Positions 1 through 64,000 of a DNA stretch of 64,000 nt are shown in pieces. Positions within the stretch are counted from its first letter, which is position 1; each line of letters starts with the position of its first letter. Both the position numbers and the translations under genes were made by a program. The notes under the pieces were generated by a model. It worked only from the letters and a program-made list of their open reading frames with translations, had not been told where the DNA came from and did not search any database. Source of the DNA: Parasaccharibacter apium (GTDB lineage Bacteria; Pseudomonadota; Alphaproteobacteria; Acetobacterales; Acetobacteraceae); the NCBI RefSeq assembly GCF_002592045.1, contig NZ_MEJG01000005.1, forward strand, positions 62,001 to 126,000, in the 5' to 3' direction.

Positions 1-487
1 TCGTCTGTTTTTCTGCCTCGGTGGCATCTTTATACTCAACAATACGTTCGACCATTCCCTTTTGGTCCACAATAATACGTCCATAATGCCCCGGATTGTG
101 CGGACGCATACCCAAAAGGGATAGTTTGTTATCGTGCGTATGAGCCTCTAACAGGCGTTGCATCGTGTCTTCTGTGAGAAGGGGATTATCCGCATAGAGG
201 ATAACAGCTTTCCCCTCTGCCAGCGAAGAGACGCCTATTTTCGCTGCATGTCCCGTCCCTAACCGCTCGGTCTGAATAACAGTTTGATGCGGCTGAACAT
301 AATGGGTAAGCTCCTCCATCCCCGGCCCAACCACAACGATAATTTGGTCAACACTATGTTGGGCTGTCTCTAGCAAATGGCCAATCATAGGGCGGTTCCC
401 TAGGCGTTGCATTGCTTTAGGGTAGCGGGACTTCATACGCGTCCCCATCCCGGCGGCCAAAATAATGGCAGTGGTTGTGGAACTCAT
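1..487 (-). CDS. glmU: GlmU, bifunctional UDP-GlcNAc pyrophosphorylase, N-terminal part
   Basis: This is the N-terminal 162 residues of a protein that runs off the left edge. GlmU acetylates glucosamine-1-phosphate and then uridylylates it to UDP-GlcNAc, the cytoplasmic precursor of peptidoglycan and lipid A. The nucleotide-binding signature LAAGMGTRMKS lies at about residues 10-20. TERLGTGHA and the metal-site region YADNPLL follow, where many homologues have GD instead of AD. Only the uridylyltransferase domain is visible; the left-handed beta-helix acetyltransferase half lies outside. The ATG at 485-487 is 16 bases downstream of the DUF3108 stop, so the two genes are probably co-transcribed at the end of the gyrB operon. 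The assignment is from motifs and is firm for the family. Confidence 0.93.
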   Translation of the reverse strand, partial: MSSTTTAIILAAGMGTRMKSRYPKAMQRLGNRPMIGHLLETAQHSVDQIIVVVGPGMEELTHYVQPHQTVIQTERLGTGHAAKIGVSSLAEGKAVILYADNPLLTEDTMQRLLEAHTHDNKLSLLGMRPHNPGHYGRIIVDQKGMVERIVEYKDATEAEKQT

Positions 488-503
488 AAATGACCTCGTA
501 ACA

Positions 504-1379
504 TTATTTTGGAGCTGCTTGAGCAGGAACAGCCGATAAATAAGGGGGCGTTTGTAAGACGACCAAGAGCATCCCTATTTTGGGATGCGAGAATTGTAAC
601 CGTACTGGGATTAGCCCCGCTTTTGGGTCCCGAACAAACCATACAGACCCGGGATGAGGTGTTGCTTTTGCATCCTTAAAGGGGGAACCTATAGAGAAAC
701 CGCCAATCTGCTTCCCCGTAAAATCGCATCGCATCGCATCCCCGGTATAGAAAGGATGATGGTCTGTTGGAAGTGTTGTCTTAAAGGGGCCGTGCATATC
801 CATGTAAGAAAGACGAATCCCATCAAAAACAGATTGTCCCGTAGTGCAGTTCTGACGAACATCCATGTGATGGACTAGTCCAACGAGATAGCTGAGCATA
901 TCCACAGACTGCCGAAACTCCACTTCTGGCATAGCTTCTCGCCCTGTTTCTGGCGGTTGAAGCACCGTGACATGAGGGCCTGTATGGTCGAACTCAATAT
1001 GTGTATGCAGCTCTTCTCCTCGGGAGAAGCCACGATTATCATAAGATAGAGGCCGCGTGTCTACTTCATTGAAATGACCTTGCGCGGTGCTGAGCAAATT
1101 AACCGTAAAAAACCAACTTGCTAAACCAACACTATAAAGATGCGTCTGTATGCCATAACCCCAAGGTTGCAGCACATAATCAGCATCAACATTTACAAAA
1201 TGATAACCACGTACATACATGTTGTAATGAAGATGAACATTCTGCCCTGTGGAGGTCTCTCTCGGCATCACAGCGGCGTGTGAGGGAGATGGTTGGGCCA
1301 TCCCAACCCTTGCCCCCCCAAAGCAGCTCCCCCCTATTAAAAGAGCAGAGAGCCATGCGATGCGATAAAGACGATCCAT
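504..1379 (-). CDS. DUF3108 secreted protein
   Basis: The predicted protein has about 291 residues. It starts with an arginine followed by a hydrophobic stretch and a small-residue region typical of a Sec signal peptide, so it is probably periplasmic. The C-terminal half, with RCDFTGKQIGGF-like segments and a closing IPVRLQFSHPKIGMLLVVL strand, resembles DUF3108. Members of that family are predicted beta-rich periplasmic proteins with no settled function. The frame is open upstream to a TTG near 1397 and an ATG at 1394. I prefer the ATG at 1379 because it begins a cleaner signal peptide and lies just after the gyrB stop at 1387. It sits between gyrB and glmU on the same strand. Confidence 0.75.
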   Translation of the reverse strand: MDRLYRIAWLSALLIGGSCFGGARVGMAQPSPSHAAVMPRETSTGQNVHLHYNMYVRGYHFVNVDADYVLQPWGYGIQTHLYSVGLASWFFTVNLLSTAQGHFNEVDTRPLSYDNRGFSRGEELHTHIEFDHTGPHVTVLQPPETGREAMPEVEFRQSVDMLSYLVGLVHHMDVRQNCTTGQSVFDGIRLSYMDMHGPFKTTLPTDHHPFYTGDAMRCDFTGKQIGGFSIGSPFKDAKATPHPGSVWFVRDPKAGLIPVRLQFSHPKIGMLLVVLQTPPYLSAVPAQAAPK

Positions 1380-1386
1380 AAAGCAC

Positions 1387-3843
<2,457 letters not shown>

Positions 3844-3925
3844 TTACTCCAGTTGGGGCAAGAGAAATTTGATATGAATATACTGTGAGAAGCTTCTTCT
3901 GACCAGTACTATTCCCCGTATTTGC

Positions 3926-5029
3926 TTAGGCAGAGGCGTGCAATGTACCGTTACGGATGGTTATAAAATCTGCATGACCTCGGAGGGGAGAAAATAATGC
4001 GGCTTCTGTACCGGTTAAGAGGATGGTTGTTTTTAAAGCACGCAAACTTTCCATCAAATTAATACGCCGCTTTTCATCAAGATGAACTAATGGCTCATCA
4101 AGCAAAATGAGCGGAGCATATCCTAAGAGATGCGTTATAGCTTCTGCATGAGAAAGGATAATACTTAGCAGCATGATTTTTTTCTGCCCACTGCTGGATT
4201 GTATAGCGTCCCGCCCTGTTGCTTGATCTTTTAAGCTCATATCGGCCCGATGTGCACCAAGGGACGTACTTTTGCGGGCGTGGTCCTGCTGACGTGCTTG
4301 CTTGAGGGCCTGACGCAACCAGTCCTCAACCTCTATAGCTGGTTTTGCCCTAAGAGCCTCTGCAATGGGGCAATGCAGCTCCATTACCGTATGAGGAAAG
4401 GCCTTATTCCCAAAAGGGGTTGTGGCGAGCATCTCTATGAGATTCATTCGCCCAACTGTTGCTGCGACAGCGTGACGACTTATGGATGTTTCGAGCGAAT
4501 CAAGCCAAGCTGTTTCTTGAGGATGCTCTTGTAAGACACGGTTACGGCTCGTCACGGAGCGTTCATGTGCGATAAGTTGCTGAGTATGGTCTGGGATAAG
4601 AGCCACAGTAAGACGGTCTAGAAAACGCCTGCGCCCAGAGGCTCCATCTAAAAATAAGCGATCCATTTGTGGGGTAAGCCACACACAAGAATAAAGCTGA
4701 GCAATCTCTGCGTGAGTGCGTGGTTTCTCCCCATCTAATAGGAAAACACGGCGGCCCTTCCCCGCTGCAACCCCAGTGGCGAGCTGAAAAGCATGCTCAC
4801 CTCTCTCCAAATGTGCGGTTATACCCCAATCTGTCGTTCCATGACGCGGTAAAAGAGACGCCGGGGAACTTAACAAACCCTGCCCCGGCGCAAGGAGAGA
4901 AAGGGCCTCTAAAAGATTGGTCTTTCCGCTGCCATTCTCCCCGGTGAGGACAGAGATACTGGCAGCGGGCTCCCAAACACAACGGCGATAATTACGGAAA
5001 TCCGTTAAGGTAAGACGGTGTAACCGCAA
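3926..5029 (-). CDS. recF: RecF recombination mediator
   Basis: RecF is an SMC-like ATPase that, with RecO and RecR, loads RecA at single-strand gaps. The 367 residues carry Walker A GENGSGKTNLLEAL around residues 30-43. The ABC-type signature region SSGQKK is near residue 283, and Walker B LILLDEPLVHLD follows about 30 residues later. The N-terminal segment LTLTDFRNYR is typical of the family. The gene starts 8 bases after dnaN ends, so the two are almost certainly co-transcribed. Nothing is missing compared with homologues. Confidence 0.97.
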   Translation of the reverse strand: MRLHRLTLTDFRNYRRCVWEPAASISVLTGENGSGKTNLLEALSLLAPGQGLLSSPASLLPRHGTTDWGITAHLERGEHAFQLATGVAAGKGRRVFLLDGEKPRTHAEIAQLYSCVWLTPQMDRLFLDGASGRRRFLDRLTVALIPDHTQQLIAHERSVTSRNRVLQEHPQETAWLDSLETSISRHAVAATVGRMNLIEMLATTPFGNKAFPHTVMELHCPIAEALRAKPAIEVEDWLRQALKQARQQDHARKSTSLGAHRADMSLKDQATGRDAIQSSSGQKKIMLLSIILSHAEAITHLLGYAPLILLDEPLVHLDEKRRINLMESLRALKTTILLTGTEAALFSPLRGHADFITIRNGTLHASA

Positions 5030-5037
5030 GGCGGCAC

Positions 5038-6162
5038 TTAAACCCGGATAGGCATAAGAACGTAAAGAACAGCAGGCTGCTCCGTATCGCGAATCAATGT
5101 CGGTGAGGAGCTATCAGCTAGTGCAAATTCAGCTTCTGCATCAATTTGGTCGGTAATATCCGTCAAATAGCGCGCTTGGAAGCCGATCTCTACCTCATCA
5201 CTATTGTAAGTGACGCTATTTTCATCCAACTCTTCTTGGGCAATCCCTTGGTCGGGACTGATCGCTGAGAGAGTGAGATGATTCTTTGTTACCGTCAGCT
5301 TGATAGGGCGAGAGCGTTCTTGGCTAATCGCTGCCACACGTCCAACGGCTGCTGCAAGATCCTGCTTACTAACGCGCAAGATACGACTGTTATTCTGCGG
5401 GATAACGCGTGAATATTCCGGGAATGTCCCATCCACAAGCTTAGAGGTCAGCAAGATGGAACCAATACGAAATTGGATGCGCGTCTCAGAAAGAGCTACC
5501 TCGACATCCGCACTATCATTATCCAGCAGCTTTCGCACTTCTGTAACTGTTTTGCGCGGAACAATAATGCCGGGCATGGATTTAATACCGAGAGGGGCTT
5601 CCGTATCCACCTTGGCTAGACGGTGCCCATCTGTCGCAACTGCACGGAGATAATTTTTCTTCTCCTCCAACACGACATGGAGGTAAATACCGTTTAGGTA
5701 ATAACGCGTTTCCTCATTAGACATAGCAAAGCGCGTACGGTCAATGAGAGTCCGCAACTCTCCCGCTTGAATGGTGAAATGATGAGGAAGGTCCCCTGCA
5801 ACCATAGCAGGGAAATCATCCACCGGCAGGACATTCAAGCTCGTAGCGTACCGCCCGGCCCGCAGGTGAAGTGGCTCTTCTGCGCTCTCCTGATTGAACT
5901 CAATCTCTGCACCATCGGGCAATTTGCGGACAATCTCAAAAAGAACAGCAGCAGGGATGGTCACTGCACCCGCGCGTGTCGCTGTGGAGGGAATCTCCTC
6001 CACAACAGCAATCTCCATATCCGTAGCAGTTAAACGCAGGGTCTCGCCGTCATGCTCTAGCAAAACATTGGCAAGAATGGGGATGGTATTTCGCTTTTCG
6101 GCAACACCATTAACATGGGACAAAGCACGCAGGAGCGGCGCGCGATCAACCTTAAATTTCAT
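5038..6162 (-). CDS. dnaN: DNA polymerase III sliding clamp (beta subunit)
   Basis: The product is the ring-shaped processivity clamp of replicative polymerase. Its 374 residues fit three clamp domains of about 120 residues each. The N-terminal block (RAPLLRALSHVNGVAEKR, then TIPILANVLLE) and the C-terminal end, QPAVLYVLMPIRV, are hallmark clamp sequences. The last residues form part of the hydrophobic pocket that binds polymerase and repair partners. The gene sits between dnaA (72-base gap) and recF (8-base gap). Confidence 0.98.
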   Translation of the reverse strand: MKFKVDRAPLLRALSHVNGVAEKRNTIPILANVLLEHDGETLRLTATDMEIAVVEEIPSTATRAGAVTIPAAVLFEIVRKLPDGAEIEFNQESAEEPLHLRAGRYATSLNVLPVDDFPAMVAGDLPHHFTIQAGELRTLIDRTRFAMSNEETRYYLNGIYLHVVLEEKKNYLRAVATDGHRLAKVDTEAPLGIKSMPGIIVPRKTVTEVRKLLDNDSADVEVALSETRIQFRIGSILLTSKLVDGTFPEYSRVIPQNNSRILRVSKQDLAAAVGRVAAISQERSRPIKLTVTKNHLTLSAISPDQGIAQEELDENSVTYNSDEVEIGFQARYLTDITDQIDAEAEFALADSSSPTLIRDTEQPAVLYVLMPIRV

Positions 6163-6234
6163 GATAACCCCAAATCTTACCGAAAGCGTGTGGTACGGCC
6201 TTCTAACAAGGAAAAGAATATTTTGAAAGCGATT

Positions 6235-7704
6235 TTAGCTTTCTAGCATGTGCTTTAATAGCTCTACACTTTCTGCCAAGCCAGGGTCCTGTTCCATAAG
6301 CTCTGCGACGCGGTTAACGGCATGCATAACAGTTGTATGGTCTCGATTACCAAATTTTCGGCCAATTTCTGGCAGGCTCCGGCTTGTGAGTTGCTTAGCA
6401 AGATACATAGCAATCTGCCGTGGCCGCGCAACAGCGCGCGCCCTACGAGCGGAAGACATATCTGTTAGACGAATATTAAAATGCTCCACAACTTTCCGCT
6501 GAATTTCATCAATCGTAACGCGCCGCTCATGCGCTTTGAGCATGTCCTTAAGGACATCCTGCGTTGATTCCAGCGTAACAGGACGGCCAACCAAATCTGC
6601 ATGGGCGATGAGGCGATTTAACGCGCCTTCCAGCTCACGCACATTAGTAGTGATTTTATGCGCTAAATATTCCAGAACTTTTGGCGGGACAGGAGTACCC
6701 GATGCTTTCGCTTTTGCCTCAAGGATGGAAATACGCAATTCAAAGGTTGTGGCATGAATATCCGCAACCATCCCGCAGCCTAGGCGAGTCCGCAGCCGGT
6801 CCTCCAACCCTGATAGATCGGAGGGGCTTTTATCTGCACTAACAATGATTTGCCGCCCTGCATCAACAAGCGCATTAAATGTATGGAAGAACTCTTCTTG
6901 TGTACTATTTTTACCAATGAGAAATTGCAGATCATCAATCATCAAAACATCGACAGACCTTAATTGCTCTTTAAACTCCATTTGAGATTTAGACTGCATC
7001 GAAGCAATAAAACGATACATAAATTTTTCGGCCGACATATAGGCGACAGAAATATTACCCCGGCTCATCAGTTTTAGACCAATAGCATGCATAAGGTGGG
7101 TTTTGCCCAGGCCGACCCCTCCATAAAGAAATAAGGGATTGAATCCGGGACTGGCGGGGTGATCTGCTACACGCCCAGCGCAAGCATAAGCAAACTCATT
7201 TGGTTTACCAACAACGAAGTTATCGAAGGTAAAGCGACGGTCTAGCGGGACAGAAAGATCATTACGCATTTCAATATTTGATGCAAAGGCGGGAAGTTCA
7301 TCATGCTCTAACGCCACTGCATCATCATGAGCCATCTCACCTATAGTGGCTGTAGATGCAACTTCAACTTGTCGTTCTACAGCGCGATGAGTCTGCTCAT
7401 TTATACGCTGTATCTTTTTGTCAATTTTTAATTCTACATGCTGGACGGATGAGCTTTCTTCTCGCCAAAGTGATTGGAGCCTTTGCCCATATTGAGCACG
7501 GACCCAATCCCTTAAAAAACGCTCTGGCAAATATAATGTGATCTCATCTTCGTCCAACGCCCCTAAGGTAATACGTTGAATCCACATACGATATTCAACG
7601 TCACCAACTTCATCTTTCAAGCGTTCGCAAATGCGAAGCCAAGCAGCCTTAAGAGCGGCAATATCAGAAGAGGCCATAGCAGCAGCATCCTGAGCTTTTT
7701 CCAC
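6235..7704 (-). CDS. dnaA: Chromosomal replication initiator DnaA
   Basis: DnaA is the AAA+ protein that opens the origin and loads helicase. The 489-residue protein has the N-terminal helicase-interaction domain, a charged linker (about residues 85-150), Walker A GGVGLGKTH at about 195-203, Walker B MIDDLQFL, and the C-terminal DNA-binding domain IV with RKFGNRDHTTVMHAV. The starting methionine precedes a normal domain I. It lies downstream of rpsT, with a rho-independent terminator between them, so it probably has its own promoter in 7705-7865. The intergenic region does not show a convincing cluster of DnaA boxes. Confidence 0.98.
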   Translation of the reverse strand: MEKAQDAAAMASSDIAALKAAWLRICERLKDEVGDVEYRMWIQRITLGALDEDEITLYLPERFLRDWVRAQYGQRLQSLWREESSSVQHVELKIDKKIQRINEQTHRAVERQVEVASTATIGEMAHDDAVALEHDELPAFASNIEMRNDLSVPLDRRFTFDNFVVGKPNEFAYACAGRVADHPASPGFNPLFLYGGVGLGKTHLMHAIGLKLMSRGNISVAYMSAEKFMYRFIASMQSKSQMEFKEQLRSVDVLMIDDLQFLIGKNSTQEEFFHTFNALVDAGRQIIVSADKSPSDLSGLEDRLRTRLGCGMVADIHATTFELRISILEAKAKASGTPVPPKVLEYLAHKITTNVRELEGALNRLIAHADLVGRPVTLESTQDVLKDMLKAHERRVTIDEIQRKVVEHFNIRLTDMSSARRARAVARPRQIAMYLAKQLTSRSLPEIGRKFGNRDHTTVMHAVNRVAELMEQDPGLAESVELLKHMLES

Positions 7705-7863
7705 TTCTGATCTCCATTATAATCGTATCTGAGTCCAGCAAGGGTAATGCCCGCTGGGAAGGCTAATCAAGTCTTTTTACCGCCGTGAGAAACAACTTTG
7801 CGTTTTCCTATCTCGACCGGCAGGGTTTATGTAATAATTAATCTATGGCTAACTCTCTAACCA
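7705..7863. other. dnaA upstream intergenic region
   Basis: This 159-base stretch separates the rpsT terminator from the dnaA start and must hold the dnaA promoter. I see no ordered cluster of TTATCCACA-type DnaA boxes and no AT-rich unwinding element. The closest nearby box is a 7-of-9 match around 7934-7942, on the rpsT side of the terminator. I therefore do not call an origin here. Confidence 0.4.
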
Positions 7864-7892
7864 GGAAAAAAGAACGCGCCATCAGGCGCGCT
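7864..7892 (-). terminator. rho-independent terminator of rpsT
   Basis: Read on the minus strand, a GGCGCG...CGCGCC-type stem (7875-7880 with 7885-7890, four-base loop) is followed directly by a run of six T with a flanking C. It lies about 57 bases after the rpsT stop. It separates rpsT from dnaA on the same strand. Confidence 0.85.
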
Positions 7893-7949
7893 CCCAACCG
7901 TTCTAGCAAACGCCAGACGATAGGCGGACCATAGATCCACAAAGATAAA

Positions 7950-8219
7950 TTAAGCCGCAGAAAGAGACTTAATACGTGCTGAAAGGCGAGACAACTTACG
8001 GCTAACCGTATTACGTGCGATCACACCTTTCCCTGCAGCACGCTGCATTTCCGGCTGTGCCGCGCGGAGAGCCTCTGAAGCAGCTGCCTTATCGCCAGAA
8101 AGAATTGCCTTTTCAACAGCTTTAATGAAGGTCCGCATACGAGAGAGGCGAGACGCATTACGCAGACGGCGGCGTTCATTCTGACGGATGCGTTTACGGG
8201 CGGATGCGTTATTTGCCAT
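7950..8219 (-). CDS. rpsT: 30S ribosomal protein S20
   Basis: S20 binds 16S rRNA early in 30S assembly. The true start is the ATG at 8217-8219, giving 89 residues that begin [20 protein letters not shown], the universal S20 opening. A longer frame reaches 8267 but only adds a non-homologous leader. An AGGAAA Shine-Dalgarno-like stretch precedes the ATG. The protein is Ala, Arg and Lys rich as expected. The gene ends before a strong terminator. It sits between mutM and dnaA on the same strand. Confidence 0.97.
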
Positions 8220-8289
8220 GAGCTTCAAGTTTCCTGCGGATAGTTCGCTAAAAATGATGCTTGCCATCTACCCTTCTGTTTAAGTCTCG

Positions 8290-9147
8290 TCAAGCATTCT
8301 CTTCATTTTTCTGACAATGAGGGCAGAAGAAGGTTGAACGCCCATTTTGCTTTATGCGTTCAATAAAAACGTCGCGTCCCACCTCAGTGCAAATAGAGCA
8401 AGATTCGCCCTCTCTCCCATAAACAAGGTGAAGTTTCTGAAATGCTCCCGGTGTACCGTCTGTATGTACATAATCCCGTAAGGTTGACCCTCCCGCTTTG
8501 ATAGCAGCATCTAAAATCTCAATAATAGCGTGATGCAGCCTAACAGCGTCTTTCTGGGTTAAGCTTTTTGCCTCCCTTTGGGGATGCAATCCCGCACGGA
8601 ACAGGGCCTCACAAACATAGATATTGCCAAGCCCTACGATTTTCCTTTGGTCTAGCAAGGCCGTCTTTAACGGCATCCGTATTGTACGGCACAGCCCGTA
8701 AAGGTAATCTGCTGTAAAATGGGACGATAGAGGTTCTATCCCAAGATGAGCAAGCTGGGGCTGCTGCCTCTCCTCATCTGTGCGGAACAAAACCACCATG
8801 CCGAAACGGCGCGCATCAACAAAAGCAATGCGCTGGTCATCATTTGTCCAAAATACAAGATGCTCATGTTTGCGCGAAGCGGGTGCGGATATAGTCGGAT
8901 CGATAAAAAGACGGCCAGACATACCGAGATGAATCAGTAGGCTCCACCCATGTTGAAAATCGATCAAGATGTATTTAGCCCGCCGCCGTAACGCTATAAT
9001 GGGGTGATGAAGTGGAATCGTTGCCAGCCCAGCGGGAAAAGGGGTGCGTAAATTAGGGCGATTTACGTCAATCTTCCCAAAACTCCGCCCCATAAGGCGA
9101 GGCTTCATATTTTGAAGGATAGTTTCTACTTCTGGGAGTTCTGGCAT
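8290..9147 (-). CDS. mutM: Formamidopyrimidine-DNA glycosylase
   Basis: MutM (Fpg) removes 8-oxoguanine and formamidopyrimidines from DNA and cleaves the abasic site. The 285-residue protein starts MPELPEVE, where the proline after the initiator methionine is the catalytic nucleophile and E3 is essential. The helix-two-turn-helix region includes GLGNIYVCEALFRAG. The C-terminal zinc finger has the CSIC...CPHC cysteine pairs, followed by a short tail. The start codon is only 30 bases from the divergent ubiE start, so both promoters must overlap in that gap. Confidence 0.97.
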   Translation of the reverse strand: MPELPEVETILQNMKPRLMGRSFGKIDVNRPNLRTPFPAGLATIPLHHPIIALRRRAKYILIDFQHGWSLLIHLGMSGRLFIDPTISAPASRKHEHLVFWTNDDQRIAFVDARRFGMVVLFRTDEERQQPQLAHLGIEPLSSHFTADYLYGLCRTIRMPLKTALLDQRKIVGLGNIYVCEALFRAGLHPQREAKSLTQKDAVRLHHAIIEILDAAIKAGGSTLRDYVHTDGTPGAFQKLHLVYGREGESCSICTEVGRDVFIERIKQNGRSTFFCPHCQKNEENA

Positions 9148-9177
9148 AAATCCTCATAATGAGATAACGATGGTTTT

Positions 9178-9966
9178 ATGACTGAGACCCATTCTTCCCA
9201 TATTCCCTCCTCGCCGTCAGCCGATTTTGATAATGAGCGCGCTGATTTCGGCTATCGTGATGTTCCTCGCCACGAGAAGAAACCCCTTGTCAGGCAGGTT
9301 TTTGAAAGTGTTGCAGGAAAATATGACGTGATGAATGATGCGATGTCCCTAGGGATTCATCGCGTTTGGAAGCGCATTTTCGTCACTATGCTCTCGCCTC
9401 AACCCAACCATCACCTGTTGGATTTAGCCGGTGGGACGGGGGACATTACCTTTGGTTGGCTACGCCGTGGTGGAGGGCGCGCTGTCCTCTCAGATATTAA
9501 CGAGGCCATGTTAGAGGTAGGACGGCAACGCGCTATCAATGCCGGTTTGATCGGGAAGATGGATGTGTGCGTCATTGATGCCGAATCACTCCCCTTCCCT
9601 GATGCCTCAATGGATAGGGTCTCCATGGCATTTGGATTACGGAATTGTACGGATAAAGAGGCTGTATTGCGCGAAGTACGGCGCGTCCTAAAGCCCGGTG
9701 GTCGTTTTTTATGCCTTGAGTTCTCTAAAGTAGATATTGCAGCCCTCTCCGCGCTTTATGACCTCTGGTCCTTTCAGGTGCTCCCACGCATGGGCCAGAT
9801 GATTGCTGGGGATGCAGAAAGCTACCAATATCTCGCCGAGAGTATTCGTATGTTCCCAGACCAAGAGACATTAGCGGGAATGATGCGCCAAGCAGGGATG
9901 GAGCGTGTCTCTTACCAAAATCTCTCTGGCGGGATTGTCGCTATCCATTCTGGTTGGCGGCTTTAA
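9178..9966 (+). CDS. ubiE: UbiE/MenG demethylmenaquinone and ubiquinone methyltransferase
   Basis: UbiE is an S-adenosylmethionine-dependent C-methyltransferase of ubiquinone synthesis (and menaquinone synthesis where present). In the 262 residues the SAM site LLDLAGGTGDITF lies around residue 80. The family motifs KYDVMNDAMSLGIHRVWK, MAFGLRNCTDKEAVLREV and RMFPDQETLAGMM are intact. The N-terminal 30 residues are a poorly conserved Ser/Pro-rich extension, so the start could be slightly later. The gene begins a tight plus-strand cluster: coaBC starts 3 bases after its stop. An acetic acid bacterium depends on ubiquinone for its membrane dehydrogenases. Confidence 0.95.
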   Translation: MTETHSSHIPSSPSADFDNERADFGYRDVPRHEKKPLVRQVFESVAGKYDVMNDAMSLGIHRVWKRIFVTMLSPQPNHHLLDLAGGTGDITFGWLRRGGGRAVLSDINEAMLEVGRQRAINAGLIGKMDVCVIDAESLPFPDASMDRVSMAFGLRNCTDKEAVLREVRRVLKPGGRFLCLEFSKVDIAALSALYDLWSFQVLPRMGQMIAGDAESYQYLAESIRMFPDQETLAGMMRQAGMERVSYQNLSGGIVAIHSGWRL

Positions 9967-9969
9967 GAG

Positions 9970-11166
9970 ATGGCCCGTATTCTACTCATCATAAGCGGTG
10001 GTATTGCCGCTTATAGAGCGTTGGATGTTGCACGGCAGCTCAAGCGTGATGGGGTAGAGGTTGTCCCCGTCATGACGCATGCCGCTCATCATTTCATTAC
10101 CCCTTTATCGGTAGAAGTGCTATGCAGTCAGGCTGTTCATACAGAGCTTTTTCAACCGGGAGGTGAGAGTGATATCGGGCATATTTCTTTAGCGCGCTCG
10201 GCTGATGCTATTGTGGTATGTCCTGCAACAGCAAATCTCATGGCACGCATGGCGCATGGTATGGCTGATGACCTCGCAACGACTCTTTTACTCGCCACGG
10301 ATGCCCCTATCTTACTCGCCCCTGCGATGAATCCGCATATGTGGGAGAATCCTGCCACACAAGCCAATGTAGCTCTATTGCAACAACGAGGCGTGAAGAT
10401 AATCGGCCCTGCGCATGGTGATGTTGCCTGTGGGGAAACGGGACGTGGTCGTCTAGCCGAGCCTGAGGTCATTCTTGCTGCCATCCGAGACATTATCTCT
10501 CATAAGCAGGCTGATTTAATAGGGCGGCGTATTTTGGTCACAGCCGGCCCTACAGTTGAACCGATTGACCCGGTGCGGTTTATATCAAACCGCTCATCAG
10601 GTTTGCAGGGCTATGCCATTGCAGAGGCCCTCGCCGCCCGTGGGGCGGAGGTGCATCTCATAAGCGGTCCTGTATCCTTACCAACACCCCCTCATGTTAC
10701 ACGGATTAATGTCCAAACAGCGCAAGAGATGTATGCAGCTTGTTTGGCTCACTTACCCGTTGATGCTGCTATTTGCGTAGCCGCTGTAAGTGATTGGCGC
10801 GCCGATACGATACAAGCCCATAAAATCAAGAAAAAGGGGGATGAAGCCGCCCCTACCCTCTCCCTGGTGGAAAACCCCGATATTCTCGCTACCCTCTCAC
10901 ATGCAGAGCAACGGCCTGCTTTGGTCGTGGGGTTCGCTGCTGAGACGACTCACCTACAAGACTATGCACAGCAAAAGCGGCAAAAGAAGGGATGTGATTG
11001 GCTGTTAGCGAATGATGTCAGCAAGCATCAATTTGGCGGGGCAGAGAATCAGGTTCTATTCCTGACAGGCTCTGGGGTGGAACCATGGCCTGAAATGTCC
11101 AAGCAGGATCTTGCCCAGCACCTAACAGATAAAATTGCTTCATTTTTTCATCAAAAGGCTCCTTAA
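9970..11166 (+). CDS. coaBC: Bifunctional phosphopantothenoylcysteine decarboxylase/synthetase
   Basis: CoaBC carries out two successive steps of coenzyme A synthesis: joining 4'-phosphopantothenate to cysteine and decarboxylating the product with FMN. The 398-residue length matches the fused enzyme. The CoaC half shows GGIAAYRALDVAR at the N-terminus and the substrate motif PAMNPHMW near residue 120. The CoaB half begins around residue 185 with TAGPTVEPIDPVRFISNRSS and has NDVSKHQFG further on. It is sandwiched between ubiE and dut with gaps of 3 bases, so these form one operon. Confidence 0.96.
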   Translation: MARILLIISGGIAAYRALDVARQLKRDGVEVVPVMTHAAHHFITPLSVEVLCSQAVHTELFQPGGESDIGHISLARSADAIVVCPATANLMARMAHGMADDLATTLLLATDAPILLAPAMNPHMWENPATQANVALLQQRGVKIIGPAHGDVACGETGRGRLAEPEVILAAIRDIISHKQADLIGRRILVTAGPTVEPIDPVRFISNRSSGLQGYAIAEALAARGAEVHLISGPVSLPTPPHVTRINVQTAQEMYAACLAHLPVDAAICVAAVSDWRADTIQAHKIKKKGDEAAPTLSLVENPDILATLSHAEQRPALVVGFAAETTHLQDYAQQKRQKKGCDWLLANDVSKHQFGGAENQVLFLTGSGVEPWPEMSKQDLAQHLTDKIASFFHQKAP

Positions 11167-11169
11167 ATT

Positions 11170-11622
11170 ATGTCAGCGTCTGTAACGGTTCGTATTGTAC
11201 GGCTGCCTCACGGCCACGATTTAGACCTCCCCACTTATGGGACAGCCGGGGCAGCGGGGGTGGATATGCAAGCCGCTGTGGAGGCCCCCCTCACCATCAA
11301 AGCTGGGGAACGTGCTTTAATTCCCACCGGCTTGTCTATCGCCTTACCAGCAGGGTACGAATTACAAATCCGCCCACGCTCTGGCCTTGCGCTAAAGTAC
11401 GGAATTATGGTCCCCAATAGTCCCGGCACGATTGATGAAGATTATCGCGGGGAGATACGCATTATTCTCATTAATGCTGGGGCTGAGGATTTTGTGATAC
11501 ATCGTGGGATGAGGATTGCGCAGGCCGTCCTTGCGCCTGTTGTCAAAATAGCGTGGCAGGAATGTGAAAGCCTTGATACAACAGAGCGTGGCCATAACGG
11601 CTTTGGCAGTACGGGCCATTAA
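11170..11622 (+). CDS. dut: dUTP diphosphatase
   Basis: Dut hydrolyses dUTP to dUMP, keeping uracil out of DNA and feeding thymidylate synthesis. The 150-residue trimeric-type enzyme shows all five motifs: [31 protein letters not shown] and the C-terminal GFGSTG. It follows coaBC by 3 bases, an arrangement seen in many proteobacteria. An ABC permease gene begins 17 bases downstream. Confidence 0.97.
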
Positions 11623-11639
11623 CGGGAGTTTTTCTGCCC

Positions 11640-13160
11640 ATGAGGAAGCATCTCCTCTCCTTTGCTCTTATCTCGCGCATTGAGGGCAGCTGTCTGCGTT
11701 GGTTGGTCGCACATGGCGGCAGTGGCTTATCCTGTTGTGCGTTAATGCTTGGGGCCTTATATGGGCTTTCCCTCGGCTTTGGCTTGGAGGCATTTGCCTT
11801 TCTTCCCCCATTATGGAACGCTGCCTTTTGGACGCTAGGCGAAGTCGCCGCTGCTTTGTTAGGCGCGGCTATCGGCCAGTTCGCCCTATTATCCCTTGCA
11901 GCTTATTCAGCTTTTATCAGGCGGGGCCTCTCTGCAGTAACAGTAATTTTGGCAGAGATTCCCTCCCTTTGTTTGCTTGGCTTATTCTCTGCCGTGCTTC
12001 CCTCCTTTTGGAGCATCGCATGTATGGCCGCTTTTAGCCTCATTTCACGCAGCTTATACGCAACTTTAAAGACAGGGCACGACATCCCAACAGAGTTTTT
12101 AAAGACAGCACGCGCATTACGGCTGGGTTATGGGCAGATGTTCTGGCGATTACATGTACCTTTTGCCTTCCCGGAGCTTGTGCAGTCTGTCTTGTTAAAT
12201 CTCCCAGATTTCTGGCTTTGCCTCTTTGGGGGGGAATATCTGCTCGCCTTCTGCCATCCGGAATGGCATCCGGGTTTAGGAGGTTATGCCTATACGGCTT
12301 TAGTGCAACATCATATAGCGGCAATATGGCTTGTAATTATTATGAGCCTTGGTTTGATGGCCCTTGTTCAGCATGGCTTAATAGCCCCCTTGCTCGGGCA
12401 TGGTAAACGCTATGCTGTGTGCAACCTAGACAACTTCAAAAAAGTACCCCCTGAATCACGCTTGATGATGAAATGGCGTGATTATAGCGTTGTCTCACAA
12501 ATGGTTATCCTCATTCTATCCGCTGGTTTTTTAACCTATCTGATGTGGCCATGGCCGGTTGATAGTCTCCGTTTTTTAGGGCCTCTAAGTTATGTTTTAG
12601 CGGCTGTCTGCATTATTGGGCTTTTCTGGGGCTATATAGGAGGCCTAATTTTAGGGTTACCTAAACCCTTCCAAAAGCTAATAAGTTATGTTGGCTTTGT
12701 TGTGAGCCTCTTTCCTATATATGTGATGTTCCCTTATTTAGAGAACATCATTCCTGCTATATCTTTACCAGCACTAGCATCATTAAGTATTGTAGGATGG
12801 AATATCGCCTATAAATCGAAGAAGGAGGATATAAAACGACTATTCCTTATGGGCGAGCAATTACATTTACCCAGTTTTCCTCTATGGCAGAAGGTTAGAT
12901 TGCCCTTACTATATCCCATCCTTTTTGAGTCCATTGCACTCGCCCTCCCTTTCTTTTGGGATAATGTGTATCTAGTGAGCTTTCTGGGCCATAATGGAGC
13001 ACTATCGTCTCCAACATCTACACTTTATGCGATGGTGCATGGTCAATCTTATGGTCAAGAGATGCTCTTCCTCGCCTTAATGACCGCACTTGCCCTATCT
13101 GTACGCTGGGGAGTGTGTATGCCATTACAAGAGCGCGTAACGCGCCGTTATGGGATTTAA
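11640..13160 (+). CDS. ABC transporter permease, fused two-domain, nitrate/sulfonate type
   Basis: The 506-residue integral membrane protein looks like two binding-protein-dependent permease domains joined in one chain. The first half has several membrane segments and a recognisable EAA cytoplasmic loop around residues 155-180 (FLKTARALRLGYGQMFWRL). The second half repeats the plan with a degenerate loop (near residues 400-430) before the final membrane segments. It lies 3 bases upstream of its cognate ATPase. No substrate-binding protein gene is nearby, so the substrate is unknown. The family is related to nitrate, sulfonate and bicarbonate importers, but its members are usually annotated only by domain. 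Confidence 0.75.
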   Translation: MRKHLLSFALISRIEGSCLRWLVAHGGSGLSCCALMLGALYGLSLGFGLEAFAFLPPLWNAAFWTLGEVAAALLGAAIGQFALLSLAAYSAFIRRGLSAVTVILAEIPSLCLLGLFSAVLPSFWSIACMAAFSLISRSLYATLKTGHDIPTEFLKTARALRLGYGQMFWRLHVPFAFPELVQSVLLNLPDFWLCLFGGEYLLAFCHPEWHPGLGGYAYTALVQHHIAAIWLVIIMSLGLMALVQHGLIAPLLGHGKRYAVCNLDNFKKVPPESRLMMKWRDYSVVSQMVILILSAGFLTYLMWPWPVDSLRFLGPLSYVLAAVCIIGLFWGYIGGLILGLPKPFQKLISYVGFVVSLFPIYVMFPYLENIIPAISLPALASLSIVGWNIAYKSKKEDIKRLFLMGEQLHLPSFPLWQKVRLPLLYPILFESIALALPFFWDNVYLVSFLGHNGALSSPTSTLYAMVHGQSYGQEMLFLALMTALALSVRWGVCMPLQERVTRRYGI

Positions 13161-13163
13161 CTC

Positions 13164-14477
13164 ATGAATACACTTCTACGCCTGGTTGACTGTACACAAG
13201 TTGCTCAAAAGGCCCGTAACCAAGACCTTCCTATTGTTGAGCAGATTAATATGGAGGTGCAAGAGGGTGAGATTCTAGGCCTTGTGGGGCGTTCTGGCTC
13301 TGGTAAATCAAGCTTATTAAAAATCATGGCCGGGCTTGAACAGCCTAAAACGGGCACTGTTTTTTGGAAGGATGACAAGGCCACTCCCCTAGCTTTGGAG
13401 GGAGTATCCATCATTTTGCAAGATGATGTTCTTTTCCCGTGGTTGACCGTACGGGAGAATATTCTCCTTGCCCTAGAAGCTAAACGCCAACCCAAGGCAG
13501 AGCGGGAAAAAATAGCCAGTGCGATTATCGAAGTGTTGGATATGGATGGCTATGAGGGGGCTTATCCAAGAGAATTATCCGATGCGTTAGCAGAGCGTAC
13601 CTCTCTGACACGTGCCCTAGCTCGCCAGCCTGAGATTTTGTTACTAGATGAGCCTTTTTTAAATATTGACCATCTGAGTGCCGAAAATCTGCGAACCGAT
13701 TTGATTGAATTATGGCAGGAACATCGCCTAGGCCCGCTTAAGGCTATGGTTCTCGCAACCCATGCGATTGAAGAAGCCGTTTTAATGTGTGACCGGATAT
13801 TGCTCTTTTCATCGGGGCCGGGGCGCATCACGCATGAAATCCGTGTCCCCTTCCCGCACCCGCGTAACCGGCATGATGAGCAGTTCCGTCATTTTGTGGA
13901 CCAGATTTATACATTGATGACCTTGCGCGCCCCTAGTGTCTCGGAGGCGGAAGCCATGCCATCGGCAGAGATACAGGATGAAAGCGAATTGTTCCTTGTC
14001 TTGCCTGATTTATCTATCGAGATGTTGGTCGGACTTATGGAGGCGTTGGAACATGCGCCTCATTCTGGCCGTGCTGACCTCCCAGAATTGGCCCAACATC
14101 TCCAAATGACCTTGGATGACCTTTTCCCATTAGGAGAAACATTGCAATTATTGGATTTCGCTGACCTCGAGGATGGCGATATTATCTTAACCCAAACCGG
14201 ACGTACCTTTGTGGAGGCCGATGCTGATGCACGGCGCGATATTATGCGTGCCGCTCTGCTCCATGCTGTTCCACTGTTAAAATTAATTCGCGGTACATTG
14301 GATGAACGCAATAGCCACGCTATTGATGCAGACGTCTTTCGGCGGCGATTGGAAGAGTCTATGTCGATAAGCTTTGCTCGGCAGACATTAAACACGGCCA
14401 TCTCATGGGCACGTTATGCTAACCTATTCGATTATGATGAAGAGACGGACCGCATCTTACTAGAAAGTGAAGAATAA
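13164..14477 (+). CDS. ABC transporter ATPase with C-terminal AAA-associated domain
   Basis: The first 240 residues are an ABC nucleotide-binding domain: Walker A GRSGSGKSSLL near residues 42-52, Q-loop ILQDDVLFPW, Walker B ILLLDEPFLNID, and H-loop THAIEEA. Residues about 265-437 match the AAA-associated C-terminal domain found on some nitrate/sulfonate-type ATPases. The signature motif is unusual. Where LSGGM or LSGGQ is expected, the chain reads LSDAL, so both glycines that contact the opposite ATP are gone. The gene follows its permease by 3 bases, closing the cluster before the convergent msrA. Transport substrate is unknown. Confidence 0.82.
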   Translation: MNTLLRLVDCTQVAQKARNQDLPIVEQINMEVQEGEILGLVGRSGSGKSSLLKIMAGLEQPKTGTVFWKDDKATPLALEGVSIILQDDVLFPWLTVRENILLALEAKRQPKAEREKIASAIIEVLDMDGYEGAYPRELSDALAERTSLTRALARQPEILLLDEPFLNIDHLSAENLRTDLIELWQEHRLGPLKAMVLATHAIEEAVLMCDRILLFSSGPGRITHEIRVPFPHPRNRHDEQFRHFVDQIYTLMTLRAPSVSEAEAMPSAEIQDESELFLVLPDLSIEMLVGLMEALEHAPHSGRADLPELAQHLQMTLDDLFPLGETLQLLDFADLEDGDIILTQTGRTFVEADADARRDIMRAALLHAVPLLKLIRGTLDERNSHAIDADVFRRRLEESMSISFARQTLNTAISWARYANLFDYDEETDRILLESEE

Positions 14478-14515
14478 CAGCCCGCCACCTTTTTAGGGGT
14501 TGGGGAAAGACTATC

Positions 14516-15076
14516 CTAGTCTGCTGGCTTTAGACGATCGCGATAAAGCTTGCGTGCCTTAGCAACCTTAGGGGCCACTACGGCGGCGCAATAAGCGGTT
14601 TCGGGGTTGCGCGCAAAGTAGTCGTGGTGGTCCGCTTCGGCCTCCCAAAAATGAGCCGGACCTTCAATCGCTGTTACGATGGGGTCATTCCAAATCCCTT
14701 GCGCGGCAATCTCATCACGAATTGTCCGCGCTATGGCTTGCTGGGCTTCATCTCCAAAAATAACAGACCGATATTGCGTCCCCACATCATCGCCTTGTCG
14801 ATTAAGTTGTGTTGGGTCATGCGTGGTGAAGAAAACACGCAGAATATCTCCGAGGCTAATCTCGTGAGGATCAAAACAAAGCTCTACAACTTCCGTATGG
14901 CCTGTATGGCCTGTGCATACCTCTTTGTACTGTGGATGCTCCGTATGCCCGCCTGCATAACCGGGTTTAGCGGTTATAATACCACGCAATCCCTTAAAAA
15001 TTGCCTCAACACACCAGAAGCAACCGCCTCCGAGGATAATTGATGATGCTTCTGCCATAACGCCTCTTTGTCTCAT
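14516..15076 (-). CDS. msrA: Peptide methionine sulfoxide reductase MsrA
   Basis: MsrA reduces the S epimer of methionine sulfoxide in oxidised proteins. The 186-residue chain contains the catalytic GCFWCVEA motif at about residues 18-25, and the family motifs GYAGGHTEHPQYKEVCTGHTGH and THDPTQLNRQGDDVGTQYRS in pieces. The start at 15076 has a good AGGAG sequence 8 bases upstream. An internal ATG at 15058 with AGAGG is also plausible and would cut the leader. It converges on the ABC ATPase gene. It stands alone without msrB. Confidence 0.95.
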   Translation of the reverse strand: MRQRGVMAEASSIILGGGCFWCVEAIFKGLRGIITAKPGYAGGHTEHPQYKEVCTGHTGHTEVVELCFDPHEISLGDILRVFFTTHDPTQLNRQGDDVGTQYRSVIFGDEAQQAIARTIRDEIAAQGIWNDPIVTAIEGPAHFWEAEADHHDYFARNPETAYCAAVVAPKVAKARKLYRDRLKPAD

Positions 15077-15234
15077 AAGTCAGTCTCCTATCATATGGGG
15101 AGCTAAATGTGTTTAACTAGGGGAGCAAACGGAAATGAGATAGATGCTTTTCATATCTTTCATTTTTTCTTTTTTATGTTACCTATTCTTACCACAACGT
15201 CCCTTTGAGCGTTTCTTTTTAAACGAGGTTCCTC

Positions 15235-17094
15235 ATGCCCGCCTATCGTTCTCATACTAGTACTCACGGCCGCAATATGGCGGGAGCTCGCGCTCTATGG
15301 CGTGCAACCGGTATGAAGGATGATGATTTTAATAAACCCATTATCGCCATTGCTAATTCCTTTACCCAATTTGTTCCCGGTCATGTTCATCTTAAAAATA
15401 TGGGGTCATTAGTCGCATCTGCGGTGGAAGAAGCCGGCGGGGTTGCTAAAGAGTTTAATACAATCGCCGTGGATGATGGCATTGCAATGGGTCATGGCGG
15501 GATGCTCTATTCCCTCCCCTCTCGGGAATTGATTGCTGATTCTGTGGAATATATGGTCAATGCCCATTGTGCCGATGCGTTAGTCTGCATCAGTAATTGT
15601 GATAAAATTACGCCGGGCATGTTAATGGCCTCACTTCGGCTGAATATCCCGACCGTTTTTGTCTCTGGTGGCCCTATGGAAGCTGGCAAAGCGGATATGA
15701 ACGGCATTGAGCGCGCAGTGGACCTTGTAACCTCAATGGTAGCCGCAGCAGATGAGCGCGTTAGTGATGATGTTTCCGCCCAAGTGGAGCGGTCGGCCTG
15801 CCCAACATGTGGGTCTTGCTCTGGGATGTTCACCGCTAATTCTATGAACTGCTTGACAGAGGCTTTAGGGCTGTCTCTACCGGGCAATGGGTCCCTTCTG
15901 GCAACGCATAGTGAGCGGAAAAACCTCTTTCTTGAGGCTGGCCGTTTAAGCGTTGAGCTTGCCCGCCGTTGGTATGAGCAAGAAGATGAGCGCGCGCTCC
16001 CCCGTGGGATTGCGACAAAAGCAGCCTTTACCAATGCTATGACGTTAGATATCGCCATGGGAGGCTCCACCAACACCGTGCTGCATCTCCTCGCCGCCGC
16101 ACACGAGGCAGGCGTTGATTTTAAGATGAGCGATATTGATGCTCTCTCCCGCAAAGTGCCGCATCTCTGCAAAGTTTCGCCTTCTGTACCGAATGTTCAT
16201 ATGGAAGATGTCCACCGCGCTGGGGGGATTCCAGCCATCCTTGGGGAGTTAGACCGTGCTGGTTTGATTGATACGAGTGCAGCTACTGTTCATACGCCCA
16301 GCTTAAAAGAAGCCCTTGCAGAATGGGATATTGCCCATGGTAATGAGAAAGCAACAGCCTTCTTTAAAGCCGCACCGGGTGGTGTGAGAACTGTTGAGGC
16401 CTTCTCCCAAAAAAGCCAATATAAAACATTGGATACAGACCGTCAGGCTGGTGTATTGCGGGATAAGGATCATGCTTTCTCCCAAGATGGTGGGTTAGCT
16501 GTCCTTTATGGTAATTTAGCAACGGATGGAGCTATCGTAAAAACAGCGGGCGTTGCTGAGAATATCCTGACATTCAAAGGGCGCGCTCGAGTGTTTGATA
16601 GCCAAGATGCTGCCGTCACAGCCATTTTGGGTAAACAGATTATCCCCGGCGATGTTGTTGTCATCCGTTATGAAGGCCCAAAAGGTGGACCGGGCATGCA
16701 GGAAATGCTTTATCCAACCAGCTACTTGAAATCTATGGGGTTGGGAGAAGCCTGTGCCCTCATTACTGATGGCCGCTTCTCTGGGGGGAGTTCTGGCCTC
16801 TCTGTTGGACATATGTCACCAGAAGCCGCAGAGGGTGGCTTAATCGGCCTTGTTGAGGAAGGCGATGCCATCATCATTGATATTCCCAAACGCGTATTAC
16901 ATTTGGACGTTCCCGCAACGGAGATTGAAGCGCGGCGTGCAGCTATGGACGCCAAAGGGGCCGTAGGCTGGCAACCACAGCGTGAGCGTGTTGTGTCCAC
17001 TGCTCTAAAAGCTTATGCCGCCATGACGACCAGCGCAGCACATGGGGCTGTGCGTCACCTATCTCAGATTATTATCAAAAAACGCTCCGTCTAA
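15235..17094 (+). CDS. ilvD: Dihydroxy-acid dehydratase
   Basis: IlvD dehydrates dihydroxy-isovalerate and dihydroxy-methylvalerate in valine, leucine and isoleucine synthesis, using an Fe-S cluster. The 619-residue length matches the E. coli type. Cluster cysteines are seen in CISNCDK (about residue 120) and [11 protein letters not shown] (about 193), and [20 protein letters not shown] is intact in the C-terminal part. An AGG-containing site precedes the ATG. The gene is monocistronic, ending at a strong bidirectional terminator shared with valS. Confidence 0.97.
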
Positions 17095-17111
17095 GCGTTA
17101 AGATTCCCCAT

Positions 17112-17145
17112 AAAAAAGCCTGCCTCCAAAAGGGGCAGGCTTTTT
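17112..17145. terminator. bidirectional terminator between ilvD and valS
   Basis: The stem GCCTGCC (17118-17124) pairs with GGCAGGC (17134-17140). A-rich and T-rich flanks extend the stem and provide a T-run in both directions. The two genes converge here, so it can serve both. Confidence 0.9.
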
Positions 17146-17165
17146 GATTCAGCATGATGTAACGC

Positions 17166-19871
17166 CTAGCTAATCCGGCTTAAAGCGGTTTTTTGTTTCT
17201 TCAACTCATGCTGAAAGGTTTCCAACCGCTCCCGGTTCTCTTGCACAACTTCCGCTTTAGCACGCGCAACAAAGTTCTCGTTAGAGAGCTTCTTTTCAAC
17301 CTTCCCAATCTCGCTTTCAAGACGGGCAATTTCCTTATTCAAGCGCGTCTTTTCAGCTTCGAGGTCGATCACACCTTCAAGCGGCATGAAAATGGTTGCC
17401 TCATCTAAGATGATTTGCGCGGCCATTTTCGGCGGCTCATTAGTAAGAACTGTCACTTCAGACGCACGCGCCATTTGATCAATCGCCGCTTTCCAGCTCT
17501 GAGCACGCTCGATTGTCTGAGTCGAAGCATCACGCAAGAGAAGTGGTGCCTTTTGTGAAGGCGGCACGTTCATCTCTGCCCGCACGGTTCGCACCTCACT
17601 AATGAGACGAACCACCCAATTCACTTCATCCGCGGCAGCGTGAGCCTCTTTCCTCTCTGGAATAGTCGGCCAGTGCCCCACAATGGAGGCCCCATGATAC
17701 CCCAATTTCTGCCATAAGGTTGCTGTGACAAAAGGAATAACGGGGTGCATCATCTGTAAGATAACACCCAGAACATAAGCAGCAGCCGCTTTTAACTCCT
17801 CCGCCTCTGCCCCACCGCTACGGAAAACAGGTTTGGAGAACTCGACAAACCAATCACAAAAGATGTTCCAGACGAACTGATAACAGCAGCGCGTATAATC
17901 ATCAAAGCGTGATGCTTCCAGCGCGGCATCAGCTTGCACAACAGCCTTGCGGGCCTCCTCCACAATCCAACGCGCTAATGTTGATTGCACCTTAGCTGGA
18001 TTAAACTCTGCGTGGGGCTTCACACCATTCATCTGCAAAAAGCGTGAGGCATTCCACAACTTGGTGATGAAAGCACGATGCTCCTCCACCTTGCCACGCC
18101 CAAGCTTAATATCACGCCCCAACCCGGCCCCGGCCGCAATAGCCAGACGTGTCGCATCGGCCCCATATTCAGCAATCAAATCCAGCGGATCGATCCCATT
18201 GCCGCGGGACTTGGACATTTTTTGCCCCTTTTCATCCCGCACCAGCCCATGAATAAGAATCTTCTGGAAGGGCACCTTCCCCATAAAGTGAAGGCCCATC
18301 ATCATCATCCGCGATACCCAGAAGAAGATAATGTCAAACCCTGTGACCAATGTGCTGGTCGGATAATAAAACTCTAATGCCTCTGTCTTATCCGGCCATC
18401 CCAAGGTCGTAAACGGCCATAAGGCTGAGCTGAACCATGTATCGAGTACATCCTCATCCTGCGTTAAAGTTACAGAAGGGCCCGCTTGTTGTTGGGCTTC
18501 TTCCGCGCTCTCTGCCACATAAGTTTTACCATCGGAGCCATACCATGCGGGGATTTGGTGCCCCCACCATAATTGACGGCTAATACACCATGGTTGAAGC
18601 TCTCTCATCCACGCAAAGAAGGTGTTCTCCCACTGGCGTGGCTCAAAGCTCATAGCCCCGTTTTTAACCGCATCAACAGCGGGCTGAGCGAGTTTGGGCG
18701 CATCGCAATACCATTGCAGTGTCAGACGTGGCTCTACAACAGCCCCCCCACGCTCCGCAGTCGGGACCTGTAGAGTATGCGGCTCGATTTTCTCCAGCCA
18801 TTCCATCGCCTCAAGCCGCGCGATAATCTTTTTACGCGCTTCATCACGATGTAGCCCTTCTAGGGAATGAACAAACTCTAAATCGCTAATGCCGTCATGC
18901 TGAGTGAACTCTCCACGCACCTCATCCAACCAAATGCAAGCCCCTTCATCAAGGATAGTTGGAGCAGGGAGATTATGCCGCTTACCGACCTCAAAATCAT
19001 TAAAATCATGAGCAGGAGTAATCTTAACAGCCCCTGTTCCCTTTTCTGGGTCGGAATGTTCATCCGCTACAATGGGGATAGAACGCCCCGTTAGAGGCAA
19101 TATAACCTTCTGCCCGATAAAGGCTTGGTAACGCTCATCTTCTGGATTCACCGCTACAGCAACATCACCCAGCATAGTTTCTGGCCGGGTCGTAGCAATG
19201 GTGATATGCGCTCCGCTCTCCAACGGGTAGCGGATATACCACATAGAGCCTTTAGTTTCTTTATTATCCACCTCTAAATCGGAAATCGCAGAACGAAATA
19301 CCGGGTCCCAATTCACCAAACGGCGGTCCCGATAAATAAGCCCCTCTTTATGAAGTTGAACAAAGACCTTACGCACCGCGCGTGAGAGGCCTTCATCCAT
19401 CGTAAAGCGTTCACGCGTCCAATCAGCAGAGGCCCCCAGCCTGCGTAATTGCTTGATAATTGTGCCGCCATATTCATTCTTCCACTCCCAGACGCGCTCA
19501 ATAAAGCGCGGGCGGCCTAGCTCTTTACGGTTTATGCCCTCTTTATCCAACGCACGCTCAACCACCATTTGGGTGGCGATGCCGGCATGGTCTGTGCCGG
19601 GTTGCCATAAAACATTCGCCCCTTTCCCTCGCTGCCAACGAATAAGAATATCCTGCAAGGTAAAGGTCAGGGCATGACCGAGATGGAGTGTCCCCGTTAC
19701 ATTCGGCGGTGGGAACATGATAGAATAGGCTGTGCCCTTATTCTCAGGGTGAGCCTCAAAAATACCAGACTCTTCCCATTGCTTATAAAGCGTATTTTCG
19801 TAATCAGCCGGGGTGAAGGCCTTTTCTAACTCAGAGGGGGCTAAGGGGGCGTGGGAGGTCTGTTTAGGCAT
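17166..19871 (-). CDS. valS: Valyl-tRNA synthetase
   Basis: ValS charges tRNA-Val with valine. The 901-residue class I enzyme shows the HIGH-equivalent HLGHA at about residues 63-67 inside PPPNVTGTLHLGHA, and the KMSKS loop as GQKMSKSRGN near residue 540. The editing domain lies between. The C-terminus ends in the ValS-specific coiled-coil arm (LEAEKTRLNKEIARLESEIG). Length and motifs are normal. It lies downstream of the tolC-like gene with a 93-base gap, probably with its own promoter. Confidence 0.98.
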   Translation of the reverse strand: MPKQTSHAPLAPSELEKAFTPADYENTLYKQWEESGIFEAHPENKGTAYSIMFPPPNVTGTLHLGHALTFTLQDILIRWQRGKGANVLWQPGTDHAGIATQMVVERALDKEGINRKELGRPRFIERVWEWKNEYGGTIIKQLRRLGASADWTRERFTMDEGLSRAVRKVFVQLHKEGLIYRDRRLVNWDPVFRSAISDLEVDNKETKGSMWYIRYPLESGAHITIATTRPETMLGDVAVAVNPEDERYQAFIGQKVILPLTGRSIPIVADEHSDPEKGTGAVKITPAHDFNDFEVGKRHNLPAPTILDEGACIWLDEVRGEFTQHDGISDLEFVHSLEGLHRDEARKKIIARLEAMEWLEKIEPHTLQVPTAERGGAVVEPRLTLQWYCDAPKLAQPAVDAVKNGAMSFEPRQWENTFFAWMRELQPWCISRQLWWGHQIPAWYGSDGKTYVAESAEEAQQQAGPSVTLTQDEDVLDTWFSSALWPFTTLGWPDKTEALEFYYPTSTLVTGFDIIFFWVSRMMMMGLHFMGKVPFQKILIHGLVRDEKGQKMSKSRGNGIDPLDLIAEYGADATRLAIAAGAGLGRDIKLGRGKVEEHRAFITKLWNASRFLQMNGVKPHAEFNPAKVQSTLARWIVEEARKAVVQADAALEASRFDDYTRCCYQFVWNIFCDWFVEFSKPVFRSGGAEAEELKAAAAYVLGVILQMMHPVIPFVTATLWQKLGYHGASIVGHWPTIPERKEAHAAADEVNWVVRLISEVRTVRAEMNVPPSQKAPLLLRDASTQTIERAQSWKAAIDQMARASEVTVLTNEPPKMAAQIILDEATIFMPLEGVIDLEAEKTRLNKEIARLESEIGKVEKKLSNENFVARAKAEVVQENRERLETFQHELKKQKTALSRIS

Positions 19872-19964
19872 GCGCTCACATCTTAATACATGGTCTTCAT
19901 TGATAAGACCTTCATATCATCGACCGTGAGGCTTGCCGATAGCCCGGCCTTAGAAAAACCCCTT

Positions 19965-21452
19965 TTATCGTCCTGGAATATTCGTTTTATAATCGCCAAT
20001 GCCCCATAGGCGGGTTTTTACAGCATTGTAATAAGCTTTCTCATCATAAAGTGGGACATCTAATTTCAGATCAATAGCGGTAAGACGCCCCATAGAGCGT
20101 GCAATATCATATGAAGATGTTACTAAGGCGGCTGCGTTTTGAATTAACGCACGTTGCGCCTGCAACAAGGATTGTTGTTGTTGCAGGACGGATAAAGTCG
20201 TTGCTGTTCCTACCAAAGCCTGACGCTCCACCCCAGCAAGAGCCGCCAAATTGGATGAAACCGCAATCTTATTACTTTGCAATGTTTCTTGTGTTGCTAC
20301 GTAATATTGCCAACTAGATGATGTTTGCTGCAAAGCTAGACGTCGCTGTACATCCACCTCATGCCGCGCTGCAATAGCTGTTTGCCGCGCCTGACGTACC
20401 GCCGAATATTCACTTCCCCCCTGATAAATGGGTACCTGCAAATTTAATGAAGCGAATTTATTATCTTGCAGAGAATCATCCGCCCCTTGATCTCGCGAGC
20501 GTTGATACCCCAGTCCCGCTGTTATCTTTGGAAGAATAGCAGCCATTTGGACGGAAATATTATCCTTCTGCTGAGCCTCATTAAATAATGCAGCGATGAC
20601 ATTGGGGTTATTACGCACGGCCGCCTCTACGGCTTCTTTCTCCGTTCGCACGGGCAAAACTAAAGGTTGTGGAGGCACAAGATCTGGAGGAGCAGGCACG
20701 CCAATTGTCTGTAGATAACTCGCTTGTGCAGCTTGGAATGTACCTTCAGCTTGTTGACGCTCCGCCGTAGCCGTCGCCAATGCCCCCTGGGCTTGAGCTA
20801 CATCGGTACGGCTTAATTCACCGAGACGGAATCGCCTATTTGTTGCATCAAGCTGTTGTTGTAGGGAGCGCTCGTTATTAATGCTCACTTGTAAAAGTTG
20901 TTTATTACCAACAAGTCTTACAAAGGCCTCCATAGCATCATATAAAACTTGCTGCTCTGTCGCGATGAGACGAGCACGCTGGGCAAAAATTTGGTTTTTT
21001 GCCATATGAATGCCAGCCACCGTTTTTCCGCCTTGATAAATCGGCTGGGTAATGGAGACATTGGCATTATACCCACCATTGCTATAGCGCTGTATATTGG
21101 GAATTTTTACATCGCGCCCCAGCAACTGCGTTGACTGGCTATAACGACTACTTCCTTTATAATAGGTTAGCCCTGCACTGCCAGTGATGGTTGGGCGCCA
21201 CCCTGCCATAGCCGTTGACATCTGTTCATCCACAGCACGCAATTGAGCTCTTGCCTCGCGTAACTGCGGATTTGTAAGATACGCCATAGAAAGCGCTTCT
21301 TTGAGCGTACGAGGGATGAACTCTGAGTTTCCTGCACCTGCAATCGTTTGGGCTGAAACATGGCCTCCCTCTAGTCCCGCAACCACAACAAGCCCCAGCC
21401 CAAAATGAACAGAGCGTTTTATTATCAGGAGTGGGGAAAGGGAAAACTTCAT
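19965..21452 (-). CDS. tolC: TolC family outer membrane channel protein
   Basis: The 495-residue protein has a signal peptide (basic N-terminus, hydrophobic core, cleavage after VSAQ), followed by two outer membrane efflux repeats. Each contains the pattern of helices and beta hairpins of TolC, with segments such as LKEALSMAYLTNPQL and NVSITQPIYQGG in the first half and NLQVPIYQGGSEYSAVRQA in the second. TolC trimers form the outer membrane exit of type I secretion and multidrug efflux pumps. No inner membrane pump genes are adjacent, so the partner is elsewhere. The symbol is by family; other paralogues could exist. Confidence 0.88.
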   Translation of the reverse strand: MKFSLSPLLIIKRSVHFGLGLVVVAGLEGGHVSAQTIAGAGNSEFIPRTLKEALSMAYLTNPQLREARAQLRAVDEQMSTAMAGWRPTITGSAGLTYYKGSSRYSQSTQLLGRDVKIPNIQRYSNGGYNANVSITQPIYQGGKTVAGIHMAKNQIFAQRARLIATEQQVLYDAMEAFVRLVGNKQLLQVSINNERSLQQQLDATNRRFRLGELSRTDVAQAQGALATATAERQQAEGTFQAAQASYLQTIGVPAPPDLVPPQPLVLPVRTEKEAVEAAVRNNPNVIAALFNEAQQKDNISVQMAAILPKITAGLGYQRSRDQGADDSLQDNKFASLNLQVPIYQGGSEYSAVRQARQTAIAARHEVDVQRRLALQQTSSSWQYYVATQETLQSNKIAVSSNLAALAGVERQALVGTATTLSVLQQQQSLLQAQRALIQNAAALVTSSYDIARSMGRLTAIDLKLDVPLYDEKAYYNAVKTRLWGIGDYKTNIPGR

Positions 21453-21603
21453 AGCAGCGATCTATCAAAAGCCCATCAATCATAAAAAAGCATCCGGGAG
21501 AGTATAAGGCAGAATAAGGCAAAGAATAAGTAAAAAATTTCTTGAATGTTTTTTCCCTATTGACCCTCGAAGCATAATCTTTAATAGAAGGGGGCGCAGC
21601 TGA

Positions 21604-21677
21604 GGTCTGGTGGCAGAATGGCTATGCATCGGACTGCAAATCCGCGTATGTGGGTTCGATTCCCGCCCAGACCTCCA
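21604..21677 (+). tRNA. tRNA-Cys (anticodon GCA)
   Basis: A complete cloverleaf can be drawn. The acceptor GGTCTGG (21604-21610) pairs with CCAGACC (21667-21673). The anticodon loop is CTGCAAA with anticodon GCA. The T arm GTGGG-TTCGATT-CCCGC is at 21650-21666. The discriminator is T and the CCA end is encoded at 21675-21677. It stands alone, divergently placed from the tolC-like gene. Confidence 0.95.
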
Positions 21678-22002
21678 ATGAACCATTCCCATGGTTCTAT
21701 TACGCCAAACCCCTTGAAAAGCATCCATTCAGAGGATGATAACTATCCCGGTTGGTTCCCATAAGAGCCGGTATATCCCACGATTTTGGGATAACACGCT
21801 GACAGACGCGCAATAAACGCGGGCAACGCCACACAATCGGCAGCACAAAATTGCCAACTCTCAAGGCCTATATATGTATGTTGATTCGACCCAACAGATT
21901 TAAATTATAGCAAGTAAAATACAAATTAGGCGAGAAAGAGGAAACCCTCTCATTCGGAGAGTATCCAGACACCTACAAGATCAGACTAGGACTAAGTTTG
22001 TC
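21678..22002. other. 325-base gap after tRNA-Cys, gene remnant at its right end
   Basis: The left part shows no gene. From about 21910 to 22002 a frame opens just after a TAG and encodes a plausible peptide including ETLSFGEYPDTYKIRLGLSL. It then stops at a TGA that overlaps the GTG start of the following small ORF in another frame. This looks like one former coding region broken by a frameshift. I see no IS ends and no copy of the tRNA 3' end that would mark an integration site. Confidence 0.35.
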
Positions 22003-22284
22003 GTGACCACATCAGAAGGATCACTCCTCCGCCCAGACATCGCCTTCTGGCAGCCCATTACATTAGAGAGCAAATATGCCCCTACAAACTGGATACCACC
22101 TGAAAACCACCCCAATAGTCTCACCAACCAAAGCCATCAGCTTATCGGCAAGGCGCCTTGGGATGGCCTATGGCTACCCATCGCCATCCAACATGAAGTC
22201 TCAACAGAAATGCAAGAAGGTAAATGGCACACAACCATCGACTGCATCCGCACCAACCTCGGCCAAAAACCGTCCCTTCGATAG
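22003..22284 (+). pseudogene. Small unrecognised ORF, possibly the 3' part of a broken gene
   Basis: A GTG-started frame of 93 codons encodes a soluble-looking peptide rich in Pro, Thr and Asn, with segments RPDIAFWQPITLESKY and WHTTIDCIRTN. I do not recognise the family. The frame stays open upstream of the GTG for several tens of codons. A second frame just upstream (from about 21913) carries a coherent peptide that ends at the TGA overlapping this start. Base use is A/C-rich on the plus strand, unlike the housekeeping genes around it. It may be a real small gene or a decayed remnant; no promoter or ribosome site is obvious. Confidence 0.35.
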
Positions 22285-22323
22285 GAAATACCCTAATGCT
22301 TCATAAGCTTAAACACGCCTCCC

Positions 22324-23382
22324 TCACCATAACCCCTCTTGGGGATTTTGGTTCATATTATCCACATCACAAACCCCATCACCAACACCACTACCACCAC
22401 CACCATTAGGATAGCCCCCAATGGTATAATACCCCTTATTTATCGCATCTACATGATGGGTAATATCTCCCCATTCATACCCCATATTATCCAACAACCC
22501 CCCTACAATAACCGCGCAACGCCAATAACGCCCCTTCTGGGAAAGAACTAAATCTGCCGCATCCTCAGCATGATCCCATCGGACGCCCACTTTCTTCAAC
22601 CTCTTAATCGTCCCCTTCCGGTCCTCCCGAAAAGCCTTCAACAACCGCTCAATCGATGGCGCATAAGGGTCTTCCGCATTCGGGTCTTGATACATCCGCC
22701 CAATATCGCAAACATTCTCCGCTGTTGCAGGAGGACGTTGATTCACAATCTTTATATCTTCAGAGGCAATATCAACACCAGGGGGACGAGACCGCCATAA
22801 AAAGTTAAGCTTATCAAGGCACTCTTTATACCGTCCCTTTTGAGTAGTCACGAGAATGGCCGCACCCTCCGCAATATTCCTTTCCACACCTACCTTAACC
22901 ATCTCTTCAACTATACTAGCTTTATTTTCTTTCAACCTTCTTACTATAAGGAGGTCAGGATCATTCTCCGGGTTATAAGCAGGCTTCGCAGGCGTCTTAT
23001 CCAAAAAGGCCTTGCTGCAAATATGCACCTGTTCAATATCGTAAACAAATCGCCATGACCCAGAATTCGCTAAGCGAATACGCTCCCGCCTATCCTTATC
23101 CGGCGGCCCATCATCAGGGAACTCAGGATACAACGCGTCATACCCGCTCAACAGCAAACTCACATGCTGCGCGCACATAGACTCAGGCTTATACTTCGCC
23201 CCCCACAAAGCCTGCCGCGCTAACGCCGCACTCAAACCCATCCGCTGCAACGCATATTGCTGCTGCGCCGCAACCATCTTCAACCCCTCCTCTATAGGCG
23301 GTATCCCATCAGCACAAACACCCAAACCAGGCACAAAAACAAACGCCGCAAAACACAAAATACCCGCAACAAATCCCCGCAT
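22324..23382 (-). CDS. Secreted protein with three cysteine-containing repeats, unknown function
   Basis: From the ATG at 23382 the protein has 352 residues. Residues 1-24 form a signal peptide. The rest holds three related units at about residues 31-122, 144-226 and 244-340. Each has the plan LK-x-helix-(K)VGV or MGL-xx-AE or LA-xx-A, then QKGRY or AKYKP, one cysteine (C70, C188, C289), and a second cysteine (C122, C225, C338) before an Asn/Pro/Asp-rich linker. The six cysteines suggest one disulfide per unit in the periplasm or outside. A glycine run near 327-330 precedes the C-terminus. I do not recognise the family. A GTG at 23415 would lengthen the leader; GGGGGT lies just before the chosen ATG. 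The neighbouring DNA looks atypical and C-rich. Confidence 0.7.
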   Translation of the reverse strand: MRGFVAGILCFAAFVFVPGLGVCADGIPPIEEGLKMVAAQQQYALQRMGLSAALARQALWGAKYKPESMCAQHVSLLLSGYDALYPEFPDDGPPDKDRRERIRLANSGSWRFVYDIEQVHICSKAFLDKTPAKPAYNPENDPDLLIVRRLKENKASIVEEMVKVGVERNIAEGAAILVTTQKGRYKECLDKLNFLWRSRPPGVDIASEDIKIVNQRPPATAENVCDIGRMYQDPNAEDPYAPSIERLLKAFREDRKGTIKRLKKVGVRWDHAEDAADLVLSQKGRYWRCAVIVGGLLDNMGYEWGDITHHVDAINKGYYTIGGYPNGGGGSGVGDGVCDVDNMNQNPQEGLW

Positions 23383-23521
23383 CACTACCCCCAATAATCG
23401 CAAAGTCAAAGCCACCCTATATATTTATAACGGAAATTATTACCTTACTATTCTATCCCTTCAACACTTGTTTGCACCTAGATATAGCCTTTTGGTAATT
23501 GCGCCCAATGCACACATACAG

Positions 23522-24157
23522 CTACGGGGCAACAGTCTCCATCAATCGAGTTGCAAATGCTTCACCTGCCTTAATATCGGACGCCCAGTGCATCCCACAA
23601 ATCACGCGACTTTCTGCAAATTGATGGGCTTTTGCTAGGAAGGCAGATCGATGTTCGGGGTATAATTTCGATAAAGCCAATGCTAGCGCGTAGGCACGTA
23701 CCGTGTGGCCCGAGGGATAGGACCAACTTGTGAGAAAGCGTTGAATATCAATAACGCAACTTTGCCCGCCATAATCTATAAAGGGGCGGCGGCGTTGCCA
23801 TATATATTTCTCTCCCCCCATAGCGTGACGTGCCATAGCCTGCACGGCTCTCAATCGCTGTATGAGGGCTTCTTTTTCCACCGGGGAGAGATGAAGTTGT
23901 TCAACATTCACAAAAGCCTGAACAGTTTCCTCATCATTTAGTTTTGCATCTTCGACAGCTTGTTGCCATCGAGGGGAACCAACCAAGCGCTGGGTTATTA
24001 TGTAAATTTGTTTATCCGTTTCGGCTTCAGGTGAGCCAAAAGCAGGCGGTGGTGGAAGAAGAGACGATTTATGGGGTAAGTGATGGTGCCCTGTTATAAA
24101 ACCAGCATACCCAGCCATTGCAGCAAATAGCATCATGAGTAAGGGAGATAATCGCAC
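23522..24157 (-). CDS. Class A non-specific acid phosphatase, PAP2 superfamily
   Basis: The 211-residue protein has an N-terminal hydrophobic segment that is a signal peptide or anchor. It carries the full phosphatase signature: KYIWQRRRP (K-x6-RP), SYPSGHT (PSGH) and SRVICGMHWASD (SR-x5-H-x3-D). This matches class A bacterial acid phosphatases such as PhoN, which release phosphate from organic monoesters in the periplasm. The length is somewhat short for the family. It is in line with glk upstream on the same strand, separated by a probable terminator. Confidence 0.85.
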   Translation of the reverse strand: MRLSPLLMMLFAAMAGYAGFITGHHHLPHKSSLLPPPPAFGSPEAETDKQIYIITQRLVGSPRWQQAVEDAKLNDEETVQAFVNVEQLHLSPVEKEALIQRLRAVQAMARHAMGGEKYIWQRRRPFIDYGGQSCVIDIQRFLTSWSYPSGHTVRAYALALALSKLYPEHRSAFLAKAHQFAESRVICGMHWASDIKAGEAFATRLMETVAP

Positions 24158-24181
24158 TTACAATACGCCCTTCAATAATAA

Positions 24182-24209
24182 GGGGGAGTCTCCTCATCAC
24201 GGAGCCCCC
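24182..24209 (-). terminator. probable terminator after glk
   Basis: On the minus strand a G-rich arm (rc of 24205-24209) pairs with a C-rich arm (rc of 24182-24186), with a second short helix inside. A moderately T-rich CTTATTATT tract follows. It falls between the glk stop (24228) and the phosphatase start (24157). The helix has an internal bulge, so confidence is moderate. Confidence 0.5.
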
Positions 24210-24227
24210 CCATAGCAACGCCCTTAA

Positions 24228-25211
24228 TTAAGGATGTGCAGCAAAGGCAAGTTTGCTCGCATAAGCAGCAGCAGCCCCATAAAGACCAGGTTGAGGATGT
24301 GTGATAATCTTAACTGGCATTTCACTCATCATGGTTTCAAAACGTCCTTTCGCGAGGAAACGTTCTGCAAAACCAGAATGAGGCATAATATTCGCTAATC
24401 TTTGCCCAAGCCCCCCAGCAACCACAACGGCGTGTGCGCCATGAGATAAAGCTAGATCGCCAGCAACAGCCCCTAAGCTAAGGAAAAACCGCTCTAACGC
24501 TGCAGCAGCTAAATTATCGCTTCCCTCCATGGCTGTTGTCCATAACGCACGGTTATCCTTAATTGTAATCGGCCGGTCCTGTAACTCAGCGATAACTTCA
24601 TAAAGATTTGTCAGTCCTGGACCAGATACGATCCTCTCAACAGACACACGGCGGAAACGCGCCCTTAAAGCGCACAAAATATGGTCATCAATAGCATCTA
24701 GAGGAGAGAAATCCATATGTCCCCCCTCTGTCTCAATGACGTGATATTTGTCTTCCTTGCGAAGAAGAATCGCCACACCTAACCCAGTACCAGGGCCTAA
24801 GATTGTAATCGTGCCGGTATGAGGTAGGTCTGTATTAGGTCCACAAAGATGATTCATAAATTCCGGCCCTACCTGCGCTACAGCATGACCGATGGCACCG
24901 AAATCATTTACCAAAATGAAATCATCTAACTTAAGGCGGGCACCTAATTGAGCGGGACGAATAATCCAAGGGTTATTCGTCATTTTTAGGATATCACCTG
25001 TGATAGGACATGCTACAGCAATGCCTGCCTCACGCGGTGCCGGACGACCCAAGGATCGCTCAAACGCCTCCCATGCTAAAGCTAATGAAGCATGTTCTGC
25101 ACATTTCAAAGTCGTCGCCTCGCCAAGAGAAACAACTTTTCCCCCCTTGATCTGCGCGATAGCAAAACGGGCGTGAGTTCCGCCAATATCAACAGCAACG
25201 ATTTCTTTCAT
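24228..25211 (-). CDS. glk: Glucokinase
   Basis: Glk phosphorylates glucose with ATP in the cytoplasm. The start is the ATG at 25209-25211, giving 327 residues that begin MKEIVAVDIGGTHARFAIAQ, with AGGAC 8 bases upstream. A longer frame to 25298 adds an unrelated leader. Family motifs include ADIGGT-type DIGGTHARF, LGPGTGLGVA, and EGGHMDF with the substrate residues. The GGLGQRL block follows. This is the proteobacterial Glk class, not the ROK family. In an acetic acid bacterium it would feed glucose that escapes periplasmic oxidation into the pentose phosphate pathway. Confidence 0.94.
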   Translation of the reverse strand: MKEIVAVDIGGTHARFAIAQIKGGKVVSLGEATTLKCAEHASLALAWEAFERSLGRPAPREAGIAVACPITGDILKMTNNPWIIRPAQLGARLKLDDFILVNDFGAIGHAVAQVGPEFMNHLCGPNTDLPHTGTITILGPGTGLGVAILLRKEDKYHVIETEGGHMDFSPLDAIDDHILCALRARFRRVSVERIVSGPGLTNLYEVIAELQDRPITIKDNRALWTTAMEGSDNLAAAALERFFLSLGAVAGDLALSHGAHAVVVAGGLGQRLANIMPHSGFAERFLAKGRFETMMSEMPVKIITHPQPGLYGAAAAYASKLAFAAHP

Positions 25212-25321
25212 GGATTCGTCCTTTACTCCGCAACGAGGCATATTCCTCCCCTTTTCCCACGCTATTTTCAGAGCTGCAAGCGTATGTGATCCATCCACCC
25301 TATAACTACGCTGTGAGGCCC

Positions 25322-26125
25322 TTAACCTTCGGGATGTTGCATCACATCAAGGCGCCTTAAAATTCTATGTGCAATAGGCCGCGGAAGGAGCATTTCCAGA
25401 AGGCGCGTAAGCTGAAATACCCATGGGAATACCAAGACAGCCTTACCAGCATTGATGCTCCGTGCAATTTTACGTGCAGCTTTATCAACAGGGACAAGGA
25501 AAGCCTGCTCCCCATCAAGCCGCTGGCTCATAGGTGTATCAATAAAACCCGGTGCGATAAGGCAAATACGCACATTATAAGGATCCATTGCCGCACGTAA
25601 TGCCGTGCTGAAACGTCCGATTCCCGCTTTAGAACCGCTATAAACCGTTGCCAAAGGAAGATCATGAAAAGATGCAACTGACCCCATAAGGGCAATACGA
25701 CCATGCCGCCGTTGTGCCATGCGATTTGCCATCTCTGTCGCCATAGCAACAGGTGTAGCGAAATTAACCATAGACATTTTAAGTGCGGTCTCAGCAGATT
25801 CGGCAAGAGCATTATGCGGACGAATATCGGCCATTCCTGCAGAGAGAATTAAAATATCAATCGGACGCTTATCATCAGCTGCAATTAAAGCTGCAAGTGC
25901 CGCATCGGCCTCAGTAAGATCGATGCAAAGCGTTTCGACATTCGCCCCCTTAGCACGTGCGATGGACGCCGTATTTTCGAGACGCTCCTCATTGCGTCCC
26001 CATAATGTCAGACATACGCCAGAACGGGCATAATAAGCGGCGAGAGCTGCCCCAATACCGCTGGATGCTCCCGTAATAAGGATATGATGTCGTACTGTCA
26101 GTGTCTTGTTTTCTGGTCTGGACAT
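25322..26125 (-). CDS. Short-chain dehydrogenase/reductase
   Basis: The 267-residue protein is a classical SDR. It has the nucleotide motif TGASSGIG near residues 19-26, the structural ILSAGM (NNAG variant) near 94, and the catalytic Ser (MGSVAS) with YSGSK. The C-terminus carries a hydrophobic stretch (FPWVFQLTRLLEML) that could associate with the membrane, a trait of 3-ketosphinganine reductases and related lipid SDRs. The substrate is not known. It is divergent from the GNAT-like gene across a 61-base gap, hinting at a shared role. Confidence 0.82.
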   Translation of the reverse strand: MSRPENKTLTVRHHILITGASSGIGAALAAYYARSGVCLTLWGRNEERLENTASIARAKGANVETLCIDLTEADAALAALIAADDKRPIDILILSAGMADIRPHNALAESAETALKMSMVNFATPVAMATEMANRMAQRRHGRIALMGSVASFHDLPLATVYSGSKAGIGRFSTALRAAMDPYNVRICLIAPGFIDTPMSQRLDGEQAFLVPVDKAARKIARSINAGKAVLVFPWVFQLTRLLEMLLPRPIAHRILRRLDVMQHPEG

Positions 26126-26186
26126 GGTGGCCCTTTCATTTTTTACCCTCTAGCGGGAAAGGTCATGTACGCGTATAGCCATTGCT

Positions 26187-27365
26187 ATGCAATGTGAAGC
26201 GTCAAATCCTCAATCTGCTGAGATCGATGTTCGTCCCGTTATAACACGGGGAGATTTACGTCGTTTTATCACACTTCCGCGCCATATCTATAAAGGGATG
26301 GCTGGCTTTGTCCCCCCATTAGATATGGAACAGAGGCATTTGCTTAGCCCAAAGGAATCTCCTGTTTTTCGGCATGCTGAGATTCAATACTTCCTTGCAT
26401 GGCGTGATGGCAAGCCAGTTGGACGAATCGCCGCAATTGTTGATCTCAAAGCCATCGAACATTGGCAGGAAGTTATTGGTCAATTTGGTGCTTTAGACGC
26501 ATTGCCTGAGTTTTCCATCGTTTCAGCCCTTCTACAGAAAGCTGAAGAATGGTTGAGAAAACGGCAGATTTCCAAGGTGCGCGGCCCTGTAACCCTTAGT
26601 GGAAATGCGGAGACCGGCACCATGGTAGATGGGCAATGTTCTGCCCCTATGATTGCGATTCCCTGGCACCCTGAAGGTTTAGATGAGCTCATTCGTCAAG
26701 CTGGATATAAAAAGGCACAAGACCTTCTCAGTTACCGACTCGAGCTTACTGACGATACAGAAGAGCGGTTTAAAGTTCCCGGCAATTTGAAGCTTGGCGA
26801 AGGCCGTTTAAGCAGCATCACAACCCGTGATCTTTCCAAAAAAGAAATCACCACCCAGGGTGAAGTTCTACGGAAACTCTATAACGATGCGTGGTCGCAT
26901 AAATATAATTTTGTGCCGATGCAAGATTACGAAATGACGGCCATGATTGAGCAGATCAAACCGCTGCTTCGTCCCGAGCATTATGTGCAAATCGACCAAA
27001 AGGGCGAACCTGTTGCCATGGCCATGGTACTTCCCAATCTTTACGATATTGCTGGTGATCTAGGAGGCGCGCCAAGTCCTTTGGGATGGATGCGCTTAGG
27101 TTATCGCCTAGCCACACATAAATTTCGGTCTGCGCGTGTCATTTTGCTTGGCGTGACGAGTAAACTGCGGGGCACGATGTTAGGGTCCCTACTTCCTTCT
27201 CTCGCAATTGTAGAACTTATGCGACGAGGGCATAATCTACCCTATAAATGGGTTGAATTAGGATGGGTTTTAGAAAGCGACGTCGGCATGAGGAATCTTG
27301 CCGAATCGCTCGTTCCTCATCCACATAAGAGGCATCGTCTCTACGAGAGAGAAATTTTAACTTAA
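26187..27365 (+). CDS. GNAT-like N-acyltransferase domain protein
   Basis: The 392-residue protein has no signal peptide or membrane segment. It carries a long family-conserved N-terminal half (ITLPRHIYKGMAGFVPPL, FLAWRDGKPVGRIAAIVD) and a C-terminal half (YNDAWSHKYNFVP, LGVTSKLRGTMLG, WVELGWVLESD) typical of a GNAT-fold family. That family is often annotated only as a hypothetical protein or N-acetyltransferase. Some bacterial ceramide synthases are GNAT-fold proteins, but I cannot tell from sequence alone whether this is one. It is divergent from an SDR, which fits a lipid role as a hypothesis only. Confidence 0.7.
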   Translation: MQCEASNPQSAEIDVRPVITRGDLRRFITLPRHIYKGMAGFVPPLDMEQRHLLSPKESPVFRHAEIQYFLAWRDGKPVGRIAAIVDLKAIEHWQEVIGQFGALDALPEFSIVSALLQKAEEWLRKRQISKVRGPVTLSGNAETGTMVDGQCSAPMIAIPWHPEGLDELIRQAGYKKAQDLLSYRLELTDDTEERFKVPGNLKLGEGRLSSITTRDLSKKEITTQGEVLRKLYNDAWSHKYNFVPMQDYEMTAMIEQIKPLLRPEHYVQIDQKGEPVAMAMVLPNLYDIAGDLGGAPSPLGWMRLGYRLATHKFRSARVILLGVTSKLRGTMLGSLLPSLAIVELMRRGHNLPYKWVELGWVLESDVGMRNLAESLVPHPHKRHRLYEREILT

Positions 27366-27380
27366 ATACTAAGGCTATTT

Positions 27381-28325
27381 CTAAAAATGTTGCCAGCCTG
27401 TGCGTGAGAAATGCAGGGGCTTTCCTGCATGATTTAACATTCTAACCCCTGCTCCTTTTGATACTTCACCAATCCTTGTAATAGGGACAGCATGAGTAGC
27501 ACAATGTGCTTGAAGGGCGGCTTCCTTTTCTGGGGGGCAGGTAACAAGCAACTCATAATCATCACCACCAAGTAAGATGCGTTCTTTATGATGGCTTAAA
27601 TGCTGTCGCACCGCCGGAGATAGCGGCACTTTATCTTCATATAATGTAATGGCAACGCCCGATTCTTCAGCAAGATGTCCACAATCTTGGATTAACCCAT
27701 CTGATATATCCATAGCAGCACTAACAATCCCATAAAGGGAAAGGCCAATTCGTGGTGTCGGAACACGATAGGCTAGGGTTAATGAGCCATCTTCATCTTT
27801 TAATTGCCCTAAGCGTGCTTGTAATCCAAGAGCCGCCCGACCGAGACTTCCTGTAACCCAAACGCCATCCCCTTCATGACTACCATCTCGTCGAAGAGCT
27901 TCACCCTGGCGTACACTCCCCAAAATCGTAACCCCTAAAACTAAAGGTGAGGGACTGCCCGTTGTATCGCCCCCTAAGAGATGAAATTCGAACTTCTTTT
28001 GATCCTCGGCGAGCCCTGCGGCAAAATCTGTAAACCATGATTCATCATAGTGACGGTTAGGAGGAACACTGACATTCAACATATAACCACGTGGGCGACT
28101 TCCCATAGCCGCAAGATCAGAGAGATTGCAGCGCAAAAGCTTCTGCGCGATAGTCTTGGCGGGGTCATCGGGGAGAAAATGCAGCCCTTCGACCATCGTA
28201 TCGCTAGAGAGGACAAGTTCCTCCCCCGCGGGGAGGTTCATCACAGCGCCATCATTACGCAGCTCCATGGCACCAGCTCCCGCTAAGGGGCGAAAATGCC
28301 GCGCTATGAAATCGAACTCACCCAT
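27381..28325 (-). CDS. thiL: Thiamine-monophosphate kinase
   Basis: ThiL phosphorylates thiamine monophosphate to the active diphosphate. The 314-residue protein shows GEFDFIARHF at the start, the metal-binding SSDTMVEGLHF region, the nucleotide motif LSDLAAMGSRP, and GGDTTGSP with GGDDYEL further on. All are typical of the PurM-like superfamily ThiL. It is just downstream of nusB, a common nrdR-nusB-thiL order, and its ATG lies 12 bases from the restored nusB stop. Confidence 0.95.
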   Translation of the reverse strand: MGEFDFIARHFRPLAGAGAMELRNDGAVMNLPAGEELVLSSDTMVEGLHFLPDDPAKTIAQKLLRCNLSDLAAMGSRPRGYMLNVSVPPNRHYDESWFTDFAAGLAEDQKKFEFHLLGGDTTGSPSPLVLGVTILGSVRQGEALRRDGSHEGDGVWVTGSLGRAALGLQARLGQLKDEDGSLTLAYRVPTPRIGLSLYGIVSAAMDISDGLIQDCGHLAEESGVAITLYEDKVPLSPAVRQHLSHHKERILLGGDDYELLVTCPPEKEAALQAHCATHAVPITRIGEVSKGAGVRMLNHAGKPLHFSRTGWQHF

Positions 28326-28336
28326 AGATTTTGCCT

Positions 28337-28818
28337 CTATGTCGCGCTGTTACCTTCAACTTTTTGACGCGCGAATTTATCTAAAATGCCATTGACCATC
28401 TTCGGCTCATCTCCGTTAAAGAAGCCATGAGCAACATCAAGATATTCATTAATAGCAATTTGAACGGGCAAATCAGCCATCAACTCACCAAGGGCGGCCC
28501 GCAACAAGGCACGGAGACGGGGTCCAGCCGCGCTAAAGGCCAGCTCTCAGGTAATAACCTCACCAGAGCAGCATCAATAGAATCTTGCTTTGCTACAGCC
28601 TGAAGGACAATTTCCTCCAATAAAGGGAGATCAGCATCAGGAATGTGCCCATCCTCAAAACTGCTCTGTGGGGCCCCCTGCCGATAGCGCAGAAACTCTG
28701 CAAGAACGCTCTCCGCATTATTGCCAGTTTGTTCACATTGATACAGGGCCTGCGTCGCGGCCATACGGGCTATGGTACGGCTACGTTTGCGAGAGGAAGT
28801 GCCGGATTCGTTGGTCAT
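28337..28818 (-). pseudogene. nusB: NusB transcription antitermination factor, interrupted by a one-base frameshift
   Basis: NusB with S10 binds boxA RNA for rRNA antitermination. The open frame from 28818 gives a good NusB start through WPLARLDP, then leaves the family and stops after 112 residues at 28480. In the overlapping frame the missing C-terminus is present in full (LRALLRAALGELMADLP to INEYLDVAHGFFNGDEPK, MVNGILDKFARQ), ending at a stop at 28337-28339. Restoring one base near 28513-28521, where a CCCC run lies on the coding strand, joins both into a normal protein of about 160 residues. It may be an assembly error, a real null, or programmed slippage. It overlaps nrdR by 4 bases (ATGA) and precedes thiL. 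Confidence 0.9.
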
Positions 28819-29291
28819 GAGTTTTCCTCAGACGGATTGGAGGGCATATTCATATCGGCAAGAATTTTCGAAAACGCCTCAATTTCTCGAAAGTCCTTAT
28901 ATACACTGGCAAAACGAACATAAGCCACACCATCAAGATGACGAAGGGCTTCCATAGCAAATTCACCAATGCGCTGTGATGGTATTTCTTGATCTCCAGA
29001 AGCTTCTAGCTGACGTACTAATTTGTTGAGCAAATGCTCTTGCTGCACGTCATCGATAGGACGCTTGCGCAAAGCAATACGTATAGAGCGAGCAAGTTTA
29101 TCTCGATCAAAAGGAATACGACGCCCATCAGTTTTAATAACAGTCAGTTCACGCAGTTGGACACGCTCAATCGTTGTAAAGCGTTGGGTACATGCACAAC
29201 AGACACGGCGACGGCGAATAGCCGCACCATCCTCTGTGGAGCGACTATCCTTCACTTGTGTTTCCTGATGTCCACAAAAAGGGCAGTGCAT
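28815..29291 (-). CDS. nrdR: NrdR ribonucleotide reductase repressor
   Basis: NrdR represses ribonucleotide reductase genes in response to dATP and ATP. The true start is the ATG at 29289-29291, giving 158 residues. A zinc ribbon with CPFCGH and CCAC pairs comes first. The ATP-cone domain ([16 protein letters not shown] onward) follows, with the ELTVIK strand. A longer frame to 29345 is not supported by the family. The stop overlaps the nusB start (ATGA), so translational coupling is likely. Confidence 0.96.
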
Positions 29292-29455
29292 AACATATTC
29301 CACGAACAAAACAGCAGGGCCACGCTTGATTGCTTGACCGAACATCCTGCGCAGTTTATCGAAAACAATGGCATTGAGGAATATAAAAGGGTCTTTTTTC
29401 TTTTAATCCTCGGACTCTTTTTCACTCATGCTGTAGGCGTTAGAAGGCGAGAAGT

Positions 29456-29941
29456 ATGAAGAAAATATCTTTTGTTGTAACTGCCTTATTTATGATCTTT
29501 GGGTCGAGATTAGCTGTAGCAGCCAATATCACTCTCCCCTCTGCTAAAGATATTACAGTGACTGATACTGCCTTACATACGCGTTATAAGGAAGCCCCTT
29601 TTGCTTTTGGGACATTCACCCTGACCAATCATAGTAAAATAGATCTGCTTTTGCGTGGCATTTCTTCTCCCGGCTGTGAGACAGTGACCTCAAACCGCAA
29701 CAGCCAAGTGGCCATTCAATCACCTAACGATATGGATGATATGTTCCAGCACATGGCTATCCCGCATGAAAGTACGCTTGTTTTCCCCACAAGTGAATAT
29801 CATCTCATCTGCCATGGATTAAAAGTCCCCTATCAACCTGGGCAGTCCTTGGACTTCACCTTCCATTTTCAGAATGTTGGAAACGTGACGGCAGCTTTTA
29901 AAATGCAACCAATTGTGGAAGAGAAAAATGTTGGCCCCTAA
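29456..29941 (+). CDS. Periplasmic PCu(A)C-like protein with altered metal ligands
   Basis: The 161-residue protein has a signal peptide cleaved around AVAAN. The remainder has the beta-fold pattern of the PCu(A)C copper chaperone domain: FTLTNHSKIDLLLRGISSP, then IPHESTLVF, YHLICHGL and DFTFHFQNVGNVT. The usual copper site H(M)x10Mx21HxM is not intact. The first His aligns with Gln (AIQS) and the HxM methionine aligns with Ile, although Met-rich residues (MDDMFQHM) and two cysteines remain. It may bind metal differently or have lost binding. It is divergent from nrdR and converges on recQ. Confidence 0.7.
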   Translation: MKKISFVVTALFMIFGSRLAVAANITLPSAKDITVTDTALHTRYKEAPFAFGTFTLTNHSKIDLLLRGISSPGCETVTSNRNSQVAIQSPNDMDDMFQHMAIPHESTLVFPTSEYHLICHGLKVPYQPGQSLDFTFHFQNVGNVTAAFKMQPIVEEKNVGP

Positions 29942-29961
29942 AAGGCCATTCTTCTTTACCG

Positions 29962-31842
29962 CTATTGATCATTCAAAATGGCCAGAACAGCATCCCCATA
30001 ACGATCAATCTTACTTTGACCAACTCCCCGCACCTCACCTAAAGCTTGCTTACTCGCTGGTCGTGCCCGAATAATCTCTCTTAGCGTTATGTCTCGGAAA
30101 ATATGGTAAGGAGGAATGGCTTGCTGGTAAGATTCCTCCCTTCTCCACATTTTGAGAGCTAAGAAATAGCGTTGTTCTTCCTCTGATAAATCTGCCGTTG
30201 GGTCTATTTTCTTAGTCGTAGTTGTTATCGCATTAAGAGAACTATCTTCTCTTAATGTAACAGGGATATCACCGCGCAAAATAGGACGCGCAGTATCACG
30301 TCTTAAACTCAATCCGCCATGCTCTCCGACCATACCTAATGCACCACGAGCGATTAGTTGGCGTATGACCATGCGCCACCATATATCGTTTTTGTCCTTC
30401 CCGATGCCAAAAACAGATAAATGCTGCAAAGCGTGTCGTTCTACAGCTTCGGTCATTTTCCCTTTTAAAACAGCAATAAGTTGGACAACACCAAAGCGTT
30501 CTCCTGTCCGATAGACAGTAGATAAAACTTTTTGAGCAGCTTCTGTCGCATCAAAGGTAGAGGGCGGCGTAAGGCAGTTATCACAATGCCCGCAAGGTTC
30601 ATGCAAACTTTCGCCAAAACACGCTAAGACAGCCTGTGTACGACATCCCGTTGTTTCAGTTAGGGATATCATACTTTCTAATCGTCCTTGCATGGCACGT
30701 TTTTCACTTTCTGGTGCCTGAGATTCTTCCAACCAATAACGCGCCCGTGCCACCCCTTCTCCACTATAAAGCAATAAGGTGTGTGATAGTTCTCCATCAC
30801 GACCAGCGCGACCAATTTGTTGATAATAACCCTCTGGCGATGTGGGCATTTCCAGATGGATAACGGTACGAACATCAGGACGGTCAATGCCCATACCAAA
30901 AGCGATAGTCGCCGCAATCACCATCGGCTCGCCAGAGCGAAAGCGAAATAACACTTCTTTTTTATCCGCAGGAGACATCCCTGCATGAAAAGCAAAGGCC
31001 GTGTAACCTTTCTCTCGAAGTTGTCGCGCTATGATCTCTGTCTTTTTACGACTACCGCAATAAATAATAGCCGCCCCCTGTCCCATATGCCGGCTTAAGG
31101 CGGTTAATACCTGCTGCATCTCAGCAATTTTGGGTTGAGCTTGAAGAAAAAGATTCTCTCTATGAAAACTCCCCATAAAAATATGAGCATGGGGCATATC
31201 CAGAGCAGTCAAAATATCACGACGCGTTCGTGGATCCGCCGTTGCTGTTAAAGCAATGCGAGGCACATTAGGAAAAAATTGCTTAAGATGTGCTAGTTCA
31301 CGATATTCGGGACGAAAATCATGCCCCCACGCCGAGACACAATGCGCTTCGTCAATCGCTATAAGTGATAAATGACAGCGTTTAAGCAAATTAAGAGTAT
31401 AGGACGTTAAAAGCCGCTCTGGGGAGATATAGAGAAGATCCAACTGATCACAGGTTAGATCCTCTTGGACTGTCAGCTGATCCTGATACTCCATTTCAGA
31501 GTGGAGAGCCGCTGCTCTAACGCCAAGCTGCCGTAACCCCGCGACTTGATCTTCCATCAAGGCGATTAAGGGGGAAATGATTAACCCCACACCATCCCGG
31601 CATAAAGCCGGCACCTGATAACACAGGCTTTTCCCCCCACCTGTGGGCATGAGGACCAAAACGTCCTCATGATTCATAACAGCGCGGACGGCTTCTTCTT
31701 GTAAACCACGAAATGTTGCAAAGCCAAACACTTGATGCAACACATCTTCTGCCGCTTCGCCAACATAACGAGGGAAATTATCTATTGGGTTACCAACACC
31801 CGTGTAAACTTCCCCCGTGTGGTGATCATAGTCAGAGATCAA
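29962..31842 (-). CDS. recQ: ATP-dependent DNA helicase RecQ
   Basis: RecQ unwinds DNA 3'-5' in recombination and fork repair. In the 626 residues Walker A is [10 protein letters not shown], Walker B is IDEAHC, and the sugar-phosphate motif QIGRAGRDG is present. The RecQ zinc site has cysteines in CR..CFGE and CGHCDNC, followed by a winged helix region and a C-terminal HRDC domain ([19 protein letters not shown]). The start overlaps the stop of the upstream lipoprotein gene by 4 bases, so expression may be coupled. Confidence 0.96.
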
Positions 31843-32255
31843 CGTGTACCTAAGTGAATTGTTACACGCCGGAAAGCTACGTGCGAATCTTCAACACGCG
31901 ATGGAACGAAAGACCCTTTATGGATATCGGCCGGTTTAACGCCATTTTGCTCCAATAGGGCAATAACCTTATCGGCGCGTGCATCAGCGAGCTTCTTCAA
32001 CACATCCTCATCTCCGCTTTTCCCAGCTGAACCAGAAACGGTAAACTGGGAAATATGCCGTTTGCGAGCATCTTCTACGGCATTAGCAACAATAGCCACA
32101 CCCGTTGCACTCGGCTTGACGGATTCTGTGTCAAAAAAGACGACATAGTCATTCCGCGGGGGATGAGAAACACAGCCAGCCAGTACAGTAACGGCCAAGA
32201 GCGAGGCTATCCCCATAGGAGCCAACTGACGTATAAAAGCAGAAATCTTCCTCAT
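31839..32255 (-). CDS. OmpA-like lipoprotein
   Basis: The ATG at 32255 gives 138 residues with a signal peptide ending in the lipobox TVLAGC, so the mature protein is lipid-anchored at Cys22 and probably outer membrane. The rest resembles an OmpA C-terminal domain: [14 protein letters not shown], then [15 protein letters not shown] and [10 protein letters not shown]. This domain normally binds peptidoglycan. An AGAAGGA site precedes the chosen start; the longer frame to 32294 would place the lipobox too far in. It overlaps recQ, which is an unexpected partner. Confidence 0.82.
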
Positions 32256-32316
32256 GGGAACGTCCTTCTCATTCAATGGGGGTTTCCTCCCCAATTACAG
32301 GCTAACAGTCTGTTCC

Positions 32317-33957
32317 TTATGGGATATGGGATGTCAATAAACCATCCTGAAGGGTCCATAAGCGATCAAGCTGCTCTATACCTGTCAAACGGTGTGTGAT
32401 TAGCAGAATAGTGCGGGAGCGGTCTAGTTGGTTCAACGTCTTAAGGAAGGCCCGCTCTGTATCGATATCCAGCCCCGTGCAGGGTTCATCAAGAATTAAG
32501 ATGGGAGCGTTAGAGAGCAGCACCCGTGCCAAAGCAATACGCCGCCCCTGCCCACCTGATAATTGAGAGCCATTTTCACCAACCCAACTCTCCAATCCAT
32601 CAGGTAAAGAGCGTACAAAATCAGCTATCTGCGCTTGCTCTAACGCCGCCCATATCACTTCATCTGATGGAGCTTCGCGCCCTAGGAGAAGATTAGCGCG
32701 GATTGTATCATCAAATAAATGGCTTGCTTGTGATAGCCATGCGATGCGCTCTCGCACAATCTCGGTTTTAATGTCTGCAATGTCAGTCCCACCAAGGGTA
32801 AGACATCCCTCTTGAGGCAAAACAACCTTTAAGAGCAAAGCAGCAAGGCTGGACTTCCCGGCCCCGGAAGGACCAATAAGAGCTACTCGCTCCCCTTCGC
32901 GAAGGGTGAAGTTAATGTTCTTGAGCGTGCTACGGCCTTCCGACCACCCGAAGGAAAGAGCCTGCGCTGTAATGTCATACCCTTTGGGAGCAGGACGACT
33001 CCCTTCTGGCGGCTGAGACACGGGCATTTTTGTCGCCTCTATAATGCGCTCTGCCGCATGGCATACTTGCCCAGCAATAAGACCCGCGCGCGGGAGGTCC
33101 ACAATATTATTAAGAGCTGTCATTACAACAAAGAGTACGGTGATGCCTATCACTGCTTGCTCTTTAGAGAAGAACAACCCTGCACAGCCTCCTAGAGCGC
33201 AAATCACTCCTAAACGTGTCAGGAACAAAGCCAACGTATGAGTCCGCGCCATAGCACGGCTTTGTTGGCGTTGGGCTTGGTAAAAGGCCTCCTCTGCGGC
33301 AAAAAGACGTGCCTTCGCGGCATCCTCTTGCCCAAAAATACGAAGCTCCTTCATACCGCTTACCAGCTCAAGAGCTTGATTATTCATCTCTGATTGAGCC
33401 TGCTGCAAGACAGGCCCCCAACGATATGACATACGCGCCATAAAGGCTGGTAAGATAAAGGCTGTCAGGCAAAAAATGATAGCAATGCTGAACGCTAGCA
33501 GCATACTGCCTTTCAGGCAGATAAAGATAACAATCGGCAGGCTTAATAACGCCGTTGCTAAGGGGATAATAATCCGCAGGTAAAGACTATCGAGGCTTTG
33601 CACATCGGAGACGAGACGGGTGAGTAAATCCCCAGTACGGCGAAACCCCAACCCTGCCGCCGCACCCCGTGCTAGACGCCGATAAAACCAAAGACGAATA
33701 TCCGCCAAGACGCGGAATGTGGCATCATGCGTCGCTAGCCGCTCTCCATAACGTAGGATGAGACGTGCCGAACCTGCCCAGCGCAACAGCCCAAATGTGA
33801 CGAACGCCCCTGCTGTAGCGATTAACCCCAAGCGAGACCCTGTCTGCCCCATTAATAAAAATGCAGCGCAGATGGAGAGTTCAGCCAAAATCAGCCCAAT
33901 GAATAAGCGCAGCCAACGGGCCTGCCAAACTTTGATTAAAGGGTAAAACCGCTTCAT
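32317..33957 (-). CDS. cydC: Thiol reductant ABC exporter subunit CydC
   Basis: CydC pairs with CydD in an inner membrane ABC exporter of glutathione and cysteine, needed for cytochrome bd assembly and periplasmic redox balance. The 546-residue chain has a six-segment membrane domain and an ATPase domain: Walker A GPSGAGKSSL near residue 372, signature LSGGQGRR, Walker B LILDEP. It overlaps cydD by 4 bases (ATGA). The cytochrome bd subunit genes are not in this window. Confidence 0.93.
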   Translation of the reverse strand: MKRFYPLIKVWQARWLRLFIGLILAELSICAAFLLMGQTGSRLGLIATAGAFVTFGLLRWAGSARLILRYGERLATHDATFRVLADIRLWFYRRLARGAAAGLGFRRTGDLLTRLVSDVQSLDSLYLRIIIPLATALLSLPIVIFICLKGSMLLAFSIAIIFCLTAFILPAFMARMSYRWGPVLQQAQSEMNNQALELVSGMKELRIFGQEDAAKARLFAAEEAFYQAQRQQSRAMARTHTLALFLTRLGVICALGGCAGLFFSKEQAVIGITVLFVVMTALNNIVDLPRAGLIAGQVCHAAERIIEATKMPVSQPPEGSRPAPKGYDITAQALSFGWSEGRSTLKNINFTLREGERVALIGPSGAGKSSLAALLLKVVLPQEGCLTLGGTDIADIKTEIVRERIAWLSQASHLFDDTIRANLLLGREAPSDEVIWAALEQAQIADFVRSLPDGLESWVGENGSQLSGGQGRRIALARVLLSNAPILILDEPCTGLDIDTERAFLKTLNQLDRSRTILLITHRLTGIEQLDRLWTLQDGLLTSHIP

Positions 33958-35651
33958 GACTGGCCCTCCTGCACTGTAAGCCGGCCCTGCTCCATAAGAA
34001 GATGGTACCTCTCACCAATCCCTTGAAATTGCTGGGAATGGGTGGAGATAACTGCCGTACGACCCTGCAATAGCGGCTTTAAAGCCGTTAGAATATCACC
34101 CTCGGTTTCGGGGTCGAGATGTGCTGTGGGCTCATCCATAATAAGGAGCGACGCATCTTTCAGAAAAGCGCGCGCAATCGCAATGCGCTGTGCCTGCCCA
34201 CCAGAGAGGCCGAAGCCCCCTTCCCCTAAGCGCGTCTCCACCCCTTCCGGCAAGAGGGGGAGGTAATGCGTAATCGCCGATGCCTCTAACGCAGCTTGGA
34301 ATTGCGCCTCCGAGGCATGAGGGGCGGCAAACATGATATTCTCTTTCAATGAGCCTGCAAAAAGAACGGGTTTCTGCCCTATCCAACTTATCTGACGTGT
34401 TACATCAGCAGGATGGAGGGTCTGAATATCAACACCGCCAAGGCTAATCTGCCCTTCTAGCGGGCGAATAAAGCCAAGCAACGCCTCTATGAGGGTTGAC
34501 TTCCCCGCTCCAGAAGGCCCCGTTAAAAGCGCAATCTGACCCGGCTCTAAGTGAAAACTCACATGGTCCAACGCAAGTGGGCGGTCTTCCACCCATCGAT
34601 AAGACACGTCCCGCACATCCAACGCGATTCCCGCCTTTGTACGCTCTGGCGCGACAGAGCTTGTTCTCTCCGGCGTGATTGGTGCTTGTAAAGCGGGAAG
34701 TTTTTGCAAAGCCTCCCCGCTATGGGTAATTTGTGCCCGGTCTTGATAAGCTGCGGATAAAGCACGGAATGGTGCGAAAGCTTCCGGTACCATCAAAACA
34801 GCAAAAATAATGCTCTCTATTGATGAAAAAGACCCCTGTTGCAGCCTATGATGTTGGTCAATCACAATCCCTATCAAAGCCACAATCATAGCAAGGTCCG
34901 TTGAGGCAGACGTTAGGAAAGCAACACGCAGCACTTTCATAGTTCTTTGGCGTAGCTCATCTGCTGCGTGGCCAAGTTCTTCTGAATCCTTTACCGCATT
35001 GCCAGAGAGAACGATGGTGGCAATCCCACGGATACGGTCTAAAAAGCGGACTTGTAAGCGATTAAGGGCTAAAATCTGCCGCCGTGAGGCTATGGCAGTG
35101 GCTATCCCAAAAACAGCTTGGAAAACGGGTAAGAATAAACAACATGCGCCTAAGATATAGCCAGCATGATGGTTCTGCCAAAACACTACCACAACAACAG
35201 ACCATTGCGCTACAACCCACAAAGCAGACGCTGGCAACCAACGGGCGAAATAACCCTCCAACGCTTCCACGCGGTCCGTCACCATCGCGGCAAGAGCTGC
35301 ACTATGCTGATGGCGTAATAAAGATGGACCTTGTGCAAAAAAACGCTCTACTATGCTGCGCCGCAAACGTTTACGGGCCTCCTCCCCCACATGAAGGGCA
35401 AGCGTCTCTTGCAGATATCCCAAAAAGACACGCACGAGAGAGGCAATGATAAAAAGCACCACCATAGGATACGGTGTGGCATGTTGGCCGCCCGCAAGCC
35501 ATGTAGCGAGCATGGACGCTAGGCTCCACATTAAGACCATACCGGTCACAACATTGAGCATCCCTATTAGGGCAAGACTCATTGTGGCCGAGCGATTAGC
35601 GCGATTTTGCTGCCGTACCCAGCCTTTTAGCATCTTCTTATCTGCCTTCAT
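33954..35651 (-). CDS. cydD: Thiol reductant ABC exporter subunit CydD
   Basis: The 565-residue first gene of the pair has an N-terminal membrane domain and an ATPase domain with Walker A GPSGAGKSTL near residue 390, signature GLSGGQAQRIA and Walker B LLIMDEPTAHLD. The heterodimer exports low-molecular-weight thiols to the periplasm. The order cydD-cydC with a 4-base overlap is the usual one. It is divergent from uup across a 133-base gap that must hold both promoters. Confidence 0.93.
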   Translation of the reverse strand: MKADKKMLKGWVRQQNRANRSATMSLALIGMLNVVTGMVLMWSLASMLATWLAGGQHATPYPMVVLFIIASLVRVFLGYLQETLALHVGEEARKRLRRSIVERFFAQGPSLLRHQHSAALAAMVTDRVEALEGYFARWLPASALWVVAQWSVVVVVFWQNHHAGYILGACCLFLPVFQAVFGIATAIASRRQILALNRLQVRFLDRIRGIATIVLSGNAVKDSEELGHAADELRQRTMKVLRVAFLTSASTDLAMIVALIGIVIDQHHRLQQGSFSSIESIIFAVLMVPEAFAPFRALSAAYQDRAQITHSGEALQKLPALQAPITPERTSSVAPERTKAGIALDVRDVSYRWVEDRPLALDHVSFHLEPGQIALLTGPSGAGKSTLIEALLGFIRPLEGQISLGGVDIQTLHPADVTRQISWIGQKPVLFAGSLKENIMFAAPHASEAQFQAALEASAITHYLPLLPEGVETRLGEGGFGLSGGQAQRIAIARAFLKDASLLIMDEPTAHLDPETEGDILTALKPLLQGRTAVISTHSQQFQGIGERYHLLMEQGRLTVQEGQS

Positions 35652-35784
35652 GCTGCGACATATACAAGGGAAGGCTTTAAAAGAACAACAAACAAAGCAT
35701 AAGTTTTGTATCGGGAAAATCTTTCTCTCTGCCTTTTGGCGGTTTTAGGTTGCAAATCTTCATTCTTTTGCGCACATCAAAGCT

Positions 35785-37602
35785 ATGTCTGCACCAATCT
35801 TGAATCTCCAAAATATCAGCTACACGCTCGGCGGTCGTCCTTTACTGGATGGTGCGGAGCTTTCCGTCCAACCGGGGGAGCGGCTATGCCTTGTCGGGCG
35901 TAATGGCTCTGGTAAATCTACCTTACTCCGCATTGCCGCAGGGGAGCTGGAGCAAGATAGCGGGGAACATTTTCTCCAACCGGGGTTAAAGGTGTATTAC
36001 CTCCCCCAAGAGCCTGACCTCTCCGCTTGGCAGACTGTTTTTGACTACGTCACTTCTGGCTTAGACGAAACCGCTCATTACAAAGCGCGCGCTATGCTCA
36101 GCGAACTAGGGATGGATGGTAGCGAGCGTTGCTCCGCCCTCTCTGGCGGGGAAGCGCGGCGTAGTGCCCTTGCTCGCGCCTTGGCCTCCGAGCCTGACCT
36201 TCTCCTCCTTGATGAGCCAACTAACCATTTAGACCTCCCTTGCATTGCTTGGTTAGAACGAGAACTCCTCGCCTCTCAAGCGGGAATGGTTATCATCAGC
36301 CATGACCGCCGCTTTTTAGAAACATTATGCCGTGCCGTCTTATGGTTGGAGCAAGGCAAAACCCAACGCTTAGAGGCTAATTTTTCCCATTTTGAATCAT
36401 GGCGAGATGAGCAAATCGAACTTGCAGAGCGCGCCGCTCATAAATTGGACCGTCAAATCGCACGGGAAGAAGATTGGATGCGCTATGGCGTCACCGCGCG
36501 GCGTAAACGCAATGTTCGGCGCGTTGCAGAGCTTGCGGACTTACGAGCTGAGCGGCGCGATATCGCCTCCCGTCAGCGTGGAACGCTCAAATTAGCAGTC
36601 AATGAGGCAGAAAATACGAGTAAAATCGTCATCGCTGCGGAAGATATTGGCTGGTCCTACCCGGAACGAACCCTCATAGACTCCCTAACTTTAACAGTAA
36701 GCAAAGGAGACCGGCTAGGGGTTTGCGGGGCCAATGGTGCGGGTAAAACAACCCTTCTTAAACTTCTTATTGGCGCATTAGAGCCCCAAAAGGGCGAGAT
36801 ACGCCGTAGCCCCTCCATCCAGATGGTCACACTGGACCAACAACGTAGTGCTTTAGAAGGCGACCAAACGGTGGCTCATTTCCTCACCGATGGGCATGGC
36901 GACATGGTGCAGGTTGGTGCGGAGAAGCGTCACGTCATCGGTTATATGAAGGACTTTCTCTTTCGCCCAGAGCAAGCACGCACACCTGTCAGCCATTTAT
37001 CCGGGGGAGAGCGAGGCCGCCTTGCCCTTGCTGCGGCCCTTGCACGCCCGTCTAACTTGCTTGTTCTTGATGAACCAACAAATGACCTTGACTTAGAAAC
37101 GTTGGACCTTCTCCAAGATATGCTCGGGGATTATACGGGCACTGTCTTGCTCGTAAGCCATGACCGTGACTTTTTGGACCGTCTCGCGACATCCACCTTA
37201 GTGGCGGAAGGTGATGGCCGTTGGATAGAATATGCTGGTGGCTATTCCGATATGCTCGCCCAACGCAAGGGTACCCCACCACAAGAGCGGCAGGAAAAAA
37301 CAACTCCCACTTCCTCATCGCAAGAGAAGGCAGAGGCTCCCCCTACGCGTAGCAACAAGACAACGCACAAACTCAGCTATAAAGAGCAGCGTGAGCTAGA
37401 CCAACTCCCCCTCACAATCGAGGCGTTAGAGAAAGACGCTATGCTCTGCCGCAAAGCCCTCGCTGACTCAGAGCTTTATAGCCGTGACCCCGCACGATTT
37501 GAGAAGATCACGGCTATATTAGCTGACACTGAGAAAAAACTCAGCGAAGCGGAGGAGCAATGGCTGGCATTAGAAGTCAAACGTGAGAGTTTAGAATCCT
37601 AA
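35785..37602 (+). CDS. uup: ABC-F family ATPase Uup
   Basis: The 605 residues form two ABC ATPase domains with no membrane segments: Walker A VGRNGSGKSTLL near residue 38 and GANGAGKTTLL near 318, with signatures ALSGGEARR and LSGGERGR. A linker of about 80 residues between them fits the ABC-F P-site tRNA interaction motif. The C-terminal tail from about 490 is charged and partly coiled-coil, typical of Uup, which binds branched DNA and ribosomes. The gene is a single transcript. Confidence 0.9.
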   Translation: MSAPILNLQNISYTLGGRPLLDGAELSVQPGERLCLVGRNGSGKSTLLRIAAGELEQDSGEHFLQPGLKVYYLPQEPDLSAWQTVFDYVTSGLDETAHYKARAMLSELGMDGSERCSALSGGEARRSALARALASEPDLLLLDEPTNHLDLPCIAWLERELLASQAGMVIISHDRRFLETLCRAVLWLEQGKTQRLEANFSHFESWRDEQIELAERAAHKLDRQIAREEDWMRYGVTARRKRNVRRVAELADLRAERRDIASRQRGTLKLAVNEAENTSKIVIAAEDIGWSYPERTLIDSLTLTVSKGDRLGVCGANGAGKTTLLKLLIGALEPQKGEIRRSPSIQMVTLDQQRSALEGDQTVAHFLTDGHGDMVQVGAEKRHVIGYMKDFLFRPEQARTPVSHLSGGERGRLALAAALARPSNLLVLDEPTNDLDLETLDLLQDMLGDYTGTVLLVSHDRDFLDRLATSTLVAEGDGRWIEYAGGYSDMLAQRKGTPPQERQEKTTPTSSSQEKAEAPPTRSNKTTHKLSYKEQRELDQLPLTIEALEKDAMLCRKALADSELYSRDPARFEKITAILADTEKKLSEAEEQWLALEVKRESLES

Positions 37603-37620
37603 CAGCCGACCCTTACACTT

Positions 37621-38043
37621 TTATTTATGCAGGAGCCGCTCTTTAGCTTGCTCGAACTCAGCCTCGCTCAAAACACCACGTTCTTTGAGCTGAGCAAGTT
37701 TGGCCAACTCATCAGCTGCGCTCTGCCCGCCGAAAGATTGTTCCCGATTTTGATACGGGCCCCAATCCTGCCCGGATGACGCTAAACGCCGATTCACTGC
37801 TAAAAGCTCCTCACGCGGCCACAAAGACCACAGCAAGAGGCCAATCCATCCCAGCCCCGTCCAGCCTGATAAGACGTTTAGTCCAACGAGTATCCATCTC
37901 TGCGGGTGCCGCCTGATGAGGGCAATCACGCTCGGCAGAAAATACAACCCGAACAAAGCGAGCATTAATACGGCAAAAATGAGCAGGCTAACAAACGGAT
38001 TTAACCCACCAACATGTGCGTAAGAGTAATCAACCGCATTCAT
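37621..38043 (-). CDS. Small membrane protein with SHOCT domain
   Basis: The 140-residue protein has two hydrophobic segments (about 18-38 and 51-72). The second is in the WTGLGWIGLLLWSLW pattern seen in superinfection immunity (Imm) type proteins. The C-terminus (ELAKLAQLKERGVLSEAEFEQAKERLL) is a SHOCT domain, a short oligomerisation module. No function is established. It converges on uup from the other strand. Confidence 0.7.
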   Translation of the reverse strand: MNAVDYSYAHVGGLNPFVSLLIFAVLMLALFGLYFLPSVIALIRRHPQRWILVGLNVLSGWTGLGWIGLLLWSLWPREELLAVNRRLASSGQDWGPYQNREQSFGGQSAADELAKLAQLKERGVLSEAEFEQAKERLLHK

Positions 38044-38075
38044 TCTAGAAAATCCTTCCTCTCCAAGGGAGAGAT

Positions 38076-39056
38076 TTAATGAGATAAAAGGCCTGAACTC
38101 TGTAATAACTGCCGTGCGCGTTGCATGTCTTCCCCAACGCGTAAAGCAGCATCCAAAGCACGCAAGCCAGCGTCTCCATCCACAATAACGGGTTTACCAT
38201 CTAAGCAAGACGCAACAAACGCATCATGCTCGGCCGCCAAATTATCATGATCACGCCACTGCACGCTCTGACGCCGGAAGCCACCGCTCCCCGGCATTAT
38301 CAGACCTTCTTTGCGGTTAATAAAGGATAATGTGCGGCTTGTAAAATCGGCTGAGAGGTAGCCTTCTTGGCCAAATAAACGCATCTTCCGCTCTGTTTTA
38401 AACGAGATGCGGCTTGCTGTGATAGACGCTACACAACCATTGGCAAATTGTACCCGCGCATTGGCAATATCCTCATGCGCACTGGAGACGGCAGCGCCCA
38501 TCGCATTAATGTGATGAATGGGACTATCTACAAGGGCTAGGATGAGATCAAGATCGTGAATCATGAGATCCAGCACAACGGAAACATCCGTCCCGCGCAA
38601 TTTATATGGGGCAATGCGTGTTGCCTCTATGTAAAGAGGGTTTTTAATGCGCGCGCTAATGGCCTCATACTCAGCTGAATAGCGTAAAAGGTGCCCTACT
38701 TGCAGGATTAACCCTTTATCGTCCGCACAACGGACAAGAACCTCTCCATCCTGCCGCGTAGAGGCAAGAGGCTTCTCAACAAGAACATGACATCCTGCTT
38801 CAAGAGCCTGACAAGCTAGGCTGTAATGCGCCTCCGCTGGTGCGGCAATAATAACCGCATCGCAATGCGATAACAGCGAAGCGTAATCTTTAAACGCAAT
38901 GGTACCAACCTCATGCGCTATTTTTTGAGCGCGCACATGATCGGAATCGTACACACCTGATAAAACTTCCCGTGGATGACGGCTGGCTTGCAAGGCATGA
39001 AACCGGCCAAAATACCCAGTCCCTACCACTGCGACATTAAGGCTTTGTTTCTTCAT
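38076..39056 (-). CDS. Gfo/Idh/MocA family oxidoreductase
   Basis: From the ATG at 39056 the protein has 326 residues. The Rossmann motif VVGTGYFGRFHA is near the N-terminus. The family sequences VIIAAPAEAHYSLACQAL and HVLVEKPLA (the EKP motif with the catalytic Lys) follow, and DLMIHDLDLIL with the active-site His. The substrate is not evident. Some members make 3-keto-UDP-GlcNAc for lipid A, but nothing adjacent supports that. It is divergent from secD. Confidence 0.85.
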   Translation of the reverse strand: MKKQSLNVAVVGTGYFGRFHALQASRHPREVLSGVYDSDHVRAQKIAHEVGTIAFKDYASLLSHCDAVIIAAPAEAHYSLACQALEAGCHVLVEKPLASTRQDGEVLVRCADDKGLILQVGHLLRYSAEYEAISARIKNPLYIEATRIAPYKLRGTDVSVVLDLMIHDLDLILALVDSPIHHINAMGAAVSSAHEDIANARVQFANGCVASITASRISFKTERKMRLFGQEGYLSADFTSRTLSFINRKEGLIMPGSGGFRRQSVQWRDHDNLAAEHDAFVASCLDGKPVIVDGDAGLRALDAALRVGEDMQRARQLLQSSGLLSH

Positions 39057-39228
39057 CATGCTTTGGAGCATATCAACAAGGTGATGTCGCGCAAGCCACT
39101 AACGCCCTACATTCCATATCTGTGTATAATGGTTGCATTAAAATCGCTAAAAGGGCATGGTCTGCACCATCTATGGGATGGCCTTTGGCCTCTTCATTAT
39201 TAACGTTTTTGAGGTTCTTGAACCCCCT

Positions 39229-40767
39229 ATGTTGTATTATAGCCGCCTCAGGATGTTGGGCGTGGCGGGTGTCTGCCTTATTGCTGCCCTGCTTTGCCTA
39301 CCTAACTTTATGAAGTCCCCCTTGCCTTCATTGCCTTGGCATCAAGTGCATCTGGGCCTCGACTTACGGGGCGGTTCTTACTTGCTATTGCAGCTTGATA
39401 CACAAACCCTTCAGCATGACCGCCTACAATCTTTAGAAGGCCAAGTCCGCCAGAGCCTATTAGACTCCCATGTAGGCTATCGCGACATACGACGTGATGA
39501 CGCTCAAGCCTCGCTAATCGTTACACCACGTGCAGCTATGGAGCATGATGCAGACCGTAACGCATTAGAAGCCTTAATCTCTGCAACACCGAGGGAAGTT
39601 ACTCTTGAGGAACAAGCTGGTAGTTTCATCCTTCGCCTGACGAAAGAGTCCATTCGTAACCGTGCACGGGAGGCCGTAACACGCTCTATCGAGATTGTCC
39701 GCCGCCGTATTGATAGCACCGGGGCCATCGACCCCAGTATCGCCCGTGAAGGGGAAGACCGCATCGTCCTGGAGCTACCGGGCATTAGCGATCCACAGCG
39801 TATTAAAGCTCTGCTCGGCACAACAGCACGGATGACCTTCCATCTTCTCTCCCCTGACCTAACCCATGCAGGGCCCGGTACCACCTTACTTCCACTTGCC
39901 GATGGACATGGGCAACTTGCTGTAGAAGATAAAATTGACGTTGATGGTGCCAACCTTGCCGATGCCGCTGCGACAATGAGCGATAATCAATGGGTTGTGT
40001 CCCTAAAGTTCGACAATAAAGGGGCAGAAGATTTCGCGCGCATCACCACAGCAAATGTTGGCAAGCCATTCGCCATTGTGCTTGATGGCCGTATCCTAAC
40101 CAGCCCCGTCATTAATGGCCCCATCACAGCAGGGCAAGGCATCATTACAGGGAGCTTCTCCGCACGTTCTGCTTCAGACTTGGCATTGTTGCTCCGCGCC
40201 GGGGCTCTCCCTGCGCCACTCACTGTGGTGGAGCAACGCAGCATCGGCCCAAGCCTTGGGGCGGCCTCTATCCATGCGGGGATTATCAGCCTGGCGGTTG
40301 GATTTGTTCTCGTTGTACTCTTCATGCTCCTCTTTTACGCTCGGTTTGGCTTCTATGCTGATATAGCTCTGTTTGCCAACTTAGTGCTTATCTTGGCTGT
40401 GCTATCACTCTTTGAAGCAACACTGACCCTACCGGGTATGGCCGGTATTCTCCTCACACTCGGTATGGCTGTGGATGCGAACATCCTCATTAACGAGCGT
40501 ATCCGAGAGGAAGTACGCCTTGGGCGCAAGCCACTCCAAGCGTTGCAGGTTGGCTTCCAACGCGCGACAGGGACCATTATTGATAGTAATGCCACTGCAT
40601 TTCTTGCCCATGTGATGCTCTTTGTCTTTGGTACAGGGGCAGTGCGTAACTTCGCACTCACCATTACCATTGGTATCGCCACGACGTTGTTCACAACCCT
40701 CATTGTCTCGCGCATGCTTATCATTCGTTGGTATGCACATAAACGCCCACAAGAATTGCCGGTCTAA
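39229..40767 (+). CDS. secD: Protein translocase subunit SecD
   Basis: SecD works with SecF in the inner membrane, using the proton gradient to pull proteins from the Sec channel. I set the start at 39229 (MLYYSRLRMLGV), giving 512 residues. A longer frame to 39157 adds a non-homologous leader. There is one N-terminal membrane segment, motif D1 as HLGLDLRGG, a periplasmic domain, and a C-terminal five-segment domain with GMAVDANILINERIREE. secF follows 5 bases later. No yajC lies upstream, where it is usually found. Confidence 0.94.
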   Translation: MLYYSRLRMLGVAGVCLIAALLCLPNFMKSPLPSLPWHQVHLGLDLRGGSYLLLQLDTQTLQHDRLQSLEGQVRQSLLDSHVGYRDIRRDDAQASLIVTPRAAMEHDADRNALEALISATPREVTLEEQAGSFILRLTKESIRNRAREAVTRSIEIVRRRIDSTGAIDPSIAREGEDRIVLELPGISDPQRIKALLGTTARMTFHLLSPDLTHAGPGTTLLPLADGHGQLAVEDKIDVDGANLADAAATMSDNQWVVSLKFDNKGAEDFARITTANVGKPFAIVLDGRILTSPVINGPITAGQGIITGSFSARSASDLALLLRAGALPAPLTVVEQRSIGPSLGAASIHAGIISLAVGFVLVVLFMLLFYARFGFYADIALFANLVLILAVLSLFEATLTLPGMAGILLTLGMAVDANILINERIREEVRLGRKPLQALQVGFQRATGTIIDSNATAFLAHVMLFVFGTGAVRNFALTITIGIATTLFTTLIVSRMLIIRWYAHKRPQELPV

Positions 40768-40772
40768 TCATC

Positions 40773-41705
40773 ATGTTTTCTCATCCCCTTCTTCGTTTTG
40801 TACGTGATGACCGTCAGATCCACTTTATGCGTGGACGTCATGCAGGTCTGATCATCTCTGCGCTACTCTCTATCGCGTCTCTCCTATTGTTCTTTAAGCC
40901 AGGTTTAAATCTCGGCTTGGACTTCCGCGGTGGGGTAATTGTGGAGACACACTCCCCTTCCGCAGAGGACCCCGCCCATATGCGGGCCATCCTCAAAGCT
41001 GGACAGGTTAATGCAGCCTCAGTTCAAACATTTGGCTCGCCACAAGATATTCGTATTGCCATCAATCTCCCCCGCGGCGGAGAGGATGAGCATGTGACCC
41101 AAAAACTCGTCGATCATGTTCGTTCAGTAATCACTCAAGCCATCCCCGGTGTGCAGATTCAACGTGCTGATGCTGTTGGTGGCTCTGTCTCCTCTGAATT
41201 ATTTCGTGATGGTATTCTGGCCCTGCTCTTTAGCTTGGGCATGATTCTCGTCTATATCTGGTTCCGTTTTGAACGTGAGTTCGCCCTTAGCGCAGTCATC
41301 ACCTTGATTTTGGACCTTACCAAAACGATTGGCTTTCTCGTCATCACACGTTTTGAGTTTGACCTTGTGATGGTCGCAGCGCTTTTGACCATCCTCGGCT
41401 ATTCTACGAATGATAAGGTGGTTGTGTATGACCGCATACGGGAAAATCTGCGTAAATACCGCACCATGCCTTTGCGGGATTTGTTAGACCTTTCTATCAA
41501 TGAGACCCTTAATAGAACTTTAGGGACTTCAATGACGGTCTTCCTCGCCGCACTGCCCCTCGCCCTTTTTGGCGGGAGTACGTTAACAGGTTTTGCAACC
41601 GTGATGCTCTTTGGCATCGTCGTTGGAACATCATCCTCCATTTTTATTGCGGCCCCGCTCCTTCTCTTAATGGGACGCAAACGATTAAGACCAGCCGAGC
41701 AATAA
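40773..41705 (+). CDS. secF: Protein translocase subunit SecF
   Basis: The 310-residue protein has the SecF plan: one membrane segment, LNLGLDFRGGVIVE, a short periplasmic domain, and a C-terminal domain with five segments including GYSTNDKVVVYDRIRENLR and NETLNRTLGTSMTVFLA. It is co-transcribed with secD (5-base gap) and ends just before a hairpin terminator. Confidence 0.96.
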   Translation: MFSHPLLRFVRDDRQIHFMRGRHAGLIISALLSIASLLLFFKPGLNLGLDFRGGVIVETHSPSAEDPAHMRAILKAGQVNAASVQTFGSPQDIRIAINLPRGGEDEHVTQKLVDHVRSVITQAIPGVQIQRADAVGGSVSSELFRDGILALLFSLGMILVYIWFRFEREFALSAVITLILDLTKTIGFLVITRFEFDLVMVAALLTILGYSTNDKVVVYDRIRENLRKYRTMPLRDLLDLSINETLNRTLGTSMTVFLAALPLALFGGSTLTGFATVMLFGIVVGTSSSIFIAAPLLLLMGRKRLRPAEQ

Positions 41706-41718
41706 AATTTACCAGCCT

Positions 41719-41746
41719 TAAAAAAAGGGAGCATTTGCTCCCTTTT
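41719..41746. terminator. bidirectional terminator between secF and the 41778 gene
   Basis: AAAAGGGAGC (41723-41732) pairs with GCTCCCTTTT (41737-41746) around a four-base loop. On the minus strand the T-run extends to seven, so it may be stronger for the opposing gene at 41778-42116. Confidence 0.8.
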
Positions 41747-41777
41747 ACGTATTGATCTGTCCTCTTTTCAAGGTGGG

Positions 41778-42116
41778 TCAATGCGGGAAAAGATCTAAAT
41801 AATTCTTCAATACTTGATCTGCTTGAAAATCAGAACGGATCGTCTGAGCGCTCAGGTTATGGAGAATGATCTTCCGCGTTACCTCATCCATATGAATAAG
41901 CACCGGCATATCTTTTTGACGTAGTCTACCTAGCATAAACTCCCCTCGAGCCATCCCATTTATGACAAAATACGTATAGAGATGAGCATTGGGAGAAATA
42001 GGTATACCAAAAGCAGCATCACCTGCCTTGCTGACATCAATGAAAACCAAAGAATAAAGGGCAACGCTTAGCATTGCCCAATATTTCATTATCTTATGAA
42101 CAGACAATCTCTTCAT
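41778..42116 (-). CDS. Uncharacterised secreted protein
   Basis: The 112-residue protein begins with basic residues and a hydrophobic stretch (about 13-28) ending in VSKAG, a good signal peptide. The remainder (HLYTYFVINGMARGEFMLGRL and a closing FQADQVLKNYLDL) has no motif I recognise. Its ATG overlaps the mscL stop by 4 bases (ATGA), so it is translationally coupled to mscL and probably acts at the envelope. Confidence 0.65.
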   Translation of the reverse strand: MKRLSVHKIMKYWAMLSVALYSLVFIDVSKAGDAAFGIPISPNAHLYTYFVINGMARGEFMLGRLRQKDMPVLIHMDEVTRKIILHNLSAQTIRSDFQADQVLKNYLDLFPH

Positions 42117-42565
42117 TGTTCGGAAGTACGTCCAGCAAGAATGTCGCGAATTTCTGTCAAAAGAATTTCTTCTTTTGTAGGCGCTGGAGGTGGAGTTGGC
42201 TTTTCTTCTTCTTTGCGATGTAATTTGCTAATTAAACGCATAACCCAAAAGACAAAAAAGGCAATGATTAAAAATTGGATTACCGCATTAAGGAACAAAC
42301 CAACATTAATTGTCACAGATCCAGCTTTTTGCGCCTCTGCCAACGTATCCTTTACAGGCCCTTTTAACGTAATAAATACGTTGGAGAAATCTACACCGCC
42401 AGTCAGGCAGCCTAAGACTGGTGTCAGAATGTCCTTAACCGCACTATTTACAATGGCCGTAAAAGCAGCACCGACAACCACACCGATAGCGAGGTCCATC
42501 ACGTTGCCGCGCATAATGAACTTCTGGAAGTCGGCAACCCAACCAGGAGATTTAATACGACTCAT
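42113..42565 (-). CDS. mscL: Large-conductance mechanosensitive channel MscL
   Basis: MscL opens under membrane tension to release solutes during osmotic downshock. The 150 residues include the N-terminal helix and pore-lining first membrane segment (NVMDLAIGVVVGAAFTAIVN), a periplasmic loop, the second segment (FLIIAFFVFWVM) and a charged cytoplasmic helix with EILLTEIRDIL. Length and motifs are normal. It is followed by the coupled small secreted gene. Confidence 0.96.
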   Translation of the reverse strand: MSRIKSPGWVADFQKFIMRGNVMDLAIGVVVGAAFTAIVNSAVKDILTPVLGCLTGGVDFSNVFITLKGPVKDTLAEAQKAGSVTINVGLFLNAVIQFLIIAFFVFWVMRLISKLHRKEEEKPTPPPAPTKEEILLTEIRDILAGRTSEQ

Positions 42566-42750
42566 AAACTCGACCTAACTCTTAAAGTGAAACGCCCTAA
42601 CAAGCCCATGCCTATAGAGGCGTAAGACAATGGAGAGACATATTGTATATGTTCGCCAAAACCACAAGCGGCCCTCCTCATAAGAACCCCATAAAAAGAG
42701 AGGAAACGCGCTTTATTTTATAGAAAAAATCCTGTAAGAGAGCTGCGTCT

Positions 42751-42781
42751 GCTCCGGTCGGCATCGGAGTTTCTTTTTTTA
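42751..42781 (+). promoter_or_regulatory. terminator-like hairpin in the rpmE leader
   Basis: CTCCG (42752-42756) pairs with CGGAG (42765-42769), then TTTC and a run of seven T. The structure lies 17 bases before the rpmE ATG and just before its AGGAAA site (42788-42793), with no plus-strand gene immediately upstream that needs it. It may act as an attenuator or an RNA element for autoregulation. This is inference. Confidence 0.55.
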
Positions 42782-42798
42782 TAGATTCAGGAAATACT

Positions 42799-43026
42799 AT
42801 GAAATCCGGCATCCACCCCGACTATCATGAAATCACAGTCGTGATGGCTGATGGCAGCGAATATAAAACCCGCTCCTGCTATGGCGAGCCTGGTGCTACG
42901 CTACGCCTTGATATCGACCCCAAAACCCATCCAGCGTGGACAGGTGTTCAGCGTATCTTGGATACAGGGGGACAGGTTGCAAAGTTCAACAAACGTTTCT
43001 CCGGTATTGGTAATATTAAGAAGTAA
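42799..43026 (+). CDS. rpmE: 50S ribosomal protein L31, zinc-independent type
   Basis: The 75-residue protein starts [20 protein letters not shown] and ends with the FNKRFSG motif of L31. The cysteine pairs found in zinc-binding L31 are absent; only one cysteine (RSCYGEPG) remains. This zinc-free form is normal in many alphaproteobacteria. An AGGAAA site precedes the ATG. It is monocistronic, with a strong terminator downstream. Confidence 0.96.
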
Positions 43027-43057
43027 TATCTTCTTTTTACACAGACCTCTGTTATGG

Positions 43058-43092
43058 AACCCTCTCTTTCTTCTGAAAGTAGAGGGTTTTTT
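43058..43092 (+). terminator. rho-independent terminator of rpmE
   Basis: AACCCTCT (43058-43065) with CTTTC pairs with GAAAG and AGAGGGTT, leaving a TTCT loop, followed by a T-run to about 43092. It sits 32 bases after the stop. Confidence 0.9.
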
Positions 43093-43135
43093 ATAAGCTG
43101 GAGGATTTATCTAACTATATCATATTATTCTACGC

Positions 43136-43226
43136 TTGACGTTACCTCCATCCTCAAGCATTGTAGCGGGACTGTCGTGCATTATGCAGGCACCGCCTCT
43201 TTCTAGGTGGCGGGTGATTCTTTTTC
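43136..43226 (+). ncRNA. candidate small RNA or leader between rpmE and trcR
   Basis: A TTGACG box at 43136-43141 lies 17 bases from a weak -10-like CATTGT. A transcript from about 43170 would include a hairpin CACCGCC (43191-43197) with GGCGGGTG (43209-43216, one bulge), followed by ATTCTTTTT (43217-43225), a terminator-like end. No ORF is present. It could instead be part of a longer trcR leader. I see no match to SRP RNA. Confidence 0.35.
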
Positions 43227-43288
43227 AGAGTGGCCCGGGCTTGCCAAATGCCGGACCATATACCGCTCTATAAAAGGACCGCCTTGAC

Positions 43289-43897
43289 ATGACTCTACCG
43301 TTAATGCCCAAAGCGACCGCCGTTTGGCTTATTGAAAAAACTGCCCTCACATTTGACCAAATTGCCGTTTTTTGCGGCATGCATCCCTTAGAAATTCAAG
43401 CTATTGCGGATGGTGAAGTTGGCGGGGGCATTAATGGTTATGACCCCATCAAAAATAATCAACTCACCGAGGCAGAAATTAAACGCTGTGAGGCCAATCC
43501 TACCGCTCGCCTCACGCTAAAAGCGGCTCCCAATCCTGTTGCACGACGCGCTAAGGGCGCACGTTATACCCCAGTCGCAAAACGGCATGATCGGCCAGAT
43601 GCTATCGCCTTTATTCTGCGCCAATTCCCCCAACTTAATGATACGCAAATCGTCCGTTTATTAGGGACAACAAAAGATACTATTGCCAAAATCCGTAATC
43701 GTGAGCACTGGAACAGCCCAAATATTAAACCGCGCGATCCTGTTATCCTAGGCTTATGCACACAAACAGACCTTAACGCCGCTGTCCAAGCAGCAAATGA
43801 CCGTCTTGTACGTGAAGGAACACCTTTGCAGGATATGCATGAGAATGATCCAAACCGTCTTTTTTCCTCTCATGATGAAACAACCGACGGTTTTTAA
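43289..43897 (+). CDS. trcR: TrcR-family cell cycle transcriptional regulator (DUF1013)
   Basis: The 202-residue cytoplasmic protein has the DUF1013 sequence: MPKATAVWLIEKTALTFDQI, then FCGMHPLEIQAIADGEVG and INGYDPI. The C-terminal half has a helix-turn-helix-like part (LRQFPQLNDTQIVRLLGTTK). Alphaproteobacterial homologues are named TrcR and linked to cell cycle transcription. AGGA lies 9 bases before the ATG. It is followed by purE after 3 bases, so the three genes may be co-transcribed. Confidence 0.85.
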   Translation: MTLPLMPKATAVWLIEKTALTFDQIAVFCGMHPLEIQAIADGEVGGGINGYDPIKNNQLTEAEIKRCEANPTARLTLKAAPNPVARRAKGARYTPVAKRHDRPDAIAFILRQFPQLNDTQIVRLLGTTKDTIAKIRNREHWNSPNIKPRDPVILGLCTQTDLNAAVQAANDRLVREGTPLQDMHENDPNRLFSSHDETTDGF

Positions 43898-43900
43898 AAG

Positions 43901-44392
43901 ATGAAGCACAACTCAGCCCCCTTAGTGGGTGTGATTATGGGTAGCCAATCTGATTGGGAGACAATGCGCCATGGGTGCGAGCTGCTAGAGAAGCTCGCCA
44001 TCCCTTACGAGGCACGTATCGTCTCCGCCCATCGAACCCCGGACCGCCTCGCTTCATACGCGAAATCGGCCCATGATAGGGGGCTGAAGGTGATTATCGC
44101 CGGAGCAGGTGGTGCGGCTCATCTCCCGGGTATGTGTGCCGCTTGGACAAGCCTACCTGTCTTTGGTGTACCGGTCGAAAGTCGAAGTTTAAAAGGGCAA
44201 GATAGCTTGCTCTCCATCGTCCAGATGCCTGCCGGTGTCCCTGTTGGAACTTTAGCGATTGGTCGTGCAGGGGCTGTTAATGCGGCTTTGCTAGCGGCGT
44301 CTGTTCTGGCCCTCTCTGATGCAGAGTTGGCCAAACGCCTTATTGCTTATAGAGAGGCTCAAACAGCTTCAGTCGCGGAGGTCCCCGTTTAA
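43901..44392 (+). CDS. purE: N5-carboxyaminoimidazole ribonucleotide mutase
   Basis: PurE moves the carboxylate of N5-CAIR to carbon 4 in purine synthesis. The 163-residue chain shows [36 protein letters not shown] and [18 protein letters not shown], all class I PurE motifs, with the active-site His in SAHRTP. The stop overlaps the purK ATG (TAATG). The start comes 3 bases after trcR. Confidence 0.97.
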
Positions 44393-45528
44393 TGGCACAG
44401 CAGCCCTTACAACCCGGCGCGTGGATTGGCATCGTAGGGGGCGGGCAGCTCGGCCGCATGTCCGCTATGGCTGCGGCGCGGCTTGGCTATAAGGTCCATA
44501 TCCTCTCCAACACAGCCCCCAGCCCAGCGGCGGAAACATCTGCCAAAGTAACGATCGGCTCTTATGATGACCCTTCATGCTTAGAGAACTTCGCCCAGAG
44601 CTGTGATGTCATTAGTTTTGAGTTTGAGAATATCAGTGCCAGCGGCTTAAAACATTTAGCACGTTTTTGCCCTGTTCATCCTTCAGGGCATATTTTGGAG
44701 ACCAGTCAGGACCGCATTGCTGAAAAAACAATGTTGGGTTCTTATGGTTTACCTGTCGCCCCGTGGCGTGAAATCAAAGGGGCTGAAAACCTCGCAGCAC
44801 TAGCCTCCTTCGGCTTCCCATGTATTTTAAAGACAACCCGCTTCGGATATGACGGCAAAGGGCAATTCCGCCTTCCAGATGAGGAGGCGTTTCAGGCTCT
44901 ATTACGCCAAGCTGATACCCTCCCTTACCCCCTCGTTGCCGAGCAGCATATTGATTTCGCACGGGAGATAAGCGTCATGGTCGTACGCGGTCATGATGGG
45001 ACTGTCCGGTGTTTTGATGTAGCTGAAAATCACCATCGCGATGGGATTTTACGCGTCTCCATTGTCCCTGCCCCTATCATGCCTGCCTTAGCTGAGGCGG
45101 CGCAAAAACTCGCTGCACAGCTTGCTGAAAAACTAAGTTTAATCGGCATTATGGGGGTAGAACTTTTTGAGGATAAAAATGGCAAGCTCCTTGTTAATGA
45201 GATTGCCCCTCGCCCTCATAATTCTGGCCATTGGACGATGAATGCCTGTCTGGTGGATCAATTTGAGATGCATATACGCGCGGTTGCAGGGTTACCGCTC
45301 CCTCCGCCTCGGCGTCATTCTGATGTGTATATGCATAATCTCATTGGCCCTGAAGATATGGCCCTCCTGCCGGAGATTATAGCGGAGGAAAATGCCTCTC
45401 TCCATCTTTATGGTAAAGAAGATGCCCGCCCGGGCCGCAAGATGGGCCATGTAAACCGCATCTTCCCACGCGGTGGATTACCTGGTGCTATGGTTTTACA
45501 AAATTATAAACCGTGCCTGAGACAATAA
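44392..45528 (+). CDS. purK: N5-carboxyaminoimidazole ribonucleotide synthase
   Basis: PurK makes N5-CAIR from AIR, bicarbonate and ATP, supplying PurE. The 378-residue ATP-grasp enzyme starts with WIGIVGGGQLGRM, has the ATP-grasp core (FPCILKTTRFGYDGKGQ) and the metal site GIMGVELFEDK with NEIAPRPHNSGH near residues 240-285. Its first base overlaps the purE stop. The convergent RadC genes begin 27 bases past its stop. Confidence 0.96.
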   Translation: MAQQPLQPGAWIGIVGGGQLGRMSAMAAARLGYKVHILSNTAPSPAAETSAKVTIGSYDDPSCLENFAQSCDVISFEFENISASGLKHLARFCPVHPSGHILETSQDRIAEKTMLGSYGLPVAPWREIKGAENLAALASFGFPCILKTTRFGYDGKGQFRLPDEEAFQALLRQADTLPYPLVAEQHIDFAREISVMVVRGHDGTVRCFDVAENHHRDGILRVSIVPAPIMPALAEAAQKLAAQLAEKLSLIGIMGVELFEDKNGKLLVNEIAPRPHNSGHWTMNACLVDQFEMHIRAVAGLPLPPPRRHSDVYMHNLIGPEDMALLPEIIAEENASLHLYGKEDARPGRKMGHVNRIFPRGGLPGAMVLQNYKPCLRQ

Positions 45529-45555
45529 GATTCACAATGTCTATTATCTGGTAGA

Positions 45556-46221
45556 TCATCCCTCGGACAATAAACCAAGTTGGCGAAAACTCGTTAGATT
45601 TTTGCGCGTTACAATAAGATGATCTACCAATTTAACATCTATCACATCTAAAGCTTGTTCAATATTTTGAGTCATCACGACATCCCCTTGAGAAGGCGTA
45701 ATTTGTCCCGAAGGATGATTATGCACCATAATGATGCTGTATGCTTTTAGCTCGATACATCGTTTTGCAACTTCACGCGGATAGACAGGAGCATGGTTGA
45801 TTGTCCCTCTGCTTTGGATTTCATCTAAAATAAGACGATGATCTTTATCAAGAAATAAAAGCCGAAATTGCTCTATACGCTCTCGTGCCATATGCACCAT
45901 AAGATAATCATAAAGTAATTCAGAATGTTTCAAGAGGTCCCCTTTTGGTAAAAGAGCGCGACTATATCGATGTGCTAACTCTTTTAACACCGCACATAAA
46001 ACCGGAAGTGCGATTGTTTCTCTTGGTATTTTCTGCCAATCACTGGAGGATGTACATAATAACTCGGCTAATGAGGTGTAATGCTCCTCCAAGTAACATG
46101 CTAACTCTTTTTGAGACTCAGATGCAGCAAAAACGAACGAAGCAAGATCTTTAAAAAGATCCTCACGCGCTGGCTGGCTTAAACATGTTTGTGAAAATTT
46201 TAGAACATTTTGCTGGGACAC
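45556..46221 (-). CDS. RadC-family JAB domain protein, intact motif
   Basis: The 221-residue protein has a RadC-type (JAB/MPN) domain in its C-terminal half: LLFLDKDHRLILDE, then the metalloprotease-like motif MVHNHPSGQITPSQGD, with both histidines, Ser and Asp in place. The N-terminal half is poorly like the usual UPF0758 helical domain. RadC function is unsettled; the domain is often found with mobile or competence genes. It is 3 bases after the second RadC-like gene on the same strand. Confidence 0.85.
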   Translation of the reverse strand: MSQQNVLKFSQTCLSQPAREDLFKDLASFVFAASESQKELACYLEEHYTSLAELLCTSSSDWQKIPRETIALPVLCAVLKELAHRYSRALLPKGDLLKHSELLYDYLMVHMARERIEQFRLLFLDKDHRLILDEIQSRGTINHAPVYPREVAKRCIELKAYSIIMVHNHPSGQITPSQGDVVMTQNIEQALDVIDVKLVDHLIVTRKNLTSFRQLGLLSEG

Positions 46222-46224
46222 GTT

Positions 46225-46890
46225 CTATAATAATCCAGCCTCACTCATGCTTACACTCCATTCCGGTGCGATTAAAATACCTTCGTGCAACGTAATAGAC
46301 AAAGCCCGTAATGCCTGTTTCAACCCTCGCACATCTGCGGCCAATGCAGTAGCAGGGGCTTGAGGATGATAATAAACAACAATGAGGGCTGTAGCATGAC
46401 ACTCCAGAAGAGCACAAGCTATTGTACGATATGAAGTACGCAAGCTAGCCTTTGTATCAAGAGTTTTTTCCTGAATAAGACTATTCTTACTATCTAAACA
46501 AATAAGGCCAATAGTCGGCTTGGAAATGCCTTGTAATGTCCCTTGTAGATACCGCATTAACGCATCACTACTGCCCAATTGCAAAGGGAGGTCTCCATCA
46601 TGCTCCACTAATGACCGAGCGGCTAATACGGGTAATTGCAAAAGTTTTATGAGCCTATCATTCAGCCCAGCGTCTTTTAAAGTTGTTGGTGATGCTTGTA
46701 ATAATGTTCCCAAATTTCCAAACTGTGCAAGAAGTGCCTTAGCCTGTGGTTTAGTATCGCGCCGCGGAATGGCATAGAACAACAAAACCTCCAGCAACTC
46801 ATAATCTGCCAAAGTTTCTGCTCCATGTGCAAGAATGCGCTCTCGCATGCGGGCCCTATGCCCTAATTTGGATGATGCTACTTTGCTCAC
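46225..46890 (-). CDS. RadC-like protein with degenerate JAB motif
   Basis: This 221-residue protein has the classic RadC N-terminal domain (GHRARMRERILAHGAE, ADYELLEVLLFYAIPRRDTK) and a RadC C-terminal domain outline (IGLICLDSKNSLI). The JAB site HNHPSG...D is replaced by YYHPQAPATALAADV. The first histidine is Tyr, and the SG/PS core is lost, so hydrolase activity is unlikely. It looks complementary to the downstream copy, which has the catalytic motif but a less typical N-terminus. The pair may form a split RadC. Confidence 0.82.
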   Translation of the reverse strand: MSKVASSKLGHRARMRERILAHGAETLADYELLEVLLFYAIPRRDTKPQAKALLAQFGNLGTLLQASPTTLKDAGLNDRLIKLLQLPVLAARSLVEHDGDLPLQLGSSDALMRYLQGTLQGISKPTIGLICLDSKNSLIQEKTLDTKASLRTSYRTIACALLECHATALIVVYYHPQAPATALAADVRGLKQALRALSITLHEGILIAPEWSVSMSEAGLL

Positions 46891-46920
46891 AATCTGCGGT
46901 TATGTCCTAGCTATTAGAGG

Positions 46921-49176
46921 ATGATCGCATTATATCAGATAATTGTGGTTGATGATCTTTTTTCCCCCCGTCTTTCGCCCTCCGAGCCTGATTATCTCGT
47001 TGGGCTAAACGCAGAGCAACGCCTTGCTGTAGAGACAACAGAAGGCCCCTTGCTGATTCTCGCCGGTGCGGGAACGGGCAAAACCCGTGTGTTAACAACG
47101 CGCTTTGCTCATATTCTGCTCCAACAGCGCGCTTGGCCGGAGCAGATTCTGGCCGTGACCTTTACCAATAAAGCCGCGAAAGAAATGCGCGAGCGTATTA
47201 GCGTGATTTTGGATAAACCGGTCGAAGGGCTTTGGTTAGGGACGTTCCACTCCCTTTGTGCGCGTATGCTCCGCCAGCACGCCCCCCGTGTTGGGCTAGA
47301 GCGCAGCTTTACCATTCTTGATGCGGATGACCAACTACGCTTGCTCAAGCAAGTGATGGAACCTTGGAAGCTGGACCTCAAACGCTGGCCCCCTGCCCAG
47401 CTGATGCACCAAATCCAGTTATGGAAGGATAAAGCCCTCCTCCCTGAGGAAATTACCGCCGCGCATGATACGGACCTCGCTAATGGGCAAGCGCGTGCGA
47501 TTTATGCAGCGTATCAAGCCCGACTAAAAGAGCTTAATGCCTGCGATTTTGGCGATTTAATGCTCCATATGGTGACCATCTTCCGTCAGCATCCCGATGT
47601 GCTTGCTCAATATCATCATCGTTTCCGCTATATTTTGGTGGATGAGTATCAAGATACAAACGCCATCCAATATCTATGGCTACGTTTATTAGCCAAACAT
47701 CCTGACGGCGATCCTGCAAACATCGCTTGCGTGGGGGATGATGACCAATCCATCTATTCTTGGCGCGGGGCAGAAATTGCTAATATTCTGCGGTTTGAGA
47801 ACGATTTTCCCGGTGCGCGTATCATTCGGCTAGAGCAAAATTACCGCTCTACACCGCGCATCCTTAGTGCTGCCTCTCATATCATTGCCCATAATGAGGA
47901 CCGGTTGGGCAAAACCCTCCGCCCCGGTTTAGAGAGTGATGAGGGAGAGTTAGTAGAGGTCATCAGCACGCCTGATTCCGATGATGAAGCGCGTATTGTG
48001 GGGATGCGTATTCAGACCCTCCATCAAGAGGGGCAGGCTTATGGAGATATGGCTATTTTGATGCGCGCTGGCTTCCAGACGCGTCCTTTTGAGGAAGCCC
48101 TCATGCGCATGGGGATTCCGTATCAAATCATCGGGGGCCTTCGCTTTTATGAGCGGGCTGAAATCCGCGATGCGATTGCCTATATGCGGGCCGTTCTTTA
48201 CCCGTTAGACGACCTCGCTTTTGAGCGCATCGTTAATCTTCCCAAACGTGGCTTTGGTAATGTGGCACTCTCCCGCCTGCGCCTTACTGCGCACGAAGCG
48301 GGACGCTCTCTCCAACAGACCCTCCAACAACAAATTGAGCATAAGCTCATCAAAGGGAAATCTGCCGCTACATTAGCCGAGCTACTCGCGGCTTTGGAGA
48401 AAGCACGGAAGATTGTTGCCAAAGAGGGGCATGTAGTCGCAACCGAGACTATCTTAGAAGAGAGCGGCTACCTCACGATGTGGCGTGATGACCCCAAAAC
48501 AGTAGAAGCCGCTGGACGCTTGGATAATATAGGTGAGCTTCTCCGCGCCATTGGGGAGTTCCCCACGATGGAGGCCTTCTTAGAGCATATTGCTCTCGTT
48601 ATGGAGAGCGATACCCTCCAAGAAGAACACGACAAAGTAAGCCTTATGACACTCCATGCCGCTAAGGGATTGGAGTTCCCTACCGTGTTCCTTCCCGGTT
48701 GGGAGGAAGGGATTTTCCCCTCTCAACGCTCATTGGATGAAGGGGGCAATCGCGCTTTGGAGGAAGAACGCCGCCTTGCTTATGTTGGGCTTACCCGTGC
48801 GCGGGAGCGGGCAATTATCCTCCATGCTGCAAGCCGGCGTATTTATGCAAATTGGCAAGATTCCATCCCCAGCCGGTTTATTGAAGAATTGCCCGATGAG
48901 CATATTAAACGGCATAGCCCTGCGCGCCATAATCCGCGTCCCGGTTCCTTTTTTGCACGCCAAGCTCAGGCCAACATGAGCAGGTCTCCCTCCTCTAGTC
49001 GTTATAGACCAGAGGCCCTCTCCAACCGTCCTACCATTCCCCTTGGGGCGACTGTGCAGCATAGCCGCTATGGTGAAGGCGTGGTCATTGGTGTTGAAGG
49101 GGAGCGACTCTCCGTTAATTTTGAAGATGTCGGCCTAAAACGCATCATGGCCGGTTTTGTAAAGGTCGTATCATGA
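46921..49176 (+). CDS. uvrD: UvrD/PcrA-type DNA helicase
   Basis: The 751-residue superfamily 1A helicase acts in excision and mismatch repair. Motifs: Q-motif GLNAEQRLAVE, Walker A AGAGTGKTRV near residue 48, VTFTNKAAKEMRERI, Walker B LVDEYQDTN, QSIYSWRGAEI, LMTLHAAKGLEFP and LAYVGLTRARER. The C-terminal 100 residues are less conserved but end in a UvrD-like RNA polymerase-binding fold (GATVQHSRYGEGVV). Its stop overlaps the prmA ATG (ATGA). The start codon could be slightly later than 46921. Confidence 0.94.
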   Translation: MIALYQIIVVDDLFSPRLSPSEPDYLVGLNAEQRLAVETTEGPLLILAGAGTGKTRVLTTRFAHILLQQRAWPEQILAVTFTNKAAKEMRERISVILDKPVEGLWLGTFHSLCARMLRQHAPRVGLERSFTILDADDQLRLLKQVMEPWKLDLKRWPPAQLMHQIQLWKDKALLPEEITAAHDTDLANGQARAIYAAYQARLKELNACDFGDLMLHMVTIFRQHPDVLAQYHHRFRYILVDEYQDTNAIQYLWLRLLAKHPDGDPANIACVGDDDQSIYSWRGAEIANILRFENDFPGARIIRLEQNYRSTPRILSAASHIIAHNEDRLGKTLRPGLESDEGELVEVISTPDSDDEARIVGMRIQTLHQEGQAYGDMAILMRAGFQTRPFEEALMRMGIPYQIIGGLRFYERAEIRDAIAYMRAVLYPLDDLAFERIVNLPKRGFGNVALSRLRLTAHEAGRSLQQTLQQQIEHKLIKGKSAATLAELLAALEKARKIVAKEGHVVATETILEESGYLTMWRDDPKTVEAAGRLDNIGELLRAIGEFPTMEAFLEHIALVMESDTLQEEHDKVSLMTLHAAKGLEFPTVFLPGWEEGIFPSQRSLDEGGNRALEEERRLAYVGLTRARERAIILHAASRRIYANWQDSIPSRFIEELPDEHIKRHSPARHNPRPGSFFARQAQANMSRSPSSSRYRPEALSNRPTIPLGATVQHSRYGEGVVIGVEGERLSVNFEDVGLKRIMAGFVKVVS

Positions 49177-50099
49177 AGGCAAAACAAAGCCCCATCGCCC
49201 CATCCCATATTGGCACACGCCATGCGCGTATGTTGGAGACCCTCTCCATTGTGGTGGAGGAAGCACATGTTCCACTTTTTGAGCAAGTTCTCCTCGGGGT
49301 GTGCGATACAGTCGGGATGTTTGAGGAAGATGATGAGCAACGCTATTGGCGGTTAGAAGCCGTTAAAGAACGCGGCAAGAATGAAGATGAATTAGAAAAT
49401 GGCCTCGCCCTTGTCCGTGCTATGACAGGTGTTGAGGCCCCGCTCCTCCGGCGGGAAACGGAGGCAGAAGGATGGTTAGCCCGCACACAAGAGGCCTTTC
49501 CTCCTCAATATGTCGGGCGACGTTTTTGTATTCGTGGAACACATTTAAAAGATAAGGCGGCGCGCAACCGGCTGAATATTACCTTAGATGCCGGGATTGC
49601 TTTTGGCTCTGGCGAGCATGGCTCTACGCGTGGATGCCTGCGCGCTTTAGAACGCATTGCGTACCGCAAACCACAACATATTTTAGATATGGGCTGCGGC
49701 TCTGGGATTCTTGCAATGGCTGCTGCGCGGCTGTTCCATCGTCCCGTTTTAGCGGTGGATATTGAGCCTTGGTCTGTCCGTGTGGCGGCCTCTAATGCAC
49801 GGTTAAATAAATTGGGGCCGTTATTAGAGTGCCGCTTCGGCAATGGCTGGCTCACCGAGAGCGTGCGCAAAAAAGCCCCTTACGACCTTGTTTTTGCCAA
49901 TATCCTCGCCCGCCCACTATGCCGTATGGCCAAGGATTTAGCCTACCATTTACAAAAAGGGGGTACGGCCATCCTTGCTGGGCTGCTCACCACGCAAGCG
50001 CGCATGGTTCTTGTCGCTCATCAACGTCAAGGGCTGGTTTTAGAACATCATCTAAAAGAAGGTGCTTGGAGTACCCTCGTCCTCCGCAAACCTTTTTAA
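49173..50099 (+). CDS. prmA: Ribosomal protein L11 methyltransferase
   Basis: PrmA trimethylates ribosomal protein L11. The 308-residue protein has a variable N-terminal substrate domain and the SAM-binding C-terminal domain: LDAGIAFGSGEHGSTR, ILDMGCGSGILAMAAAR and LVFANILARPL (in place of NPPY). It overlaps uvrD by 4 bases, suggesting translational coupling. The N-terminal 20 residues are longer than usual, so a later start is possible. Confidence 0.92.
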   Translation: MKAKQSPIAPSHIGTRHARMLETLSIVVEEAHVPLFEQVLLGVCDTVGMFEEDDEQRYWRLEAVKERGKNEDELENGLALVRAMTGVEAPLLRRETEAEGWLARTQEAFPPQYVGRRFCIRGTHLKDKAARNRLNITLDAGIAFGSGEHGSTRGCLRALERIAYRKPQHILDMGCGSGILAMAAARLFHRPVLAVDIEPWSVRVAASNARLNKLGPLLECRFGNGWLTESVRKKAPYDLVFANILARPLCRMAKDLAYHLQKGGTAILAGLLTTQARMVLVAHQRQGLVLEHHLKEGAWSTLVLRKPF

Positions 50100-50132
50100 G
50101 CGAATCCTTTCTCCCATCTGCATGGTGCCCCT

Positions 50133-51902
50133 ATGTCTTTATCGTCTCTTCCACTAAAAGACCGTCCCGCTCTCGTGCGCCAACAATTCCCGCATTTTGA
50201 TATTGCAGGGTTTATCGTAACGCGCGGGGATGAATATTTGGGGGAATATGTTGCCCCCTATGCAGAGCGGCTCGCATGGTTGACGGGTTTTACCGGTAGC
50301 GCAGGGCTGGCCATCTTACTAAACGATAAAGGCTGTGTCTTTTCGGATGGACGCTATACCGTGCAGATGAAGGACCAAACCCTCCCCGAGCATTGGGAGA
50401 CGCGCCATAGTAGCAAGACCCCGCCCCGGCAATGGTTAGAAGAACATGCCCAGGGCTTACGCATTGGTTATGACCCAAAATTAGTCAGCCAGCGGGAGCT
50501 TGCAGCATGGTCCTCTCCCCATATTCAGCTCATCGCCCTAGAGGGCAATCCCATTGATGCCGCTTGGACTGACCAACCCGCCCCCCCAACAACCCCTATC
50601 ATCCATCATCCATTAGAGTTTACCGGCAAAACAAGCCGCGAGAAACGAGCAGAGCTTGCCCAACAATTACGCAAGGCAGGCCAAGAGGCCATGATTATAG
50701 CCGATTGCCCGTCTCTCGCTTGGTTACTCAATATCCGGGGCCATGATATTGCCATGACCCCCATAGCCCATGCTTATGGTATCCTTTATGCGAGTGGGCA
50801 GGTTGAGATTTTTGCTGAACAAAACCGCTTTCATGATGCTGTAGAAGATGACAGCATTTTACCAAAAGCCCCATCTTCTTTACCAACGGCTTTACAGCAC
50901 CTTTCCGGCAAACTTGTCCGTCTAGACCCAGCAACAACCCCACTCTGGTTCCGTATGACGCTAGAGGCAGCAGGGGCTAAAATTGCTGATGGACCAGACC
51001 TCTGCACATTACCCAAAGCGATAAAAACCAAGACAGAGCAAGACGGTAATCGCCGGGCGCATCAGCTTGATAGTATTGCCCTTGCCCGTTTCCTCCATTG
51101 GGTAGAAAAACACGGTGTTGGCCAGCGTGAAACGGCACTTGCTGCGAAGTTAGAATCATTCCGGGCTTTATCACCTGATTATAAAGGCCCTAGTTTCGAG
51201 ACAATCTCCGCAGCGGGGCCGAATGGGGCTTATCCTCATTACCGAGCGGAAGTAGGGCACGATAGTATCCTCACAGAAAATTGCGTCTATCTTGTCGATA
51301 GTGGGGCGCAATATCCCTTCGGCACCACCGACATCACCCGCACTCTATGGATTGGCCCTGATGAGCCACCAGCCGCCCTTAAAAAGGCCTTTACTGCTGT
51401 GTTGCGCGGGCATATCGCGCTAAGCCGCCAACGCTTCCCGCACGGCCTACCGGGGTATCGGCTCGATAGTGTGGCACGTTCTGCCTTATGGAATATGGGG
51501 CTGGATTTCGACCACGGTACAGGCCATGGCATTGGGAGTTATCTCTCCGTCCATGAAGGGCCGCAATCTATCTCCGTAGCACCAAGGCCAACCGGGTTAG
51601 TACCGGGTATGATTCTCTCTAACGAGCCCGGCTATTATGAGGTCGGTGCGTATGGGATTCGGATTGAGAATCTCCTTTTAGTGAAGGAAAGCACACTTAA
51701 CGGCCCATCAGGCCCCTTCTTGGAGTTTGAAACCCTCACCCACACACCCATTGATAAACGTCTCATCGACACGGCGCATCTCACACCAGATGAGCGGCAA
51801 TGGTTGGATCGTTATCACGCCACAGTGCAGGAAAGATTATTGCCCCTCCTAGAGAGGGAGCTTCATGAGTGGGTGAAAGAAAGCTGCGCCCCACTCACCT
51901 AA
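50133..51902 (+). CDS. pepP: Xaa-Pro aminopeptidase (M24B)
   Basis: The 589-residue protein removes N-terminal residues preceding proline. Residues about 1-310 are the two N-terminal creatinase-like domains; residues 310-560 hold the pita-bread metallopeptidase. Metal ligands are visible in VDSGAQYPFGTTDITRT (two Asp), GTGHGIGSYLSVHEGP (His), LSNEPGYY (Glu) and FLEFETLT (Glu). The length matches the longer proteobacterial and eukaryote-like APP. It starts 33 bases after prmA. Confidence 0.92.
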   Translation: MSLSSLPLKDRPALVRQQFPHFDIAGFIVTRGDEYLGEYVAPYAERLAWLTGFTGSAGLAILLNDKGCVFSDGRYTVQMKDQTLPEHWETRHSSKTPPRQWLEEHAQGLRIGYDPKLVSQRELAAWSSPHIQLIALEGNPIDAAWTDQPAPPTTPIIHHPLEFTGKTSREKRAELAQQLRKAGQEAMIIADCPSLAWLLNIRGHDIAMTPIAHAYGILYASGQVEIFAEQNRFHDAVEDDSILPKAPSSLPTALQHLSGKLVRLDPATTPLWFRMTLEAAGAKIADGPDLCTLPKAIKTKTEQDGNRRAHQLDSIALARFLHWVEKHGVGQRETALAAKLESFRALSPDYKGPSFETISAAGPNGAYPHYRAEVGHDSILTENCVYLVDSGAQYPFGTTDITRTLWIGPDEPPAALKKAFTAVLRGHIALSRQRFPHGLPGYRLDSVARSALWNMGLDFDHGTGHGIGSYLSVHEGPQSISVAPRPTGLVPGMILSNEPGYYEVGAYGIRIENLLLVKESTLNGPSGPFLEFETLTHTPIDKRLIDTAHLTPDERQWLDRYHATVQERLLPLLERELHEWVKESCAPLT

Positions 51903-51936
51903 ATAAGCCCATTAAAATAAGGAGGGTGCCTCCCCC

Positions 51937-52161
51937 TTAGGCAGCGGGGAGGTCCTCCTCCAACACGGTGAGGTTGACGGCATAAGAGACTTCGCCCTCA
52001 TCCTCATCACGATATACTGTCCCTACAACCTCGCCTGCTACAGCGATCTCCACACTCATACCCTTACGGGGGGGGACATTCACCGTCAGCTTGGGAGAGC
52101 CCAAGAGACGTTGTAACGCCGCCTGTAAGCGCAGGATTTCAGAGTGGGACATATCAGCCAT
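51937..52161 (-). CDS. DUF3126 family protein
   Basis: The 74-residue soluble protein has the DUF3126 outline: an N-terminal helix (SEILRLQAALQRLLGSPKL) followed by beta strands including VEIAVAGEVVGTVYRDEDEG and the end ILEEDL-like VLEEDLPAA. It is found in many alphaproteobacteria and has no established role. It converges on pepP. Confidence 0.82.
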   Translation of the reverse strand: MADMSHSEILRLQAALQRLLGSPKLTVNVPPRKGMSVEIAVAGEVVGTVYRDEDEGEVSYAVNLTVLEEDLPAA

Positions 52162-52300
52162 AAAGCAAACTCCAAAAAGGGGAAAATACCTTCCCTCTCT
52201 AACCCATTGCTGAGAATACTAAAACCCATCTTCCCGATGGAAAGGAAAACATGATAGATCATCCCATATATTTTTATTCTACTCATTAGTGGGAGAGACA

Positions 52301-52996
52301 ATGACGTTCCCAAAGGCCATACGCTGCCTTGCTTGTTTTTTACCTGTAACTCTCACGGCTTGCGGCTATTGGGATGCACGGGAGGCACATCGTGCACAAT
52401 ATGAAATGATCGGCATGACAACATACGATCTACAAGCCTGTGCAGGCGGCCCTAATTCGACAAAGACGTTAAACGATACAACAGCTGTTTGGGAATATGA
52501 CATTAATCGTTCTATTCCCTCTCTTCCAGATTCTGGCCTTATTCCAGCAAGTGCGGCCATAAGTGCGTACCAATCTATTTTTGGCGGAGCCGGAGCTAGC
52601 TGTCGTATGCTCGTCCGTATAGATCACGACCGCGTTTCAGAAGTCCATTATGCGGGTGATGATGATGAGTATCTCGGCCAAGATGGCATTTGCTCCATGC
52701 TTACACGCGGCTGTGCGCGTCAGCCAGAAGGGACAATGCGGGATGCACCAGGCATCTGGCCTATGGGGCCAATCTCTGCGTTCCATTCTACACCAACGCC
52801 AGAGCAGAGCCCCAAAGCCACCTATTCAGACCAATCGGGTAAATATGTACCTTTCTATAAGCATAAGCCCGGCACACCTCTCATCCAGCCTGCCCCTAAG
52901 GATGGAACAATACCAGATGTTCCCCGTAACCATGGGCTAATTAATATCCAACAGGGCGATAACGGCCTGCCTATTATTAATAACCCTGAGGAATAA
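52301..52996 (+). CDS. Predicted lipoprotein, unknown function
   Basis: From the ATG at 52301 the protein has 231 residues, with a signal peptide ending in the lipobox TLTAC (Cys21). GGGAG lies 5 bases before this ATG, so I prefer it over the upstream ATG at 52289. The first part (YEMIGMTTYDLQACAGGP, TTAVWEYD) resembles the short GMT..dl..C.G.P..WeY pattern of some BamE/SmpA-like lipoproteins, but only weakly. Several cysteines follow (SCRML, ICSMLTRGC), and the C-terminal third is Pro-rich. It converges on pdxJ. Confidence 0.65.
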   Translation: MTFPKAIRCLACFLPVTLTACGYWDAREAHRAQYEMIGMTTYDLQACAGGPNSTKTLNDTTAVWEYDINRSIPSLPDSGLIPASAAISAYQSIFGGAGASCRMLVRIDHDRVSEVHYAGDDDEYLGQDGICSMLTRGCARQPEGTMRDAPGIWPMGPISAFHSTPTPEQSPKATYSDQSGKYVPFYKHKPGTPLIQPAPKDGTIPDVPRNHGLINIQQGDNGLPIINNPEE

Positions 52997-53007
52997 AAGG
53001 GCTGATA

Positions 53008-53703
53008 TTACGACAATAAATCCTTCATCCGCCTTACCGAGGGCCCCAACCCAACAAAAATGGCCTCGCCGATTAGAAAATGCCCTATATTTAACTCTTT
53101 GAGATGCGGTAATTTTGTAATCGGCGTAACATTTTCATAGGTCAGCCCATGCCCCGCATGGAGCTCCAACCCTACCTCCCCAGCAATGCGGGCAGCCTGA
53201 TGCAACCGCTCTAACTCGCCCGCTTTGCCTGCAGCATAGCCCCCCGTATGCAGCTCAATCACCGGGGCCCCCAAGGCCGCAGCAGTGCGGATAGCCTCTG
53301 GCTCTGGGTCGATGAATAAAGAAACACGAATACCCGCTTGAAGCAGGCGCGTGATATGCGGAGCAAGATAATCGCGCAGACCGATTACATCCAAGCCGCC
53401 TTCAGTTGTCAATTCCGCCCGTCTCTCAGGCACTAAGCAACAGGCATGAGGCTTTAAGTTGCACGCAATAGCGACCATCTCATCGGTAACAGCCATCTCA
53501 AAATTAAGTGGAGCGGGCAAAGCACGCAGCCGTTTTACGTCTTCATCCCGAATGTGACGACGATCTTCCCTCAAATGCGCGGTAATCCCATCAGCACCAT
53601 GCTGTAGAGCGAGCTCTGCCGCGCGCACAGGGTCTGGATAAGCCTCACCACGCGCATTTCGTAATGTCGCAACATGATCCACATTAATACCAAGACGAAT
53701 CAT
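53008..53703 (-). CDS. pdxJ: Pyridoxine 5'-phosphate synthase
   Basis: PdxJ condenses 1-deoxyxylulose 5-phosphate with the PdxA product to make pyridoxine phosphate. The 231-residue TIM barrel starts [15 protein letters not shown]-like ([17 protein letters not shown]) and shows [21 protein letters not shown] and the end region [16 protein letters not shown]. It follows pdxA by 18 bases, so the two steps of PLP synthesis are in one unit. Confidence 0.97.
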
Positions 53704-53721
53704 CGGCTTACCCTTTCTTGC

Positions 53722-54729
53722 TCACTTGCAGTGAGACTCAGTCACTGCCCGTTGATGCGCCATATCATGGGCCATTCTCATCGCTGATAAAAGACTAGAA
53801 CAATCCGCACGGCTTTTTCCCCCACGCCCCACGGCAATATCAAAAGCTGTACCGTGGTCAGGTGAGGTCCGAATAATGGGAAGGCCCAGCGTGATATTCA
53901 CCCCCCCTGCCATATCAAGAGTCTTTACAGGGATAAGCCCTTGGTCATGATATAAACAAATCGCCGCATCATAATGGCTACGCACAGCGGCACTAAACAT
54001 CGTATCAGGGGGCATCGGGCCAATAACATTAATGCCCTCTTTAGTAAGAACCTCAATAGCAGGGCGGATAATCCGCACCTCCTCATCCCCCATCATGCCA
54101 TGCTCCCCGGCATGAGGGTTAAGACCTGCAATAGCCAATCTAGGATTCGTAAGCCCAAAATCACGCTTTAGAGCCTTGTCCGTGATTTTACTGACCTCAA
54201 CAATACGCTCCGCCGATAAACACTTAATGGCCTGCTGGAGAGAAACATGAATACTCGTCAAAGCGACCTTCAGCTCTGGGCAGGCGAGCATCATCACCTC
54301 TTGCCCTGAAGCCTTACATAAGGAGGCAAGAAACTCCGTATGTCCCGGATGAGGAAACCCCGCAGCCGCTAATACATGCTTAGCAATCGGGTTAGTCACC
54401 ACAGCCCCAGCCTGACCCGCCAAGCTATAATGCACAGCTTGTTTTATACTCTCTATGACCGCAGGGGCATTTTGTGGAGAGGGCTTACCCGGCTGCACAA
54501 CCTCCGGGCACGATACCCTCTGAACGGGCAGGGCATGGGCAAAACAAGCTCTCGCTTCTGCTGGGTGAGTGATCTCTTGCCATACAATCGCCTCACCCAA
54601 CAAAGTCGGGTCACCAATCCAGAAAAAGACACATCCCGTATCCCGCAATGCCTGCCAAACACGGCCTGTTAATTCTGGCCCTATGCCAGCGGGATCACCC
54701 ATTGTGAGTGCGAGTGGTGCCGCCTTCAT
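53722..54729 (-). CDS. pdxA: 4-hydroxythreonine-4-phosphate dehydrogenase
   Basis: PdxA oxidises 4-phosphohydroxy-threonine for pyridoxal phosphate synthesis. The 335-residue protein begins with [17 protein letters not shown] and has the metal ligands in [10 protein letters not shown] (His), and later [14 protein letters not shown] and [11 protein letters not shown]-like [12 protein letters not shown]. It lies 6 bases after an M20 dipeptidase gene, and pdxJ follows. Confidence 0.97.
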
Positions 54730-54735
54730 ATCGTC

Positions 54736-56151
54736 TCACTCCGCTAAAGCTGCGAGAATGCGCACCCAAGAGCGGATCCCATGATGAAAAGACTCAAAAC
54801 CATATTGCTCATTAGGGGAATGAATATGATCATCCGCTTGAGCAAACCCCACCATCAAGGCATCCATCCCCAAAGCATGCCGGACTTCCTCCGCAACGGG
54901 GATAGACCCACCACAGCCCGTTGTAACGGCTGGCTCGCCCCATTCTTCGCTCAAGGCTTTGAGTGTTGCGGCAAGATATGGGCTTTCTTTTTCCACCGCA
55001 AAGCCAGCAGAGGCCCCATGTGATGTAAAGGTGACGGTCACATCCTCTGGCAAGTTATCGCGCACATAAGCCCGAAATGCCTCCCGAATCTTCAACGGGT
55101 CCTGCCCCGGCACAAGGCGAAACGATAATTTTGCTGAGGCTTGAGCCGGGATAACGGTTTTAAACCCATCATCTTGGTACCCACCGCCAATGCCATTAAC
55201 CTCAAAACTAGGACGACACCATGTTTGCTCTATTGCGCTAAAGCCTTGCTCCCCTGCCGCGTGAGACAAGCCAACCTCACCTAACAAAGCAGAATCATCA
55301 GGGTATAAATGCGCCCATTGTGCCCGCGTTTGCCCATCTGGCACGGCCACACCATCATAAAAACCGGGTAAGGTGATGCGGCCTGTTTCATCGCGCAGGC
55401 CACTAATAAGGCGACATAACAAATAAGCAGGATTAGCCGCCGCATTGCCATACATGCCAGAATGTAAATCTTGCTTAGCCGCTGTTAGACAAATCTCCTC
55501 CGCCACCGTACCGCGCAGAGAGGTTGTAATGGCTGGGGTATGACGGTTAGGCATCGCCGTATCGCAAATAAGGGCGATATCAGCGCGTAAATCAGCCTGA
55601 TGCGCCTTGAGGAAAGGCAATAGATTCTCTCCGCCTGATTCCTCCTCCCCTTCCAAAAGGATAGTCACCGCCACAGGCAAGCGGCCATGCACCGCCTTCC
55701 ACGCTCGACAGGCCTCGATAAAGGTCATCACCTGTCCTTTATCATCGCTTGCTCCGCGTGCCACGATGACCTTCCGTCCCGTTTCATCCTCCTTTATGCA
55801 CGGCTCAAAAGGCTTGCTATGCCATAGATGATCCGGGTCCGTTGGTTGAACATCATAATGCCCATAGAAAAGAACATGCGTTTGCCCAGCCTTGGCATAA
55901 GCGTCATTCTCATCGGCATGGCCAACAACCATCGGATGCCCCGGCTCAGCCCATTTGACATCGTGCGTCTCTGCTGCAAAGCCTATAGTGCGCAACTCCT
56001 CAACCAACCATTGTGCAGCGCGGCGACAATCCTCACGATGTTCCTTTTGCGTGGAAATACTAGGGATGCGCAGCAAATCAAAAAGCCGCTCGCGGGCAGC
56101 ATCTTGCTGCTCATCAACATAATGAAGAACGCCTGAGATCATCTTATTCAT
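54736..56151 (-). CDS. M20 family dipeptidase
   Basis: The protein has about 471 residues with the M20 metallopeptidase plan: LLFYGHYDVQPTDP-like VLFYGHYDVQP (metal His and Asp), GASDDKGQV (bridging Asp), LLEGEEESGG (catalytic Glu pair), a lid domain, and a C-terminal metal site (DDHIHSPNE). This matches cytosolic dipeptidases of the carnosinase type. Starts at 56151 or 56142 are both plausible, and the former overlaps the upstream gene by 8 bases. It is co-transcribed with pdxA. Confidence 0.87.
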   Translation of the reverse strand: MNKMISGVLHYVDEQQDAARERLFDLLRIPSISTQKEHREDCRRAAQWLVEELRTIGFAAETHDVKWAEPGHPMVVGHADENDAYAKAGQTHVLFYGHYDVQPTDPDHLWHSKPFEPCIKEDETGRKVIVARGASDDKGQVMTFIEACRAWKAVHGRLPVAVTILLEGEEESGGENLLPFLKAHQADLRADIALICDTAMPNRHTPAITTSLRGTVAEEICLTAAKQDLHSGMYGNAAANPAYLLCRLISGLRDETGRITLPGFYDGVAVPDGQTRAQWAHLYPDDSALLGEVGLSHAAGEQGFSAIEQTWCRPSFEVNGIGGGYQDDGFKTVIPAQASAKLSFRLVPGQDPLKIREAFRAYVRDNLPEDVTVTFTSHGASAGFAVEKESPYLAATLKALSEEWGEPAVTTGCGGSIPVAEEVRHALGMDALMVGFAQADDHIHSPNEQYGFESFHHGIRSWVRILAALAE

Positions 56152-59100
56152 CTGTTTGTGCATCCCCGTTTGCATCAGGATTATTAGATAATGTTACGCC
56201 AAGACGTGTTGGCAAGGGAGCAAGATCATCCTCCACCTCGTCTAGCTCATCATCTTCTTCATGATCCGTCGCATTATGTGGCTCTGGCACTAAATGTGGC
56301 TTTGGTTTTACATATAAGGGTGCTGGAGCAAACGCCCGAGACTGTTGGTTATCAGCCCTCTCCAAAGGACGTTCCGCAATTTTAGTTTTTTGAGAGAGAC
56401 CTTCTATAAAAGCTTTAAAAATTTCATACTGACGCTGAGCATTATGCTCCCGACACACAAATGCATGAGCATTATCCCGTAATTTTGCCCATAAGTCTGG
56501 ATCTTCATAAAGCCGAATGACTTGCTGAGCAAAATGCTCGGGAGCATTAAACCCACCATCTAAGGCTTCCTCTTCATCCTTCCAGCCCAAACGCTCCATC
56601 TGTGGTGTGCTTAATATAGCTGGAACCCCCTGCGCTGCAGCTTCCAACACTTCTAAAGCTTGCATACCTAAAACACGCGCAGGGTCGACCACAACACGGC
56701 ATTTTTCTAAAAACGAAGAGAGCTTCCCTTTTTCGGCTAGGCCATCCAAAGGAGCCATACGCTCATAAAAACCAATATCAACAAGAGGATGATGGTACCC
56801 GCTAACCCCTATCGACAATTGTGCATCAAAATATCGTTGCAAATGAGGCATAACAGAGAGACAAAACCAGTCAAACCCGTCATGCCCCGCATCCCCCGCA
56901 TGATAAATAGGGAGGGGGAACAAAGCACCATTGCGTTGCTGAAAAGTTCCATGCCCATCATGAGCTATATGTTGTGGGGCAACCGCATAAGGTATCTGAA
57001 CAACATTACCATATCCTAAACGGCGAAGAAGAGTGACATCTGATGCATCACCAGCAACAATGCCTTGGCACAGCCAAGCATATTCAAGCTCTTCTTGGGC
57101 TTCTTTCAGTAATGTTTGTGGCTCATCTACCATGCCGACAAGACGTCGCAAATGCCTTTCTGCAGCTTTTATTCCAACGCCATTTTGCTCCACAATATCC
57201 AAGATAATCCTCTTCTCAGAGGACAGCCATTCCCCAGAGGCCAAGACAGGTCCAACCCGCTTTAATGTGGCCGTCCCTGCTAACCAAAATAAATCCACAC
57301 CATTTTGATGCTGCTGTAAAAACGCCGCTATATCCCCTACACCACGCCAGCATTCTGTATCAGAAGGATAATCCCTTGGGATAACGAGCCTATCCTCTTC
57401 TCCACGATCTAACCCGACGATCATTACCCGCCACCCTAGCCGGCGAAAAAGATGAATTTGTTGAATAATACGTCGCGCTGGTCCTCCCTCCACCGTGCGA
57501 GGTAGGTGAGGAAACAACATCATCACTTTAGGACGGCTTTTTCCTTCCATAACTGTCCCGCGGGATGAAATAGCGTGGGTTGGTAAAAAATTAGGGAAAA
57601 GCCGTCGTAATAATGCGCTACAAACCGGCGTATTGACGTAACCTTCTACCGTTGCATGTAACGCTTTGGCTTGCACTAACGGCCAATAAAACAATGTCTC
57701 CCCTATGGCCCTTAAGGCAATAGAAAGACACGTAAAGAGAGGGGCAGCCTCTTGTCCTTCCAAATAAGCCAACGCTTGCTCAAGGCCTTTACGCTGGCAA
57801 AAAAGCAATCCCCCTTGCACAGCGTCTATTTCACGCTCAAAGCTGACTGACTGCGCTAACGCCTCTGCCCCTTGCGCGCATAATGTTACACTGCCATCTC
57901 GCCAAACGGCACTACCAGCCTCTAAAACTTGATTATTGGCTGCTAGAATTTTCCCACTTCCCCCCACGTGAGGCACAGCCATAGCCTGCAACACGGCAGG
58001 CAATGTCATTGGCAGAAGCTGCATCCCTGATTCCATCAGCAAAATACGGTCACTGCGGACTAAGGGAAGAATTTTTCCTAAACGTTGCCAAGATGACAGA
58101 TGCTCATCATCATTATAACACTCAATTCCCTCAATGCTATTATTAAGTCGCCCTTGTACCACGTGATTACTTAGGCCTGCCCAAATAATTTGCAATCCCG
58201 CTATCCCTTGCATCTGAAGAGATATGAGACTTGCACTATCTAACAGGTAATTCCCTTGTGAAAAAAGTATCACTGTTAAGGAAGGAATAGAATGTGCCTC
58301 AAACCGTAACGGTTGACGAAATAAGGACGGTAAACCTGCTTCTATTTTCTTTAACGCCAAGGCTCTAGCAGCCGTGACCGAAACAGCAGAATGAGCAACG
58401 TCCTCATCTTTTTCTTGCCGCATCACCCACAAATGAAATGGATTCTCCGCATGAGCACGATGGAGTGCAGCAGGAAGATCTAAACTCTCTATAAAAGCCC
58501 ACATATCTAATGCAGTAGATGGATTACGCTGCTCACGAATACCGCTACGCATGAAATGCGCATACCCATTACGAAAAGCCCCTTGATTTACGGCTTCGCG
58601 CACATCTGGATAAGTTTCTAAATAATACGTTTCATCAAAATAAGGGTTAGGGTTAAACTGAGATGGCTCATCACAACATAAGTAATGATGAAGCGCATTG
58701 ATAAAATCACCAGTCTTAATCAGCTCTTTTACATCAGGATATTGCTCAAGATACCAAGAGGGGTCAAAATACCAGGAGGTGCGCAGTCTGCCCATCTCCG
58801 CATGTTCAAGAGACAAATATTGAGAAAATGTCCCTTGGGATGGATCAAACGGGATATCCTTATTTAAACATTCCCGTACAAAAACTTCAGGTTCAAAAAA
58901 AGGATGCGGCGTCCGAAAATGATGATCACCAACAGATAAAAAATGATCATACGCATTAACATAACCAGCGTTACGTAAGGCACGTAAACCATAATCGGGA
59001 TTTTCTTTAAGATAATATTCGGCAGAAAATAACCAATGGCCTACACAACTTTGACAACCAACCTCGATGTAATGTTGAAAACCGCTGCGAAAAATTCCCT

Positions 59101-59359
59101 GTTCTTCTATGCTGCGACGTACATCAGGATAATATCTTAAATACCATTCCTCATCAAAATATCGGTTAGGCGAGGTGACCCCCTCTATCTCACCCGCCTC
59201 CCACCGCTCAGCAAGCGTTTGGTCGTCCAATTCTATACCCATTGCTCTCAGCACATGTGCATAACGACGACGATACCATGCAGCATCAAACCCGTACCAA
59301 ACAGGAATCTTAACGTTTTGACTCGGAGTTGCGCCGAAAAAAATCCCGGTCTGGTCCAT
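56144..59359 (-). CDS. Multidomain glycosyltransferase with N-terminal YPDV repeats
   Basis: The 1071-residue protein starts with a set of about six tandem units of roughly 35-40 residues (about 24-45, 68-101, 110-147, 155-185, 198-230, 241-275). They follow the plan FD..WYL..YPDV......G.F..G..HY...G, and two units are degenerate. A middle region (about 370-600) resembles a GT2-like domain (GGSGKILAANNQVLEAG, VWRDGS) without a clear DxD. Residues about 615-960 resemble a GT4-type domain. The tail is acidic and low in complexity. Such repeat-plus-transferase proteins occur in polysaccharide and O-antigen loci, but no other such genes are here. Sugar and acceptor are unknown. Confidence 0.72.
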   Translation of the reverse strand: MDQTGIFFGATPSQNVKIPVWYGFDAAWYRRRYAHVLRAMGIELDDQTLAERWEAGEIEGVTSPNRYFDEEWYLRYYPDVRRSIEEQGIFRSGFQHYIEVGCQSCVGHWLFSAEYYLKENPDYGLRALRNAGYVNAYDHFLSVGDHHFRTPHPFFEPEVFVRECLNKDIPFDPSQGTFSQYLSLEHAEMGRLRTSWYFDPSWYLEQYPDVKELIKTGDFINALHHYLCCDEPSQFNPNPYFDETYYLETYPDVREAVNQGAFRNGYAHFMRSGIREQRNPSTALDMWAFIESLDLPAALHRAHAENPFHLWVMRQEKDEDVAHSAVSVTAARALALKKIEAGLPSLFRQPLRFEAHSIPSLTVILFSQGNYLLDSASLISLQMQGIAGLQIIWAGLSNHVVQGRLNNSIEGIECYNDDEHLSSWQRLGKILPLVRSDRILLMESGMQLLPMTLPAVLQAMAVPHVGGSGKILAANNQVLEAGSAVWRDGSVTLCAQGAEALAQSVSFEREIDAVQGGLLFCQRKGLEQALAYLEGQEAAPLFTCLSIALRAIGETLFYWPLVQAKALHATVEGYVNTPVCSALLRRLFPNFLPTHAISSRGTVMEGKSRPKVMMLFPHLPRTVEGGPARRIIQQIHLFRRLGWRVMIVGLDRGEEDRLVIPRDYPSDTECWRGVGDIAAFLQQHQNGVDLFWLAGTATLKRVGPVLASGEWLSSEKRIILDIVEQNGVGIKAAERHLRRLVGMVDEPQTLLKEAQEELEYAWLCQGIVAGDASDVTLLRRLGYGNVVQIPYAVAPQHIAHDGHGTFQQRNGALFPLPIYHAGDAGHDGFDWFCLSVMPHLQRYFDAQLSIGVSGYHHPLVDIGFYERMAPLDGLAEKGKLSSFLEKCRVVVDPARVLGMQALEVLEAAAQGVPAILSTPQMERLGWKDEEEALDGGFNAPEHFAQQVIRLYEDPDLWAKLRDNAHAFVCREHNAQRQYEIFKAFIEGLSQKTKIAERPLERADNQQSRAFAPAPLYVKPKPHLVPEPHNATDHEEDDELDEVEDDLAPLPTRLGVTLSNNPDANGDAQTDE

Positions 59360-59593
59360 ATGTCTGTCTGCTAACCTTTCGTACTAAAGAAGAGTGCTTG
59401 CTGAAATTATATCAGAAAATTATCTTCTTAGGGAGCATCTGCTCCTCATCTCTATGTTTCCCAACCTAATTTACTAAGCCTATGATGACATACCAAATAA
59501 CTTCTTCTAGAATTGCTGCTAATCGCTTAACACGTTTTACAACCTCGATGCCTACCTTATGTTCCCCTCCTGAGGCCGGATAGGAGAAGCCCT

Positions 59594-59923
59594 ATGATAA
59601 GACTTCTAATCATCGTTCTCTTTTTGGCATTTATTGCCATTTTCTCTATGAGCAATCTGGATGGTACAACCGTTTGGCTTGCCTCTTTTGGCATTTCCAT
59701 TGGCATGGGAAAGCTAATCGCTCTTTTAGCAGTGCCTTCCCTTATCCTTGGCTTCATCCTCGGTGCCGCGGGGGATATTCGCCAACGCAGACGGGCTAGA
59801 AAGGCTGAATCTCAATTACGGAACGCACAAAAGCAGCTTATTGAGCTTCACCAACGCTTAGATCAGCTCAAAATGGCGCAAAACACCTCTCCAGAAGCAA
59901 CTATATCTACCCAGCAGAATTAG
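59594..59923 (+). CDS. lapA: LapA-type (DUF1049) membrane protein
   Basis: The 109-residue protein has two hydrophobic segments (about 3-20 and 40-62) and a charged C-terminal helix rich in Arg, Gln and Leu (KAESQLRNAQKQLIELHQRL). This is the LapA plan, linked to lipopolysaccharide assembly control with LapB. It opens a plus-strand cluster with pyrF 11 bases downstream. An AGGAGAAGC site precedes the ATG. Confidence 0.8.
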   Translation: MIRLLIIVLFLAFIAIFSMSNLDGTTVWLASFGISIGMGKLIALLAVPSLILGFILGAAGDIRQRRRARKAESQLRNAQKQLIELHQRLDQLKMAQNTSPEATISTQQN

Positions 59924-59934
59924 GCTTTTATATC

Positions 59935-60654
59935 ATGTCCGCCGCACGTACCCGTCTTATCGCCGCCCTTGATACAGCCTCTTATGACCAAGCCTCACAA
60001 TGGGCTTCTATGCTGGAGGGTAAAGTCGACGCCATTAAATTGGGGTTGGAGTTTACCTATGCTTGTGGGTTAGATGCTGTTCGTACTTTAAGCGAACGTC
60101 ACGCTTTATTTTTAGACCTCAAACTCCATGATATTCCCAACACCGTCGCTGCAGGGTTAAAAGCCCTTGCTCCCATTCGTCCCTTCTTGACCACTATCCA
60201 TGCCCTTGGTGGCCCAGAGATGATTGCGCGTGCACGCGGTGCTTTGGAGGAAGCATTTAACGGTGGGCCAGACAGACCAAAATTGCTAGCTGTTACTGTA
60301 TTAACAAGTATGAATGAGCAAAGTCTCACCGAAGTAGGGATTGATTCTACACCTCTTGAGGAGGTTGTACGGCTTGGGAAAATGGCCATTCAAGCAGGGG
60401 CAGACGGCTTGGTTTGCTCAGCACACGAGCTCACCGCCCTGCGGGAAGAGCTTGGCCATAAACCAGAGCTGATCGTACCGGGTATTCGCCTCGTTGGTAA
60501 TAACGTTGACGACCAAAAACGCGTTATGTCACCCACTCAAGCCGCTGAAGCTGGGGCAGATTGGATCGTAGTTGGTCGCCCCATCACGCGTGCGGAAGAC
60601 CCTGCCGCCGTAGCCCAAGCCATACAAGATGAATTAAAAACAGCCTCTTCATGA
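59935..60654 (+). CDS. pyrF: Orotidine 5'-phosphate decarboxylase
   Basis: PyrF makes UMP, the last step of pyrimidine synthesis. The 239-residue TIM barrel has the core FLDLKLHDIPNTVAAGL (Lys-x-Asp-x-x-Asp set), LLAVTVLTSM, the loop near VPGIRLVG and the phosphate site WIVVGRPITRAEDP. Its stop overlaps the trpF ATG (ATGA). Confidence 0.97.
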   Translation: MSAARTRLIAALDTASYDQASQWASMLEGKVDAIKLGLEFTYACGLDAVRTLSERHALFLDLKLHDIPNTVAAGLKALAPIRPFLTTIHALGGPEMIARARGALEEAFNGGPDRPKLLAVTVLTSMNEQSLTEVGIDSTPLEEVVRLGKMAIQAGADGLVCSAHELTALREELGHKPELIVPGIRLVGNNVDDQKRVMSPTQAAEAGADWIVVGRPITRAEDPAAVAQAIQDELKTASS

Positions 60655-61304
60655 AGGTAGATGTTAAAATCTGCGGCCTAACACGGGTTGAGGACATAAA
60701 AGCGTGTGATGCTTTGGGGGCCCGTTGGGTTGGGTTAGTTTTTCATCCTGCCTCTCCACGCTTCATAAGCCCAGAATGTGCGGCCGCTCTACATGCTGCT
60801 GTCCCCCCTCCCGCACAAGGGGGACCGCTACGTGTTGGCTTGTTTGTGCGCCCTACTTACATGGACGTTCTCACAATTTTACGCCATGTTCCTTTGGATA
60901 TTTTACAACTCTACACAGATGAAAACACCGCCATTCACCTAAAAAACACAACAGGCAAACAAGTCTGGCTCGCCCGAGGCATCTCGAATAAGGAGGATCT
61001 TCCACACTCCACAGCTATGGACGGTTATGTCATCGAGGCCCCTGCACAAACCGGGGATAATCGTCCTGGTGGATTAGGACGCAGCTTTGACTGGAAACTA
61101 ACCGACCAATGGCATGCCCCCGCCCCTTGGCTATTAGCAGGGGGACTAACGCCCGATAATGTAGCAAAGGCTGTTTTTACCAGTAAAACACGAGCTGTTG
61201 ACGTTTCCTCCGGCGTGGAAGATAGCCCCGGTATAAAGTCTACAGCAAAGATAAGAGCCTTTATAAAAAATTCTCAAAAAGGGGCTTGCGCGACCTTTAA
61301 ATAA
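60651..61304 (+). CDS. trpF: Phosphoribosylanthranilate isomerase
   Basis: TrpF isomerises phosphoribosylanthranilate in tryptophan synthesis. The 217-residue protein begins VKICGLTRVEDI with the catalytic Cys, and has WVGLVFHPASPR, LQLYTDEN-like ILQLYTDEN, LLAGGLTPDNV with the phosphate site, and VDVSSGVEDSPGIKS with the catalytic Asp. It overlaps pyrF by 4 bases. trpB and trpA, often the next genes, are not present; a tRNA-Ser follows instead. Confidence 0.96.
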   Translation: MKVDVKICGLTRVEDIKACDALGARWVGLVFHPASPRFISPECAAALHAAVPPPAQGGPLRVGLFVRPTYMDVLTILRHVPLDILQLYTDENTAIHLKNTTGKQVWLARGISNKEDLPHSTAMDGYVIEAPAQTGDNRPGGLGRSFDWKLTDQWHAPAPWLLAGGLTPDNVAKAVFTSKTRAVDVSSGVEDSPGIKSTAKIRAFIKNSQKGACATFK

Positions 61305-61330
61305 TGATATTGTCCGCGGCAACGCTCGCT

Positions 61331-61421
61331 GGAGAGGTGGCCGAGCGGCTTAAGGCGCACGCTTGGAAAGCGTGTGTACGTTAATAGCGTACCGAGGGTT
61401 CGAATCCCTCTCTCTCCGCCA
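61331..61421 (+). tRNA. tRNA-Ser (anticodon GGA)
   Basis: The acceptor GGAGAGG (61331-61337) pairs with TCTCTCC (61411-61417) with one G-T pair. The anticodon loop contains TTGGAAA with GGA. There is a long variable arm (GTACG-loop-CGTAC), the T arm GAGGG-TTCGAAT-CCCTC, a G discriminator and an encoded CCA. The class II shape confirms serine. Confidence 0.95.
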
Positions 61422-61482
61422 GTATCCCTAAAAAAGACTGTTTTTTTGTGGCCAGAGGTGACCCCCTGACCACTGCGTAGTC

Positions 61483-62139
61483 TTACGCTTTAGAGAATAA
61501 TACCTTCTCTGCAAGGCGGGATTTAGGTCTTTTAGCATTATTATCGCTCTCGGCATGATAACCAAGTGCGACCACAACAAGCGGAGTCAGCCCCTTTCCT
61601 GCCAAACCAAACTCTTTAGACATTACCTCCGGCAAGAACCCTTCAATTGGGGTTGCATCAATCCCCAACATAGCGGCGGAAAGCAGCAAGAAGCCCTGTG
61701 CTAGATAAACTTGCTTTTGGTTCCAATGGGCTACATCGCCCGCTGTCTTATGCTGTTGCACATAACCCGCACGTGCTGCTGCAAACTCATCACGCGCCTT
61801 AGCATCTTGATAACGACCGTCTTTTTCTTCTTGCTCTAACACGGAGTGCAAGTACGATTCTGTTAGCTCATTACGTGCGCATAGCAAAACAACATGAGAG
61901 GCATCCGTAATCTTCCCTCTATTATATGCTAGCGCGCTCCCTTCTGGAGTTGCCTTCGCTAGACGTTGCTTACCAGCTTCATCGTCAGCAACAATAAAAT
62001 GCCACGGCTGAGCATTTACAGAAGACGGGCTATAACGCAAAGCCGCAACCAACTGTTTAAACGTCTCTTCAGGGATACGGCGTGTCTTATCATAAGCCTT
62101 CGTCGTGTAACGTGTCTGCAAAATATGGGGGAGGTCCAT
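61483..62139 (-). CDS. Oxygen-insensitive NAD(P)H nitroreductase, NfsB-like
   Basis: From the ATG at 62139 the protein has 218 residues, close to E. coli NfsB, with GGAGAG 3 bases upstream of a double ATG. FMN-site motifs RYTTKAYDKTRRIP, SPSSVNAQPWHF and GKGLTPLVVVALGYH are present, the last being the usual C-terminal flavin loop. The family reduces quinones and nitro compounds using FMN. Its physiological substrate is not known. It stands alone between tRNA-Ser and bfr. Confidence 0.88.
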   Translation of the reverse strand: MDLPHILQTRYTTKAYDKTRRIPEETFKQLVAALRYSPSSVNAQPWHFIVADDEAGKQRLAKATPEGSALAYNRGKITDASHVVLLCARNELTESYLHSVLEQEEKDGRYQDAKARDEFAAARAGYVQQHKTAGDVAHWNQKQVYLAQGFLLLSAAMLGIDATPIEGFLPEVMSKEFGLAGKGLTPLVVVALGYHAESDNNAKRPKSRLAEKVLFSKA

Positions 62140-62491
62140 CATCTCTCTCCGTTTTGTGGTTAATGGTTCCATTCATATCAAACAAAAAAGACCCCGTAAA
62201 GCATTTAAAAAAGTAGAACCTCCCTCTTCTATTCGTCCAACAATATTTGAACACACTAAAAAGAATAATTGATCATACAAATTATCCCCTCCCAAAATGA
62301 AGAAAATATAAGAGAAATAGGACTCCTCAAAGAATGAAGGTGATAATCTTTTTCAATTGAAAGTATATGATAATGATTATCAAGTACGAATACATAAATA
62401 ATATTTTTTTATTGATTTTTTACAGAAGCGATATTATATCCGCTCTCGTTGGAGACGTTCCTACTTTTATCACTTTATTGAGGAGGCCATC
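62140..62491. other. AT-rich intergenic region upstream of bfr
   Basis: No gene fits this 352-base stretch. It is AT-rich toward bfr and carries the Fur-like box at 62368-62382, so it must hold the bfr promoter and probably that of the divergent nitroreductase. A clear GAGG-containing site precedes the bfr ATG. Confidence 0.7.
62368..62382. promoter_or_regulatory. Fur-like iron box upstream of bfr
   Basis: The sequence is a perfect 7-7 inverted repeat (TGATAAT-G-ATTATCA) that closely matches the Fur consensus core GATAATGATAATC. It lies about 110 bases before the bfr ATG, so it likely controls iron-responsive transcription. Binding by Fur or Irr is inference. Confidence 0.75.
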
Positions 62492-62986
62492 ATGGCTGTA
62501 AAAGACCCGAAGGTTATTGAGTTCCTTAACGCACAATTGGCAAATGAATTGACGGCCATTAACCAATATTTTTTACATTCTCGCACGTTAAATCACTGGG
62601 GTGTTACCAAACTCGGTAAGAAAGAATATGAAGAATCAATTGAGGAGATGCGCCATGCTGATTGGCTGATTGAGCGCATCCTTTTCTTGGGCGGCCTGCC
62701 GAATCTACAGCACCTCAACCCGCTTCAGATTGGTGAGAATGTTCAAGAAATTCTAGAATGCGATCTGAAAGTCGAAGCACTAGCCCTGGAGAAAATCCGC
62801 GAGGGCATTGCTTACTGCGAAAGCGTACGCGATTTTGTATCCCGTGACCTGCTCTTCCGCATCCTTGCAGATGAAGAATCTCATGAGGACTTCATTGATA
62901 CACAACTCGACCTCATCAAACAGATCGGTATTGAGCGTTATATCACCCTGAACTCCGAGAGTGCCGACCAGAATAGCGGCGAGTAA
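62492..62986 (+). CDS. bfr: Bacterioferritin
   Basis: Bfr is a 24-subunit iron storage shell that oxidises ferrous iron. The 164 residues have the four-helix ferritin fold and keep the ferroxidase residues: E18 in NELTAINQ, E51 and H54 in EEMRHA, E94, and the ESH pair in DEESHEDF. The heme ligand Met52 is in EEMRH. The initial ATG is preceded by GAGG. The gene is next to bfd, which converges from the other strand. Confidence 0.96.
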   Translation: MAVKDPKVIEFLNAQLANELTAINQYFLHSRTLNHWGVTKLGKKEYEESIEEMRHADWLIERILFLGGLPNLQHLNPLQIGENVQEILECDLKVEALALEKIREGIAYCESVRDFVSRDLLFRILADEESHEDFIDTQLDLIKQIGIERYITLNSESADQNSGE

Positions 62987-63011
62987 TTAATCACTGTTAT
63001 TAATTACTTCT

Positions 63012-63048
63012 ATAAAAGAGGCTTCCCTATAGGGAGGCCTCTTTTTTT
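63012..63048. terminator. bidirectional terminator shared by bfr and bfd
   Basis: AAAGAGGC (63015-63022) pairs with GCCTCTTT (63037-63044) and an inner CCC/GGG pair. T-runs lie on both sides. The bfd stop codon (63027-63029) is within the hairpin. Confidence 0.92.
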
Positions 63049-63290
63049 GTAACCAGCTCTTCATCCCCAACAGCTTGAGCTGCCATTTGTTCTTCTAGCT
63101 CTAAGGTTGTGGGGCATGGGCACCTTGTCTCACGCGCCGCTTTTAATAAACAGGCCACACCCTTTACGCAATTCCCACATTTTACCCGGCACTGACGTGC
63201 CGCATAAATATCGGAAAGCCTCACGACTCCGGCCTGAATTGCCGCCTGTACATCTCTGTCAGACAACCCATTGCATGAGCATATAATCAT
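63027..63290 (-). CDS. bfd: Bacterioferritin-associated ferredoxin
   Basis: Bfd is a 2Fe-2S ferredoxin that reduces the ferritin core to release iron. The 87-residue protein has the four cluster cysteines in CSC near residues 4-6 and CRVKCGNC near 34-41, plus GLSDRDVQAAIQAG. The last residues (KKEASL) and the stop are encoded in the terminator stem, and the protein has a longer C-terminal tail than E. coli Bfd. It is convergent with bfr and has a Fur-like box upstream. Confidence 0.9.
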   Translation of the reverse strand: MIICSCNGLSDRDVQAAIQAGVVRLSDIYAARQCRVKCGNCVKGVACLLKAARETRCPCPTTLELEEQMAAQAVGDEELVTKKEASL

Positions 63291-63326
63291 CTAGGTTCCG
63301 CCTCTGACTGGCTAATCTTTTTTCAC

Positions 63327-63345
63327 GCTAATGATAATGACATTC
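63327..63345. promoter_or_regulatory. Fur-like box upstream of bfd
   Basis: GCTAATGATAATGACATTC resembles the Fur box core (GATAATGA) in imperfect form. It lies about 45 bases upstream of the bfd start. Together with the bfr box it suggests both genes respond to iron. Confidence 0.55.
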
Positions 63346-63652
63346 TTTCGCAACTAAAATTTTCTTCTCCCCATCTCTTTTTCCGTTGAGGTTTAAACAC
63401 TGTTACATCTTTACCTCTTCTTCATACTGAAGATTCTTTTTAACAATAATCATCAAATTATAAGAAGTAATAAAAGATATAACATCATTCTATCCTCTAT
63501 AATTCCTAATTGAAAAAAGAAAAAACCTGTGATACAAAACCCGCATTCCTAAGCTTATAGATGTATGATGGCTGTAACAAAATAAGCCTTACATTATAGG
63601 CTAGTATATTTGAGAGGCTGCTCACTCTCATAGAAACTCAGTCTTCATCAAG

Positions 63653-63694
63653 AGGAAGGTAGAAAACCAGTTGTGATAACTTTTCCATCTTCCT
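63653..63694 (+). promoter_or_regulatory. long hairpin in the MFS transporter leader
   Basis: AGGAAGGTAGAAAA (63653-63666) can pair with TTTTCCATCTTCCT (63681-63694) over 13 of 14 positions with one G-U and one mismatch, leaving a 14-base loop. It sits just before the GGGAGAGG ribosome site (63704-63711). It might affect translation or mRNA stability; no known riboswitch class is recognised. Confidence 0.5.
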
Positions 63695-63717
63695 TTACAT
63701 AATGGGAGAGGTTTTTA

Positions 63718-64000
63718 ATGGCAGAATCTTTGAACACAAAAACAAGTTTTGTCGAAAAAATAGGCATCCCAAAAGCACTCTTCTGGGCCTTTGTCGGGCA
63801 ACTGCTTTTCATGGTCGGCGATGGGGTAGAAGCAGGTTACCTAGACACATTCATGCTTCATACGGGTCATCCGCAAAGCTTCGTGAATGAATTATTCACC
63901 TGCTACGGGATTACCGTCATGCTTGCTGCATGGTTTGCTGGCCCCCTATCGGACCTGATGGGGCCTAAAAAGGTTATGTGGATTGGCCTCATTCTCTGGG
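63718..64000 (+). CDS. MFS polyol transporter, RbtT/DalT/CsbX-like, N-terminal part
   Basis: The gene starts at the ATG at 63718, 6 bases after a strong GGGAGAGG site, and runs off the right edge. The visible 94 residues have a first membrane segment (LFWAFVGQLLFMVGDGVEAG) and a second with TCYGITVMLAAWFAGPLSDL, followed by the MFS-type GPKKVMW loop. The GDG-E element after the first helix resembles ribitol and arabitol transporters, fitting the polyol metabolism of acetic acid bacteria. Substrate is not certain. Confidence 0.78.
   Translation, partial: MAESLNTKTSFVEKIGIPKALFWAFVGQLLFMVGDGVEAGYLDTFMLHTGHPQSFVNELFTCYGITVMLAAWFAGPLSDLMGPKKVMWIGLILW

Follow-up and report, generated by a model that had tools for sequence, protein, structure and literature searches.

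The nusB gene carried by the 64-kb window (the window being the whole stretch of DNA that was analysed) is broken by a one-base frameshift; the ORF listing and Pfam searches placed the gene on the minus strand at 28818-28337. We estimate at about 80% the probability that this gap is an indel introduced into an ordinary nusB gene by sequencing or assembly, and we infer that the cell itself has the base and that only the record lacks it. The organism would then have an ordinary full-length NusB of about 160 amino acids, the assembly would have lost one base of the CC pair at 28516, and the gap in nusB would be one among several small indels splitting conserved genes that are unrelated to one another and in some cases probably essential. 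A mistake in the sequence is the most likely explanation because the gene is whole in relatives and similar one-base breaks are found elsewhere in the assembly. A preliminary description of this DNA had named sequencing or assembly error as the simplest explanation; it is also the best supported one, though not in the homopolymer that had been named.

The first reading frame (28480..28818, minus strand) has 112 codons, ends at a stop at 28480 and matches PF01029 with an E value of 1.2e-8. Residues 1-101 of its product, through the LDPV motif, are NusB and share 100% identity with the intact NusB from the same species; the final 11 residues are out of frame. The last third of the protein lies in an overlapping frame (28337..28522, minus strand), which covers the intact protein from about residue 100 to residue 160 (98% identity by tblastn) and ends at a stop codon at 28339-28337. 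The ORF in this frame, 28507-28337, also matches PF01029 (E value 1.1e-7). Together, the two frames cover positions 2-81 and 86-133 of the 133 positions of the family, and no uninterrupted single nusB frame was found in the window, the break falling after residue 101. The preliminary description was thus right that a one-base frameshift splits nusB, as two frames with a Pfam match on each indicated, and that the remainder of the protein runs to the stop at 28337 in the overlapping frame, where family positions 86-133 were matched; the site that it gave did not hold. It placed the frame loss after LDP, and we place it one residue further, after LDPV, because identity to the intact same-species protein extends over 101 residues.

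The genes on both sides of nusB are undamaged. The upstream neighbour, nrdR (28815..29345, minus strand), is intact and contains the Pfam domains Zn_ribbon_NrdR and ATP-cone; the downstream neighbour (27381..28325, minus strand) is an open frame related to AIR synthase (Pfam AIRS and AIRS_C), a thiL-like gene. A second copy of nusB was looked for and rejected: the sole further PF01029 match in the genome lies inside a 486-aa open frame and was taken as the N-terminal domain of RsmB.

Alignments to the same-species genome and to nine other members of the genus showed that, in the coding sense, GTC-CTC has lost one C from its CC pair and reads GTCTC in the window (28515..28517, minus strand). 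The missing C adjoins 28516 and lies downstream of the CCCC run that had been proposed as the break site (given as the 28518-28521 region). This run in fact occupies 28522-28519 (minus strand), and it is not the site of the loss because it has an identical length in the intact same-species gene. Across the nusB stretch, the two genomes shared 697 of 701 positions, the differences being one gap and three substitutions, of which two lie in nusB.

In the comparison of sister genomes called for in the preliminary description, nusB was unbroken in 10/10 other genomes of the genus, where its open frame has 163-181 codons versus two fragments in the window. Among these genomes, the interruption is therefore confined to the assembly holding the window (G000). 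The same-species genome, Bombella saccharophila TMW 2.2558 (G040), is 99% identical and its nusB is whole, scoring 110.4 bits against a TIGR01951 cut-off of 88.35 bits. A DNA search of 40 relatives matched 13; the DNA comparison used the nine genus members and left out L014-L016, whose three matches were short and lay outside the genus. We also assembled a set of 27 distinct related nusB loci from Bombella, Saccharibacter, Gluconobacter, Neokomagataea and two genomes labelled only Acetobacteraceae, ten being those of the other genus genomes and 17 being additional. The gene was open in 27/27, each encoding one chain, and a valine followed LDP in every one of them. The CCCC run was present within the unbroken gene in eight of the 27, the same-species genome among them.

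Similar breaks were then counted over about 544 kb of the assembly aligned to the same-species genome. The aligned part of the window (54,742 bases) showed 593 mismatches and 8 indels, and the nusB indel was the only one of the 8 in an ORF of at least 100 aa. The other seven fell outside such ORFs, as real evolution predicts, indicating that the error rate is low. Contig C1 (396,667 bases) had 58 indels, of which 35 touch an ORF and 24 of these are not a multiple of three; a good part of these 24 lie at ORF starts or ends and are little informative. Breaks in the middle of genes were found in topA (twice), ispDF (IspF part), cyoB, mltA, a gene for an MdtO-like FUSC protein and an unnamed gene (P0008). 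For a polarised census, 490 ORFs of at least 100 aa were taken from the next relative, Bombella sp. ESL0385 (G009), used as an outgroup, and their state was scored in both genomes: 397 were full in both, 53 were absent in both and 3 were split in both. Eight were split only in the assembly holding the window, namely topA, cyoB, ispDF, nusB and the genes for the MdtO-like FUSC protein, a CDF transporter, an AAA-like ATPase and a 791-aa cyclase-domain protein, versus one split only in the same-species genome. Genes whole in near relatives are thus broken in excess in this assembly (8 vs 1 of 490; two-sided binomial 0.039, from a small sample). The breaks in the CDF transporter and AAA-like ATPase genes, the single case in the same-species genome and all 3 ORFs split in both lie near the N terminus; start choice may explain the first three, and without the N-terminal cases the census stands at 6 versus 0. 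The remaining 28 ORFs were mixed absent or partial cases (16 full only in the same-species genome, 3 the reverse and 9 neither), some of which may be edges of the stretches taken. Two further genes, mltA and P0008, were missed by the census filter; both are split here and whole in the same-species genome and the outgroup.

Three of the split genes, namely topA with its two indels, ispDF and cyoB, are unbroken in 10/10 other genomes of the genus, and a search of the assembly for a second full-length match to each of them returned fragments only. Outside the window, topA (G000:C1:474578-477272) carries two one-base indels seen in this assembly only, and ispDF (G000:C1:376469-377682) is broken inside its IspF part, again in this assembly only. 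On contig C5, from about 25689 (L088, outside the window), the gene for an outgroup 791-aa protein that combines Cache, GAF and adenylate/guanylate cyclase domains is likewise broken in this assembly alone; the split lies near an A run of 7 bases, versus 8 in the sister genome, at C5:26858. IspF and topoisomerase I are generally essential, and a cell lacking IspF should not be viable, as the MEP pathway depends on it. The break in ispDF therefore points to errors of the record, and real breaks in both ispF and topA would be improbable in one living strain. The topA break spares roughly the first 599 residues, and partial function would therefore be possible for topA alone.

The lengths of the longer runs pointed the same way. 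When single-base differences from the same-species genome were summed over contigs C1 and C5, runs of at least four bases were shorter in the window's assembly in 22 cases and longer in 10, which is the bias that homopolymer miscalls would give. Counting against a mistake in the record, the bias was absent in runs of fewer than four (11 shorter, 13 longer), the breaks in the FUSC and AAA-like ATPase genes lie in short runs with substitutions alongside, and cyoB is broken by the gain of a base instead of a loss. With 8-10 genes split only in this assembly in about 544 kb, or about one coding break per 50-70 kb, about one break is expected in a 64-kb window, matching nusB.

The main rival explanation is that the deletion is real and recent, the strain or the sequenced culture carrying a null or truncation allele of nusB. 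We regard this as unlikely, though it deserves to be kept in mind because a nusB frameshift has been reported in Saccharopolyspora erythraea and because E. coli nusB mutants are viable. The gap lies in a CC pair, away from any long homopolymer, and is therefore not the most typical kind of sequencing error, which counts for a real deletion and against a mistake in the record. The precedent, as described in the accessible part of PMC3359211, is a frameshift (-G 316) in an industrial strain. Against a real deletion, the breaks in topA (two), ispF, cyoB and mltA, all whole in the same-species genome, would have to be real as well. The two substitutions downstream of the gap within nusB are, by eye, both synonymous in the intact frame, so the downstream part shows no decay, although so small a number leaves room for a very recent loss. 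A mutator strain as the shared cause of real breaks was considered and set aside: mutS and mutL are open in 11/11 genus genomes, this assembly included, so these two genes give no support for a mismatch-repair mutator. If the deletion were real, a NusB protein without its C-terminal third would be unlikely to bind S10/NusE and boxA; rRNA antitermination would thus be weakened and growth slowed.

Slippage by -1 at the CCCC run, programmed or accidental and by the ribosome or RNA polymerase, appears very improbable as a source of full-length NusB. It could in principle work, since a tRNA paired with the in-frame CCC could move back by one base within C-CCC, which would restore the frame. However, none of the 27 related loci (the 10 other genus genomes among them) needs a slip or has the shifted frame, and this absence of a conserved shift in relatives leaves programmed frameshifting of nusB unsupported. 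The preliminary description had held that a C4 run conserved in relatives with a full-length product would favour slippage; the run does occur in 8/27 loci, unchanged in the same-species genome, but nusB is already open in all eight. A shift at the run would not restore the family sequence, the product reading LDPR in place of LDPV, with arginine where all 27 loci encode valine. The run is also only four bases long and, by eye, the sequence is not an X-XXY-YYZ heptamer. Programmed slippage at this site was therefore rejected, as the intact gene has the same run and the product would misfit the NusB family.

A broader form of the same idea is that the strain truly breaks nusB, topA, ispF and other core genes, and that it nevertheless obtains enough full-length protein because ribosomes or RNA polymerase slip at short runs. 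Rescue of this type has been reported in some endosymbionts of insects whose genomes are reduced; for the present strain we find it scarcely credible. That NusB functions as two halves translated separately, the second from the TTG at 28507, deserves almost no weight: an ORF with this start is present, but no ribosome-binding-like sequence was seen by eye upstream of it, the 27 related loci encode a single chain and the window gene is one base away from intact.

Comparison with the same-species genome also revealed differences elsewhere in the window. The segment 22117-23394, which surrounds an unnamed 363-aa ORF with no Pfam match, is present as a single copy, yet pieces of it match the same-species genome several times nearby with identities of 81-97%; three nearby matches were found for 22956-23382. 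Either the strains differ in copy number here or this assembly has collapsed a repeat. A 93-aa ORF at 22003-22284 (plus strand) resembles, by eye, the last part of a 373-aa ORF that lies close to where contig C1 of the same-species genome begins; as a guess, it is perhaps a phage-tail-like remnant.

A true loss would mean that a bee-associated acetic acid bacterium isolated from nature lives without an intact NusB. Under the preferred explanation, an error in the record, the consequence is practical: any other apparent loss of a single gene in this genome calls for doubt until the reads are seen, because the assembly splits conserved genes by single-base indels.

Compared with known NusB proteins (TIGR01951/PF01029), both halves of the window gene match PF01029 and it sits between nrdR and a thiL-like gene; it differs in lacking one base, the frame being interrupted after residue 101. 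The frame-transition survey PMC3711429, in its accessible portion, gives sequencing errors as the expected source of one category of singletons. It also lists a 'DMRL_synthase / NusB' cluster; on our reading of that portion, this cluster is a gene junction and not a shift inside nusB. Saccharopolyspora erythraea Px, a mutagenised erythromycin overproducer, is presented in the available text of PMC3359211 as having 71 frame-shifting indel sites in coding sequences, nusB among them, and mutations in DNA repair are suggested there as a cause; strains with numerous genuine frameshifts therefore do occur, which counts against the error reading. Its nusB, as far as that text goes, shares with ours a one-base deletion in the later part of the gene, at nucleotide 316 of 148 codons versus about 303 of 160 codons here. 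The Px deletion was found by comparison with the parent strain (PMC3359211, same portion), whereas here the same assembly breaks other conserved genes. Indel errors of draft assemblies, as outlined in the accessible parts of PMC12007338 and of the Polypolish paper (PMC8812927), differ from our case in that the rate in the window's assembly is modest, and share with it the scattered one-base indels, often in homopolymers, that split conserved genes in one assembly and not in its near relatives.
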